DNA from: Chalara sp. BL73
Taxonomy: Eukaryota > Ascomycota > Leotiomycetes > Helotiales
Assembly: GCA_918026815.1 (NCBI GenBank)
Contig: CAKJVC010000154.1
Span: 310,001 to 374,000, forward strand
Direction: 5' to 3'
Length of the DNA: 64,000 bases
Position 1 is the first letter of the stretch, and every line of letters starts with the position of its first letter. Both the position numbers and the translations under genes were made by a program. A model generated the notes under the pieces. That model saw only the letters and a list, made by a program, of their open reading frames with translations. It did not search any database and was not told where the DNA came from. Positions 1 to 64,000 of this stretch are shown here, piece after piece.

Positions 1-1
1 T

Positions 2-466
2 CGTGGTAACTCATGGCTCACGATTGCCATACCAGAGATGCTGGAACTTTTAAATCTGCCACCTAATGACGCTTTTCGAGTGCACCTTATAAGTACCTTG
101 GAGACTCAATGCACAGCCCTCCTTGGGTACCAGGAGTCAAGCGGCCTGTGGAGGACATTACTTGACCAGCCAATCGAGGAAGGCTCATATGTGGAAAGTT
201 CTGCAACAGCGGGGTTTGCATATGGGATGTTAAAGGGTCTGAGGCTACGGTACATCAAGGGAGAAGAGTATAGAGAGTCGGCGATAAAAGCGGTCAAGGC
301 AGTGCTCGGAAAGATCAGTCCAGAAGGTGAGCTATTGGATGTGAGCTTTGGGACCGCGATGGGGCACACATTACAACACTACAAAGACATTCCTCTGACA
401 AGTATGCCCTATGGGCAAGCTATGGCGATCATGCTACTAGGGGAGTTCTTGAGAGTCTATATATGA
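2..466 (+). CDS. GH105 unsaturated rhamnogalacturonyl hydrolase, 3' part (5' end outside window)
   Basis: The frame is open from base 2, upstream of the first ATG at 38, so the gene starts before the window; about 154 C-terminal residues are visible. The first residues read RGNSW, matching the W-x-RGN-x-W signature of GH105/GH88 enzymes, followed by GLW, a D...E...S-x-TA stretch with a YG motif, and a Gly-Gln-rich end (MPYGQAMAIMLL). GH105 enzymes hydrolyse unsaturated galacturonyl groups from rhamnogalacturonan or related oligosaccharides left by lyases. The fold is an alpha6/alpha6 barrel and this is its last third. Secretion and the start cannot be judged here. The stop is at 464-466. Confidence 0.8.
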   Translation, partial: RGNSWLTIAIPEMLELLNLPPNDAFRVHLISTLETQCTALLGYQESSGLWRTLLDQPIEEGSYVESSATAGFAYGMLKGLRLRYIKGEEYRESAIKAVKAVLGKISPEGELLDVSFGTAMGHTLQHYKDIPLTSMPYGQAMAIMLLGEFLRVYI

Positions 467-1711
467 TGGAAAATAAGTGTCCATACCGAGTCAGACCGGC
501 TGATACTTGTCGATATAGCAAATAAAAAAAGTAAAATGTCTTGCAAACAATTGGGATGCTACCGCCTTTTCTTATTTTGTACCGCGGTTCGCCTGAACGC
601 ACGTCTCTGTGATTGGACCTGCAAACTTGGAACCGACGCGCAACCACGAATCAGCATTGATCAGCTCAGCCGCTTTTCGCACCCAGACCTGTGTTGGGCA
701 GTAAGCATGACAGCTTTTCGTGCATTTCCCCGTTGAAATGACACCCTTACAATCTGACCAGGACGACCCAGTGCCGTGCTATATAGGGCTATCAAGGGAA
801 ATAGCGGGGCGAAGCACCATGCTCGGCACCGGGTCGATGCTCCAAATATGACTAGTGCGGAACCAACAACAAAACGGAGGAAAAGACGAGGATCTGCAAA
901 TCAACAAGACCGCTAAATGTCAGTTCAAGATCGGTGTGTGAAGTTGTTCTCGATGCGCCAGTGACAGCGAGTGCCACATAGCACCGTTAACATGTTCGTG
1001 TCATTCGTCATCAGGCTGAGCGATGAAAAAAAGTGCAATTTCTACTTGACATCCAAGTCCGAAGCCTGCAGCATCATCGTCATGGGATCATTGGTTAAGG
1101 AAGGGATACAGCTGATGAGTTCAAGGGGCTCTGCACACACGCAACTACCTTGAGGGTCCGCCCGTGATGTATACTTGGCGCCAAGTCTTTTTACAACATG
1201 AACTTTGGAACTTTTGTTCCTCCTCTCTATAGTGTGTGCCATACATGAGGCATAACATTGTATGTGCACCGAGAATGATCATGCGGTCACCCTTGATAAG
1301 CTGAATTTAGAGTTTCTATAGTGAGGTACTAGGCTCGTGGGTTCTTATGGAGATGATTGAAACGTCCCAGCTCGTGTGCTGCAACAACTACATAATTGCA
1401 CTTTTGAATCTCCAAGACCCGATGGCTTGTTGGTGGCTTTATGCTCCCTGAGCCGGTCCTGCACTGGGCTTTTGTCCCTGAACCTGGACAGTGGCTGCGG
1501 CGGCCTTACAATCGCATTGGTAGGATACATTTGTACTTTTCACCATGACCAATCGGTTATTTAGGTGGGATTGCCCGCCCAGGTCATACCAAGACAGACT
1601 TCATTATATTTAAAACCTATAGATATCCTAAAGTACGAAGGTATTCCCAAATTCTGATCTCACATTCATCTCATGCTTTTGCAACAAGGCACGACATACG
1701 AAGGTTAAATC
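467..1711. other. Intergenic, no gene recognised
   Basis: Only short unrelated ORFs occur here. None has a plausible start, splice pattern or recognisable motif. A run near 1611-1635 (ttatatttaaaaccta) may be part of the promoter of the Clr5 gene that follows. Confidence 0.5.
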
Positions 1712-4007
1712 ATGGATACGCAAAATCGGCTTCCGATTTCAGCCTCGCGGAAGCGCCACCTATCCCCAGAAGAATGGGAGAAGCTCAGACCAGTCATAGA
1801 GGACTTGTACATTAGAAAGAGTCTCAGGTTCAAAGACGTGGTAACTATCCTTCGTGATGAACACGGAGTTCAGCTAAGGCAAGTTATGTTGACTTCTATC
1901 GAGCATCTGCCTAATTCTCACCTCTAGTAAGCGGCAATTTGATTATAAGATAGAACTGTGGAAATTGAAGAAAAACGCTAGCACCAGCGAGCGACGCAAG
2001 ATATTGGAAAGCCTGGCACCCAACGAACCAGTTCCGGAGCAGATTGGAACCTTCAAATTGAGCGCTGGTAAGAAGAAGCGGTGGGAACGGGAGATGAGAC
2101 GAGACCATAATAAAGCTTCGGATACTGCAAGCCCCCAATTCCAAACCAGGACAGATTGTTCTTTGACAGATGGCGGAAACGATGTTCAGCGTGCGGAAGT
2201 TGAAAATAATTGCTTGAGTATCTGGGAGAGTGCCAATATCATTAACTCTCCGAGGTTGACTACTCTCCGATGCCTATTCGATGATCTCGGAATACAAGAA
2301 GACATCGAACCACTCCCAGGCCCATGGTTAAGTCAAGAGGCAAACAGGGCCCTAAATATGGCGAATGAATATGCTGAAGATAGTCAGCATGAGCAAGCTA
2401 CTTGTCTAGGTGATGCCATGGTTAGAAATCGGACGTTTTTCTCGACTTCTGATCGAAGCGTAGTACAATATTCACGGAAACGACAAGGCATTCAAGTCAA
2501 CTCCTTCACTAGGCCGCGCATTGTTAACTCATGGTTAACCCCTTCACGTGGGCTCAGTCCTTTCCCTACCAAAACCTTACACGGGAATAGCTCGGCAACC
2601 TCAAGCTACGCACAACTAAGCCTGAGGCCAATCAAGGACAGAATATCAGCAGTTAAAGCATTTATTGCTAAGATGGAAAAGCTTGAAATACGCAATTATG
2701 CAGCTCTTGTTTATCAAAAAGAGAATTTAGCAACCCTATACTACAACAATTATCAGTACAATAAAGCTGAAATAATGTGGCTGGATATACTACAATTACA
2801 AAAGGAAACAATTGGGGCAACTCATCCAGAAACCGTAAGAACATACTTGAACTATGCCGATTGTAAAGTTATGCAAGGGGAATTGATAGACGCAACCAAA
2901 GCATTAAATATTTCCTCTCGCGAGATCATTCAAGAATTCGGCCTTGACTCTGACATTGGCATTAATTCGCTTTGTTCGATCGGTTTATTACAAACCAAAA
3001 GTCACGATTTTAAAGAGGCGGAAGCGTCCTATCGACAAGCTCTCCAAATCTCACTGGCCCGTAACGGAATGGAGCATACTACCACTGCCGACATTATGAG
3101 TTGGCTGGTTATCACCATGCGCTATAGCCAACCCATTTCTGGACACCGTCTAGCATGTATCAGAGATCTTACTCGTCAAGTACTATATCTTGATACCAAG
3201 CTTAATAGCGAAGGGGTGGCAGGCGATCTTCACAACCTAGCTTGCATTCTCGGCGATCATGGACAGTACGAGATAGCAATTTCCGCCGAAGAAGAAGCTC
3301 TCAGAGGTTACCGCATTTTATATGGGCCTGACCATTCAGAAGTTTACAAAGCTCTTCGCAATCTGGCACTCTTTCATTCTAATAAAGGGCAATATAAGAG
3401 AAGCATAGAGCTATTACAGCCCTTGCTATTTGATAAATGGCTGCAGAGAGATTTCAATTATATGCTTGATGTTGCAAACGATCTTTGGGTGGATCTTCGT
3501 GACATTCAGAGTTTCATGAAACGTGAGACGATTGTTAGACTTGCTGTATTTCTGTCAATTCATGTATTTGGCATAAACAGCAGTAAAACCTGGGATACAC
3601 TCAACGACTTGGAAGCGGCTTTAGTAGACCTAGACCGCTGGGAAGAGGCAACTGCACGAGCAGAAGAATTATATCTACATTACTATCACCAAGATGGAAA
3701 TGAATTGGAATCTGATGACACACAAGAATGGATGGAGAATCTCAACTACCTATATAATAAACAAAATATTTTTCAGGAGAAGGGGGCCATCGAGCAAATG
3801 TTCGAATGGATTCGAAAAAAGATAAACATAACCAGTACTAGGATGCTGGTGGAATATGGGATAGAAAATCCTGAAGATCTGCTATCAGAGATTGGCAAGC
3901 TTGTTCAAGAGGTTGAACAGTGGGAGGCGGAGGGTGAGGACACTGCTATCGAAGAGGGCCGGACTCAAGGTAGCACTACACGAAGTTATGCCATTCTCAC
4001 TCCTTGA
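1712..4007 (+). CDS. Clr5-domain protein with C-terminal TPR region, 2 exons
   Basis: Exons 1712-1878 and 1928-4007 give 748 residues. Residues about 18-72 form a Clr5 domain: W-E-K-L-R-P-V-I-E-x-L-Y, a KDVV..L segment, then SKRQFDYKIELWKLKKN across the splice. The 49-bp intron starts GCAAGT and ends CTCTAG, so it is a GC-AG intron; the joined frame restores the conserved (S/A)-x-xQ(F/Y)-x-x-x-x-x-x-W motif exactly. A polar linker follows, then TPR-like repeats from about residue 240 (Y..A..M....L...ETIGATHPETV, LGDHGQYEIAISAEEEALRGY). The Clr5 domain is a small helical domain widespread in ascomycetes, often in front of TPR or ankyrin arrays; its function is poorly known. No transmembrane segment or signal peptide is seen. 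A second Clr5 gene lies 3.4 kb downstream on the same strand. Confidence 0.85.
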
Positions 4008-4440
4008 TATCGCCCTCCCTGGCATCCACAGTCTAGATGAAGCAATACAGTCCGGCTAACAACAACAATCCTGTTAATGACAATCCTGTTAATGCTTAAT
4101 CATAACAAACGCGTCATTCTTTCAGCAGGACGAAATATTTGGATCAGTATTCTGCTCTTTCCCCCTATTTACAGGGTTTACGAAACTCGCTATAGTATCA
4201 ATTCAGGTGAGTTACCAGAGAGTCATTCCACCTGTGTAGCCACACTGACTGCCGAATCCAGTTCTCATGACCGGAAACTGCGGAGCTAAATTGCGGAAGG
4301 AGGACTGCTGATCATTTCATCGTTCTTGATTTTGTTTTTAGTTAAACACGTCACCGATATATCAGGAATATTATGCTTATTAATCCCGCATATGTTCTAC
4401 TGCGATATTGACACTTATGTCCCGAATCATATATAAGTCT
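4008..4440. other. Intergenic, nothing seen
   Basis: Gap between the Clr5-TPR gene and the decayed regulator that follows. It contains one duplicated phrase (aatcctgttaatg, at about 4067 and 4083) and no ORF with a recognisable product. Confidence 0.4.
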
Positions 4441-5960
4441 TCATTCTGTCATCCCAAAATTATAAAGCTTCCATATCCATCTCATCTTTCCTTGGATCCA
4501 TTCCCTTTGCCCCTCTCTCAGGATTAATCGTCGCCCAGTAAACGTCCCAGTGGATCCAACAAAGTAATTCCGCCCAGTGCCGGCGTCATGTCGTAATGTT
4601 CGCTCTCCACGGCTTGGCCGGGTATTGAACGGATAGGTCGCCAAGCGCACCGGGAACAAGCCGGCCTCCGAGAGCGAGGGATATAGAAGCGCAGATGTCA
4701 TCTGCAAAGGGCTATATCTTTTGCTGGTAGAGGATGGAAGGTAGAAGACCTGGCTGGGTTGGAATGACCGTAGGAGCTGACTCGTCCTCTATCTTGGACA
4801 TGTTTGCTGGATCGGGAGGAGATATGGATTGAAGATTTCGGTAAAGACGGATCAGGGAGGTGCGATAATCGTTGAAAGTGGATGATATAGCGATCGAGGT
4901 GTAGATATCACAGCATGAGTTGTATAGCCCTGCATCACGCACGCTTGGCGGTATGCCAAAGGTGAAGAGACGCGGATGGGGAGCCAGGGAGAGGAAAGAG
5001 ATGCTTCCCAGATAAGAAATCGGTTTTCGAGCTCAAGTGCTTCGGCGAGGAATACTGTAGGCTCAGATGTCAAAGAGGGGTGGAGCGATGCTTGGAGAGA
5101 TGCGAGATCAGCATTTATGGTATTGAGGCGGAAGGCTGGAGGTTATTCAGCGTCGGGTATAATGGTTGACCATGATGATCTGTCTTTCGTGGGAGGTTGA
5201 GACGTGCGGAATGATTCTTCGATGCGTTGCTGGCGGACGCTGAGGATAAGAGCCTGGGATATCGAGTCTTTGAAGTTGAGCGCAACTGTGCCGTGTAAAT
5301 GAGCTCGAGCTGCGTTGCCTAGTAGCTTTTTTCTCGGTCGGACGATGAGCATCTTCTGCATCTCAGCAAGGACCAAGTCTGGAGTAAACAATGGTGGGAG
5401 CCTCGTGCCTCGTAAACCTGAAGCAATAGAGCGGACATGATGAGTTCATTATCGGCACAATTATCCCGTTTAACCAATTGCTTCTTCATTAATCCTAACT
5501 CTTTCACATAGAAAGACTGGGACAGAGGATTATCTGCCACGCGTTGAAGAAAAGCGCCGCCAGTGCCATCGTTAACAAATTTATCACAAGATCTCCCTCA
5601 GCTGCATGATATATTGGCATCAAGAGCTCCTCAAACCGAGTTCGTTCCTCATATACCAGTTTTTGCCGCCTATATGTGGTGAAGTAGAAACTGATCACAT
5701 AGCCCCCTGTCCTTTGCACGAGAGACGATGGGAGTTCATTTAAATTATACAGAAATTTCTACCTAGTCTTGTTCTGAGGCGACAGAATTGAGTGCTCGAA
5801 GAGGGGGGCGATTCAAGTTCTTGGGAATGTTGCTTCTCAGTTGCGCGTTTACGGCGCTCAACATAGAACTTTTGTCTGGTCCTTCTACACGAGGTCGAAG
5901 GAGTCTCTGTAGCTAGGACATTTCTGCTTCGTTTTGATACAGCATGAGCAACCCGGGGCT
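4441..5960 (-). pseudogene. Decayed fungal Zn2Cys6-type transcription factor
   Basis: On the minus strand a chain of open segments in shifting frames reads like the middle-homology region of a fungal binuclear-cluster regulator. It contains RTGGYVISFYFTTYRRQK near 5715-5660, a hydrophobic MALAALFFNAW near 5560, then after a one-base frame change QSFYVKELGLMKKQL and NELIMSALLLQVYE near 5420. Further frames give the helical C-terminal part down to 4441. An upstream segment at about 5880-5780 carries a basic stretch (RRKRATEKQH) that would follow a Cys6 cluster, but a clean cluster is not present. No set of introns joins the pieces without frameshifts, so I call it a relic. Family assignment rests on the overall pattern and is moderate. 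Confidence 0.5.
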
Positions 5961-7436
5961 TTTCTATCGCACTATTCTACTTGTGAGAGACTACTCTGTA
6001 GATGAAAAAGGGTAATCGAATGCAGGGATGGAGATTGATACTTTTGTTTTCCTCTTCCTGTAGTCTGCGCAAACTCAACAGGACCTTCTAGCAAACACCA
6101 TGATATCCACTCTGAATATTCCCGCATGGCATCAAAGCCTTGGTAATGCGAGTTATGTCTCACTCCATCCATGAACCTGTATGGCGCAACTGTTGCTTTC
6201 CTCGGAAGATATATGGGTCGCTGTGGGAGGTGGAGTTCTAACACCCGATGGATGGAGACTCGCTCTGCAGTACTTGAAATGGCTTAGAACGGCTGATTCT
6301 ATCTATGGATTTCTGGGCCTGGTTAAAAGCCGTGACCTGGCATATGCAGTTTTATGTTGAAATCTGGGGATGAAAGAGATATTCTCATCCACACGGTAGA
6401 TATGGTGACCGCTATTAACGAAGGTGCAAGTTGTACCCTTGTGCCTCGATTGTCCTCGAAATTCACAACTCCGATATTCAATCATCAATCATTAAATAAA
6501 AATACTTCCAGTTGTTTTGCAACCATGGGCTTCTCTTGACAGTGACCACAATGAACGACTTCATCACCATCTAGCAAAAGCTATTAAAGAAGTGACTAAG
6601 ATGGAGACTTCTTGACTTGATGGCTTCAAGCAGACGCCTGTGTACACACACTGTGGCAGTGGCACCCAAAACAATAGCAGTCGAGTTTGGTGAGCTGTTG
6701 GCTGGGGAATGGTTCTAGCTTAATTTAGGATTATGGCCTTGGGGCTAAATAAAGACCTCATCCGCAGACACTGGCTTCTAAACAGCCAGCTTCTCTATGC
6801 CTTGGGACCATCCTTGTCATAGAGTGCCAAGGTCATACCGGTAGGCTAATGATGGTCCATGTACGAAGTAAATAAGACATACAATGTAACTCAGATGAGG
6901 CTGCATCCGACACTGGCGTGTGTGTAACTCTAAGAATGCCGTACGCAACACTTCCAAAGAGGTAGGAACTCTTCGGAGAGGTGCTAGGTAGGAATCAAGG
7001 AGTTCGAGTGGAGAGGGGAATGAAGGTTTCGAGGATATCAGATTGTGCAGGATTCCCTATTTATGGCCTTGATTGTCATTGTTGAACCTCTTTGTTCGTC
7101 TCACAATCTAAAGTCAAATTATCAGACAATGCCTGCCCCTTTTCCAAACAATGCCAAAAAGGTTTGGGTGCTGTGGCTCCTGACCTGCAGTGCACGGACT
7201 CGAGGATTTTGGATTCGACTAATAGGGAGAGCTGCCCGGCCCACAAAAGATTTTGGATCTGGCCAACTGGAGGCTGCTATACCTAAATGTCATCCTCAGC
7301 CACACAGCGTTCGTCGCCTTCAACACATCGTACTTCTTCACATCTTCCCACGTTTTGCTATTTAACCTTCGAGTTCTACGAAAATTTTCCTGTCCGACAT
7401 CTTATATTAATTCAAACCGAACCTCCAGTACCAGCC
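5961..7436. other. Intergenic, no gene recognised
   Basis: Only short ORFs on both strands, without motifs or consistent splice sites. The last 100 bases are the leader of the second Clr5 gene. Confidence 0.45.
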
Positions 7437-10400
7437 ATGGAAAGCTCTGATTGGGAGCTCCATAAAAGCACGATCGAGCGCATTTACTTGAGAGAAGACA
7501 AGTCGCTTAGTGAGCTGATGTCCATCTTAAATTCTACTTGGAATTTTCGCGCAAGGTAGGAACGAAATTCATTATGCTGCCCACTAGTATATTACTTAAC
7601 AAGGACATAGCAAAGCGCAATACGAAAGAAAGTTCAAGGATTGGGGATTTAGAAAGTATAGGATGGGAAAGGAGAGCTGGAGGTATATCAGCAACCAGGT
7701 AGCCAAGAGAAAAAGAGAGAGCGGCAAAGACAGCGAAGTATACATAGACGGTGTTCAGTGCCCACCCGCAAAGCTCCGAAAAGAAACGGCTCGCCACGGG
7801 TTTATCTCGACGATTGAAAAGTTCCGCGCGGGTAACAATCTATGCCGATGCAAACATAAGATCGACTTTCTAATACCATATAGCTCCTTCGCCCAAAACA
7901 CCGGAAGGAATAGTCATTCGCTCACCTGGACCGTCAGCTACGAAACTCGAATGGGAGCAAACCCTTCCCTGGTTCCAGTTCCTGAGATTGGTGCGGTCAC
8001 AGAGCAATCAAGGTAACAGTAGCCAGAAGTCATTTGCATTATTTAAACTCAATATTATAGCAGGGACTATTCCGATTTTTAAGTTCGCTCCTGCAACCAC
8101 ACCTCAACCCTCCTCAATTACATCCATCGGCGCAACTTCATTCGACTCTGCCAGTCTTTGGACAAGCAAAGATGTTGCAAGACGCCTCGGCTCAATTTTG
8201 GAGTGGAATAGCACCCAGGCCCTACAAGATATCCCGAGTGGCTCTCGAACAGCCGCAGCCCTTAGCGTAATCATGCCAGAAGAGTATGAAGGACAACACC
8301 TCATCACCGCCGAGAGACTATGTAGCCCCAAAGACAGTACAGGGCTTCTAGATAAGCTTATTTTGGAGCTATTTTTACTATCTAATAACTTTACATATCG
8401 GGAGCAAAACGACGATGCGAGACTATATGATGAGCGGATCATGGGAATATTACGACGATCTGGGATGAATAGTCTTTTGCAATTAAGGCCCGTGCTCTCT
8501 ATGGAGGCGACCGCTGCGGCTGTAGCAGAGAAGCTCTTCACGAGCGCGCTACGATGCAATGACTTGGAAATAGTCCAGATGATGCTGAAAGCCGGAGTGG
8601 ATCCAGACATACTCATTGACACTCCTGAATCGTCCTATTTACTCACACCTCTGGAATTAGCAGCAAATATCAGTGACGAACAAATATCTGTTAGGATGAC
8701 CTGCCTTCTATTATCATACGGGGGACAGGTCAACAGGGGGAGGCGTCCACTATCAGCTCTCTGTCATGCAACCAAGAGAAAGCATACAGAGGTGATGAAA
8801 ATTCTTATATCTAGCGGAGCACACATCTTACCAATGTCGCTTAAACTCGCTATAGATACGAAGGATATTTTACTCATACGAATGCTTCTAGATGCCGGTG
8901 CCGATGTTAATGCAAAAGCTATCTCCGAAAGAGGCTACGAAAACGGTATGACAGCGCTCTGCATAGCTGTAAAAGCCATAGATACGGAGAATATTACGCT
9001 CGTGGAGATGCTCCTAGGTGCCGGTGCTAATGTTAATGCAAGAATTTCCGCCAGAAACAACGTCGACTACGGCATGACAGCGCTCGGTATAGCTGTAAGA
9101 AATAAGAATCTCCAATTAACACAAACACTGCTTGCCAACGGTGCAAATGTCGATGCACCGCAGCAGCCTGCTTATACATCATTGGGAAAGATGACAACAG
9201 CACTCGGTATAGCGGCTGAAACAGGAAATGCGCCAATAGCTAGGCTCCTGTTGGAGGCGCACGCAAAAGTCAATCTACGCACAGACTTATTCCTCTGTCC
9301 ACTCATGTTAGCTACTGATAAAGGGTACAATGAGGTTATTAAGCTTCTCTTAAATTCTGGCGCTGATATTCACAATGCAGTTGCGGATGGCGAGAACACG
9401 CTACTTGAGCTAGCCGCGATGCACGGGAACACAGAATTATGCATGATCCTGTTAGCTAAAGGAGCTAGAGTTAATAGAGCCATTTACGGAAACGAACGAC
9501 ATATTTCTGCGCTAATATTAGCTACAAGGCGAAATAGTATCGAAGTTGTTTCGTTGCTTTTAAGTTACGAGGTACGCGTGAACGATGTCCATCTCGGAAT
9601 AACAGCGCTTGGAGTAGCTGTAGAGGCGGGAAATTGTGAATTGGTCCAACTTTTATTACAGGCTGGAGCTACCACGATAGGGGACGGAATAACCTGCATT
9701 GGAAATATAGAAACGGTAAACCATCTAGAGCAGGCTGCAATGTTGCCGGACATTATATTGACTAGTGGAGCACACGTTCTCTCTTCTGCTATTTCTGCAG
9801 AGGATGAGGATCTGGTACAATATCTACTTAGCTATGACATTAACCTCAATATGCAACTCTGCATGGGCAATGACCCTGGCCCACTGGAGGCGGCATTCTC
9901 TAAGGGGAATATAAAGCTAGCAAAGGCCCTCATTAGCCGTGGGGCTTATATTACTGGGAGCGTGGTGTGTGCAGCTGTGTGGGAAGCACTGGGAACCGGA
10001 AACGACGCAATCGTCCAGACATTGCTCGAATTCTACAACGACTGGTGGAATCGGGTTGTGAGTCCCACCGCCGTAGACATGGCTGTCCAACAATGTAATC
10101 ATGGGCTCGTTCAATCTCTTATAGAGGCTGGGATTGATCCAACGGGAATCCCAAGAGGTGATAGGTCTTACAAATACGACACTAGGCACCACCGGGCACA
10201 GGCAGGCTGGTGGCATTGCCCCAACTACTCTGCAGACAACCCAAACTCGGTGCTAGAAACAGCAGCTAAGCTGGGCGACCGTCCAATGCTGCGGTTCCTC
10301 CTCAAGGCGACGGGGTGGACGCAGAAGTGCACCGGACGAGCCATTGTAGTTGCGATAGGCTACGAAAATGACCATCTCGTACAAGATTTATTGGACGCCG

Positions 10401-11272
10401 GAGCAGATCCAGACAGCGAAGTCCTTTATAGCTGGGGCACGAGTTCCACCCCCCTTTGTTCTGCGGTATCGATGCAACGGATCTCATTGGTACAAAATCT
10501 TCTCCAGGCTGGCGCCAGTATCAATTATCTCAGGACAGGGAACTGGGCGTGTACGGCTCTACAAGGAGCAGTACAAACCGGAAATCTGGAGCTGATGAAC
10601 ATACTCCTGGAAGCAGGTGCTGATGTTAATGCTCCGCCAGCTTCTGTGGGTGGAGCGACCGCAATGCAGGTCGCAGCGATTCAAGGGTACTTGGAAATTG
10701 CTCGTAAGTTGCTTGAAGCTGGCGCAGACGTCAATGCGGCGAGGGCGGAAATGCATGGACGGACAGCTTTAGAGGGTGCTGCAGAAAACGGTCGCATCGA
10801 CATGTTACACTTGCTCCTTAGTGAAGGGACGTTGATTGACGGGCCCGGTCGAATGCAATATATCAGAGCCGTCAAGTTTGCAGACACAAACGGCCATAGC
10901 GCTGCCGCGACACTCTTGAAATCTTACAGTCACTGGACCGAATCGGATTCTCTTCGGTATGACCAAGAATGGGTTGAAACAAACTCATATCTTGAGGCGT
11001 CTGCGCATAAAACAGGTGAGGCAACAGATGAGGCAACAGATGGGGAAATGGATCGGGAGATAGATTGGGAGGAAATGGATGAGGAAACAGATGGGGAAAT
11101 GGACGAGGAAATGGACGAGGAATGGATGGGGAAACAGATGGGGATATGGATGGGGAGATGGATGGGGAAACAGATGGGGAGATGGATGGGGAAAATGGGT
11201 GAATTACCAACATGCGAAGAAATTGAGGAGATAATGAACGAATTTCTCGGGGTAGGGCAGCCAGTAAGTTAG
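7437..11272 (+). CDS. Clr5-domain protein with long ankyrin-repeat array, 3 (or 4) exons
   Basis: Exons 7437-7555, 7611-7831 and 7884-11272 give 1242 residues. A further in-frame 48-bp intron at 8013-8060 (GTAACA...TTATAG) is possible and would give 1226. The Clr5 domain spans residues 5-60, with SKAQYERKFKDWGFRKY restored across the first intron. It is followed by the companion segment usual in Clr5-ankyrin proteins (RHGFISTIEKF, then the LPWFQFLR motif restored by the second intron). From about residue 300 to 1140 there are many ankyrin repeats of the type TALGIAVRNKNLQLTQTLL and A.GADVNA. The last about 90 residues are low complexity, first acidic (DGE/DEE) and then WMGKQMG-like, coded by one DNA repeat read in two frames. 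Ankyrin arrays bind partners; what this one binds is unknown. Confidence 0.85.
11013..11203 (+). repeat. Coding minisatellite, degenerate gatgGGGAaa-type units of about 12 bp
   Basis: The 3' end of the Clr5-ankyrin gene is a tandem array built on variants of gatggggaaaca and gatggggagatg. Upstream of about 11121 it is read as (M/T)DGE or MDEE; from the unit gaggaatgg on, which has one A fewer than its neighbours, it is read in another frame as MGKQMGRW. Confidence 0.8.
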
Positions 11273-12780
11273 TGGCTAGTCGCTTTAAGTTACGGCAAAT
11301 ATCTCAAATACCACAAAAAAGGGACCATATTTCTTATATACCATACTGTTTTTGAGCTTAAAAATCGGCTTTGTCGATAAGCTTAAATGCTTAAATTTTT
11401 TTTTTTTTTTGAATTAGCCATTTCTAAAGTTGTAGGTTGAGCAATTGCAAATTAAAATTGAAAAAAAAAGTGGCGGTTGCAGGGATTGTGGCCAGGATGA
11501 TGATTTGGCCAGCTAAGTGATCGGGTATGTTAACAATTAGTAAACCCCTGTTTTCATGGGTTTAGGCCCGGTTCTAAAGGGTCTACTAACCAGTTCACAC
11601 TAACCGCACACCCTCTCCTCACTGCAGCCCGCACCACTCATGCCAGCTACCACGCGAGAGTACCTCTTTGTCACTCTCTGTGATTATCCTAGTAAATGGG
11701 GAGTATCCCTAAACGTAAGAGAGCACCAGCACCAGCAACTTCAAGGTAAGCTGCATTATACTCTCCCAATGCAAATGTATATTGTCGAATTATCCAGATG
11801 CACCAAAACTCCGTGAATATGATGCTCTTGGACTTGCTACATGAAAAGAAATATGTCCAAGTCTTCGCTGTTTCGTTCAAGGAACTAATTGGACCATGCT
11901 CAAATTGGTGTTTTACATAACCTTTCACTCATTCACTTCAGTCCAGATCCACTTCCTTAGAGATCTGGGAACTCTTATTTGGAGTTGTCTTCTTTTGAAT
12001 ACAGTACTTCCTAGAAATTACTGGAAATGGGTAGCACATTGTAGGTAAGTACCTACGGAGCATAGTAATCATTCTGCTCAAATTTATGTGTTCGATCTTT
12101 TATACTCCACATACATGAAGCTTATCTTCAACAATGTAGTCAAGACGAGAACGTATTTTCCAGTCTAATATCAATCATGAAAACGTTGTCTTATATCGGA
12201 GTCTGTAAAATCACAATTCAACTGTATTTAGTGACCTTGTATCATCTCACAAGGAAATCCCATGATGTAGAAAAATATGAAATGCTGCTAGAGTTTAGGT
12301 CTTTTATGAAGCACGCCAGCAGTTAGAGCGCCTTGTTAACTCGTTGAATTTCTTGTGGAAATGTCGTTACGAATACTACTTCTGGTTGCATCTGAAAGCC
12401 TCTAAATTCCATTCCAACTTGACGTCATTAACCCCGAAAGGGCGTTGTAGTTTATCAATTGTCGAGCTCTAGCTGCCTCAAAGAAGTTGGTGTTATGATC
12501 AGAAGGCTGCAGACTGCAGGATCTTTCCCCACACCGCGAATATTCTCCTTGATATTATCAAATCTCAAGTATTGGAAGTAATCCCAATCATTCCTTCAGT
12601 TTATAGACGATCCCATCCGTCATATACTCCTAAACTGCCTAACTAGGTGGAATTGATCCAACTTCTGAACCCCAACGATCCAACAGTCTTTACAGTGACG
12701 CCTACATAGCCGCTTGAAGGCAATGGTTTGAAGCTCTAGCAACTCCTAGTACTGGTTAGGCTGACAACGCCCTCTCTTTT
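11273..12780. other. AT-rich intergenic region, no gene recognised
   Basis: Contains a T13 run at about 11398-11410 and an A-rich tract near 11460. No ORF above about 80 codons and nothing recognisable on either strand. Confidence 0.45.
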
Positions 12781-13310
12781 GGCCGTGTGATGGCCCCATA
12801 CAACAACGTAGAGTAGTCGGTAAACTGGGTTTGGCTAGTCTGCGATCACCTCTATGCGGGCTTCAGCACATCTCTGAAAATCCTTGAATCCAGACGACAG
12901 CACAAGATAACGCCAAGTCTGTGGACCATCCATGATAGAAAATGTCCTACCGTTAGTGGGCTTTTCGTATCCTTGCCTTAGAGATTTGAAAGTGACTAGA
13001 TTGTATTGATTCCAGGGGAGCTTTCTTGTCATTGCTGGATATGTCCTAGTTCAGTTTAATCTCAGTCGGTCCAGTCAACTCGAATCTCTTTAGCGTTATG
13101 GAGATGGATAGTTTGGTAGCCGCTACATATATGTCGACAGTTTCAACTTTCGGAGCTCCAATATTGCTGGTAGAGGGCTCCGTCTTTTCAAGAACAGAAA
13201 GAGGGGGTTTTGGAGGTCTCGAGTCTGCAGTCGCTGGTGCTGACGCCTCAGGCTTCGACAGTCTTCACCGGAAAGACTGGCTTGACGATGCTTGATTCTG
13301 GTTTCAAGCT
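12781..13310 (-). pseudogene. Probable coding relic of unknown family
   Basis: Three minus-strand open segments lie in order but in different frames. A Pro/Ser-rich piece leads into SISITLKRFELTGPTEIKLN (about 13230-13055). A 65-codon segment starts at 13032 and contains SIMDGPQTWRYLVLSSGF. A tail contains YSTLLYGAITRPKERALSA (about 12825-12780). The gaps between them are far too short for introns, so frameshifts are needed. Composition looks protein-like, but I do not recognise the family; it may be chance. Confidence 0.3.
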
Positions 13311-13754
13311 AGAAAACACACTCTAACCCATATACCGGGTGAATATTGAAACCCTATAGCATTCTCATTCCTCCGCTCATACTGCTATCTTACTTCTAGA
13401 TGCGAGACACTATCCCATCTAACACACTCTGTCAGATTCCTTTGCAAATTTGTCAATCGTAAGCTATTGAGCTTTCCTGACTACGAACACATCGTTGTAC
13501 TGAGTGTCTAGAGCATCGTGTGGCATTCCCAGTTGCTTGTCAAACCGGTGAAGCAGCCTTCAAACCTGGTGAACCTTAGCGGCGAACAATGAGAAAGAAA
13601 GCTTAAACAAGATTGCACTTAATTAGTTACCAAGAAAATTTCAATTTTCCTTATAATGATTGAAGGGTAATATAGTATAAAATTGCACTCATTAACTAAT
13701 GGGAGTTACTATCAGTTTTGCTTTCCAATTGCATCCTAATCTGTATCTTGTAAC
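13311..13754. other. Intergenic, 3' flank of the MFS gene
   Basis: AT-rich from about 13600 to 13740, with no feature beyond the probable 3' region of the minus-strand transporter gene. Confidence 0.4.
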
Positions 13755-15754
13755 TTAACGCTCTACACCTCTTCCTCTCACCTCATCTCTCCAGCCCTTG
13801 CCGTAACTCCATTCAAGCCACGCAAAGCCCAAACAACCCATGCCCAAAGCGCCAAACACAGTAAAAGTCCAACCAATGCCAATCGAATCTATGAGCACTT
13901 GGACAAGGGCAGTGCCAGCACCGGCGAGAAAAGCGCGAACAATACTATTCGCTGCTTGTGCCGTCGACGGTGATTTTGGATGCAAATCTACTAGAAGAGT
14001 TCCGCACATCTATACATGTAAGCTGGTTGGTTTTGTAATGTCTCCGGCAGCGGGTTGAGAGGACCTGCTGCAGTGTGCTTACATTGAATGTGACTGCCGT
14101 AGATAACCCGATAATGAAATGAAGTATCAAAGGAACGGCCATGTTCTGATCACATATAAGCATTCCAAAATATTTGTGGCGAGGACTAGAATTTGCCTTA
14201 CTACTTGAAACTGCATCGACCATCCGTAACCTACAAGCGAAATTGTTCCAGCGCTGATGACTTGCCAGATACTGCGGAATCTTGCTTTCTCGATTGGGAA
14301 ATTGACCAAATCGTCGCCGACTCTGAGGTTAATCTCTACGTTGTTCTCCCGTGCTGTGACGCGATAGTCATAGTCTATTAAGGTTCCTTTTTAGGTTGCA
14401 ACATTAGTATAATATACTTCTGGGACTACATTAGAGCACTTCAAGTGAAAGGGGCGAGGAAGCTTTTAGGGAGAAAAGACCAAAAGAGCAAAGGTGCCAG
14501 CGATACCTGCACAATACGCTCCGATACAAGACCCAATCCCTGATGGTAGGTACACTAAACCTAGTTTAATTCCTGAGATACCGTATACCGCAATGAACAG
14601 GGTTGAGGTCGATGCCTGGAGGGAGCAGAGATTCATATAAAAAAAGCCGAATATCAATGTTATAAGGGCTGTGTCCTTCATCCAAAGTAACTTAAGACTC
14701 TTCAACGGATTGGGCAGTCTCAGACTCCCCTTGACATGGTCATCTGTCAGCATCGCCGGCTCGCTACTTGCTTCATCGGTCATGTTGCAAGATGGTGATC
14801 GTGTCCAGTCTCGAATGTACGATACAATCGTCCGACGCAAACCAGTAACTTTTCCAGAGCCATTGCCGACGATAGAACGTGCTGTCTCTGGCAGCAGAAG
14901 GGCAATGAGAAATAAGCACGCGCCTGACAAAATGCTCAGAAACCAAAAGATCCAAGGCCAACCCAGGTAGCTAGTGAGAGCACCTCCGAGAATGGGACCA
15001 ATGGCCGTTGCAATGTTTGGACTATTGACTGAAGTGAGCTTAGGCCATATTATATTGATACCCAGTGACCCCAAATATCACGAAGGCACAAGAGCGGATG
15101 AAATTTCGGTCCAAACTTTGAATTGTATCTTGAAGTATGAAATAGCTTACCCAAGAACCAAACCAGAAACAAACGAGCCACGTTCGGAGGGGGGAGATAT
15201 GTCTGATACCACTCCGTATCCAATTGCAATTGTGGCTAGCCTGCCTTAGTATTGGTTGTGTAATGGATAGTGAAGCAGAATGTAAATGTGAAGTATCTAC
15301 CTGCGCTCCCAACACTCTGTACCATTCTCAACAAGAAAAGAGCCGTCCAATTACTTTGTAGTGCCAGGCCAATATTAGCAACACAGTAGACGCTCATCAT
15401 GAGCAGGTAAATAAGCCTGCGCCCAATGTTATCCGCTAAATCTCCCAGGATCGCTGGCGCGAGACCCGCCACAATCATGTAGGAGGTAACAGTGAGATTG
15501 ACTCTTCCAACAGAAACATAGAGAGACTGAGACAAGTCGTCGATGGCTGGGAAGAAGATGAATGATGACAGGGGAGAAAATGTCGCAGCGAAGGAGGCTA
15601 GTAAAAGCACAACGAATTTTTGCGCTCTAGAGAAGATTGAATAGGATGGCAATGCCACATCTGACGTAACAGTTAATGGGTCCACACCTGAAGCTTGCTC
15701 TAGTTGTTCTAAAGGCTTTGAAGGGCTTGACGATAACTTCTCATGCGATTCCAT
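13755..15754 (-). CDS. MFS transporter, DHA1 (12-TM drug:H+ antiporter) type, 6 exons
   Basis: Exons 15754-15301, 15244-15151, 15021-14507, 14374-14202, 14145-14083 and 14009-13755 join in frame to 517 residues. The start is the ATG of MESHEKLSS; codons upstream in that frame have no ATG. A polar N-tail precedes twelve expected membrane helices. Family motifs are visible: G-x-x-A-D-x-x-G-R-R in loop 2-3 (GDLADNIGRRL), GPNIATAIGPILGG restored at an exon joint in TM5, and the fungal DHA1 loop DYDYRVTAREN...NFPIEKAR after TM9. Related proteins export drugs, toxins or metabolites across the plasma membrane. It is divergent from the ribokinase gene with 367 bp between the starts, so the two may share a promoter. 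The substrate is not predictable. Confidence 0.9.
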
Positions 15755-16121
15755 TGGTGGAACAGTAGGATGGAGATCTCTAGAGTTATACTTTGTCTTC
15801 TTCTCTGGCTTCAATTTCTCTCCGCAACCTCCAGTCAAATCTCATGCACTGCAGCTGTTAGGCGCGGGCTGGTACGGCCCAGCCAGGTCAATTAGCCGCC
15901 TAAGCTGCAGCAGTAAATCACCAACAGACCCCGTGTTTCAGGAAACAGGATTTCATGATTGGCTTGCCACTGTATATTAATGTTGCAACAACTAGCCCTA
16001 CAGGTGCCTGTATTTTGAGGTGCTTCTGAACTGATTCTATTTAACAAAATGGCTTTGCCATACGGTTCGGCAAAAATGTCACACGCTTACTACCATTAAA
16101 TCTGCCCCTAAAATTTCAACG
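15755..16121. promoter_or_regulatory. Shared intergenic region of divergent MFS and ribokinase genes
   Basis: The 367-bp stretch separates two start codons facing away from each other and must hold both promoters. A short AT-rich segment (tattctatttaacaaaatgg, at about 16033-16052) lies roughly 80 bp upstream of the kinase start. No specific regulator site is recognised. Confidence 0.5.
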
Positions 16122-17250
16122 ATGGCGCCACAAACTATCGCAATCATCGGAGGTCTGGACGCTGATCTCGTTATGATCGCAAGTAGAATTCCTGATCGAG
16201 GAGAGAGTGTTTTGGCCAACGAATATTTAGAGGCTTTGGGGGGTAAAGGTGCAAATTCCGCGATTGCAACGTACCGCACATGTCACCCAAAGCCAGAGAA
16301 CAAACAGACAACCGAGACGGAGGATGGAAACAATATCCAGGTCAAAATGATTGGCGCAGTTGGCGATGATCCGTATGGGGAGAAGTTCATTGTCGAGTTG
16401 AATAGGAATGGCGTTGACGCTTCTGGCATCGTGACGGTGCCAAACACACGTTCAAGCGTCTGCTTCGTTATGGTGGAAAGCTCGACACGCGAAAACCGAT
16501 GCCTCTTCACACTGGGTGCAACCGCAACCTGGAAGAAGGAGGATTTCATCACCGCCGAGCAGCTCGGAGGCGGCATCCGCCCTGATCTGGTAGTCGCCCA
16601 GATGGAAATCGACAAAGAGGTGGTTGAGAGAATGATTGAAACTGCTGGAGAGGCTGGAATTGAATTTTGCCTGAATGCGGCGCCAGCAACCCCTATCGGC
16701 AAGCGGTTTTATCGCTATCTTACTCATCTGCTAGTCAACGAGTCAGAAGCAGCCATAATGTCTGGCCGTGATAGGGATGAAGTCAACGAAGAGACCTGGC
16801 CGATCATCGCTCAGGAGTTTTTGAATCGTGGTGTCAAAAACGTGGTTATTACTCTGGGTGCCAAAGGTGCATTTTATGCCAACGCAACCGGAAATCTTCA
16901 CTGTCCCGCGTTTGAAACCAAAGTCAAGGATACTACTGGTGCAGGGTAAGTCCTGATTCTAAATGATGATTCTGAATTCTCACATGCATATGCTGATTGA
17001 GACAACTAGAGACACGTTCACAGGGGCATATGCCTCAAACTATCTGCGTCAGAAGTCCCAAGGAACTTGGGACATCAAGAGTGCGGTTGTACGCGCGAAT
17101 AAAGCTGCTGCAATCACGATTCAGAGCGTGGGAGCCCAGGATGGTATACCTTGGGCAGATGAGATTGATAATTTTGATGCCTCCCACAAAGTTCCCGAAT
17201 TTGGACGACGTTCAAGTTCAGCCGTAGATCGCCTTACGAAGGGGATTTGA
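16122..17250 (+). CDS. pfkB-family sugar kinase, ribokinase-like, 2 exons
   Basis: Exons 16122-16945 and 17010-17250 give 354 residues. Signature 1 is GGKGAN at residues 40-45. Signature 2 is DTTGAGDTF at 270-278, rebuilt across the 64-bp intron and containing the catalytic base Asp276 and the anion-hole Gly-Ala-Gly. The N-terminal GGLDADLVM corresponds to the substrate-binding GS-x-N-x-D segment of ribokinases. Length is close to fungal ribokinases. The likely reaction is ATP-dependent phosphorylation of ribose or a related sugar or nucleoside. Substrate is inferred from family only: pfkB members also include adenosine kinase and fructokinase. It is divergent from an MFS gene. Confidence 0.9.
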
Positions 17251-17507
17251 CTGCAAATTAGAAACGGGATCCGGAATGTAAACCAGAAAGAAGAATCAGT
17301 TTTCGAGAGAGGAGTCGCAGGAGTCATTTTTACGGTATTTGAATGTAAAGATGGTTTATAAATTATCAGGTTATTTCCCCTAATCGCTTCTCTTTAGTCT
17401 CTAGCATGTCTCATATCTCGGAAATCAGGTCCTGGTGCTTTCCTTCGAAGTCTCAAGCATAGAAAGAGGGGATTTGAAAGTGCAGGCCATAGGTTACTTA
17501 ACCTAAT

Positions 17508-20365
17508 TCATGAAATAGACGAATCAGTGACATTATAAGCATGCAACAGTTCTGTTACACTGTCATGACCGTTCCTGCTCGCCCATGACAGCGCAGTCCA
17601 GCCTTGATTATCAGATGCCTCACGATTCGCTCCTTGCCTTACGAGCAGTTTTACAATTTCCTCATGTCCATTTTCAGAGGCGAATGATAGAGGGGTCTGC
17701 TCAGTATCCCGATCGACTGCCTCAATATTTGCTCCCTGATCGATGAGCATTCTCACGATCTCCGTATGTCCGTTCTCAGCGGCCCACGATAGCGGCGTTC
17801 GCCCGTGTTCTCGATCAACGATATCGATTTTCACTCCAAGATCAAGAAGTAGCTTCACGACGGCCACGTGGCCGCGGACAGCCGCCCATGATAGTGGTGT
17901 TCGCCCATATTTAGGGTCGGATTGCTCAATGTCCGCACCATGTTGATGAAGCAACAGTACAGTATCTGCGTGGCCTCTGGAAGCTGCCCAGGAGAGTGGT
18001 GTCCGACGTGAATTATCAGCTGCATCAGTTTCTGCACCATGATCAAGGAGCCGTTGTACAACACCTAGATGGCCTTTCGAAGCCGCCCATGATAGCGGCG
18101 TTCGCCCATATATCTGGTCAGCTGCCTCAATCCGTGCGCGTTGATCAAGGAGCAACTGGACGAGCGCTTCATGTCCGTTGTCGGCCGCCCATAGTAATGG
18201 CGTCTGACCATCCTCATCAACCATGTCAATGGACGCGCCTTTGTTCAGAAGAATTTTAGCAGCCTCCAAGTCACCAGTCTCAGCTGCAAAAGATAGTCGC
18301 GTCCGACCAGCGTCATTCTTCAAGTCAATGTCAATCTCATCCAAAGCAACTACTGTCCCAGAGTAAGCTAGTTGCATTTGAATAAGATGCGTGAGGATCG
18401 GATCTGTTTCAAGAGAATATTGAGACAAAGAATTATTCTCGCTTTTCCATAAGTTCCAACTTTCAATCCATTCTTGATCTAACTGCTCTGGGCAATCCTT
18501 AGGGCGAGTGTAGTCAAGATATTCGTTATCCCAGGACGAGTTTGTGCCGGACGCTGTGATAGACATAATGGTATCCCTGTCCAACAAAGACCACTTCTCT
18601 GAAGGAAGGGATATTCCCTCAACGTTCTCTCTTCCACTTGGTGGTTGGGGAACAGAATTTTCGTTCATGAGTCGCCTAATGGAGTCATGCAAGAGTGCCG
18701 AATCTCTAGATGCGCCAAGACTTTTTTGGGTAGTATTCTCAAGAGAAGGCAAAGCCATTAATGACAAGGACTTCAGGTGGATTGCGACATGATCAACAAC
18801 ACGATTGTACATATCAGCTAGTTCTCGGTTCCCATTCTCCACTAGAAGCCTTACCTCCTCGGGAATCTGTTCACAAAGTGGACAGACCAACCTATCGCGC
18901 AAGGCAATTTGTTGCTTCCTAGGAGACAGGGCGTCAAGCTGAGCTTGAGTTGGCGCGGTCGACGCACGCTCTGGATGCGACTTGAGATCTTGCATGTGTT
19001 TCCTCCACTGTAACTCCGTCTCGAAGATTTCTGGAGAGTCATGGTCGATGTCGCAATACCATACGATAGTGTGAACCTTCCGCAGCCATTCTTTCGAGTG
19101 GGCTGTTTCCATGTGGGTCTTCCATTCGTGACGATGGGTGAAAAACACTAGTGACTCGGCACAATCGGGGAATAGGCAAGCATAAGGCTTAAGATGCTCA
19201 TCAACGTGACGCTCCCAGTGGGCAGTTCTCTTTTTCTCAGATTCCCTATTTTCCAACGGCATAAAGCAAAAGGGGCACTGAACCCGTGCTTGCCCTTCGC
19301 TTGCTGACGGCACTGGTGGATACTCAAAAGCGTCATCTTGTGTACTGGATACAGTACTAATCACAGTAGTGAGAGCCGGTACTTCTTGAAATTGTAGACG
19401 CCGAAGAGTTAGGGCGTGAGGATCTGGGCGAGACGCTTTGGTTACGTCGCTTGCTAGTACACTGGAATGACCCGCTACCCTATCTGTGACTTGAAAGTTA
19501 CTACCAGGGTTGTGTTCCAGATGTCTATTCTGATGCTGTTTGGTAGAAGGTAGACAATCAGGCACACGTCTGATGGCAAGTCTTTTTGCATGGCGTTTAT
19601 TCTGCAGGAGCATCCGGCGCCGAACAGCGATGGAGTCTCCCAGCTGTTGCGACAGTCCTTTGCGGGCAGCGGGAAACTTGTAGCGTACGAAAGAGGCAAT
19701 GTCCCTGCGAAAGACTACGTCCTCTTTGGTGAGCAGGGTTGTAACGGTGTAATCAAGCTTTTTGGCGGATGCTTTCCTAATTGCTACGGCTACGAAATGT
19801 AGCCGCTCAAGTGCAGAATCAACGGCGCGACACACTTGCTGCCATTCGGAGTGGAAGATTTCTGATGGTTTGAAATTTGACTTCTCCGCATCAGAAGAGG
19901 GAGCCCACGGGTTATGGTCAACTAATGAGGTAGAAGGATACCAGTAAGCGTACCATTTGTGATAGGACTGGTAATGTGTATGTATACATACACCTATATC
20001 TAGATGTAGTATTTTGAATGGTCGATAAATGTAAACTCACTGCGATTCAAATTTCGTGAAACCATCTCCAACAACTCAATCACAGTGCTTGTTATGTCTG
20101 CCAGACCCCGCAATCTCGCATCCAGGGATGAGTTCATTAATGACAATGCTCCAGTGTAGTCAATCCAGAACAAGAAACTGTTGCGGATACCTAAGAAGTC
20201 GCAAGAAGAGCGCTTTCGGCTTTGGGGCGTGGCGGTGTCGCCCAGATCAAAGGAGTATGTGAGAGTTGTTTCATCGTTCTGAGCAACGATCTTATCGAAG
20301 GTCACCAGGCATTGGTAGGTAATATCGAATATGGCCGTTGCCATATGTTCGGTTGCCCGGTCCAT
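17508..20365 (-). CDS. C2H2-like zinc finger and ankyrin-repeat protein, 2 exons
   Basis: Exons 20365-20041 and 19921-17508 (119-bp intron, GTGAGT...CATTAG) give 912 residues. The N-terminal 230 residues are helical and basic (SFVRYKFPAARKGLSQQLG, RRRMLLQNKRHAKRL), as in a common ascomycete family. Residues about 300-470 carry finger-like Cys/His groups: CPFC...H...H, CLFPDC...H...H, WYCDID..H, then CPLC...H..IH. Eight ankyrin repeats of about 33 residues follow, several with the repeated core GRTPLSWAA..GH. No nucleotide-binding NLR domain is present. A regulatory or scaffold role is likely but unproven. The gene is head-to-head with the subtilase gene, about 260 bp apart between the start assigned here and the first ATG of that gene. 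An ATG eight codons in is an alternative start. Confidence 0.85.
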
Positions 20366-20628
20366 TTTGATAATGCAACCGGCTGTGGGAGGGATTCAAA
20401 CCGAGGCGAGCAGGTTGCATTTGAAGTTTGTGACGCCTTGGAAGCGCGTAATTTGGTGGCTGCCAGTCTGCATCCAACATCCAACAATGCATGGGTATCA
20501 CCTCCTCAGCCATTCCCATCGCCATGAATCCAACACCCGTCACTTTCTTAGTCCTTACTTCAAAGCACTCTCCTTTTCCCTGAACAGGCTTGGCTGGAGT
20601 TGTTTGCCAAAGCCCACAATATTGAGCA
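20366..20628. promoter_or_regulatory. Intergenic region of the divergent C2H2-ankyrin and subtilase genes
   Basis: Short region between divergent starts. The subtilase gene could have an undetected first exon here, since its N-terminus is poorly defined; overlapping ORFs on both strands give no decisive evidence. Confidence 0.4.
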
Positions 20629-23551
20629 ATGTTGGATCTGGCCCCAGTCTGTACGTGGTGGGGTCTCCTCCAATCCATCCACCCACTTTTCCTGTCGGCG
20701 AAAAGTCTTCCAACCATAGAGAATGTCGACCAAGCCTACGATTCTGCAACCGTTGATGTCCATCATTTGAGGAACGAGATTACAACGCTCCGAACTGATC
20801 TGAGATTTAACATCATCAAGCAGCAGCGGTTTGACATTGATCAGTTGGTTGATGATGATCGCCTTGTTGAGGAGCTCGGTTTAGATTTACACACGCTGCT
20901 GGAGGAGCTGGAGCTCTTGGTCGATCCCCAACTTCTGACTTTCGAGGAGCCGGGTGTAAGTCCTTATTCTCATACGCGCTACTTAGTATACTTTAGGTTA
21001 ATGGGTCTCACTAACACAACCTTTAATTCAACCTCTAGCGCACATTCGAACCCGAATCTCTCGCTTGCTTTCCGAGGCTCGTCGCGTTACGGAACCTTCT
21101 TCAAACCCAAGAGAATCCCGCATCAGCCAATGTCTCAGATGCATCCATCTCAACAGAGGACTTTGAATCTTCAGCGGTGACGGAAACAAACTTCTCCTCT
21201 ATACACACAGAATCGAGCTGGACCAGGAGATACTCGCCAGCCTTTGTTACACAAGTGGCCAGCTTCATCAAGTTCCCCCAAGATGCCGCGAAGATCGAGT
21301 CATGTCGGAGGACCATCAGCCGCTTTGGCTTTGCGATGGACAGGACTTTCAGCGACTCATCCGAAACCCAGACCTTAGATTACACCCCACAAGATGTGGA
21401 AGTCATTCAACACGCCCATACCTTCGCCTCTACATGCGCATCCTTGTTTTCTCAGATGGTCGACAGCACCAAATGCGGAACACCACACCAGGCGAAGCTT
21501 CATTTGTCTGGCTTCAAACAGGACCAATTGAGGATGAATATCGGCACATGCCAGGAGATGAACTGGGTTTCTGTAGTATTCACACGGTGAGTGCCACGCA
21601 TCTATGGTAGGAGGGTCTTGGCCGGCTGACAGTGTCAAAGTTCATTTGAACAACCCTCGGTGGAGCCCTTTTATTTTGACTACATATGCCCACCTGCTTC
21701 ACCACACATCGAAGGATCCAAAGTACTTCATGTCGCCTTCAATTCTGAAGGTATGTGGGCCTCAAACAATGGTGCGGGACTTGACTCACATACTCCCTTG
21801 CGTGGAGAACAGTCACTTGATCATCTCCTCACTAGCAAAGATGGCCTCACCTTGAAATATCGAAAGCTGGCGGGGGTATTGCTCGCTGCATCCATGTTCC
21901 AGCTAGGTGATAGTCCGTGGATCGAGCAGCACCTAGGATCAGAGTACATCTTTGTGCCTTCTCCAGACAACAAGCGACTTCAGCAATGGTGTCCTCGCGT
22001 GCTTTGTACTCTTGTGCCGAAAAAACACGCGATGCTTCAGAGTGACATTATCGCAGCTTTTGGTGTTCTTGTCCTAGAACTTGAGGCTGATCGCAAGGCC
22101 GACTGGATCGCTGGTGACGAAGATTGGATTTCTGGAGAGAAGTCAAACCACGTACGACTGGCTCGTGTTTTGAATACATGGGAAGACCTAGTCAGTGACG
22201 ACTACCGGACAGTCGCGAAAGCATGCCTTGAATTTGACAGCCTTATAGAGTGCCTTGATCATCCAGATATCGTTTTAGAGAGGAAGGGTCTTGCCGTAAT
22301 ATACAAGTGCATTCTCGAGCCATTGTTTCGTCATATCATGAAGAGTTTTGGGAATCTCGCCCCTCTGTTCAATGGCATGTTCGGTCCCGGTCGCAGTCTT
22401 ATGGCACCTATGAAGATCTCGCCATCCATCACTGAGAAGAGGGTGTTATTTGATGATATGGATGCCACACCCAAAAGAGAGGATCAGTAAGTTTACACAG
22501 CCTACTTCTTTATGAATCATCTGTAACAATACTGTACACAGAAGTTCAGCGTCTAAATTTCTCGATGGGCTCACCTCTTTCTTCCAAAAGATCAAATATC
22601 TGCACAACGATATCTTTAGCTTGACAAGATTCCCCACGCATGAGAAAATTCGGATTGCTGTGTTGGACTCAGGAGTAGATGATACAGACTCGGTGATTCG
22701 ACCTGCTCTCAAATTCGGACGTATTAACACCCAAAAAAGCAAGAGCTTTGTTGATCCCGCCAACGAGTGGCAACAGGACACTTATGGCCACGGGACATCT
22801 GTCACTCAGCTTCTCTTAAAGACAGCACCCGCTGCGGAGATCTATGTTGGTAAGATTTGCACAGGCAAGGTCATCAACGATGAATTCATGCCTGGAATCG
22901 CAAAAGTGGGTTTGCATCTCTTGTTATCGAGCACAGAACAAGCGCTGATGTATCCCTGCGCAGGCGATAGAATGGGCCATCGATGAATGTGACGCTCATA
23001 TCATTTCCATGTCTTTCGGTTTTGAGGATGAAAATGATCTAATTGATGCGGCATTAGATAAGGCCCTTGCCGCTGGGAAGCTTATCATTGCCGCTGCGTC
23101 AAACAACGGCGGAATCTCTGGACGTGCTAGGCCTGCACGCCAAGAGGGCGTACTCTGCATCCACGCTACAGATGGCAAGGGCAACAAGGGAAGGATGAAT
23201 CCTTCCCCTATTACCAATAAAGATAACTTTGCCACACTCGGCGTTGCGGTCCCATCTAAGTGGAAAAGCAAGGATGTATGGAAGTCTGGGACCTCCTTTG
23301 CAGTGCCCATCGCGGTGGGCTTTGCTGCAGATGTCCTAGAGTTTGCAAAGTATAAGTGTACCAATCTCAAACCAAGAAAGCTGAAGCTTCTGTATCAAAA
23401 ACAAGGCATGCAGGCAATTTTCCGAAGGATGTCAGAACAGAGGGATGGTTACGACTTTATCCATCCAGCGCGCTTGTGGAGAGATTGGCCAGGGAAGAGG
23501 GCGGAGGAACAAGCCGTGAAAGCTATTGAGGAAATTATGGAGGATCTTTAG
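20629..23551 (+). CDS. Intracellular subtilisin-like (S8) serine protease with large N-terminal region of fungal DUF7580 type, 5 exons
   Basis: Exons 20629-20955, 21039-21586, 21641-22486, 22542-22905 and 22964-23551 join in frame to 890 residues; the start is the first ATG of the frame and is uncertain. Residues 1-590 contain a helical N-terminus and then a module like the DUF7580 region found in front of fungal subtilases (DYICPPASPH, LASSM-like core, PNKRLQQWCPRVLCTL, EFDSLIECLDHPD). Residues about 605-830 are a peptidase S8 domain with the triad Asp616 (AVLDSGVD), His657 (YGHGTS) and Ser806 (SGTSFAVP), plus the oxyanion Asn in AAASNNGG. No signal peptide or propeptide is seen, so it should act in the cytoplasm. 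The 3' neighbour on the same strand, 0.7 kb away, is a gasdermin-like gene; in Podospora HET-Q2, a subtilase, cleaves and activates the gasdermin HET-Q1. Confidence 0.85.
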
Positions 23552-24267
23552 TAATAATGAGACAATTGGTCATATGAATGGCTGCCAGTTTTTGTATACT
23601 GACAGTGTCGAGTCTTCACAAATTGTGTAATTATTTACATAGTGATAAATCGGTATGTATAGGTACTACGCGAGTTGCCTTCAAGCCTTAAAAGGGGGCG
23701 GCCATTACGAAAATCGCGACTCCTTCAGTAGTCAGTCACGACTTGTCGTTGTTTAGATACCATGCAAATCATTAAAAATTGTTCAATGTTAGTAACGAGT
23801 GCTAGAAAGAGCTCGGGGAGATTAATGGTCCTGCCAGTTTCATCTGGCGCGAATGTTTTGGGGAAATGTCCAAAAACAATACGGTTTGCTGAAAGAGAGG
23901 TAGAACGTACATTTGTTATTATTTTAGCAAGGTATCTTGTATGGCCACTTACCTGGGCCTCAATAACCCAAATGCTTCAGCTTGGTTTCACACCCTCTGG
24001 CTCCTCGAGTCAAAGTGAGAGCCGCCTAATATGAAACGAAACAAATTGAAAAATCCTTGACGCAATTAAGCGCCTAGCAGAAGTATAGCAATCAATATCC
24101 TAGCTTTAATTACCACGTGGCATCAGTTTTGCCCTGTTGGATCATCCATTGCAATCACATCGCTCATTCCATCTCAGCCAACTTCTTTCATTCCTTCCTA
24201 TGCTTGTTGCTATTGTCTTTGAGCTTTACGCAAGTTTCAATCAGTTGTGGAACCAGAATTGTGCAAG
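23552..24267. other. Intergenic between subtilase and gasdermin-like genes
   Basis: 716 bp with no convincing gene. The sequence just before 24268 (gtgcaagATGa) gives the downstream start. It should hold the subtilase 3' region and the gasdermin promoter. Confidence 0.5.
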
Positions 24268-25167
24268 ATGAACTTCGGGCCCGCAGCCAACAATGCATTC
24301 AAGAAACAACAGCCGACATACCAGGTTGCCCCGAATTTCACGACTCGACCTTTCCCAAAAGGTCCACTAGATCTCGGCACGCTTGTTGAAGATCTCACGC
24401 AGTACTATCCGATTAATCAAGGCGCTCTGAATCGCGTCACCATCCCTGAGGGTCAACTCTACAACGACGTGAAGGAAGACGTCAAAGCGAGCCTCAAGAA
24501 ATCCATCAGCGGCGAGGCGAGCATTCTTGCCAAGATCCTTGACCGCAGTATTGGCGGCGATGCGAGTCTCAAAGGACAGAAAAAGGACGAAGATGTGTAC
24601 AATATTGAGAGACTGGAGACGGTGTCCTTTTATCCAAGACCAAGCTATATCAAGCAATGCCTGCAGCTCCCGGATGTGAAAAATTACAACGAAATGGCCG
24701 ACTACAAAGAGCCGGTGTATCTGATCACTGGGTTGAAGATCGCCTGGGGAGCAACCATCTCTACGGAACGCGGGCGGGATTTCGAAGGCAAGGCGGAGGG
24801 AGGAGCTCACACATTGGTTGGACCTGTTAATTTACAGGTCAAGGCTCAAGCTAGAATCTCCAGTGAGTCGGAGGTGGTGTCGTCGTTTGGCAAGCCGGCA
24901 GATTTCGTGCTGGGTATCCGAGTGCAGAAGATATATCATAAGAGGGCCTTCCTCATCGGTCAACGAGCCCTTACAGTCGAAAGGGTAACTAAAAATGCTG
25001 TATTGGTGGATGATGATGATGAGCCTCAGCGGGGAGAATTGGCTGATGAAATTGAATTCGTGACTGCGGATCTGAGTGAAGAGGAGGTAGGGGCTTTAGT
25101 TCCTTGGACAGGCCATGATTCGAAGGGCGAAGATGAGATTTGGCTTCTTCCTCCCAGTGCTTTTTAG
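24268..25167 (+). CDS. Fungal gasdermin-like protein (HET-Q1/RCD-1 type candidate), single exon
   Basis: The frame codes for 299 residues from the ATG at 24268; an upstream in-frame GTG is not used. The N-terminus MNFGPAANN with LDLGTLVEDL at 35-44 and the central segment EPVYLITGLKIAWGA at 148-162 follow the pattern I know from fungal gasdermin-like proteins. These run about 250-300 residues, have a pore-forming N-terminal domain, and carry only a short C-terminal inhibitory tail. Alternating polar and hydrophobic stretches (residues 148-235) would be beta strands. Residues 248-299 are very acidic (DDDD at 248-251, EEEV near 271), a good candidate for the removable tail. No signal peptide. 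The product would permeabilise the cell's own membrane after proteolytic cleavage. The adjacent subtilase gene supports this reading. Identification is by motif memory, not by search. Confidence 0.72.
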   Translation: MNFGPAANNAFKKQQPTYQVAPNFTTRPFPKGPLDLGTLVEDLTQYYPINQGALNRVTIPEGQLYNDVKEDVKASLKKSISGEASILAKILDRSIGGDASLKGQKKDEDVYNIERLETVSFYPRPSYIKQCLQLPDVKNYNEMADYKEPVYLITGLKIAWGATISTERGRDFEGKAEGGAHTLVGPVNLQVKAQARISSESEVVSSFGKPADFVLGIRVQKIYHKRAFLIGQRALTVERVTKNAVLVDDDDEPQRGELADEIEFVTADLSEEEVGALVPWTGHDSKGEDEIWLLPPSAF

Positions 25168-25391
25168 GAGCGAAAACAGATTACTATTAGCAAACAGTAT
25201 TTTACTTTGATCTATTTCATTATCTGTGCTTTTCAAAACTGATTACAGGCGAAATTCCATTGAAAATTCTCCACTCACCTTACCTGATCCTTTGAAAACC
25301 AACTCTAGCCACTTCCTTTACCCAATTTCCATACGATCTGGCTATAGAAAACAGATTTAAAGAACTGTATCCTTGCCACATAATTCATCTC

Positions 25392-26853
25392 TCAGAAGAC
25401 AGTCCCATCGCTCTTGATGAGAATAGGACTTGATTTTGTTAGTGGTCTTAGTTTTGCCGCAATTTCACGCCCAGATTTCCATGTACCAGCCTCAAGTAGT
25501 TGTGCCATGGTCAAATGAACATCGCCGCCCATGCGGAATTGAATCCTATTGTACAGACTATCAATGAGCACCAATGTCATTGCCCTCCACTCAACGATAA
25601 CATCATCTCCTGCTTCAAAAAGCGGCAGGTCTCCACCCGATGCTTTCAAGCCTCGATCATGTGCCTCCTGTTTCAAGAGTAGAACGCCGAGATCAACAAA
25701 AAGACCGCCGTTACGGTATTCCGCCAAAGCCGTAAGATATTCGGCATTGGCCCATTCCTTACCCAGTACCCTCTGAAAAGGGACCATAAGGGAGTAGGTG
25801 AGCCACTGAGTGAGTTTGTGAAAAGGCTGAATGTCTTTGGCAATAGCATCCGGACTGCTGGATGTTGCTCCATTATTCAGAGTAGACAACGGCCAAGCAT
25901 CCCCGATGGGGTGACCACCAATAGTCGTTCGATCTTTAGGCCATACAGGAATGAGAAGATTTTGAAGAATATCCCATAGAAAAAGGACATCGAGCTTAGA
26001 AGACTGGCCCGTCGATTCTATTAGATAGTCTAGGGATTTGTTAGCAAAATCTCCGACTATTCAGGAGAGTATCGGCAGTTTACCGACGAGGTTGCCTGGG
26101 CGTCCGTTGGCTCCAAATACATGGGGATAGGCAAGCAGTGATTTTCCCAGGCTTCTTAGGAGAGCAGCACGAGAATCTACTCCTTGCATAGGGTTACTAT
26201 CCGAAACTTGGAAGCCATTCGCAAGCGTGATGGTTTCTAGTCGTTCTAATCCCTTTCCTAAAGGCATTAAAAGTAAGTATGTGTGCGTAGATGCCGGATA
26301 GGAGGAATTACCGTCCACCATTGGGATTGTTCCTACTCCTGAGGTGGTAAAAGTCAAGGCGTTGAACATCTGAAGGCTGGCGACTGCAATTCCTTCACTT
26401 CTTTCGTAGACTTGACCTGTGGTACGCTCAGTGTATCGCCAATGATCCCCAGCACCAGCATCCAAGAGGACGGAAACGAAAAACAGGTCAATGAGGCGAC
26501 GAGTCAGCTCAACTTTGTCGCATCCCTCTTTCTCCCATACCTTCATTATGTTGGCGATACGCGGCACGTTCCCCACCTCAAAATGCTGCCAGCGCCCATG
26601 AGGTGGGATTAAATGGAACTTATCAGGACCAAAATCCCGCTGGTAGAGAATATGTCAGTCTACGCAGCTAGAAGTGGGAGCATTTTTGAGTGCCAACCTT
26701 AATGACAGAAGCAACGAAATCAACTGCATCGTCGAGTTTATCTTCTCGAAGCTCAAAATTACTCAGATTCCCGGATTTCGCGGCATCCCGCACAACTTTA
26801 GCACGGTCACGGATTGCCTGTAGAGAAAGCAGATATTTGACTTGCGAATCCAT
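25392..26853 (-). CDS. urc4: DUF1688 protein, Urc4/Urg3-type uracil catabolism factor, 4 exons
   Basis: Exons 26853-26698, 26639-26312, 26257-26084 and 26029-25392 give 431 residues, the usual family length. Diagnostic stretches are YLLSLQAIRDRAKVV at the N-terminus, IPPHGRWQHFEVG restored across intron 1, FTTSGVGTIPMVDGKGLERL across intron 2, RPGNLVDYL restored by intron 3, and IGDAWPLS near the C-terminus. All three introns are 54-58 bp. Intron 3 must end at 26030 (branch site GCTAAC); stopping at the nearer AG would give a 27-bp intron. URC4 is needed for pyrimidine use through the fungal URC pathway; its chemistry is not fully settled. Intron 2 is a multiple of three without stops, so retention would be silent in frame. 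Confidence 0.88.
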
Positions 26854-27640
26854 GTTGCGTAATTGATTAAGATAGCTTAGAGAGGAGAGAAGAAGGAATG
26901 ATTAATTTACATACGAAGTGCTCACCGTTCGCGTGCATGACTGTGAACAAACCGGAGAACCCCGCCCTCGTTCCTTCGGAGTCACCCTACAAAAATGTAC
27001 AGCCATTGGCGGCACAGCATTCCATATCAGAAGGCTCACCGTCAACAAAAGATGTCTGACGTTCGTTTCAATCAAAATTTAGAACCTATTGTTTTCTTCA
27101 AAGTATCATGAAATGTTTTGCAAAATGAGGCTGTACTACCAATGAAAACTGAGCCATTATTCTTGTGTCTTAAGTTTTGCGACTGTGACAACAAATGTTT
27201 TGCATCTGCGTAAAGAAGTCATGCTCCGACTTTTAATTAATGGAAAACTGAAGTATCTGTCGGCCGTCAATTCTTTCTTGTGTCCTGTGGTGTAACTCAG
27301 ATGTTGGCTCTCGGCACTCCCGTTTGAGTCTTATTGGAAGATTGCAGTTATAATCAGACCATGCTCGAGTAACTTATAACGGCTAAAAGAACTTAGTTCG
27401 CTTTGTAAAGCTTTACAGCGCTTTACAGCGCTTTACAAGCTTATAATACAATTTTTAATACGTCAACAGACGCTTTGCAAATGTTTTACAATATAAATAA
27501 ACAAATTGTGGCCTCTGAAATATTGCGTCGGAAAATAACTATATAACCTAGCCTAATCCGAGCAACTATACATAATCTACTATATCTAAACTCTAACCCC
27601 TGGAGCAAAAATCTAACGCGTATATACTCTCCCATATATT
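26854..27640. other. AT-rich intergenic region
   Basis: No coding signal. It includes three 10-bp direct repeats of ctttacagcg at 27411-27438, flanked by the related palindromic ctttgtaaag and aagctt, and an AT-rich tract 27440-27600 leading into the dead dynamin gene. Confidence 0.5.
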
Positions 27641-30330
27641 GTGGAGGGGAACACGCTGAAGAGCAAGAACAGCGGCAAGATCTAGCACAAAACCTATAAG
27701 CGTGATATCAGTAGCTGGCGCTCCGGCGAGACCCCAACCGAACCATTAAGTCCAATTGAAGCCAGACGCCAGACGCTTCGAAGCTGAGAAGGCTCTAATT
27801 TCGAGCTACCAAACACCTGTTAGCGAGCCTAAAGACCTCGAACAACTTATAGGCAAAGCAAAAGACCATCTCAAGGAGAAGGCCGGCGGAAACGGAAAGA
27901 AAAACGACTCGTCCTTTGAAGGCACGCTCCACGCCAAAGACACTGACCCCGAATGGCCGCCGCTATCTCTCGTAGATCTGCCAGGCTTAACCTCATCACC
28001 AAACCCACAACAAACCGAGAAAAATGTGAAGATAGTCAACGACCTGGTAACCAAATGCATAAAGAACCCAAAGGGCATTATTCTAGGAGTCATCTCTGCA
28101 AGTTATGAGCTTCCTATTCAAAAAATTCTGAGCATGATCAGAGCACACGATCCATCGGGCAAGCGCACTGTTTGTGTCGTAACAAAGCCTGACAAGGCTT
28201 CCGCTAAACCCGACAGCTTGCCACAATTTGTCTAGTACGCTCAAACACGCTTCCAACCTACCGCTTTAAATTAGGCTAGCACGTTGTGACGAATCGCGGA
28301 CACAATGCTCGCAGCCAAACAATGGATGATAGAGATAAGACGGAGAAAGATTTCTTTGCGCAAGCTCCCTAGGGTGGTAGTCTTCACCGGGAGCAGCTTG
28401 GCATTAAGAAGCCTCGTGATCGTCTAAGTACTTTGCTTGAACATTACCCTCGCACTCAAATGCCTGAAGTCCTCAAGCAAATCAAAGATACACTCAATGA
28501 ATCCCAAAAATAGCTTTCGAAGCTTAGGTCAACTCGATCCACAAGTGAGGACCAGAGGCAGCATATTACCATCAACCAACGGTTTGAGAACCTCGTGGGA
28601 CAAGCAATAAATAGGCATTATGATGTTCCTTCGTTCTTTCTTCCAAAGCTCCCAGAATCAGATCCACGGAAACTCAGCGCCTTGCCGCAGAATCTGAATA
28701 GAGCTTTGCAAAAAGTATGCATGAGAAGAGTCATGCAAAGGATATTGTGGACGACATATTGCCTAGCTTGCAAAAAATGATTTCCAACCGTGCGTTTTCT
28801 GTCTCTCACGCAAGAACAAAGGAATGGAGCTCATCAGCTTTCCCATCTTCCGCCCATCATTTATTCCTTGATCCGTCTCAGCCTTGGAAAGCACTTGCGA
28901 CAGAGCACTTAGAGAAAGTTTGGCGGGTTTTTGTCACCCATCTTTTGGTTGTCTCGGATAACGTTACGTCGCCAGAGGCTGCTACTGCACTCCGTCGAGA
29001 GGTAATACCCGACGTAGTTGACCATCGCCACACCGAGTTATGGAGAAGCTTGAAGAGCTTCTGAAGCCGCGTAAGAAAAGCCACCCTATCACTTACGATA
29101 GGCCTTACGTTGAAAGCTCTAGAAATCCAGTCAAGGCCGATGTTAAAGCCAGGCTGGTAAAATATCAGCGGCAGAATGCATCAAATAATAAAAATTGAGA
29201 TTCAGAGATATCTCAAGGTCTTCACGTTGACCAGGTGATCAGCGCGCTAAAACTTGATGCAAAGGATATCAAGGAGATAGACTGTACTGATATTCTCAAT
29301 AGCATACAGGCATATTATCAGGTATGTTTTCCGTCCAAGATCTCATTTCTCAAAGTGCCACCTTATCGACTCCTAACTTTCTATTAGGGCGCATTACGCA
29401 TGTTCATCGATAACATAGTAGTTCTAGCAGTAGAAGGCTGTGTCGTCGGCGGGTTGGAAAATATATTTAACGCGACAGCGGTTGTGAACATAGATAAGCA
29501 GAAACTTCGTGTTCTTGGAGGAGAATCAGAGGAAGCTCAAGCTGAGCGTTTCGAATTACAGCAAAAGGCCACAGTTCTTCAAGATGCTCAGAGAGAATGT
29601 CGCCGAGCGGGTAAGATTAGCAAGATAGCTTCTTAGAAAGAAACGACCAACATTACCATGACAAAAGGAGTGCTTCAAGAACACCAATCCGACATCAGTT
29701 TGGGTTCCAAGATCACAAAGACATCTAGAACTCAGATGCCTACCTCTGTACTCTCTCAGCCACAATCGCACACCATCGACAACTACGAGCTTGTTCTTTT
29801 TTTTTCGAATCCTACGAATGGGGCAAGTACCTCTGCCTCACTCTTTGGTGGAGCACAGCCATCAACCTCCGGTGGCTCCTTATTTTCTACGAGCTCTTCG
29901 ACACCTGCACCAACTACAGGTCCATCTAAAGACTCAGGTGGATCTTTTGGAAGTAACCATTTTGGGAGCTCTTCAATGTTTCGTCAAAACCGGGCATTGG
30001 CTCACCTCCAGGGAGTAAATTAGCTTCTGCTTCGACAACAGCCTCACTTTTTTGGAGTAGTTCAACAGCGGGATGAGATACGCGGCCGATTGGTAGTCTA
30101 TTTAGCAGCTCCTTAACTTCTAAGAGCTCCTTTGGAAGTACCAGCAAGAATAGATCAAGTAATATTCCCCTATTACAGCCATTTGATGCTGCAAAGTTTG
30201 CGAGCAACCTCCAATACGATCCTATTAGCAACTCTGAGCTGTTGCTAAACCAATTCCAGATTCTTCCAATATACATGAGTAATGTCTTGTCATTTGAAGT
30301 AAGCATTGATATCGATTAGCATGATAGTAT
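27640..30330 (+). pseudogene. Dead dynamin-like GTPase gene with FG-rich nucleoporin-like tail
   Basis: The GTPase part keeps the G3 motif DLPGL (about 27978) and G4 TKPD (about 28184), but the expected P-loop upstream is eroded to a remnant around SGK followed by stops (about 27670). The middle domain is readable as HVVTNRG, FFAQAP, TQMPEVLKQIKDTLNESQK and FENLVGQAI, interrupted by TAG codons at 28277 (expected Trp), 28370 and 28511 (expected Gln or similar). A GED-like segment follows after an intron-like break (GALRMFIDNIVVLAVEG, about 29390). From 29800 to 30300 the reading changes to SLFGG, GGSLFST and FGSSS repeats ending in NQFQILPIYMSN-like sequence, similar to FG nucleoporin regions. 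Dynamin-like GTPases remodel membranes; this copy cannot make an intact protein. Confidence 0.75.
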
Positions 30331-32249
30331 TTTAGCTTAACATATTAGTGGAAACTACACCTCTTGGAGAGGGGTGCGGCAGACCATTCTACTAGCGTAC
30401 GTCTATTACAAGATAGATTTATGGAGAATCGGCTTTTTTCAGGGAAATCTACTTCGGCAGGGAATTGTACGCGACTGTTGACAATGGAACAACCTCAACG
30501 ATCTGATGTCTGGCCAATTCCAAGGTAAAAAAAAATTGTAACTAGAACCTTCCCGGTGGAATGTTTTAATAATAATAATAATAGCGCGTGATACACAGCT
30601 GTTTATATTGTCTCTGTGATAATACAAATATTTGTAACAGAATATCACTTCAAATAATGACGTAAAAAGTGCAACAGAATGGACATTAAATCTCAGTTGT
30701 GCCTATCATATAAACCATCAGTGAATGCTTGACTGTAAAGTATGATTTGATTGACTTGAGTCACGGGCTCTGTACTCCCTTAACTCTTGACAACTGTATG
30801 GCCTACCAAAATTGAACCCTATGTATAATTGAAAGTTATGATTAGATTAAACTAACAAATGGAATATAGATCAACTTAATTGGAGCTGCATGTTTGACTT
30901 GGTCTTCCAGGGCTACAGAAGGTCTTTGAAGCCTCTGCAGTTCTGTGTAACGTAGTTGACTTATACAAAGTGAAAAAAGCCTTGCTGCCTAGGAGTAAGG
31001 AATTGGCATTAATGCCCGACGAAAAAAAAGAAAGAAAACCAATGGATTATAACGTTTTGAACATGACTAATGTGATGAAATATCGTCCTGAATTTGTTTT
31101 CTGCAGACATGTGATAGAGTTTAATACAAGCGATGCATAAAACAAACGTTCATTCGCCATTTCAGCCATCGGAAAGCCCTACCAGTTGGGGTTGGACGGT
31201 TCATTGGAGCCGCCACTTGCTGTGACAGATGCCGGTTCGAGATCCGATTTGTCTGATTAGGGATACGCAACGCTTCTCCGGCTTGTAGGATTTCTCCCGC
31301 TTTGAGTGACTGGGACCACGGGGTGCATCCGTGCTCAGCCCCTAAAAAACATTGCCCTGTCGCTTAATCGATCAGGTAACCGTTTTCCCAAGCCACGGGG
31401 TTGGGAGACAAAATGCGGATCCACAGATTACGCCAAGGCTGTGGGGTGGGCGGCTACCACCGCCGATGGGAAAGGATGGCTTTGGACACTGGTCAACATT
31501 GGGACCTGAGGTATACTCATGTGCTGTCGTGTCCACCATTGGCGTGAGGGGATTGTAGCCTCAACAGCTTGGTGGGCTTATCCTGAGACTCGAGCCCAGG
31601 TAGTACAGGCTACGACAACTATTGAGGCTTTGACGTGTATATGCGACCGCACTTTTCTTTTTCCTTTCTATCGTCGTTGGCCAGGTTCACTTAACAGCTT
31701 AGTTGTGTACTCGTGAGGAAAATTTCTTTTCGTCGCTTTTTCTTCTGTGGGTTTAAAACTAACGCATACAATAGAAGATATTACGAATGTCAGGTGGTTC
31801 CCCAGGTGTAGTATAGCCGACCTTGTCTTTTGCAAGTTATTGATAGCGAAAGCCTTTCCAGCAGCGCTAGTTGCCTCTTTACTGATCCTTCTCGGCAAGC
31901 AAAACATGGCCAATAGGATATTCATAACTGCTCGAATTCTTTCGCCTAACTTTATTTAATGCCGCCTCTGCCTTGCGTTCGCCGGCGAGGCAATACCTTG
32001 CCACGTTACTGTCAGGCAGGCTTAGTCAAAACCAGCCAGCGTGCCAGCAATGTGATACAACATATTGATAAGAGGCGGCTTGCCTTTGGGTACCTGCCAG
32101 ATATTCTTCATTTTCTGTAGATTGCCTCCAGAACTAAACAGGCTGCTAGCCCTGTGGCACTTTTCTCTAACATCACATTATATTACAACCCACCGTGGGC
32201 TGTGAATTTTACCTCCCCTATCTAGCACCATCTAAGGTGCCCAGAGCTT
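30331..32249. other. Intergenic, no gene recognised
   Basis: Long gap with an (AAT)n microsatellite at about 30568-30584 and only short unrelated ORFs. An open stretch at 31306-31509 (plus) has no motif and no evident start context. Confidence 0.4.
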
Positions 32250-32265
32250 CCCCCCCCCCCCCCCC
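32250..32265 (+). repeat. C16 homopolymer in the 5' leader, 3 bp before a start codon
   Basis: Sixteen consecutive C residues are followed by AAA and the ATG at 32269. Such tracts slip easily, and the position would place the run in the leader next to the translation start. Confidence 0.9.
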
Positions 32266-32268
32266 AAA

Positions 32269-33219
32269 ATGAGGCTTGCATTAGTTATTTTGCCTTTAAC
32301 ATGGCTATTCCACGCCAATGCGGACGTCGAAGAATTCCAACAAGCTAGAGTTATTCCAACTATTATCAACTTTATCCCCATCATTGGGGATGTGGTCTCC
32401 GAAATCAGCGACCTAATTAACGAGGAAGACAAGGAATGTCAATTTGTACGAATGACGGTCGCGAAGGGCATACTAAGCTATCCCGAAATGAACATGATCG
32501 TATACCACGATAACGACAGCACCGCGAATCTCGTTGACAAAGTCTGCTACCACTACGAGCTCGATTTATCCTTCTTCAGAACCAAGGGCTACGAGGTCTG
32601 CGCGTTTCGCACAGGAAGTTTCGTGTTGGCCGGAGATGGCGGTTGTCGTAATTGGGGATTCGATGGTTGCCAAAGACGGATCTCATCTAGCACGGTCAGT
32701 TTCTGCACGCGGACCACCACTACGGCAGCGGAACCGACACAGACGGCAGCAGAACCGACACAGACGGCAGCCGAGTCGACATTTAATATCCCCGAGCCAG
32801 AAGAGCCAGTGGTAACGCCAGAACCTACTATAGTTTTCACGACGGAGACGCAGCCGGCAATAACGTCCTGGATAACTGCTTCCTTGACCACAACCGAGCG
32901 AGAAGTACAGTCTATCACGGTCACGGCTAAGCCAACACCAACAACCATTGCCCCTCCTAACACCGACTTTGACGTACCAACCTCTGAATTGGAGTTTTTC
33001 ACAACCACTCTAGATGAATCATCGCCTGTCACCAATACTCAAGATGATTCTTTCTCTTCTACCATAGATGGATTCACGACAAAGGCGACTCAGATCAGGT
33101 CCGACGCCTCACAGCCTACCACGACGGTTGTTCGTGCTGAAGCGCCAAAGGTTACTCAGCCGGCGATAGCTGCTGGTGCCGTGGGTGTGGCCGTTGCAAT
33201 ATACTTTTTTAATACATAA
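32269..33219 (+). CDS. Secreted Cys-rich, Thr-rich surface protein with probable GPI signal
   Basis: Single exon, 316 residues. Residues 1-18 are a signal peptide (MRLALVILPLTWLFHANA). Residues 19-148 form a domain with six Cys (KECQF, KVCYHY, YEVCAF, GGCRNW, DGCQRR, SFCTR), enough for three disulfides; its pattern FRTGSFVLAGDGG..NW is reminiscent of fungal killer-toxin-like small domains, a weak resemblance. Residues about 150-290 are Thr/Pro/Ser-rich with a repeated TAAEPTQ unit and should be O-glycosylated. The end is hydrophobic (IAAGAVGVAVAIYFF), as in GPI-anchor signals. Likely a cell-wall or plasma-membrane surface protein. Family not recognised with certainty. Confidence 0.75.
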   Translation: MRLALVILPLTWLFHANADVEEFQQARVIPTIINFIPIIGDVVSEISDLINEEDKECQFVRMTVAKGILSYPEMNMIVYHDNDSTANLVDKVCYHYELDLSFFRTKGYEVCAFRTGSFVLAGDGGCRNWGFDGCQRRISSSTVSFCTRTTTTAAEPTQTAAEPTQTAAESTFNIPEPEEPVVTPEPTIVFTTETQPAITSWITASLTTTEREVQSITVTAKPTPTTIAPPNTDFDVPTSELEFFTTTLDESSPVTNTQDDSFSSTIDGFTTKATQIRSDASQPTTTVVRAEAPKVTQPAIAAGAVGVAVAIYFFNT

Positions 33220-33800
33220 TGAGATGGGTTAAACTGTGCGCTGGTGGCGATAATGTGCTGGGTATGCGGTTGTTGAATGGTTTGTCTGTATGACATACTC
33301 TGACTATCTTATCCTGGCTCAATACTTCATATCTTTTCTTTAAAAGCTATTTACTTATGACTTATGAGATGACGATCAGATACCACTCCTTAGCATGTTT
33401 ATGTTTTTATATTTCGGAACCGGATGATGGGGAATGGAATGGGGAGCAGGCCAAGACTTTCAAAATGGTCCCGGAGTGAAAGATTACCCTAAGGAGGCAG
33501 GGGAGGTTTCAGGAATCATGATCCTGAGAATGGTAAAGACTGTAAAGCATCTTCTCTGATGCTTATTTGCATGAAAAACAGTGTCCTGAGAAGACAGATA
33601 AATCATTTTATACTAGATACCAATTTCACATATAATTATTAACCACTTATTCCCTTCGTGCATAAAATAATAGAATAAACTAGGTAAGTAATGAGTTAAA
33701 CTTTCAATATGTATGAAAATTATGGACTTCAATATAACCAAATTTCTGATTGAAGAAAAGTAGCTTTTTAATAAGGAAGGTACGAGAAGCTAAGTTTCAA
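33220..33800. other. Intergenic, AT-rich
   Basis: 3' flank of the surface-protein gene; AT-rich from 33600 to 33780; nothing coding seen. Confidence 0.4.
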
Positions 33801-34275
33801 GAGTCTACATCAGTAGACTTTGCAATATCGACCATCTTCGCGTATTGCGTATTCAAATCCTTCAGTTCCTCACTAAACATAGCGTAGCAATCCGAGCCAA
33901 GCCGGATTCGCAAAGCTTTCCCCACGTCCTGTCCAGCTCAAATATTCTCAAAAAGTCCTCATTCTTCCGACATCTCGACCATCTTTTCCCTGAACTTCTT
34001 CGGGTCACCGTTCAGCATCGTCACATCTCTAGTAGCCGCATCCAAGAAACCCATCCATTCCGCGATCTGACGATTGACTTGATCCAACGTTGAAGTTTGT
34101 TGTGGGGCTATTCTTCTTCACCCGGCGCTAACCAAATTCAGTTAGGGTTGCCGTCTAGCTTCACGATGAGAAGTTCCTCGCCATTGCGGCAAGGAGGGGC
34201 TCACTGTCTATCACTACTTGATGAGCACCTCGAAGCTTCGGCACATTTGAAATTGAGAATGACATCCTTCTAATC
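33801..34275 (-). pseudogene. Probable relic of a helical protein gene
   Basis: A single minus-strand frame from about 34095 to 33808 reads a coherent amphipathic sequence (DQVNRQIAEWMGFLDAAT, KKFREKMVEMSEE, FSEELKDLNTQYAKMVDIAK) but is broken by two TGA codons, at about 33985 and 33970; the first could come from CGA. An upstream segment around 34250-34170 (VPKLRGAHQVVIDSEPLLA) is in another frame. No family recognised. Confidence 0.35.
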
Positions 34276-35257
34276 AACGCTGAACGGATTGTTTATAAGT
34301 GCAGGATGGATAAAGGGAGGTCTCTGAGATGCGGTATTACAAGGGCCAAGTCCAACGAATCTCAATAGTTTGGCCAGTCGTCAAACAAGAGCATTATCTC
34401 AATTATGGCTAATCTGTTTCCCCTGGGCTCCGCCTAGTATTGCAGAACCTGCGAATGGAGTAACATCGAGCCAAATCACTGCCAACCTTGTAACTGAACC
34501 TTCGGCGGGTCGACATTCACTTCAACGACATCTCAATTCGGCAGCTCACGCTCCAGTATAGAACTGCGACTAGTCATTCGGCAGCAAGCCATCGAGTAGT
34601 ATCTCAACTCACCAGCTTACATCTTTCGAGTGCGACGAGCGCGATCGATCGTTCTGCAGTCGGTAGCCCTCGAGCAACACCTCAATCCCTCGCTCTCGCA
34701 GCTTCAAAACATGATCGACGGTTTAGGTTATGGATCGCAACAGTCAAAAGGAAAAGCCGGCACAATCTCAAGTGGCAAAGATTTTCCCCCAACGTGGCTA
34801 TTAGTTTGATACGTGGTGAAAGTGTGTGAAGCCTTAGGTGGGTTCGAGGTGGTCTTCTCGGGAGGGGCTGAGTTGGATCGGACGAAGTACTGGAAGCTAG
34901 AAAGTAGACAGAGGTGAAGGAAGCCTTGGTGTGTTGGTGTGCCATAGAATAATACAAAAATGAAGGAGGCTAAGTACTTTATATCTGATTGATGGAATAA
35001 AGGATGAAAACGAGGTCAATTTGTGATCAAGAGTATACACGCAAAGTGGTACTGGCGTATCACAATATAAAGGAGATTGAATGGGTAGAGCATGGAGCCT
35101 TCAATAATTAATGAGCGTCTTCGTTACAGTGTTCAATTTGGATTTCAGTATAATCTCATGGCGCCATGAAGAGTAAGGACGGTTGAAAAAACATCCATAA
35201 CTTTTCAAAGCCAAAAAATATCTATACACAACATCAATTCTATGCATTCCGTATTTA
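34276..35257. other. Intergenic, nothing recognised
   Basis: Short ORFs only; no splice-compatible coding chain seen. Confidence 0.4.
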
Positions 35258-36358
35258 TCACGGTGCAATAGGTCCAATGTCTGAATAGGCTAATGGCGGG
35301 TACATGCCTGTGTTATATTGCCACGCCTCTTTCGGACAGCACGGATCCTATACCATATGTTAGTAACTATATAAGTCTGACTTTCAAAGGCACTCACGTT
35401 GTCAAAAAAAGGCAACGAATCATCCTCATCTCTCATATATGTGTCTGCGGTGCCTCTATGTGTTCTGGAGCACCACGCACAGCGAATGTTGCCATCACGG
35501 GGCGCCCTCACTCCACAAGGACACCAAAACTAGGTTTCACAATTAGATAGCCGGACTTAGGGTTTCGTTTCTTAGATTACTTACTGCTAAAGCATCCTGG
35601 TGGCTAACGATCCAGATGCCTTCATCCGATACGTCATCACTGGGATATTCCCACTCCCCTTTGGTCTTCTCCTGCAGATACAGCGTATCTAGAGTTACCT
35701 CTTCCTCTTTGCATTTAATACAGATCCATCGTGTGTACTGATCACAGTCGCAGAAATCCGAGAGCCGAAGTGGGAGGCTGGATTCAATCTGTGCGTCGCA
35801 TCCTTTGCAGTAGCATCGAATGTCGCGACAAAACGCTCTGCTATCCATGTGAGGTCTCCGACGAGAAAGTTCATTGTACCCTTCTCGGACGCGGGGCACA
35901 TATCTGCATTCCTGTAATACGCGTAAGCGGGGGTTAGAAGGTGTGAGATGAGGTACAACAAACCTCACATATATTCACGTTGCATTTGATACATGGCAAA
36001 GCATTCACAGCGTCACACTTCAGGTTCCAAACCCGGACCTCAACTTCTTCATCATACTGTGGCATGTCAGCTTATAGTATCTTAAATTAGTAATATACAA
36101 ACCTACATTCGCGCTCTCTTTAATCCAATCCTCCGGTGGAATGGAGTAGAGTCTTTGAAATTCCTGTCTCACTTTGAGACCCCGCCCATCGCAGACCGTG
36201 ACGCGTTTGAGCCGTTCGAAAATAGTTTCGTGCTTGCGAATCTGGGCGTATAATGCCGAGCACGTTGAAGCAAGATTTATAAGATCAAGGGCACTGAGAT
36301 ATGATGATGTGATTTCGAGAAGCTCATACTGAGAGGCTAAGGCATTTATGTTCGACAT
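35258..36358 (-). CDS. F-box protein with Cys-rich C-terminal region, 5 exons
   Basis: Exons 36358-36107, 36056-35964, 35911-35585, 35529-35398 and 35347-35258 are all phase 0 and give 297 residues. The four introns are 50-55 bp with standard GT-AG ends. Residues 9-45 are an F-box-like helical stretch (YELLEITSSYLSALDLINLASTCSALY). Beyond residue 100 there are many Cys in metal-site spacing: CIKCNVNICEEC, CRDIRCYCKGCDAQ, FCDCDQYTRWICIKCKEEE, FWCPCG and RCAWC. The F-box would link a target to an SCF ubiquitin ligase through Skp1. Similar F-box/Cys-rich proteins are common and uncharacterised in ascomycetes. The target is unknown. Confidence 0.82.
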
Positions 36359-37045
36359 CGTCTTTGGTAATAGTGATTTGGCTTGGAGTGTGGAACGGAT
36401 GGTCCGGGGTCAATCAGTTGAAGAAGACAGACAGATGCTACTTGTAAGCTAGAGGTTAAGAGGCTGAGGTTGAGGCTGGGTAAGGTACCGACGGTTTGCG
36501 AACCGTGTTTCGATAACAGCTAAACCGCGTCACGATTATATTTGGAAGATCCTTATTCAAAACAGCAAATATAATAGGGCTCCTTGCTTCTGTAAAAAGA
36601 AAGCCTCTAGCTTTACGATCGACAATTAACCAGCGAGCAAATTGTTTGTGTTGAATAGGCATATTGTAGTAATGAAAAAAGTATGAAGTTTCGTATTCAT
36701 CACGTACATGTTAAGTGGGTGGGGCATGCACAATGACTAAATGACAGTAATTTTTAGATTGCGCTTAAGCTCAACCTTAGGGCTTAGCGAGAAATTGATC
36801 CTCTGGAGACCAACAATCTCAGGCTGCATTTACCAGCTCAAACCTATAGCACCTAACGATCTATCTTATAGTATGCTCAATTTTCCAAGAGAGAAACGGC
36901 AATTAAAGGCGATTTGACCGATCATTTCTGTTCCTGTAGCTATGAGCAGTGGACCATTTGATGAGCTGCGCCGCATCCGCTTATCGTCTATTGGTGCTTC
37001 TAAAAGCAATCGGTGGCGGTGCAGGCACACTATCAGAGTCCCACC
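36359..37045. other. Intergenic between the F-box gene and a MITE
   Basis: No coding signal; contains the promoter side of the minus-strand F-box gene. Confidence 0.4.
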
Positions 37046-37193
37046 TACAGTGGGGTGCAAACTTTTTGCACCCCACTGCTTGTCTCTTGTATAAACTTAA
37101 GCGACCCAATAGCGGACTCGTATTTTTGCTCTGAGGGCTTACTATTGGATCACTCGTTTGCATATAAAATGATCAAGGATGCACCCCACTGTA
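37046..37193. mobile_element. 144-bp MITE with CAGTGGGGTGCA terminal inverted repeats and TA target duplication
   Basis: The element spans 37048-37191. It starts CAGTGGGGTGCA and ends TGCACCCCACTG, exact inverted repeats of 12 bp, and is flanked by TA on both sides (37046-37047 and 37192-37193). This is the target duplication of Tc1/mariner and pogo/Fot-type transposons. A third, inverted copy of the end (TTGCACCCCACTG, 37066-37078) lies just inside the left terminus and forms a 13-bp perfect hairpin with it. A second internal inverted pair is acccaatag at about 37103 and ctattggat at 37142. No coding capacity, so it is non-autonomous. Confidence 0.8.
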
Positions 37194-37741
37194 CTTGGAT
37201 TGACTTCTTGCTAAGAGCCTATCCTATAGGATGTCTGCGCGCGGAATCACAGCACACGAGCAATTCAGCACGGATTTCTTCATCCTGCGGCTCGTGTTCG
37301 GTCTAACTATCATACTACCATAGCCATCCTGAACTAGTTCTGAAGAGTGATGAGTCCACTTATTGTTTCGACAGCCTCAACTTGATCCTGAAAATTGCTG
37401 AGCCGCTTACTGTTCGACATCCTCGACTAAATCCTGAAGATCACGGAGCCAGGCTATCGTTTGGCGGCTCCTTTGATCTTGGAGGAGATTATTTCTGGAA
37501 TTCTATGTCTAGAAATGTGGTGGAGTAGGTAAAGCACTGAACACCTATAAAGGTAACAATGATCTCATGCAAGAGAGTCATTCTTCTCATCAGTTCATCA
37601 TCTTATCATCTTATCATCTTATCATCTCATCAATACATCTTCTCTCATCTGTCCATCGCATTTCCAGCATATCTCCTTAACAGCTTATTTCATTCATACT
37701 CTATATTTTCAGCAAGCAACAGCACTTAAACAACCATCAAA
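37194..37741 (+). promoter_or_regulatory. Promoter and leader of the following secreted-protein gene
   Basis: A TATAAA box lies at 37546-37551, about 195 bp before the ATG. Four tandem 8-bp units (atcatctt) occupy 37597-37628 in the presumed 5' leader, in a pyrimidine-rich stretch typical of strongly expressed fungal genes. The start context is catcaaaATGc. Confidence 0.55.
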
Positions 37742-38377
37742 ATGCGTTTCTTCAACAACCAAATCGCTCTCGTTGTCGGTCTTGCCCTGAGTTTCCTAGG
37801 TCAAGAATGCCTCGGTGCTCTCACAGAGCCGACACTGATGTCCAATGGGGTAACCGGCTCTGTCACCAAAAACCAGCAAATTAGCGATGCCGGCATGAAG
37901 GCAGCCGCACAAGCATACCTCGCCTCCGTCGACAAAGTTCTTTCAGCAGCAAAGAAGCCCCAATCCGCCGGCGTCTCCATCTGGTACAGCCCCACCAGCA
38001 AAACCTACGTCGCAGCCGCCATCGGCGGTGGAACCGGCGACCATGGCGAGCAGAACATCATGACCATCTGTGAGGCCCAGGGCATTTCCTTCCGAGGCGG
38101 AGAAGTAGCCACCTGGTCCCGAAAAACGGGCAAGTTCATTGCTGCATGCGGCGAACCAACCGCTGCGTACCCCAACAACCGCAACTGTGCGGGTGGACTC
38201 AAGGAGTTTGGTGTCAAGGATGTGGCCAGCATTTACAATAACCCCGCAAGCCGTCCAGCAGCTTCTAAGTCGGCGCCATCGTCGCCAAAGGCTGCCAGGC
38301 CAAAGTCCCCATCCCCAAAGATGATCCGTTCGCCAAAGTTCGCCAGAGCTGTTCTTTCAGAGGAGCTGGCCATCTAA
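37742..38377 (+). CDS. Small secreted protein with HGE...CGEP pattern and basic Ser/Pro tail
   Basis: Single exon, 211 residues. A signal peptide covers residues 1-25 (hydrophobic IALVVGLALSFLG, likely cleavage after LGA). The mature domain (about 26-165) has three Cys and the conserved-looking segments GGGTGDHGEQN, ATWSRKTGKFIAACGEP and NNRNCAGG. The order His-Gly-Glu, then Cys-Gly-Glu-Pro, then Cys resembles the zinc ligands of deaminase-fold proteins (HxE...Cx(n)C), but the spacing differs from known families and this is only a suggestion. The tail (166-211) is rich in Ser, Pro, Lys and Ala. The gene has a TATA box and a repeat-containing leader, suggesting regulated, strong expression. 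Confidence 0.75.
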   Translation: MRFFNNQIALVVGLALSFLGQECLGALTEPTLMSNGVTGSVTKNQQISDAGMKAAAQAYLASVDKVLSAAKKPQSAGVSIWYSPTSKTYVAAAIGGGTGDHGEQNIMTICEAQGISFRGGEVATWSRKTGKFIAACGEPTAAYPNNRNCAGGLKEFGVKDVASIYNNPASRPAASKSAPSSPKAARPKSPSPKMIRSPKFARAVLSEELAI

Positions 38378-40562
38378 ATGAAATCTTATCAGCATAACCA
38401 ATCATTATCCGATATCAAAACATGACATGCATGGATGAGCAGGGGAGTTTGGGCTGGATTTTGCATCTATTTTTTGCTGTTCTGGAGTTTCAGGAGTTAT
38501 CACCAGAGTGGGAAAGGAGTAGAGAGAAAAAAAAAGAGTAGAGTGAAATGAAACCTTTGCTTGTTTTTAAATATTGACTTTTTGCTGCCGGTGCTGAGAA
38601 ATCTTTCTTTCTTCTAATCGTAGGAATCTACTACTTCTACCCCTCGTATACCACTACCGCTGGTTTGTGTTACTCCCATAAGCAACGCTAAATTGCGCAA
38701 AATTTACAAGCTGTGTTACAGGGCATAATTTTATAAACAGCGCCGAACCCCAGCTTGTAATATTACTTTTTTTATGAGAAAAAATTCAATTAATAATTCG
38801 TTACCAGCTAGTTATAAACCAGTTACTAGTACATTTGCTTTTACCAGGTATTGTTTTTATTAAGCGAAAACATGCCTGATGGGACACTTGGACCACCTGG
38901 TCACAACCACTCGAAGATATCACGCAGCATACTCTGCATATGCTTGGCGTTAATTTTTGAAGCACCATGTTTTTCATGCAACTTGTTAACGCAGCGCCAA
39001 TGAAGGCGCTGGATCTTGGTCCACCCCTTGGCGATGAGAATCGGAGATCCTGAATGACATACCGATATCAGAACCTCTAGTGGGCAGCCAATCAAAGAAT
39101 GTAGAGGAGGAATCTTGAATGCTAGCCAATCTACCAAGCACTAAACAGTAGGAAACCCCCTCCATCTGCAGCATAAATGCCAAGCCCGGAGCTTTGGGAA
39201 CGTCGCAGATTCTCAGGACATACCGCGACCTAAACGACGCACGAAACGCAAAGATCCAAAGTCCAATGCAGAAATCATATCATTAAAACTGCAAGAAATT
39301 TTGTAGCTCTCTGATTAATATTCCTCTAGAGATGGGAAATTATTGCATAAGCTGGCATGCTCTTGTGAAAGTCCTTTGTTACGCTGAATTCGCTACTGTG
39401 GTTTGTACTCTAAATGGCGCATTATAGGGTGCTATTGTTTCTGTGAAAAATAACTAGATAAAGGGCAAGTAAGGCCAAGCTGTCTAGATTGGATCTGTAC
39501 AGCGCTGCAAGAAGGTTGATAGATGCTGGGAGATACTGTGGAAAGTGACAGAAGCGATGGTGCTTGTCGCCCAGCTTATGTGTTGACCTATGACAACGGA
39601 AGCGAACCAGTGATCCTCATTGGTCTCGCAGACTTGAACCTTAAGTAGTATGATCTCACCCCGCGGGGTTGGTAAGCCCCATTTTCCGAGATTTGTTCAT
39701 TTGTTATATATACCGAGAACCACGTCAACAAGCGTCACAGTGTCAATTGTTCGCAGCCCGCAATCAAAGGATTGAGTCAGCCTCGGTCATTATATGTTAA
39801 GGTTAAACCCGCATCAGGAAGATAGGCGAATGAAAACGGGATACTTTGGATAGGGTATGATCATACTTTCGGCAAAAGAGCACCTGCAAGCAGCACAGAG
39901 AGGAGAAGGGAATGAGCGAACTGTCCGGATGACACTCAAAGAGAGGTGCTGCTATGGGGATTGATCAATTTATCACTCTTTGCCTATCTTAGGTGTCGAG
40001 CTGCTGCACACCATTCCACAGCCTCAAAAAGATGCGCGTGACCCGAGTGGGGATCTAAGAAGGCGACGGTAGAGCCAATTGTCCTTTGATCCGGAATGTT
40101 TTCGTTTTAGTGCAGTCTGTCTAATATTTGAGCCCTCTGGGATTGGATTGTTCTTTCTTGCATTCTCTGCCAGCGTCAGGTCTACCTGGTTCTTGGTGCC
40201 CAATCCTCGGGCATGCCGTTGGGTTGCCTTCATAGGGTTGTACTTGCTTTGCTGCTAAGTGACTGGCCACACTGAATCTGCACAACCGGATGTTCAGTAT
40301 TTACATGTTCTTTCTCGTGAGGCAGATAGGGGATCACATTACCATGGGGCTCGCCTATAGGAGATGCCAGCTCCAGCAGAACAGCTGTTTGAACCCGCAC
40401 CCTTTGGATTCATGTCGCGCTGTTCTGATAAGATCAATTCGTGCTCCTTCCCTCTCCAGCTCAGCGCCTTAGGTGATATGTTTCGTCATCATGCGGTATC
40501 AGATAACTCATAAACGACTATCATCTATCAAATAGCATTGACTGGTATCAGCCGCACAAAGA
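38378..40562. other. Intergenic, no intact gene
   Basis: AT-rich 38690-38860. A minus-strand stretch at 38901-39183 has overlapping open frames (GLAFMLQMEGVSYCLVLG; HMQSMLRDIFEWL) that could be a coding relic, but frame and family are undetermined. Nothing supportable from 39200 to 40560. Confidence 0.4.
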
Positions 40563-42941
40563 ATGCCATCAAGCACGCGGGAGGACTCTCCTCACCAGTT
40601 CTTGAGCTATCATTGGCCGCAAGAGTTCAAATCACGCCGACGATTTCCTCGCCAAATGGAAAACGAGCCATTCATTGAATATTTGCAGAATTCTCCTGGC
40701 GTAAACGGGGGTGGTGGTGGAGCTGAAGGTAGCGACACTTATGAGGATAACTCGGACGACAATGGTGAATCTGAAGGAGACGAATCCGAAGAAGATGACG
40801 GCGAGGAAGACGAAGATGAAGAAGACGAAAGCAAAGAAGAAAACCAGTATGGAGACGAGAAAAAAGAGAAGGAAGAGAACCAGAGCCATCACGTTGGTGA
40901 AAAGAACGCCGAGGCGTGGAATAGTCGAAGCACCATTAGGAAGTTCATGGAAGGATTTGTAGGAGATGAAGAGACCCTGCCATACCCCGATCAGGTTGAA
41001 AAGGTTGTAGGTTTTTGTGAGCAAGGGAGCTTTACAGAATCGAAGAAGCATGTGGCATTACTCAGTGACACCAATGATGGGGGTACCGGTCCGAAGAAAA
41101 GACTATATTGCAGGCCATACAAGGGACCTTTGTCTTCTCAAACGCTCCGTGATGAACTAGAAAAACAGGTAATTTAGCCCAATTACCATGATGTATCGTA
41201 GTGAAGAGAAGTTTACACACCAAACAGCGCTTCAAAATCAAGTCGGACCAAATAAACCCTCCTAGATTTGATTATGAGAGAGATGATGCTGAGAGGAGGG
41301 TTGTGTAAGTCACGTGATAATTCATTCTAGCATTCTAGTCTAATCTGTTCAGATTTATGATAGATTTAGATCCCCCAACCATTGAGGCACTTGCAGCAAC
41401 AGTACCGCGCCTCCAAGCTCCAGCTATGAGGAATATGCTTTACAAGAATTTGACTGGAAAACCAGCAATTGGGGTAAATTTTAGCGTATGTACCATCCTC
41501 CGTAAGGTAGTGCCGAAACTGACTTTAATTCTCATGTTATAGACTAAAGATCTTCGAGTTTTTACTCTAGAGTGTCATATTCCATATTTTATTCTGAAAG
41601 AAAGTGAGCATTTGATCACGGATGTTCGGAAGACAATCGATGGGAAACCCTTAAGACAGTCCTGGGAACTACCATTCCTTCCCGGACCTATGAGTGGATC
41701 AACCTCCGCAGCTGGAGGACTGCTCTGTCTATACGAGGCCCAGACATCGGTTGTTGTGACAGGGGTTGATAGTCGGGTGTGGACTGCATATGGTATTGTC
41801 GATACCTATTTTGGATCGAAGGAAAGCGTGCAGCACTATCACAAAGAGAACGGCCCTTCGGCACAAATAGATCCACTTGCGGCAGGACAGATTCCCGCCA
41901 CCCCATCTGTGACACTAATCTGGACACCCAGAGAATACTTCTTTAAAATAGTTGCGATCCGGATAAATGAAGCCCGGAGGGCATGGCGCAAGATAATCGA
42001 TGAGGTGGAAGGTAGCGTTCAACAGTACGTATACTGTAAAGACTTTCCTGCCTTATTCACTTGATATTAGGTTTTAGCTAGAGAAGTGAAAATGATATTC
42101 TTTCTGCCATTTGTCAAAGTAATCGTTGTCAGCAAAGGTTCTCGTGGTTAACATTTGCTCACGCAGGGCTCGGACAAACCACATAATCCCAAGGTCATCC
42201 AACAACGCAAGCAGACAAGCAGCACTAAACTACAGCAACTGGTGTACTAAAATGATTGAGCTACTAAGGCGCTTGAGAAATCGTCTTTCTGGCACCGTTG
42301 CTGCTTGGGATGAATTCCGAGGAGGGGAAATCGGGTACTTTAATGATGGCGAGTCTGCAGCCGTCTTTACACCTCTCAAGGACTCGATGGGTGCTGTGAA
42401 CAAGGCATTTTCCGACTTGAAAGAAATCCTTCGAAAGTTACGAGACTTAGAAAGAGAACTTTGCGAGGACAGTCCACAAGGAGTAAGTCATTTCGCGTGG
42501 ACAGATGTGGATGCTAATCAAAACAGCTGCATGCTCACTTTGGTTTTGGAAATCAAGATGCCGCCGTCGTCCAGCAGAGAGTTGCAAGTCTCATGCAGGT
42601 TCTTACCGCTGTCACCATTGTAAGCTCCCCCCGAAAGCAGAGTATTCTGAGACAAGAATTGACCAGGTTTCCCTCCCGACGTCCAGTTCTTCCTTCCTTT
42701 TCTTCTCGCCTCAGCCTTATTCAGCACCCAGGGGGTTCTTCCTTTTACCCCGAATACTGGGAAATTCATAGTTTCATTGATTATCCTGACTGTCCTGGTC
42801 GTCGTGACGTTTGTAGTCTTACTCAACTGGAATTCGTGGTTTCGGCCGTTTCTTAAAAGATCTCTTGGAAGAATAGGATGGATGGACCTTCCCCAGAAAT
42901 GGGATCTTGAGAAAGGACGTGAGCAAACGAAGGCAACATAG
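40563..42941 (+). CDS. CorA-like (Mg2+ transporter-like) membrane protein with acidic N-terminal tract, 7 exons
   Basis: Exons 40563-41168, 41228-41304, 41353-41485, 41543-42024, 42167-42482, 42527-42619 and 42687-42941 join in frame to 653 residues. Residues about 55-105 are almost all Asp, Glu and Ser. The middle follows the fungal CorA-like pattern: RRVVFMIDLDPPTIEAL, TVRKTIDGKPLRQSWELPF-like, TGVDSRVWTAYGIVDTYF and WTPREYFFKIV. A coiled stretch (MIELLRRLRNRLSGTVAAW) precedes two C-terminal membrane helices, about 566-582 and 596-617. The last exon is fixed by the frame that gives FFLPFLLASALFS and the second helix. The CorA signature GMN is not seen, as is usual in this fungal group, so ion transport is unproven. 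Confidence 0.83.
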
Positions 42942-43085
42942 GCCGGTTGATGTTGGATGGCACTTGTGTTCTTTGCATAGTTTAACGACCTTTAGTTGTT
43001 GCCCCTGCTTGATTGATCTGATCTGATTTATTCCCATAGAGCCTCTGTCCCTATGTAGCCCCATTTCTAGCTGGCCTGCGTTAAC
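42942..43085. other. Short spacer before the retrotransposon relic
   Basis: 3' flank of the CorA-like gene; nothing seen. Confidence 0.4.
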
Positions 43086-45060
43086 TACATAGTCTTGTCA
43101 CGGGATCAGAATAATCCTACAGCCCACTCAGTTGCACCTCCACTATCCTGTCATGTATAGCCACTTCAAATGCTAAACCGCTGGGAGGTCTGCATAAGTG
43201 CGGCGGACTGCGTTTGTAGGCATAGTTTTCCCTGTTTGTAAAGCGAAATTGATCACTACCTTAACCACTGTCAAGTTGGGTTTCCACTTCTTAATCGGTC
43301 CGTGGCCCATCGGGATATTGGTAAGAAGACCTCCCTCCTAGCGTATATGATAGATTGCCATACCGCTCTCCCTCTTCTCTAGCCTGCCACCACGGAGGTG
43401 TTGGTATCGCTGGCAGTGGAAGAGGAAGTGTTGTGTGTCTTCCTTTCCTTGGCCATACTCACATAGGTCAGTCTCCTCCGCTTCTATTCTTGCTAAGAAG
43501 CCTGTGATTTCGGAGTGTCCTGTACGCAATTATGCCAGCGCCTGTGCTTATGTTCTTGTTAGCGTGTCATAGAGTAGTCCGACATGTTTCCCTGGCAGTG
43601 CTGAGTCAGCCACCTTGAGGCGTTTGCCTCCAGTCCATTCGCTCCTTGACCTTGAAGTTTGCTGTGCCCGCTCGGGGCTTCCTAGAACCACCGATTTGAA
43701 TCGGTTCTTGAGCCATGGAGGAGTTACAATCGTGCTTCTAGATCAGTATGAGCACCAGTAATATCATGATATATTGAGCCCCAAAATCGAATACTATACC
43801 CTCCGCAATGTGAGATTTTAAATACCCATACGTATCACGGCAAAATCTGTAATCTTATATTATATTATACTATAGTATTGAGTTAAATAGCGCTATTCTT
43901 AATTAGTAGTATAATAGGGGTATATAAACAAAATATAGATCACGTGAATTGTAGGTTTTACTTACACTTTGTACTTTAAAACCTAATAACAACAAAAACT
44001 CAATAGTATACTAGCGAAAGCGCAGCTATATTTTAACAAACTTTTTTTTTAACAAAATAAGCTTTATTTTAACTTGTTTTTAATTTTTGCAATAGCGCTT
44101 AAGTCAGCTGACTAGTTTTAGAAAGATACTTATTATATTGCCAATATAATATGAGATCAAATTCTGGTATTAATACTAGCGCCTGCAAGAAATCTCATAC
44201 TAATACTAGCGTAGTATCAAAAATTCGTTCTCATATGACTTGAGACTCGATATCACTAAATATCACGGTACTAGTGCTCACACTGGTCTAGATGCGGTGG
44301 TTGCCGCTACCAATCTGTCCGCTGTTTCATTACCTGCAATTCCGGCGTGGCCTAGGGCCCATGCCAACCCGGAGTTGCCTTTCCCTCGCCTTAGTGCTCC
44401 ATAAATTTTTCACCACTTGTTAGATTAGAGTTTGCCCACTCTGGTGTCGTGGGTTCGCTATTACCTGAAGCGCCGACATGTTGTCTGAGTAGACGGTAAT
44501 ATCTACGTCATAGGACAGATATCGAATGTCCTTTCTGCTCATTGTACCCTCTCTACTATTGCGCCTATTTCTGCGATATAGATATTCGTTGCTAATGGTT
44601 CGTGGGACTGGGGTATCGTAGAGCTGTTCACCCAGGCCAAAAATGCTGTAACCGGTCTTTTCGTTCTACGGTCTGTGGTAGAGCCGATAGAGGCTGCGGT
44701 TTTCTGGATCTGTTGAACAGAGTCATAGGTTTTGGTTGCTATAGTTTGGATTCCCTGGAGAATCCTGATGCTCTTTACACATTCATAGGGGTACTTTATC
44801 TCAGGACCTTGTCACAGAGTGCGCCGAGGTATCTCATGAGGATTTGTAGGTGCCCGCCGGCATGGTATCTCTGTTGTACGCACCGAAGTTATTAAAGCAT
44901 TTGTATGTCTTCCTTGAATTGCTTGCAGGTGCTTCAATTAGATCTCCAATTTACTGGCCTGAGGCCTCCATTAATATTGCGGGGTTAATGCAAAGCTAGC
45001 GGCCGCTTCCACTTGACGTGTACTGCTGCCGTCCTATCGTGATACAACGCGAGATCTTTT
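43086..45060 (-). mobile_element. Degenerate non-LTR (LINE, Tad-like) retrotransposon 3' part
   Basis: On the minus strand, RNase H-like sequence is readable from about 44560 to 44290: DITVYSDNMSALQVI, the catalytic D-x-x-A-L type motif, then WALGHAGIAGNETADRLVAATT, matching the HxGxxGNExAD motif of retrotransposon RNase H. Downstream at 43529-43338 is the usual LINE C-terminal motif LRTGHSEITGFLARI...LCEYG..KEDTQHFLFHCQRY. Upstream segments to about 45060 are more eroded. Several in-frame stops show it is dead. The relic is interrupted by the insertion at 43741-44288. Confidence 0.75.
43739..44290. mobile_element. 548-bp AT-rich non-autonomous element with TIRs and TA duplication, nested in the LINE relic
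   Basis: The element spans 43741-44288 and is flanked by TA (43739-43740 and 44289-44290). Its left end GATCAGTATGAGCAC and the complement of its right end GACCAGTGTGAGCAC differ at two of 15 positions, both transitions; similarity continues more weakly for about 25 bp. The inside is very AT-rich with no transposase. Removing the element and one TA joins the LINE frame as TTASR-STIVTPPWLKNR with no gap, which confirms the boundaries. Confidence 0.8.
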
Positions 45061-45318
45061 GTTTGAGGACTATGTGAACCTGACTGGAAGAGATTGTTGG
45101 CTGCTGTACATCACCCCAAATGCAATGATGTGGTTGTCCGAGCTCGATGCCCAACGACACAAAATCGGCATGCTATCAGGTGGATGATATGGAGCCCTAC
45201 CGCCACCATCTTTTGTCTTCTCGAGGCCAAAGTACACCCTGAACAACCTAGGTCGCTGAATCACACGGAGCCTAAAGACGGTAGCCTTCTCCCTCGCTCA
45301 TTTCAAACCAAAGGCAAA

Positions 45319-47305
45319 ATGGCAACAACCGCATGTCTGCCCGGCCTAGAAGCCTTGCTCACGGACCTCGGGCTGGGACCCATCCCGTCCTTCGCAGCAG
45401 CAGATGTCCTAAACCACCCCATTGATATATATCATTCTTATCTCGCCGCAAACTTCCATAATCTTGTTGAGTGTGATCCAGATATCGTATATGAATCCAT
45501 CCTCCCTGCCAATACGACAGGCAACGGGGATTTGGACATCGTACTGCCGAGGCTGAAGCTGCCAGGTGCCAGCCCCAAAGAGCTAGCAGAGAAGCTTCTC
45601 TACCAGGCGTGTTACTTTCTTCAGTTTCCTTTGATTCGAGTCAACATACAGACACTAACGCACATTTTCTCTTCAGATTCGACCTCTTTCCCTCTTCCTC
45701 CTTCCATTTAAGGACGGCATCCACATTAGATTCTTTTTCAATCCAAAAGTACTCCCACGAATTCTCTTGCCTTATATCAATGACCGGAAAGCTACATATG
45801 GTGTTGATACATACCCCAGCCATCATGGTGTATCAGAGTCTAGACAAAAGAGGATCCTTGTCGAGTTTTCCTCCCCGAATATTGCAAGAGAATTCACGGC
45901 TACTCATTTACGAAGCACAATACTTGGCGCTTTTGTGGCAAATATATATGAGGCAATGGGCTGGGATGTAATCAGGGTCAATTACTTGGGAGACTGGGGA
46001 AAACATCTCGGGCTGCTTGGTTTGGGCTGGCAGAAATATGGTTCAGAACAGGGTCCAGATGTTGAAAAAGATTTGTTCCGATATATACACGACTTATATA
46101 TGAGGATGGAGAACGAGCTAGAACCCGAACAGGAAGCAAGAAAGAAAGCTCGAGAAGACGGGCAGGACGCAACTGATCTTGAAACCCATGGCTTGTTTGC
46201 GGAAAGAGACGCTACCTTTAAGCGGATGGAAGAGGGTGAGCCGGAGGCGATTGCGCTGTGGAAGAAACTCCGGGATATCACAGTCGAATACTATGTCGAA
46301 GCGTATGCGCGATTAAATATCAAATTCGATTCATACGCGGGCGAGTCTCAAGTTAGCCTCAACCCGGATGGAGTTGCGGAAGTCGAGGCGATTTTAAAAT
46401 TGAAAGGCATTTGTGAGGAGCAGGGTGGGGCCTGGGTTATTGACTATAACACACATGGCGCAAAGTTGGGCACTGCCAACCTTCGCAACCGGAATGGCTC
46501 CACAACATACTTGTTAAGAGATATTGCCACCGTTTTTGATCGGTTTAAAACATACTCGTTCGATAAGATGCTTTATGTGGTTGGTGAACAGGACGTGCAC
46601 TTTCGACAAGTTTTTAAAGCAATTGAGCTCATGGGTCATGGAGATATTGCGGAAAAATTGAAACATATCACGTTCTCCAGAGCAAGTGGTCCATCGTCCC
46701 ATTTGGGAACTACTCAATTGCTGGGCGATGTTCTAGACCAGTGTGAGACGAACATGCAAAAAGCGATAAACGCGAACTTGAATCAGTATCAAGTCGATGG
46801 CTGCAGTACCGATGCTAAGGTGACGGGAATAAACTCCTTAGTCGTCCAAGAGCTCTCTTCAAAAAAGGCCCTCAGCAATGTTCTTGGCTTCAGTCTAATG
46901 ACCGAATTGCATGGCGAGACAGGTCCGGTCCTGCAAATTTGTTACGCAAGGCTCCGCTCAGCCATTGCGAATATCGGGGCACCCCCGACGCTGGAAGAAA
47001 TCCCTCTCATAGACTACTCCTCGCTCTGGGAAGCACCGTGGTGTGAGCTCCTCCGACTAATGGCCCGATACCCGGATGTTATCAGTTCTGCATTTAAATC
47101 ACTGGAGCCTGCAACAATAATTTCCTACCTCTTCTGCGTTGTCGAGGAGTTGACTAGCTGTCTCGATGAGGTTGACGAAGATCAGTCTGAGGGGGAAGGC
47201 TCCAATGCTGGGTTGAAGTATGCCGCTCGGGCTTTTCTATTCCAGAATGTCAGACAGGTACTGGAAAACGGGATGAACCTCCTTGGTTTACTCCCGCCTG
47301 AATGA
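45319..47305 (+). CDS. Arginyl-tRNA synthetase paralogue with altered HIGH and KMSKS signatures, 2 exons
   Basis: Exons 45319-45606 and 45677-47305 give 638 residues, a normal ArgRS length. The intron would be GC-AG (GCGTGT...CTTCAG); no GT donor keeps the frame, so this joint is the weak point. The class I core is clear: VEFSSPNIAREF (157-168), NYLGDWGKHLGLL, AGESQVS, TTYLLRDIATV, HFRQVFKAIELMG, HGETGPVLQICYARLRS and the end VLENGMNLLGLLPPE. The HIGH element reads TATH (170-173) where yeast ArgRS has HAGH, and the KMSKS-like loop reads GPSSHLG (434-440), without the basic and Met residues of the usual loop. Charging of tRNA-Arg is therefore doubtful. It lies beside transposon relics and is probably a second, diverged copy. 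Confidence 0.8.
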
Positions 47306-50300
47306 GTGAGCTAAGCTTTTTCAATTTAATGTGAAATTGATTTGCCCTCGAGGTATAGCTTCGACTTCAACGCCTTTTTGCAAGTGGGGTCCTCGGCCAG
47401 TTTCTCACAACTTGTAACTGATATATAAGTGCTAAGGCAGGTTACATAATCTATATATTGAATTCTGCGCTTAGTATGACTTGACTTTCATGTAAGTGTG
47501 TGTTTGCCGTTTTTCTTTTCAGAAGCGCCGCAAACAGGTGTGATTTGCAATTCAAATCGAGAATGATTGGCCTCAATTCTGCTGTGTTGAAAGAGTCAAT
47601 GGGGGTTTTCTTTTCCAGATGGAGTGCCTATAAACTAGAGGCGAAAAAGAATTGCACACATTATGACTATTTGACTAGTTCCGAGGCCAGTTTTTGTGGA
47701 GAAAAGAATGTATTATGTCAACACCGAGTATCCCCTTCTCCAGGTTCTTTCACACCAAAACATCCAACCTGTACTCGTACAATTAAAAAAAAGGCCTTTC
47801 AACTTCTGTTCCCCTGAATCTCTACGGAGCTTCTGCTCCCGCTTGCAAGCAGCACAAAGAGCCAAAGCCAGACTCCCTAAATATCCAAACACCGGAATTC
47901 ATATGTACAGTCAGGGTATTGTTACAGGTATATGTACGTCAATTGCAAACAACCACCAGGCAAGGGAAACTGGGTGCGAAATCAAATTTGGTAGGGTATG
48001 ATCCGAATTGGAAGCATCGAAGTATTGAAAGTAGGAGATAGGGGAAAGCCGGTAGTTGGTGTGATCGAACGATTGTGAATGGCCTTTGGTGATTGGGATT
48101 AAGGAAAATGTGTTGGTTCTTTGACTCTAATCGTGATTGTTTTGGAAAAGGAAGTTGAGTGTCAAGTGATCCCATTTGTCATTGAGAGTCGGTGTCAATG
48201 GTTGATTTGATAAGGTTGGATATTGCTGAAGTAGGGCCATGTTGAAGATACGCAGTCACTTAGGTTGCTTGTGTACGGGACATGATTGGCAGCGAAGAGT
48301 ACCACATGTTAAGCAAGAGTCCGAAAGCATTGTCATGCCGCTGGCGCCGCAGCAACACTGGATTTTGTTATTAGCCAAATTTGTCATTTAACCTTAAGCG
48401 GAGCTTCGGAGCACCTACACAGGACCACACCCACACCACGGTTGCTACAGCAGACTTCTTCTTTGAACTCTTTCCCTTTTTAGGCGCCTATTAGTTGTAA
48501 GTGATTGGCCGATGTGCCGAGCTAGTTTACTTACCATAAGAAAATAAATGAAAGAAGGAGACGCGCTGAGAGCGAGTGAATGAAGTTCACATATTCGGGC
48601 TAAGCCAAAAGGACACTAGTCTACATTACATAATGCACTTCATCGGTATTTTCCATAAGCTAACTTAGCTTCCTGAAGATCTTACAATAGCCAAGGTGTC
48701 ACGGCTCCAATACAAGGATTGTTTACAAGGGGTCAGAACATACCATTTTGATTGACTTTGTCCCTCAATTCATATTTTTTACATATTATCACTATTACAC
48801 TCATGGCTACAACACATCAATCATGCCATGGCCATGGCGTACGCATTCAAGCTATTGTACTCTTTGAAATGAAGGTTCCACATACTATAATTACCGAAAC
48901 AACGAGCATATCTACTTCTCAGATCCATGTCAGTCGCTTGATGAGCACGTGATCTATGCGCTAAGTGCTCTCTTGAGCTCAGCATGTCCCGTTTTTGGGG
49001 AGGGTTTGCTGCTCCGAAGGAAACTGTTCAATAAAACGATACCAAGGATGCTAATAGAATGCGCGGCTTATTGTACAATACGCGAATCATAAAGGCGTTG
49101 CGCTTCATGCTTCCTTCTGATACCAACCTGCATTTCTCCCACCTATATATCTGCTCCCCTCCTCTCATAGTATTCGCTCAACGAAACTTTCGCCCAGCTT
49201 ATCCACCAACCAGCCACAGTTGTTAGCGTTAGTGCAGCCCTGAAACGAGGAACGTAGTGCAAGGGTTTAACTTTGGCGCAGACAAAAACTGGGCTGATAG
49301 GGAATGCCAAGATCTTTTGTCACTAGTCAAGTCAAGAGCTTGACCCTTTTGCCCCACCGCTGCCGGCTCGTGCAAGAAGGCGAAATGGGCCTTAAAAGAG
49401 TTTTACAAGGAGCCGCAAGAGTTCACAGCCATTCAGAAGCTGCAACCCTAGTGGGCCCAGTTTTTCCCTTTACTTGTATTTAGGGGGAGGTAGTCTGACG
49501 ACACCATAACCACCGCCAAGCCTCCCCCCCATAAACGGCTATCTGTCATGTCCCGTGCTCCGAAGCATACATGACCTACATTAGCGGAGCTCTCTGTGCA
49601 GCGTTTTATATAAGAACTATTATCACAATGCGGATAATCCTGCTTATTTCTGGCATTATTATTTCATCCATTAAGTCACAATCGACGATTAAGACCTGTA
49701 GTAAAATCGACTACTTCACTATTTCACGCGATAGCTCGGCAGCAAAATTCTATCCCAATTATACATTCGCAAATGCCACGGCCAGCCCTGAGGTCGTTGT
49801 CAAAGCGAGCTTTAAGAATCTCGGGAGCGGTGGGTTGACAAGTGATCGATAGGGAGATTTAGAGGCATGGGTGCCGCCGAGGAAGGATGCGAGGGTCGAT
49901 TCTATGGACGTAGTTGATGAATGAGGAGGATTGGAGTATATTGTGATTTGAGGGAAGCATCGTACGTAACGGAGTATTGAGTCATGGAAACAACATTTTA
50001 GCATGAGTCATTTGCAAGCGTTTGCTTTGGGAATGATATCAAAATACAACCTCTAACCTCTCGGCGTTGTCAATGACATCCTCTATCAAAAGTCTATCAA
50101 TTGCGAAAGTGTTTAGTACATCATCCAACCAGCTTTTAGCTTCTAAATATTGCGCAATTATTCTCCACATATCACATTTCCATCCACTAAATAATACCTT
50201 TCTCACTTGTAATGACCTCTTTCATTCGATGCATGTCACCCTCCACCTACTGATCCACAGTCTTATATTAGTACCAGCTACAAACCAATAAACAAGCATG

Positions 50301-50797
50301 AACTTTGTTGCAAATCGTCTCATTTTCCAAGCCATAAACAATTCTTCAACCAACACTTGCCACCTACAAATACTATCGCAATACACGTATCTCCTATCAT
50401 CTACCCTGCCGAATATATACCTATAACAATCCAGCAGCGCCGTTATCCGAAACGACAGAATATGATTTTATCAAACATAAAAACATCCATCAAGATATGC
50501 CAAACTTTTGGCAACATGAGAAATACCATTTATCCCACGTGGCCTGATGATCGCGTTACATCTCAAACCACGCCGTAACATCCAGCATGCGATCCGACCA
50601 CTCCAAGATTCGCATGCGGCGCAGGGGGGGTAACAAACATCCGATATGCAGGCCCGCGGCGCATGAATTCTTATGGATAGATAGATAGATGGAAACACGT
50701 CTCTTAAATCACAACATGTTTCTAGATAATCAGACCAAGTGGATGTTTAATTTCTGTTAATTTTTTTATTAAAGACCGCAGTGGCTCCCCAACTCAA
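47306..50797. other. Long gene-poor region
   Basis: No chain of exons found. The only stretch worth naming is the small ORF at 49628-49852, listed separately. Region 50040-50740 is AT-rich, with a short GATA microsatellite at about 50678-50690. Confidence 0.45.
49628..49852 (+). CDS. Possible small secreted protein
   Basis: 74 codons from an ATG at 49628. The first 18 residues (MRIILLISGIIISSIKSQ) look like a signal peptide, followed by a short mature part with one Cys and a possible N-glycosylation site (NYTF, NAT). No homologue recognised. A chance ORF is quite possible. Confidence 0.3.
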   Translation: MRIILLISGIIISSIKSQSTIKTCSKIDYFTISRDSSAAKFYPNYTFANATASPEVVVKASFKNLGSGGLTSDR

Positions 50798-53018
50798 ATG
50801 TCCGGAACGGAAGCGGTAACCAAACCTGATATCGAGCTTCAACCCGTCGTTGTTGTCGACAACGCGATCAAGTCGGAAAGCCATGCGCCGCCCGCCGAAA
50901 CCCCTGGCGAAAGCACCGCATCACCAGCTCCGCGGTACCTGGCGGGATGGAGGCTCTACTTGGTAATTTTGGGGTGAGCATTTCAGGCACATGTTTAACG
51001 GTGATACACGCGGGCTGATATGTTTGCGCCAGGCTGTGTACGAGCCTTCTCTTGTCTACCCTGGAAACCACCATCGTGAGCACGTCGCTGGTGTCGATCA
51101 CGAACGCGCTTCAGGGGTTTGAGAATAGGGATTGGGTGGTTACTTCTTATCTTTTGACTTATACCGGTACGTTTCTCCTCGAGGAAAATATTTCTGTAAG
51201 CTAATGTATCGACAGGATTTCTCGTTATTTACGCCAAGTTTAGCGATATCTTTGGGTCTAAATTCATGATCCTCCTTGCCCTTATGATCTTTACTGTCTT
51301 TTCCATCGCGTGCGGTTTGGCGAATGGCATGACAGAGCTGTGGGTATTGTAACACCGCCCGGAGCTGTTGCTAATCAGATCAGCATCATATTTAGAGCCT
51401 TACAAGGCGTTGGAGGATCCGGTATCTACTCCATGGTTTCGGTCATCGTTGCTACAATCGTATCTCCGACAAAATTCGCCAAGTACATGGCAATTATCTC
51501 ATCTGTCTTTGCCGTATCCAGCGTCCTGGGACCGATTTTGGGAGGAGTTATCAATGAAAAGTCGACCTGGAGATGGGTCTTCCTGCTGAAGTATGCAGCC
51601 ACTTATTACCTCGTTGGTGTATTCTAACCTGGATAGTCCTCCACCAGCAGCTGTTGCTACGGCTTTAATCGTCTTCTTGCTTCCATCTTCTTCCCCAAAC
51701 CATGAGTACTCTTTGTGGATGCGATTTCGCCACCGCTTCACACGCACAGCATTTCGCCGGCTCGACCTCCTCGGTGCGTCTCTCATGCTTGTAGCCTCCA
51801 TCCTTCTAGTATTTGCCCTAGAAGAAGCCGAAACTCGATATCCCTGGAAAAGTGCAACTATCCTCTCGACCCTAATAATTGGTATCGTGTCGTGGTTCGC
51901 ATTTGTTCAATACGAAGTCTACATAGAGCGGAAAAAGAAAGAACAAGAGCCTATCTTTCCCATGCGGTTGCTAAAAAGCCGAGTCATGACAGGCATGCTG
52001 CTGTAATCATCCCTTCTTAATTTAATTCAAATAATGCTGAGCAGTTTACAGAAACGGATTCTTGACTGGATTTCCTTTCATGTCCGTCGTGGTCAATATC
52101 CCGCAGCGCTTCCAGGCGGTCAATGGCTCCTCCCCTACAGCAGCTGGTGTTCTTCTCCTTCCTCTACTTCTCTCCGCGCCGGTTGCATCAGGTATCACCG
52201 GATATCTAGGCACAAGCCTAAGAATCCCGCCTGTCTATATCACCATTCTTGGATCATGTCGTATGTAATCTGATATCCGCATCCCTCAATAGAAATTCCT
52301 AAAGAAAGGGAAGAAGGGAGGAAAGAACTATATGCTAACTTGAAATAGTACAATTTCTTGGTGTTGGCCTGATGTGCTCCCTGTCCCCGACAGACCTCCG
52401 CATCCAGAAACAGCAATACGCGTACGAGGTCATCATGGGTTTTGGCTTCGGCTTCGTGCTCACCTCACTACTAACATTAATTCCCCTCGTCGTGAGTAAA
52501 AAAGACATGCCAGTGGTTATTGGCGCTGTGACTCAAGGTGTGTTTCATTTTATCAATTTAGCATTCTCAGCAGTGGCTCTGAAAGCTATATCGCTCGGTT
52601 TCTGAGAGTTCCTTCCTATCCTGAAGTCTTGATTGTTGAGATTGCTCTCAAGCTCTTAACTCTTAATAAATTCACTCTAATTATGGTGCTAACTACTGGC
52701 ATAGTGCGTGTCCTTGGCGGCACCATCGGCCTTGCAATAGGCACCGTGGTCCTAAATTCGTTCTTGAAGAACGACCTGAGGAAGAAACTGAGCGAGGGGC
52801 AGATGGCAGGCGTCGGACAAAGCTTGAGCGCGATTGGAGGGTTGACGGACGAGCAGCAGAGGTTTGTGAGACAGGCGTTTGGGAAGGCGTACGCGAGGCA
52901 GATGTGGGTTGTGCTGGGGTTCAGTGGATTGGTGGTTGTAAGTAGTTTGCTGATCTGGGAGAGGAAACCTCGAAGGCTGGAAATTACTGAGGAAGGTGCC
53001 ATTTCTGAGCCAGCTTGA
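50798..53018 (+). CDS. MFS transporter, DHA2 (14-TM) type, 8 exons
   Basis: Exons 50798-50973, 51033-51166, 51216-51339, 51384-51590, 51637-52002, 52052-52260, 52349-52537 and 52705-53018 give 572 residues. DHA2 features are LSTLETTIVSTSLVSIT in TM1 (motif D1-like), SYLLTYTGFLVIYAKFSDIFGSK with loop 2-3, LIIFRALQGVGGSGIYS (TM4), the antiporter motif C region VSSVLGPILGGVI in TM5, and WRWVFLLN after it. The C-terminal half has GFPFMSVVVNIPQRFQ and RVLGGTIGLAIGTVV. Each joint was chosen to restore these motifs, and all phases agree. Intron 7 is 168 bp, the others 43-88 bp. These proteins export drugs, toxins or siderophore-like compounds. No biosynthetic core gene is adjacent. Confidence 0.9.
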
Positions 53019-53821
53019 TTGCGCCAGGAATAGTCAAAACTGATAGACATAATGTTTACTTCAGTAAAATGATGGATGTTGTTTCCGTAAGCATGAAATC
53101 GTGAATCAAGATGTATGTTGCTCCGCTGGCCAATACGTATAACCTCTTGAGCATGGGGTCATCCAGAAAATGAAACTTGTTCGAAGTACGGGATGCTGAG
53201 TTGAGGAATTTCTCGCTTTTATAAGGTTAACACCTTGCAGACTTGACACAACGGAATTCAGACGTTAAGATACAAATTTATATTGTACATCAAGCGACCT
53301 CCATGATTAGTTGTAGATGCATTTAGTTCCAGTCTCTGTGTTAATGTGTCACATCGAGGACTATTTGGATTGAAGAGCTCTTGTGGGGTGTGTAACCATG
53401 TACTTATTACTCAGAACTTCATAAATATGATTCACAAAAGTGCAAAATATACTGTTTGTTGTCAAAGTATCCATTCTGGATGATTTATCAAAAAATTGTA
53501 CATTCAAACTAGTGGAAACCCGTACCTCGCCTTACAATAATATAAACGCAATCTAGCGTTCAGTTGGTGCTGTCAGGTCTACCAGATCATGGTTAATGTA
53601 TTAGATAATTTCATACATTGAATTATGTTCAAAACAAACCGATCTCACCTTTGAAATAAAGGTGAAGACAAGTTCATACTGATAAGTGAGGGACGACAGC
53701 CTCAGGCCCCAGACCCGCGCCACAGCTCCGCTTTGAGCCACTCAAAGGAAAACGCCCGCTTATTGGTTCAGGATCCAAACCGCACCGCCACAGCACAATC
53801 ACAGAGCAATCACGACCCACA
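53019..53821. other. Intergenic between DHA2 transporter and NEDD8 genes
   Basis: No gene recognised. The last about 100 bp (CACAATCACAGAGC repeats) are probably the NEDD8 promoter and leader. Confidence 0.4.
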
Positions 53822-54031
53822 ATGAACTTTAGGCGGCTGTTCTGTGGGTGCTTCCCAGCTCGCAGGCATCCTCCACCACAACGACACGAACCAAACCCAA
53901 CGGCCATCCCTCTGCGATCCATCCTCACGAACCCCCTCACCGAAGAAGAAATCCTCGCCCAGCACGATGCTAATAAAAGTACGTACGCTAACTGGGAAAG
54001 AGATCGAGCTCGATATCGAGCGAACCTATAA
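53822..54031 (+). CDS. Possible overlapping upstream ORF on the NEDD8 transcript
   Basis: 69 codons from an ATG in good context (acccacaATGa), in a different frame from NEDD8. Its last 65 bases overlap the first NEDD8 exon, and it stops two bases before the exon's end. The product would start MNFRRLFCGCF, with a palmitoylation-like Cys pair, and end in a charged helix ([14 protein letters not shown]). It could be a real dual-coding peptide or a translational control uORF. Confidence 0.4.
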   Translation: MNFRRLFCGCFPARRHPPPQRHEPNPTAIPLRSILTNPLTEEEILAQHDANKSTYANWERDRARYRANL

Positions 54032-54421
54032 GGTATTTTATTGCCCCTCCCGCTGCCCTCATTTTGGTGAGATGGAGGGCTGATTGATTAAAAAAAAAAG
54101 GTCTCCCAGATCAAGGAGAAGGTCGAGGAGAAAGAGGGTATCCCCCCCGTGCAGCAGCGTCTTATCTTTGGCGGCAAGCAAATGTATGTTTCCTTTTTTC
54201 CCCCTTTTCTTCTTGCTCGATTTTGGAGGGCACTATTACCCCACTACCCCGCCATGCCTCAAAACCTCCCATCGACGGCCTGCGATCTACGAAACTTCGG
54301 AGCTGGGGAGGAGAGACGATGCTGACGGGTGAGCAGGGCCGACGAGAAGACAGCGGAAGAGTACGATCTCGAGGCGGGAAACACCCTGCATCTCGTCCTC
54401 GCCCTGCGCGGCGGTTCTTAA
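53967..54421 (+). CDS. rub1: NEDD8/Rub1 ubiquitin-like modifier, 3 exons
   Basis: Exons 53967-54032, 54101-54183 and 54337-54421 give 77 residues. The sequence begins [18 protein letters not shown] and has [11 protein letters not shown], the lysine equivalent to K48 in GGKQM, and [11 protein letters not shown] at the end. A single Ser follows Gly75-Gly76, so the precursor needs C-terminal trimming by a Yuh1/DEN1-type hydrolase. Ala at the position of ubiquitin Arg72 (LALRGG) is the NEDD8 hallmark. It is conjugated to cullins and activates SCF ligases; an F-box gene lies elsewhere in this window. The gene is convergent with Elongin A. Confidence 0.95.
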
Positions 54422-55074
54422 TGGCCCCTTTTCGCTGTTGCCTACCCTCATCTTCCCCTCCCATCTTCGAAATCAACAAATTTACCTCACGCGGGCGCAT
54501 CTTCTTCGATCTTCGGTCTGCAATCTGCACTCGTTTCGAACCTCAGCCTACGATACGATGCTATAAGATGCTCTTCAGTCTCGATCTTGATTTGGAAACG
54601 TTCTACAATGGTATATCGGTCGGATTTCATAGATAGGGGAATTTGATGGATGGGGCAAAACAGAACGAATCTCTTGATTGCGGTTTCCTGGTCCTTTTTA
54701 AATTGCAGTGTTCGATGGTTTTCATAGCATGGCGGCGCATGATCTCTAGATCCGGGGCGTTTCTCTGATACACATGGCATTTTTTTCGACGATAGATATT
54801 CGCTGGAGGCTTAACTGATGTTCATACCTCGCCTCTTTCCGATCTTCAATGATCTGGAGGGATGCGGGTGGAATGCTGGGCTGGATAACTTAGAATCGAA
54901 GGCTTGCTATCTCCATACTGAGTATTTTATGTGAAGTCACGATGAAAAGGAAGCAGTAAATGGTTAAAGTCGCTCATTTCATTTATCTCGCTTTGGAGTC
55001 CTATAATAACTCCTCCCAAATGCTCCCCCAAACGCCGTGCCAATTTCATAAAATACATGTAATAGTAAGTTCAT
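54422..55074. other. Intergenic between convergent NEDD8 and Elongin A genes
   Basis: Holds the two 3' regions; nothing else seen. Confidence 0.5.
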
Positions 55075-56452
55075 TTATCCAACGCGAGGCCTCTTGACCT
55101 TGCGGTTGAAGACGTCAACTGGCGCTCGCTTCTTCATGATGATCGTTGGTGCCGGTGAAGGGCTGCCACTCCTCTTCACATCGGTTGCCGGCGCAGATAG
55201 TGATGCTGTTGGCGAAGAGCCCCTTGGTCTTGGTGCAGATTTTGGTTTGCTGAGCATTGAGGAAATGATATCTGAGGGCTGGGCCGGTGCGGCGGATGTA
55301 GAATATTGTGAGGCGGGACGTGGTTTATTGAGAGAAGAAGATGTAGCTGTTGGGCGCTGGCTTGATGAAGATGGTGCTGGTCTAAATTGAGTCTTTGCTT
55401 GGCCAGGCCGAGATGTCGTGGAAGGATATGGTTTGGAAGATGCACTTGTTGAGAATTTTGAGGTTGCTGAGCCTGTAGTGGGAAGTGGTGCAGGTATAGG
55501 TTGCTCATCGAAGAGATCATCTTCATCAGACTCTTCTTCATCTGATGAACAGACCACTGTTTGGCCTGGAGCAGGTACAGTCTTCCTCATCGTCAATGCT
55601 CTCAGCCTCGCCTCTCTATCTTCTAGTGATGGCCCAGCCGCTGGTAGCTTGCCCACAATATTCGTTCGAGTCTTTGACAGAATTCGCACTGGCCCAACTT
55701 GCTCAGTTGGTCGTGCAGCTCTCCTGTATTCATCTACCAGTCCAGGAGGTGCAAACTGGACCTTTCCAAGCTGCTGCGAAAACTTGTTGACAGGACGAGA
55801 TAGGCGCTTGATATGGCTCATCTCCTTAGCTTCCCGTCTTGCCTTGTCCATGACCCCCTTTCCGGTGGTTGTCTTCGTTTTGCTGCCCAGTCCCCATGTC
55901 AAGCTACTACTATCTTTGGTCCTGCCCCATCCGCCCTCACTCTTCTGTGCCGTAAGAATACCGTCTCTTCCCACCATGCGTGACTCCTTCTTAAGCTTCG
56001 GCAGTTGTTTCAGATCTAGCACCTTGCTGACTTTCGTGGCCTTCTGATTCTTGATCCCTGCCAACGTCTGCCGCAGCATCTCCTGCGACTTCGCGATCTC
56101 CCTCGCCTGCTGCCGCTTGTATTTCTCGTAAACCTGATACCATCCTGTTGGGTTCCGAGGCACGTAGTTCTTCTTGTGCCAATCTGGGATGTCGCGGGCG
56201 ATGAAGGCCCTCCAGAGCTCTTCAGTTTCGCCTTGGATTTGAGGTGAGTTTTGCTCGATGAGATGGAGTTGAGCTGGTGACCTTATTGTTTTGAGAACAT
56301 CCCTACATTGCGAGTATGCTAGGTCGCCGACATCGCCAATGCCTTGTATTTAATTAGCTTTGAATGCGCTTTAGAGCCATGGAGCGCAACTTACTGCTGA
56401 TATTTTTTACGCAAGCTTTTGTAGCTAGGGTCTGCAAAGATGAGGGGCCCAT
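55075..56452 (-). CDS. ELA1: Elongin A (RNA polymerase II elongation factor SIII subunit), 2 exons
   Basis: Exons 56452-56395 and 56342-55075 give 441 residues. The N-terminal Elongin A domain reads SLQTLATKAC, then IGDVGDLAY, LKTIRSPAQLHLIEQNSPQI, ETEELWRAFIARDIPDW and WYQVYEKYKR. The first exon of 19 codons and a 52-bp intron are needed to complete it. This domain holds the BC-box that binds Elongin C and a cullin. The rest is long, basic and disordered, rich in Ser, Pro and Thr, with an acidic cluster (SSDEEESDEDD) and a basic C-terminus (KVKRPRVG) that could be a nuclear signal. Expected in the nucleus, in transcription elongation and ubiquitination of stalled polymerase. Confidence 0.92.
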
Positions 56453-57985
56453 GGTTGAAAATATTCAAAGAAGGAGGGGAATAGATAATTGAGATTCTTT
56501 GAAATTCGGCGGACAGATTCGAGGTCCTGTGGACAAGTTTGGGATGTGGTGGTACAGATTGTGGCTGCGAAACGCAGAATGGGAATGTGCGATGATTATA
56601 TGATTTGGTTAGCTCCCGCTCCTAACATAGGCAAGTGCTGGTGTTGATTGAGACGATCATTATGGTTTGAACTGGTGAAATTAGTTAAAGTACAAGTAGC
56701 TCAAGTAAAGGTGAATGGATGCGACTGCAGCCAGACGGACAGAACAAGCAATGTGGGGGGCGGCGCGGTCAGCCCGCTAGTGGCCGTGTCGTCTATTTTG
56801 GGATTCATCTTCATCTTTGTTTGCTCTCAATCCACCTTAATTGAACGCTGGAAATACACGGCTACCTTCCTTTATCATGCCGCCATTCATTTTGATTTGG
56901 TATTGTACAGTATAATTCTTGGCAAGTGGCAAAAATTATCTGTCTAGCCAGGCCAACAACTTTTTTGTTGTAAAAGGTACTTTTGAACCTGACAATATTT
57001 TTATGGTTCTCTCACTTGATGATCAAGCAAGGTGGCTTCGTACTGTTATTACCGCTGCTGGAAGCCTCGGAAGTGGTCTGTAAATTTACAAAGATCGCCT
57101 TTTGCTTCTTCGCAACGACTCATTATCTTTGGAGAAGTTCAAATTTCAGTACACTGAAGGCCTGTCTACCTATAAGTGTGCCGCATTATGGCAACCTCTT
57201 CGGTAACCTCAATTAGGAAAGTATCAATTTTGGGGCTTGGCTTTATGGATAGTTTCATAGCTGAACTTAGCTAATCGGAATCACGTATATGTAGATACAT
57301 TCAGCTGAAGTTGCTACATTCGTACCATTCTTTTCGGTTCTAGCTTTCCTTTCTTTCAAGATTCGGAATTTCCATTACTAAAGCTTTCCGATACCTCAAG
57401 CATTCTGTCGAAGTCCTTTTCGGCCCACAAAAAAGTCTATTTTATTATCGAGTTGCGCAGTGACCGAAATAGTTTCCTCAAGTAGTCAGGGCTTTGTAGA
57501 TGGAGGCACAGGTCTTCCAGATGGGTAGAATCATCTTTGATTATCTCAGACTTCACTTCATTGAATTCAGGAGCGTTGAAGCCTCGCAAACAGAGGAGGT
57601 AGCAGCAGAAGGAACAGCCTCTGGTTCAAATCATGGGGAGGCCAATCTGGTAGACAGTGACATTCCTACTTCTGAGCGAAACATAGTCTACATAGATCGA
57701 CGTCCTTACATGATTTACGGCTAAAGCAGCCAGTACCTCCATCTATATTGCAGTGGCATCTATCGCAAAATCGGTTGTACCGAGGAATTGCATCAGATAC
57801 TCCATAGGAAAAAGCAAGAAGCGAGAAGGTTTCCTCATTAATCCAAAGGAGAACTTTATAAAGAAGAATCAGGAGAGTTGTCCTACAGGATTTATGTCGC
57901 AGTTAAAGAGCAACCAACTGAATAATTCTAGACCCGCGCTCTGAATACTCCGTCAACCCTGATTGAAAACGTAGTTTTTGGAGAG
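56453..57985. other. Intergenic with an unassigned eroded ORF chain
   Basis: On the plus strand from about 57395 to 57724 one frame is open except for TGA and TAG codons at about 57460-57500, ending in a 74-codon ORF at 57500 (MEAQVFQMGRII...). It may be a decayed gene, but I recognise no family. Nothing else seen. Confidence 0.35.
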
Positions 57986-59264
57986 CAGATTTCTTGACCA
58001 GTTCGTAACATTGGTCATAATATATCTGACCCAGGTTAATAGCCGCATTGAGCGTCGACGTATGCTCTGGACCCTATTCATTCTCGTAGCCTTGTAGTGC
58101 CCGCTGGTACATCTGCTCTATCTCGACCAGCTTGCCTTGGTCAGCGTGGAGGATCCCAACCTGTCCTTCCATAAATCGAGCATCTATGGTAGATACTCCA
58201 GGTGCCTTTAGCTCGACAGTCTTCACGGTAGTCTTATCTATCCTTTGTGATCCCTTTCTAATTCCCATCATGAAACCGACCCAGACCTTGAGAATATATT
58301 TTTCGTTGTAGTGGCATATTTCCTATATTCAAGAACATCAGCAAAACAAATGGCCGCCCTCTAGAGTTCTTCTAACCTCATAGCACTTCGTTGCCATGAC
58401 TTTGTTCAAGGTAGTAATCATCATGCCAGCATCAAAGAGGCCCAGAATTTTACTGAGGGCATCGAAACTGGCTGCAAGCCTACGGGCCTGCTTACGGGTC
58501 CCGAAGAGTCTGTGGAGCTTCTTTTCCCTACTCTCATTCAAAAGAGCCCACCAAAGCATCTCGAAGCTGACGCAGGTAGCGGGCGAAATCTGAATATCGG
58601 CGTGTCTGGGAAGGAACTGGTATTCGCGGATCTTACGGTAGATTTCGCCATCACAAGTGGTTTCTTTGTTCGAATGTTCCTCACTTAGTATCGTGATCAA
58701 CTCGTAGCTAATGTCCGAAAGGTACAGATCGATAATCCACCACTTCTCGCTAGGTTGAAGCCACTCTTTCCCGGCTTCAATCCTGTGATGGCCACGCAGG
58801 CATTCAATACCGCCGGAAATTCGAGCTCGGGTCTATCCATCTGTAGTGTTAATGGGCGGTAAGACGTCCGTCTTCTACCTACTTCTCCGTCGGGCATCCT
58901 CCAGAGCAGCATCGAGTTCTTGCTGACTGACGATGGCAGGTATGCGGTGTGTAATCTCTGATGGACGACATCCTGCCCTGCTATAGATCTGTTTAACGCG
59001 TTCTACATGCTCCGGATCTGGTCGTCTCTTCCCCTTGTTTCGTTTTATATACTCGTTACATTTTGGATATTCGACCCTGACGAGAGCGGAACCCTTACAG
59101 ATGAGCCTCCGTTCCGTATCAAGTCTCGAATCTTCCACAGTTGCTTGTGCCTGCTGCATAGTATTGCGCTCCAATCCTGCTCCTAGTATTCGGGCACGGT
59201 TAATTCCCATATGTCTTTTCGACGCTGGCCCACTGCTAGTAGCACGAAATGGCCGAGCTGCCAC
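57986..59264 (-). pseudogene. Broken DUF3723 gene carrying a TPR segment
   Basis: Minus-strand segments match the fungal DUF3723 pattern: CRPSEITHRIPAIV (about 58950), RGHHRIEAGKEWLQPSEKWWIIDLYLSDISYELI (about 58800-58700; only the middle is in the longest ORF), DGEIYRKIREYQ, and NEKYILKVWVGF with KTVELKAPGVSTIDARFMEGQ (about 58290-58170). An intron-like break lies at about 58885-58842, and one base appears lost at about 58812, shifting the frame. After MEGQ the sequence turns abruptly into a TPR unit (VGILHADQGKLVEIEQMYQRALQGYENE), stops at TAG (58073), and continues GPEHTSTLNAAINLGQIYYDQ. It is dead, but records a DUF3723-TPR chimera. Confidence 0.65.
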
Positions 59265-59338
59265 TTTCGGATCTTACACAACTTTTTAAATGTTTAATTA
59301 TCCTTTAATGCCATGAAGCAAGCTGATCAGCACTTGTC

Positions 59339-59656
59339 ATGAGTTTACAAAGGAGAGTTACTCTGTTCGGGCCACCCCGAATTCGAAGAGCGGCCCCTGA
59401 TTCTGACGAAAACGGGTCGATCCAGGCAGTTTCGCTCCTCGTGGCACCCGACAATGATTCAAAGAAGTTAATGAAGAAAGTCGAGGAAGCGCCCCTCAAG
59501 ACTCGTGGACAATCATTCATCTCTACAATGTCAACGTGGCAGAGATACGCTGGTGACAGTTTAGTCACTCGTCCACGCCAAGAGGGAAAAGACATGTCAG
59601 GAGCAGAAAGTCAAGCCAGTATGGCTCTCAAAAAATTCTCCAAATACAATCGATAA
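59339..59656 (+). CDS. Short ORF of unknown nature
   Basis: 105 codons from an ATG, basic and polar, no membrane segment or motif recognised (contains TLFGPPRIRRAAPDSDENG). The opposite strand is also open over most of this length, so coding direction is uncertain. Low support. Confidence 0.25.
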   Translation: MSLQRRVTLFGPPRIRRAAPDSDENGSIQAVSLLVAPDNDSKKLMKKVEEAPLKTRGQSFISTMSTWQRYAGDSLVTRPRQEGKDMSGAESQASMALKKFSKYNR

Positions 59657-60469
59657 GTTAATGCTTCTAGACCCAACTAGATTCTAGCAGACTGTGCTCA
59701 GAAGATAGGCTCTTTTTGAAGAACCTCAAGTTCGCTTAAGATATACTATACCGTCATACAGAAAGGAGTCTGCTTTAACCAGTTTATGTTTACAGAGCTG
59801 GTTCCCACCAGCCTGATAACCCCAGGCACCAACAAAGGGTCCCACTCCTGTTCGGTGAGGTGACTTAGACGAGGCTCTGGGTATCTTTCGAACCAAGAGC
59901 CTGCTCTCTCTTAGGAGCACTTAGTTCTCTAGTTTTAGATCTTTCCAATACACCATTCTTTGAACGGCCTTCGCTGGGATACTCATCCAGTCGGTGACGG
60001 TTTAACGCAGAATATCTTCAAATTACAACGAACCAACCTTTCTACAAGATATTATGAAACAGTGTTCCGATCTTGCAGATGGACAACGTCGTTCCTCTCG
60101 ATCTTTTTTGGGCTTAATAACTATGCTGCTTCAGGCCACAGATCCTTTACTCCGGCTATATTATAACGTTAGGATTCCCAAATCAATAGCATTGAGAAAA
60201 TTCGATGAAACTGGCGATGTAGCTGCAGAAGAACGGCTTACGTATAAGGTCGACAATTTTGACGTCGACATAGAGGATGATGTTTTCCATCCTATTCTGG
60301 CTTATGCAGAGATTGCCCCCACGTGGCGGTCCCACGGTCCCATGCTAGCGACAACCCTACTATATCAAGTCTCACATTGCTCGTCGATGAGGGCATTCTT
60401 CTTAAAGAAAAACAGCGGCTGGTGGCAAAGATGAATACAATTGTAATTTCGTATATCAACTCCTCTGCC
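59657..60469. other. Intergenic, unassigned ORFs
   Basis: A plus-strand frame at 60054-60434 (126 codons; contains TYKVDNFDVDIEDDVFHPIL) looks protein-like but has no recognised family, no convincing start and no partner exons. It may be a relic. Confidence 0.3.
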
Positions 60470-61056
60470 TTAATTCTTTATTGAATTATTCTGTTCTTTC
60501 CAATGTTGAATCCAGATACGGATCCTCTTAACATTGTTTTCCATATCGACTTTGGTGTTGCTATCAAGCTCAATGATAATCTCTTTCGGAAATTCTTCCC
60601 TCGCTTCAGTTAAAACTACTTCCATGCACTCAGCATCGAGATTTTCTTGTATTTTCCCGGGGCGATAATTTCTTTCGTTCAGCCGATCATACTGATTCGA
60701 TAGTGATGTTCGTAGAACCACCACTAGATCTATTAGGCATTGCGCGAACCCATGACAGCAATGCCAGTCGACTATGAAACCACCCTTCGCAAGTTCATCT
60801 TTTACTCCTAACGCAGCCTGTATATCCTACATTAACTATACGGAATAGAATTTAGATTTCCGCGATTTACCTCTCTCGGGTCCACAATGAAACTCTCGTA
60901 CTCGGCATCCCATCCATCATGATAGCCTCGCTCCTTCACAATCTGGCCCATAGAAAGATGAGTGAAACCTATAACTCGAGCAAGTACCTCGCTGTGAACC
61001 GTTTTCCCGACACCTGGTGTCCCACATATCATGATATTGGGATTATCTCTCGTCAT
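60470..61056 (-). CDS. fap7: Adenylate kinase 6 / Fap7-type NTPase, 2 exons
   Basis: Exons 61056-60871 and 60826-60470 give 180 residues. The start is the ATG of MTRDNPNI. The Walker A P-loop is GTPGVGKT at 12-19. The family segments LSMGQIVKERGYHDGWD, GGFIVDWHCCHGF, VVVLRTSLSNQYDRLNERNY and QENLDAECMEVVLTEARE follow, then a Trp-rich end (RIRIWIQHWKEQ). Fap7/AK6 acts in 18S rRNA 3'-end maturation in late 40S assembly and has weak adenylate kinase activity. Intron 44 bp, GTAAAT...TGTAG. The copy is somewhat divergent, but all core motifs are present. Confidence 0.9.
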
Positions 61057-61925
61057 GGCTAGCAAAAGCTATTGATACAAGTAGAAAATTGGTGCTTTTT
61101 GCAAATTTACGAGGTGTACATAAGGAAATCGTGAAAGCTGATTCTAGAAAGTAGTTGGAGTAGTAGCCAAGCTATATGCTATAGTGCAGAGTGGATGGGC
61201 TAACTAAAATGGTATAGCCTAGGCACTGACAACAATAGAACCGAGGCAGTGCAAAAGATGGATGTATGCTGTTTTCTTAAGGATGACATCCTTTGAAATT
61301 GTTTCACCATGGATTTTTCATAGGTTGAATTAAGCTCGTTAGTTTTAAGCGCAATCAAAGGAATAAAACATTTCTGGAAGTAGTATAAAACAGGAAGCAC
61401 AAGTGCGGTCCTAAATTATTTTCGACATGAATACTCTAACAAAAGAATTTCTCTAAACTAAAGAAGTTGACAACAGTATTTAACAATACTCAGGCTTGGA
61501 TTTTTCTGAGAGGATTTGATTCGCAGAGTCGTATGTCGCGATTTATTTAAGTTGAAGGATTTGAGGCTCGATCGGAATTCCTGCAACCCCTATTGGCCCA
61601 TAAACAAGCAATTGATTAGCGATAAGTAAGCGCCAGCACGGTTCGTGGCTGTGTAAGGGTAACGGCTGCGGTTTTGGCCCTTGCGCACTTACGATCTGTA
61701 GGACTAGTGAAGCCTCAGTAGCGAGGTTTGTAATTAGGTGGGAACTTAACAGCCCCCCGCCTCGCCTCTCTTCGCCCCCTCAGCGCTCCCAAACCTAAAC
61801 AGTACTTAATGACACGGATAAATAAGACAACTTGAGCCCTCTCTTACGCAATCCCTATACTCCATCACTACCACTACTACTCTTGAACCCTTCCTATCAA
61901 CTCCATCGAACTATACTATTACACA
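61057..61925. other. Intergenic between divergent Fap7 and small secreted-protein genes
   Basis: Holds both promoters. C/T-rich just before the plus-strand start (about 61840-61915). No other feature seen. Confidence 0.45.
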
Positions 61926-62222
61926 ATGGCTCCTTATCAAATATTCATTCGAATTCCTTTAGTAGCACTTCTCTTTGCCAGCTCGTTGGCTCTTCCTCTC
62001 CAAGCCCTGGATGAAAGAGAAGTGGCACCAATTCAGCAGAATTTCCTGAGCTCGCGTGGTGCTGAGCCTAGCCAAACAAATACCGCCTTCCAAGAGGACG
62101 AAATCAAGCAACGAATGATTCGAAACGCGATGGAAAGGGCTGTGGACACTAGACTTGGGAAAAGGGGTGGTACACCTATCCCTCATGATGGGTGTCGGCC
62201 ACCGAAAAGACGTAATTGCTAG
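61926..62222 (+). CDS. Small secreted protein with KR processing site
   Basis: 98 residues, single exon, start context tacacaATGg after a pyrimidine-rich leader. A signal peptide is likely (LVALLFASSLALPLQA, cleavage near residue 27). The mature part is polar, with a dibasic KR at residues 79-80 (LGKRGG), a kexin-type site that would release a C-terminal 18-residue basic peptide with two Cys (GTPIPHDGC...RRNC). It could be an effector-like or pheromone-like secreted peptide precursor; no family recognised. Confidence 0.6.
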   Translation: MAPYQIFIRIPLVALLFASSLALPLQALDEREVAPIQQNFLSSRGAEPSQTNTAFQEDEIKQRMIRNAMERAVDTRLGKRGGTPIPHDGCRPPKRRNC

Positions 62223-62599
62223 AAATTGTCATTACTATTGCAGCCAATCTGGTCTTGCAGAGGGTGCGAATCGGATATTCGGACCATGGTATTACAAATG
62301 TTACAAAGAGGGATGAGGTGACAATGAGGGAATTGGAAAAAAAATGTGGCAACATCTTTACAGCGTTGTCGTTTTACAATGAGTCCTTTTTTGGCGTTAC
62401 AGTAGTTTGAAATTATAGCAAGAGCTAATTCAAATTTCAACTTATGATTTTTGTCATGCAGTGTGAAACAATGAGATACATTCTGACTGCTTCCTTGTGG
62501 ATTCATAAACTAGATTTTACTTCGGATTCTGGTAGTCGGGACTTGTGTAAAAACGTAGTTAATATAGAGCTATAGAGTCAGCAGATCAGGTTGTTCAAC

Positions 62600-62998
62600 T
62601 TGGACTATGTTAAAATTGTTCTATCGATTTGGAAAGATTCAAAGACCGTGTTACTCTCCGCAACAACAAATAGAATCCCTCAACAGGGGTATAGCGGATT
62701 TCCAAAACCAATACGACGAGACAGTTGTGGAGAGTAAGGCACTACTCGAAAAAATAAGGTGAAGCGCAATGATAAAAAGAAGGAGCTTAAATAGCTGAAG
62801 ATGGAGACGGTGGCGGTTCAGTTGAAAGAGAAGGAGATGAGCACATTTCAGCAGACGGTGACTGAAGTAGACAATGATACAGAATATTCAGAGGAATGTG
62901 ATGAGAGAGGACCTGTTTATGACTCAAGCGAGGATAATGAAGCAGGTAAGGTTCGGATATATTCCCTCTTGTTTTCATTTTCTAGCTCTAAGTAGATC
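62600..62998 (+). pseudogene. Possible coiled-coil coding relic
   Basis: From an ATG at 62607 one frame gives SPQQQIESLNRGIADFQNQ and KALLEKIR, then a TGA. A second frame from 62803 gives QLKEKEMSTFQQTVTEVDND. The break between them is about 36 bp, too short for an intron. The style is that of coiled-coil segments near fungal NLR-type genes, but the family is not identified. Confidence 0.3.
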
Positions 62999-63680
62999 GA
63001 TAGGAGGCGAATCGACTGAGTGGGAAATCCATAGATTTGAACTACAGTAAAGATGATAGACGAACTGGTCCTCGAAGCATTCTTTATCTGCAAATCGGGT
63101 TAGCTATATGGCGTACATGAACTCGTTTGGGTGTTCTTTTGTCTATTTGTTCTTTTTCAATTCTGAAAATTCTAGCAATGCAATTCAAGTCTAGACCTCC
63201 TCTTTTGCAATTTTGATTAACTTGAGACTTACATGAACGAACACGATGCCGACCAGTGCAGCATTTACCCAAAATGAAATGATTTTTTACTTATACGACT
63301 TTGGTCTGTTCACAGGAGAAATTTTAGCGTCCATCTTTATGGCTCAATTCAAGCGCTCGGAATCTCTAGCGCCATCGAATAGCTTAGATATTTCATTGCA
63401 GAGCGGAGTCGTAGATATAAACTTACCCAATGTTCTGCTACATACCTGACCCAAAATTTATTTTTCTCAATGAACTGAGACTGCGTAAGACTCTCATAAG
63501 TTAGGATGCCTTTAATAGGAAGCGTCCATGGCTGATATTCATCGTTTTCTCACGCTGGGTATATAATACCTACTTGCTTTTCTCAAGAAGATGACAAACC
63601 CGACTCTGATCATAGAAGATGCAATGAACGAATATCCTCCATTGGACAGAAGACCTAATTAGGATAGTAAGTTATAATAC
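62999..63680. other. Intergenic, nothing recognised
   Basis: A 67-codon plus ORF at 63246 has no motif. No other signal seen. Confidence 0.35.
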
Positions 63681-64000
63681 TAATTCTGCAAAAGTTAAGA
63701 TGTCTGGAGTTCTGAGTCTTTCTCTGTTTGTATGCTTTTCCGAGCGCCTCAAAGACGGTCTGGTCGGGAGGAATTGTAAATAGCCACCTGATGCTGTTCA
63801 CGCAGGCTTCAAGTAAGTGGACGTCTTGAAAAAGGGCTGATAGGGAGGGTATAATTCCTTTAAATGTAAGGATATTCTTCCATATAGTTACGCGTTCTTG
63901 ATGACTGAAGCCACTAAAAATGAGGTTGTTGGCCGTGTCGAATGTCGACGTGTGCTCGTGACTCGATCAGGTCTTGCGCAGATATCTCTATCTCTACTAA
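63681..64000 (-). pseudogene. Second DUF3723-TPR copy, C-terminal part, runs off the window edge
   Basis: From the right edge the minus strand reads LVEIEISAQDLIES in one frame and, after a shift, HEHTSTFDTANNL, which correspond to the end of a TPR unit. It passes directly into IFSGFSHQERVTIWKNILTF, PSLSALFQDVHLLEAC and IRWLFTIPPDQTVFEALGKAY, the DUF3723 C-terminal pattern. The N-terminal part lies outside the window. The frame change at about 63955 suggests it is dead or that an intron lies there. Confidence 0.55.

Follow-up and report, generated by a model that had tools for sequence, protein, structure and literature searches.

A fungal protease-gasdermin locus in Chalara sp. BL73 with a head-to-head C2H2-ankyrin gene: a candidate three-gene module of regulated cell death

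Gene Organization of the Locus

The analyzed window is a 64,000-nucleotide stretch of the Chalara sp. BL73 genome (contig CAKJVC010000154.1, positions 310,001 to 374,000). It contains a gene for an S8 protease and a gasdermin gene on the plus strand and a divergent C2H2-ankyrin gene on the minus strand.

The DUF7580-Peptidase_S8 gene (20629..23551, plus strand) was modeled with five exons (20629-20955, 21039-21586, 21641-22486, 22542-22905, and 22964-23551), and its predicted product is 890 aa long. The introns are of the GT-AG type and in phase; the splice sites were chosen from the sequence, intron 2 has alternatives, and the start codon is that of an earlier sequence-only reading of this DNA. 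Exon 1 (20629..20955, plus strand) encodes an N-terminal segment with a weak likeness to other DUF7580 proteins (16-23% identity), for which no known fold was found by sequence. The DUF7580 region (21420..22325, plus strand; residues 237-520, intron inside) was recognized by Pfam with an E-value of 6.6e-24, and the S8 protease domain (22645..23392, plus strand; residues 609-838, one intron inside) matched Peptidase_S8 with an E-value of 1.1e-14. The motifs of the Asp/His/Ser triad, VLDSGVD (614), YGHGTS (655), and SGTSFA (803), are all present in the five-exon frame, in agreement with the sequence-only reading, which had described an 890-residue S8 protease with an intact triad. The best solved relatives of this protease are subtilisins. 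By its subtilase domain, its triad motifs, and the adjoining gasdermin gene, the product is a candidate HET-Q2-like S8 protease (Q2L).

The gasdermin gene (24268..25167, plus strand) is intronless and encodes 299 aa; it starts 716 bp past the stop codon of the protease gene on the same strand. Alignments to RCD-1 and HET-Q1 place the pore-forming domain at about residues 17-226 (24316..24945, plus strand). The C-terminal tail that follows (24946..25164, plus strand) has 73 residues and a net charge of -13 and is presumably inhibitory and removed by cleavage.

The C2H2-ankyrin gene (17508..20365, minus strand) has a tentative exon model with the frames 17508-20036 and 20000-20365. The 263 bp between its start codon and that of the protease gene (20366..20628) may represent a shared promoter. 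Ankyrin repeats are located at 17544..18326 (minus strand; Ank_2, E-value 2.1e-63). The C2H2 zinc-finger region (18684..19316, minus strand) was labeled from its Cys/His spacing and has no Pfam match. In the Pfam comparison of 17508-19613, ankyrins were recognized and nucleotide-binding families were absent up to an E-value of 1; judged by its sequence, the gene would not be classed as an NLR. The sequence-only reading mentioned neither this gene nor the genome-wide C2H2/DUF7580 pairing described below.

Identification of the Gasdermin

When the 299-residue sequence alone was compared with the PDB, the best match was RCD-1-1, and it was weak (E-value 0.021). The profile constructed from this sequence and two paralogs of the same genome matched RCD-1-2 (4.2e-11), RCD-1-1 (6.8e-11), and HET-Q1 (3.9e-5). 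A comparison with hhalign gave 97.1%. The profile of the paralogs alone still matched RCD-1-1 (2.7e-4) and did not reach HET-Q1 up to an E-value of 1. In addition, the bacterial gasdermin model (bGSDM) was the one family matched by each of the two paralogs (5e-4 and 0.0078); the window gasdermin matched neither this model nor any Pfam family up to an E-value of 1. The AlphaFold2 model built from the single sequence, without alignment, had a pLDDT of 31 and was set aside. A search of collections of genome contigs and viral contigs with the gasdermin alignment gave 16 and 75 pattern matches, respectively, with no confirmed relatives among them.

According to the profile analysis, the ORF encodes a fungal gasdermin (fGSDM) homologous to the pore-forming domain of RCD-1 and HET-Q1. 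The sequence-only reading had reported a gasdermin-like protein 0.7 kb behind the protease on the same strand and had proposed a profile search against gasdermin families; the position was correct, and the profile that includes the paralogs upheld the assignment.

Protease-Gasdermin Pairing in the Genome

Three intact gasdermin genes were found in the 58.7-Mb genome, and an S8 gene adjoins each of them. The layouts differ: the genes are 0.7 kb apart in the window, their stop codons are 1 nt apart at the C77 locus, and they are divergent at the C84 locus. No S8 place was found on the contig of either of the two broken gasdermin copies. The chance of finding an S8 gene beside all three gasdermins is roughly 1e-7, assuming 30 S8 genes. 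When the C77 gasdermin served as the query for the genome, a single additional weak place was obtained (C129:1644479, E-value 0.47 across 55 residues), which was taken as a chance match.

A phylogenetic tree was constructed for 14 S8 frames. The loci came from 30 of 36 S8 places, and of the 15 frames with E-values up to 1.7e-4, all but L029 were included. The three gasdermin-linked proteases belonged to neither of the two other groups in the tree (100/99 and 97/94); they did not form a supported clade, and the program warned of long branches.

About 80% of fungal gasdermin genes adjoin a protease gene, and about 63% an S8 gene (PMC10197012, in excerpt). As a protease-gasdermin pair, the window locus adds to an already known kind. 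The profile matches and the S8 pairing at all three intact loci support the earlier suggestion of a HET-Q2/HET-Q1-type pair, in which the gasdermin would be activated by cleavage.

RCD-1 proteins, not HET-Q1, are the best matches of the gasdermin, as would be expected if it acted by an RCD-1-like allelic interaction without cleavage, the protease having some other substrate. We consider this explanation very unlikely in view of the 73-residue tail past the pore domain, the total length of 299 residues compared with 257 and 244 in RCD-1 (PMC12881547, in excerpt), and the presence of an S8 gene beside every intact gasdermin copy.

Kinase-Like Character of DUF7580

The DUF7580 profile was compared with the PDB up to an E-value of 10, and all 30 sequences obtained were kinases or pseudokinases belonging to four different proteins (best E-value 0.0025). 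The E-value for the MLKL pseudokinase was 0.013. Eight weak members of the family were scanned in addition; Pkinase matches overlapped DUF7580 in three of them, all below the Pfam cut-off, and the HeLo domain of cell-death proteins was detected in two. These similarities suggest, with moderate confidence, that DUF7580 is a kinase-like domain. The sequence-only reading had considered it a possible sensor; a regulatory role indeed appears plausible.

As for the N-terminus, the profile of strong DUF7580 proteins (A3) gave 49 PDB sequences up to an E-value of 10, none of them HeLo or MLKL, and a four-helix killer domain is therefore not claimed there. None of the eight inner branches of the DUF7580 tree was well supported, so that one and two origins of the S8 fusion are indistinguishable in it. 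The literature searched, which consisted mostly of papers available without subscription, gave no mention of DUF7580 (PF24476), and no description of its pairing with C2H2 genes was seen in the search listings and excerpts consulted.

Recurrent Head-to-Head C2H2/DUF7580 Pairs

The genome search with the whole C2H2-ankyrin frame was swamped by ankyrins (at least 93 matches, with 64 of 590 candidates scored). With the C2H2 region 18684..19316 as the query, relatives were detected at 19 places, and DUF7580 was detected at 20. Divergent C2H2/DUF7580 neighbors occur at 12 loci, that is, at 12 of the 20 DUF7580 places, as compared with 0.08 neighbors expected; this count refers to one genome, and two of the 12 loci supplied the queries. 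Six of the 19 C2H2 places have no DUF7580 neighbor. The 12 pairs may stem from one ancestral pair through duplication and hence would not be 12 independent events. The DUF7580 copies share merely 12-20% identity with the window copy, which indicates that the link between the two genes outlasted much sequence change. The divergent arrangement of these putative receptor and partner genes is recurrent in this genome, and the head-to-head C2H2-ankyrin gene upstream of the protease is the unexpected part of the locus.

The C2H2 partners carry various additional domains. NB-ARC was found in the same frame as the C2H2 partner at C118 and C63; at C63 it follows the C2H2 match closely on the same strand. 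NB-ARC is also probable at C67, where it likewise follows the C2H2 match closely on the same strand, in another frame, and a kinase is probable in the C77 partner. The lists of places were compared by eye. Among at least 85 NB-ARC places, a lower bound since the C118 region is missing from the list, two, at C67 and C63, had a DUF7580 place scoring above 38 bits at a distance of no more than 6 kb. Of at least 137 Pkinase places, from a list that scored 122 of 343 candidates and lacks the partner kinase of C77, none had a DUF7580 place of this kind at that distance.

No gasdermin match was found beside 10 of the 12 divergent loci. Together with the absence of DUF7580 from the literature searched, this would fit an old bidirectional pair with a non-immune task, to which S8 and gasdermin genes were added by chance at two loci. 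Such a history is highly improbable in our estimation, given the NB-ARC domains in frame with two C2H2 partners (a third case is probable) and the HeLo domain in two of the eight weak DUF7580 proteins scanned.

Neither C2H2 nor DUF7580 places were detected on the contig that carries the S8-gasdermin pair of C84, which means that the sensor pair is not required by every S8-gasdermin system. This observation also fits a plain two-gene system of the HET-Q2/HET-Q1 type in the window, in which the protease senses via DUF7580, while the C2H2-ankyrin gene is a bystander retained from an old gene order. Known systems are indeed two-gene clusters (PMC10197012, in excerpt), and sensing is attributed to the proteases of such systems (PMC12881547, in excerpt). 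A merely neighboring gene does not readily account for the head-to-head order at 12 loci despite a DUF7580 identity of 12-20%, and we regard the two-gene explanation as unlikely, although deserving serious attention.

Proposed Mechanism and Its Significance

The recurrence of the C2H2/DUF7580 pairs and the kinase-like character of DUF7580 suggest that a protease-gasdermin output was grafted onto a receptor/kinase-like pair. We therefore lean toward a three-gene module of regulated cell death consisting of a C2H2-ankyrin receptor, a DUF7580-S8 relay and protease, and a gasdermin pore. The divergent C2H2-ankyrin protein would be the probable receptor, with heterokaryon incompatibility or defense as the presumed biological trigger. 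It would act on its head-to-head partner, in which the kinase-like DUF7580 may relay activation to the presumably intracellular subtilase. The subtilase would then clip the short acidic C-terminal tail from the neighboring gasdermin, as HET-Q2 does with HET-Q1, at a presumed site for which residue F238 of HET-Q1 may serve as a guide (PMC12881547, in excerpt). Extrapolation from the alignment would then put the cut at about residues 240-250. The freed N-terminal domain would build membrane pores, leading to cell death.

More broadly, the pairs could represent a fungal head-to-head immune chassis, in which a C2H2 receptor with a swappable sensing part (NB-ARC, ankyrin, perhaps kinase) is combined with a DUF7580 pseudokinase partner with a swappable output, here the fused protease and the gasdermin. 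This generalization is tentative, and we would not yet place it on an even footing with its negation. If true, fungi would possess an equivalent of the sensor/helper pairs of plants, one outside the scope of surveys of NLR-NLR pairs; should other fungi show the pairing as well, receptor and partner genes in head-to-head order would be a theme wider than plant NLRs.

The control of gasdermin-activating fungal proteases was left to future research by a 2025 review (PMC12881547, in excerpt). The neighboring C2H2-ankyrin gene, as a member of a recurrent pair, is a testable candidate regulator of such a protease, and DUF7580, a domain of unknown function, gains a concrete hypothesis, that of a kinase-like relay.

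Comparison with Known Systems

The locus shares with HET-Q2/HET-Q1 of Podospora anserina and with the Q2L-fGSDM clusters an S8 gene beside a gasdermin gene, a gasdermin with a short C-terminal tail, and a multidomain protease thought to sense. "Predicted kinase-like domains" fused to gasdermin-linked proteases are noted in the review (PMC12881547, in excerpt). The window protease would differ in bearing DUF7580, unless this domain is among the 18 architectures mentioned for the known systems (PMC10197012, in excerpt), and it differs in its divergent neighbor, a C2H2-ankyrin gene whose family is recurrent. RCD-1 of Neurospora crassa, the best PDB match, has a homologous gasdermin domain; its activation is triggered by an encounter with its other allele rather than by a protease (PMC12881547, in excerpt).

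MLKL and the fungal HeLo/HELL-kinase proteins resemble DUF7580 through the match of its profile to the MLKL pseudokinase and through the two DUF7580-like proteins with HeLo. In contrast, no HeLo or MLKL match was obtained at the sequence level for the N-terminal segment of strong DUF7580 proteins, and the C-terminal part of the window copy is a protease. Bacterial gasdermin systems likewise combine a protease with a gasdermin, and two paralogs of the window gasdermin match the bacterial model; unlike them, the window genes are eukaryotic, the protease gene contains introns, and the candidate sensor lies on the opposite strand.

Plant head-to-head sensor/helper NLR pairs share with the locus the divergent receptor and partner genes and the short interval between their starts, but the partner in the window is a DUF7580 protein, apparently kinase-like, and not an NLR. 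In Sordariales, head-to-head NLR-NLR pairs are rare (13 of 225 two-NLR clusters; PMC12258605, in excerpt); by our reading, that survey covered NLR clusters and so would not count pairs of an NLR and a non-NLR gene.

Gene order and the protease gene in the window

The genome searches covered a single genome (58,659,784 bases, 199 contigs), in which the window occupies G000:C133:310001-374000. The S8 gene is located at positions 20629-23551 of the window (forward strand) and contains five exons encoding 890 aa; its intron 2 was chosen among alternatives, and the start codon is tentative. According to the Pfam analysis, the product carries DUF7580 at residues 237-520 (E = 6.6e-24) and Peptidase_S8 at residues 609-838 (E = 1.1e-14). 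All three triad motifs are present and the closest solved relative is subtilisin BPN' (9.6e-17), in agreement with the S8 protease with intact triad claimed in the sequence-only reading. The single-exon gasdermin gene (24268-25167, forward strand, 299 codons) lies 716 bp beyond the S8 gene. A C2H2-ankyrin gene (17508-20365) begins on the opposite strand at a distance of 263 bp from the start of the protease gene; its unspliced frames contain ankyrin repeats and a C2H2 region, so labelled by us from the spacing of Cys and His residues.

These genes are flanked by genes of a pfkB carbohydrate kinase (16122-16949) and a DUF1688 protein (25392-26654); the three-gene module may therefore be an insertion between metabolic genes. 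In addition, the window contains a long ankyrin frame (7874-11272), a TPR frame (1893-4007) and a dynamin-like fragment (27750-28235), possibly pieces of further receptor-type genes.

Identification of the gasdermin

The 299-residue protein matched no Pfam family. Used alone, it found RCD-1-1 of Neurospora crassa at the top of 177,635 distinct PDB sequences, yet with an E-value of only 0.021, and its structure model from the single sequence had a pLDDT of 31. Four other places in the genome matched it at E up to 10, namely intact paralogs on contigs C77 (5.2e-12) and C84 (4.1e-5) and broken copies on C80 (1.4e-12, internal stop) and C147 (2.4e-4, two stops). Used as queries, the two intact paralogs added only one weak place (E = 0.47), and when every frame of 70 loci and of the window was compared with a gasdermin profile, matches occurred at the five known places only.

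When the window protein and its two intact paralogs were combined in one profile, nine PDB sequences matched at E up to 10: four of RCD-1 (best 4.2e-11), HET-Q1 of Podospora anserina (3.9e-5), a pair of bacterial gasdermins (0.19 and 0.25) and two unrelated sequences (0.56 and 1.6). This profile search upholds the proposed assignment to the fungal gasdermins. A profile of the C77 and C84 proteins only, built without the window protein to avoid circularity, matched RCD-1-1 (2.7e-4), other RCD-1 entries more weakly, and three unrelated sequences (0.14 to 0.89); HET-Q1 was absent from its PDB matches. The same profile aligned to the window protein with 97.1% probability (E = 7e-11). The PADLOC bGSDM model matched the C77 (5e-4) and C84 (0.0078) proteins and did not match the window protein, whose sole PADLOC match was an unrelated Cas7 model (0.0056). 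The pore domain of the window gasdermin stops near residue 226 and is followed by a tail of 73 residues with a net charge of -13; the tails of the paralogs have 70 residues and charge -5 (C77) and 77 residues and charge -16 (C84).

Protease-gasdermin pairing across the genome

Peptidase_S8 was found at 36 places (exons counted apart), and an S8 neighbour was present at all three intact gasdermin genes; neither contig with a broken copy has an S8 place. On C77, a DUF7580 frame is followed on one strand by S8 frames, the frames overlapping and presumably belonging to one gene in this unspliced reading; the S8 frames lie tail to tail with the gasdermin, their stop codons 1 nt apart. On C84, the S8 gene is upstream of the gasdermin and divergent from it, and a preceding frame with no Pfam match is presumed to be its N-terminal part. 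If the genome is taken to have 30 S8 genes, the probability that all three gasdermins lie within 5 kb of one by chance is about 1e-7. The recurrence at all three intact loci supports the subtilase-gasdermin pairing first proposed for the window.

A tree built from 14 S8 frames placed the three gasdermin-linked proteases outside five frames that we label as secreted-subtilisin-like (100/99) and also outside a set of six further S8 proteins (97/94); the three did not form a supported clade. Six S8 frames on contigs C10, C54, C88 and C112 (loci L024-L026, L033, L041 and L040) make up a separate group with a GSS active-site motif, with no gasdermin match in the flanks examined.

The gasdermin loci also sit among receptor-like genes. 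A HET-domain frame (L003:3045-3635) lies about 0.8 kb from the C77 gasdermin start. Downstream of the C84 gasdermin, at a distance of about 0.4 kb, the other strand encodes a NACHT-type protein (NPHP3_N, DUF7791; L011:456-3224), and the broken copy on C147 has a HET-NACHT-ankyrin frame (L013:3262-6447) about 3 kb away.

DUF7580 as a probable kinase-like region

The 30 PDB sequences matched by an 11-member DUF7580 profile (E up to 10) are without exception kinases or pseudokinases, but they represent no more than four proteins, namely IRAK4 (26 sequences, best 0.0025), MLKL (two, best 0.013), NFR5 and BIK1. The Pfam scan covered eight of the nine weaker DUF7580 places, some clipped by the flank; at three of the eight (L057, L061, L062), DUF7580 and Pkinase overlapped on the same stretch, with the Pkinase match below its cut-off in every case. 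Kinases are expected to carry an HRD motif. By our reading, the corresponding segment of the DUF7580 alignment resembles PWL...W..DI.F, so catalysis by this region looks unlikely.

Two frames (L057:331-2121 and L061:322-2193) join HeLo to the DUF7580/sub-cut-off Pkinase region in an MLKL-like domain order. In two others (L055:1381-3555 and L056:1450-3603), a DUF7580 region comes after a kinase domain within one frame, resembling a kinase-pseudokinase tandem.

C2H2/DUF7580 head-to-head pairs

Genome searches gave 10 places for the C2H2 region of the window (E up to 0.001) and 16 for its counterpart from C77 (E up to 0.01), together 19 distinct places. A script that looked for neighbours up to 6 kb apart assigned a C2H2 place to 13 of the 20 DUF7580 places (0.08 expected), in divergent orientation at 12 and in tandem at one; for six of the 19 C2H2 places there was no DUF7580 place nearby. 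The divergent pairs include every DUF7580 place that scores above 38 bits (11 in all), and the twelfth is on C145 (28.7 bits). Since the 12 loci probably share descent and two of them supplied the queries, this number reflects durable co-inheritance, not independent assembly. DUF7580 identity between the window and ten other loci is only 12-20%. Start-to-start distances, readable at four loci, are 263 bp in the window, about 257 bp on C67 and about 385 bp on C63 (starts guessed from the frame), and 423 bp on C118. A second pair on the contig of the window (G000:C133:292622-296375, DUF7580 part L051) lies about 32 kb left of the window C2H2 match; its C2H2 frame encodes 1749 aa.

The C-terminal parts of the partners were covered at five of the 12 loci. 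The C118 partner has a P-loop region in the C2H2 frame, with NB-ARC just under the cut-off (1.7e-4; 21.4 bits against 23.5) and DUF7779 at 1.6e-27. On C63, NB-ARC exceeds the cut-off and shares an 882-residue frame with the C2H2 match; on C67, it lies 1.1 kb downstream of C2H2 on the same strand in a different frame, probably in one gene. On C77, the frame that comes directly after the C2H2 frame matches a kinase (37 bits) and is presumed to belong to the same gene. Judged by these domain matches, the predicted C2H2 family takes in NLR-like proteins. The window partner has ankyrins and no nucleotide-binding domain was found in it, so it is not filed as an NLR.

Comparison with known systems

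The recurrent head-to-head pairing suggests a third component of the protease-gasdermin system: the C2H2-ankyrin protein would act as receptor, DUF7580 as relay, the subtilase as activating protease and the gasdermin as pore. Against this stand the C84 pair, whose contig has no C2H2 or DUF7580 place, and the ten of 12 C2H2/DUF7580 pairs without an adjoining gasdermin.

According to a 2025 survey of Sordariales NLRs, head-to-head NLR-NLR pairs are rare, accounting for 13 of the 225 clusters of two NLRs (PMC12258605). The pairs described here combine a receptor-like gene with a non-NLR partner and, as far as we read the criteria of that survey, would therefore be uncounted. Fusion of gasdermin-controlling proteases to "predicted kinase-like domains" was noted earlier in a review (PMC12881547). 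Mining of 400 fungal genomes, with about 1,900 gasdermin genes, is reported to place about 80% of them in clusters with a protease gene, about 63% S8 and 19% CHAT (PMC10197012), and the neighbourhood found here is the arrangement reported there. The S8-gasdermin pair adds a new member to the HET-Q2/HET-Q1 kind, with putative cleavage of the gasdermin by its neighbouring subtilase.
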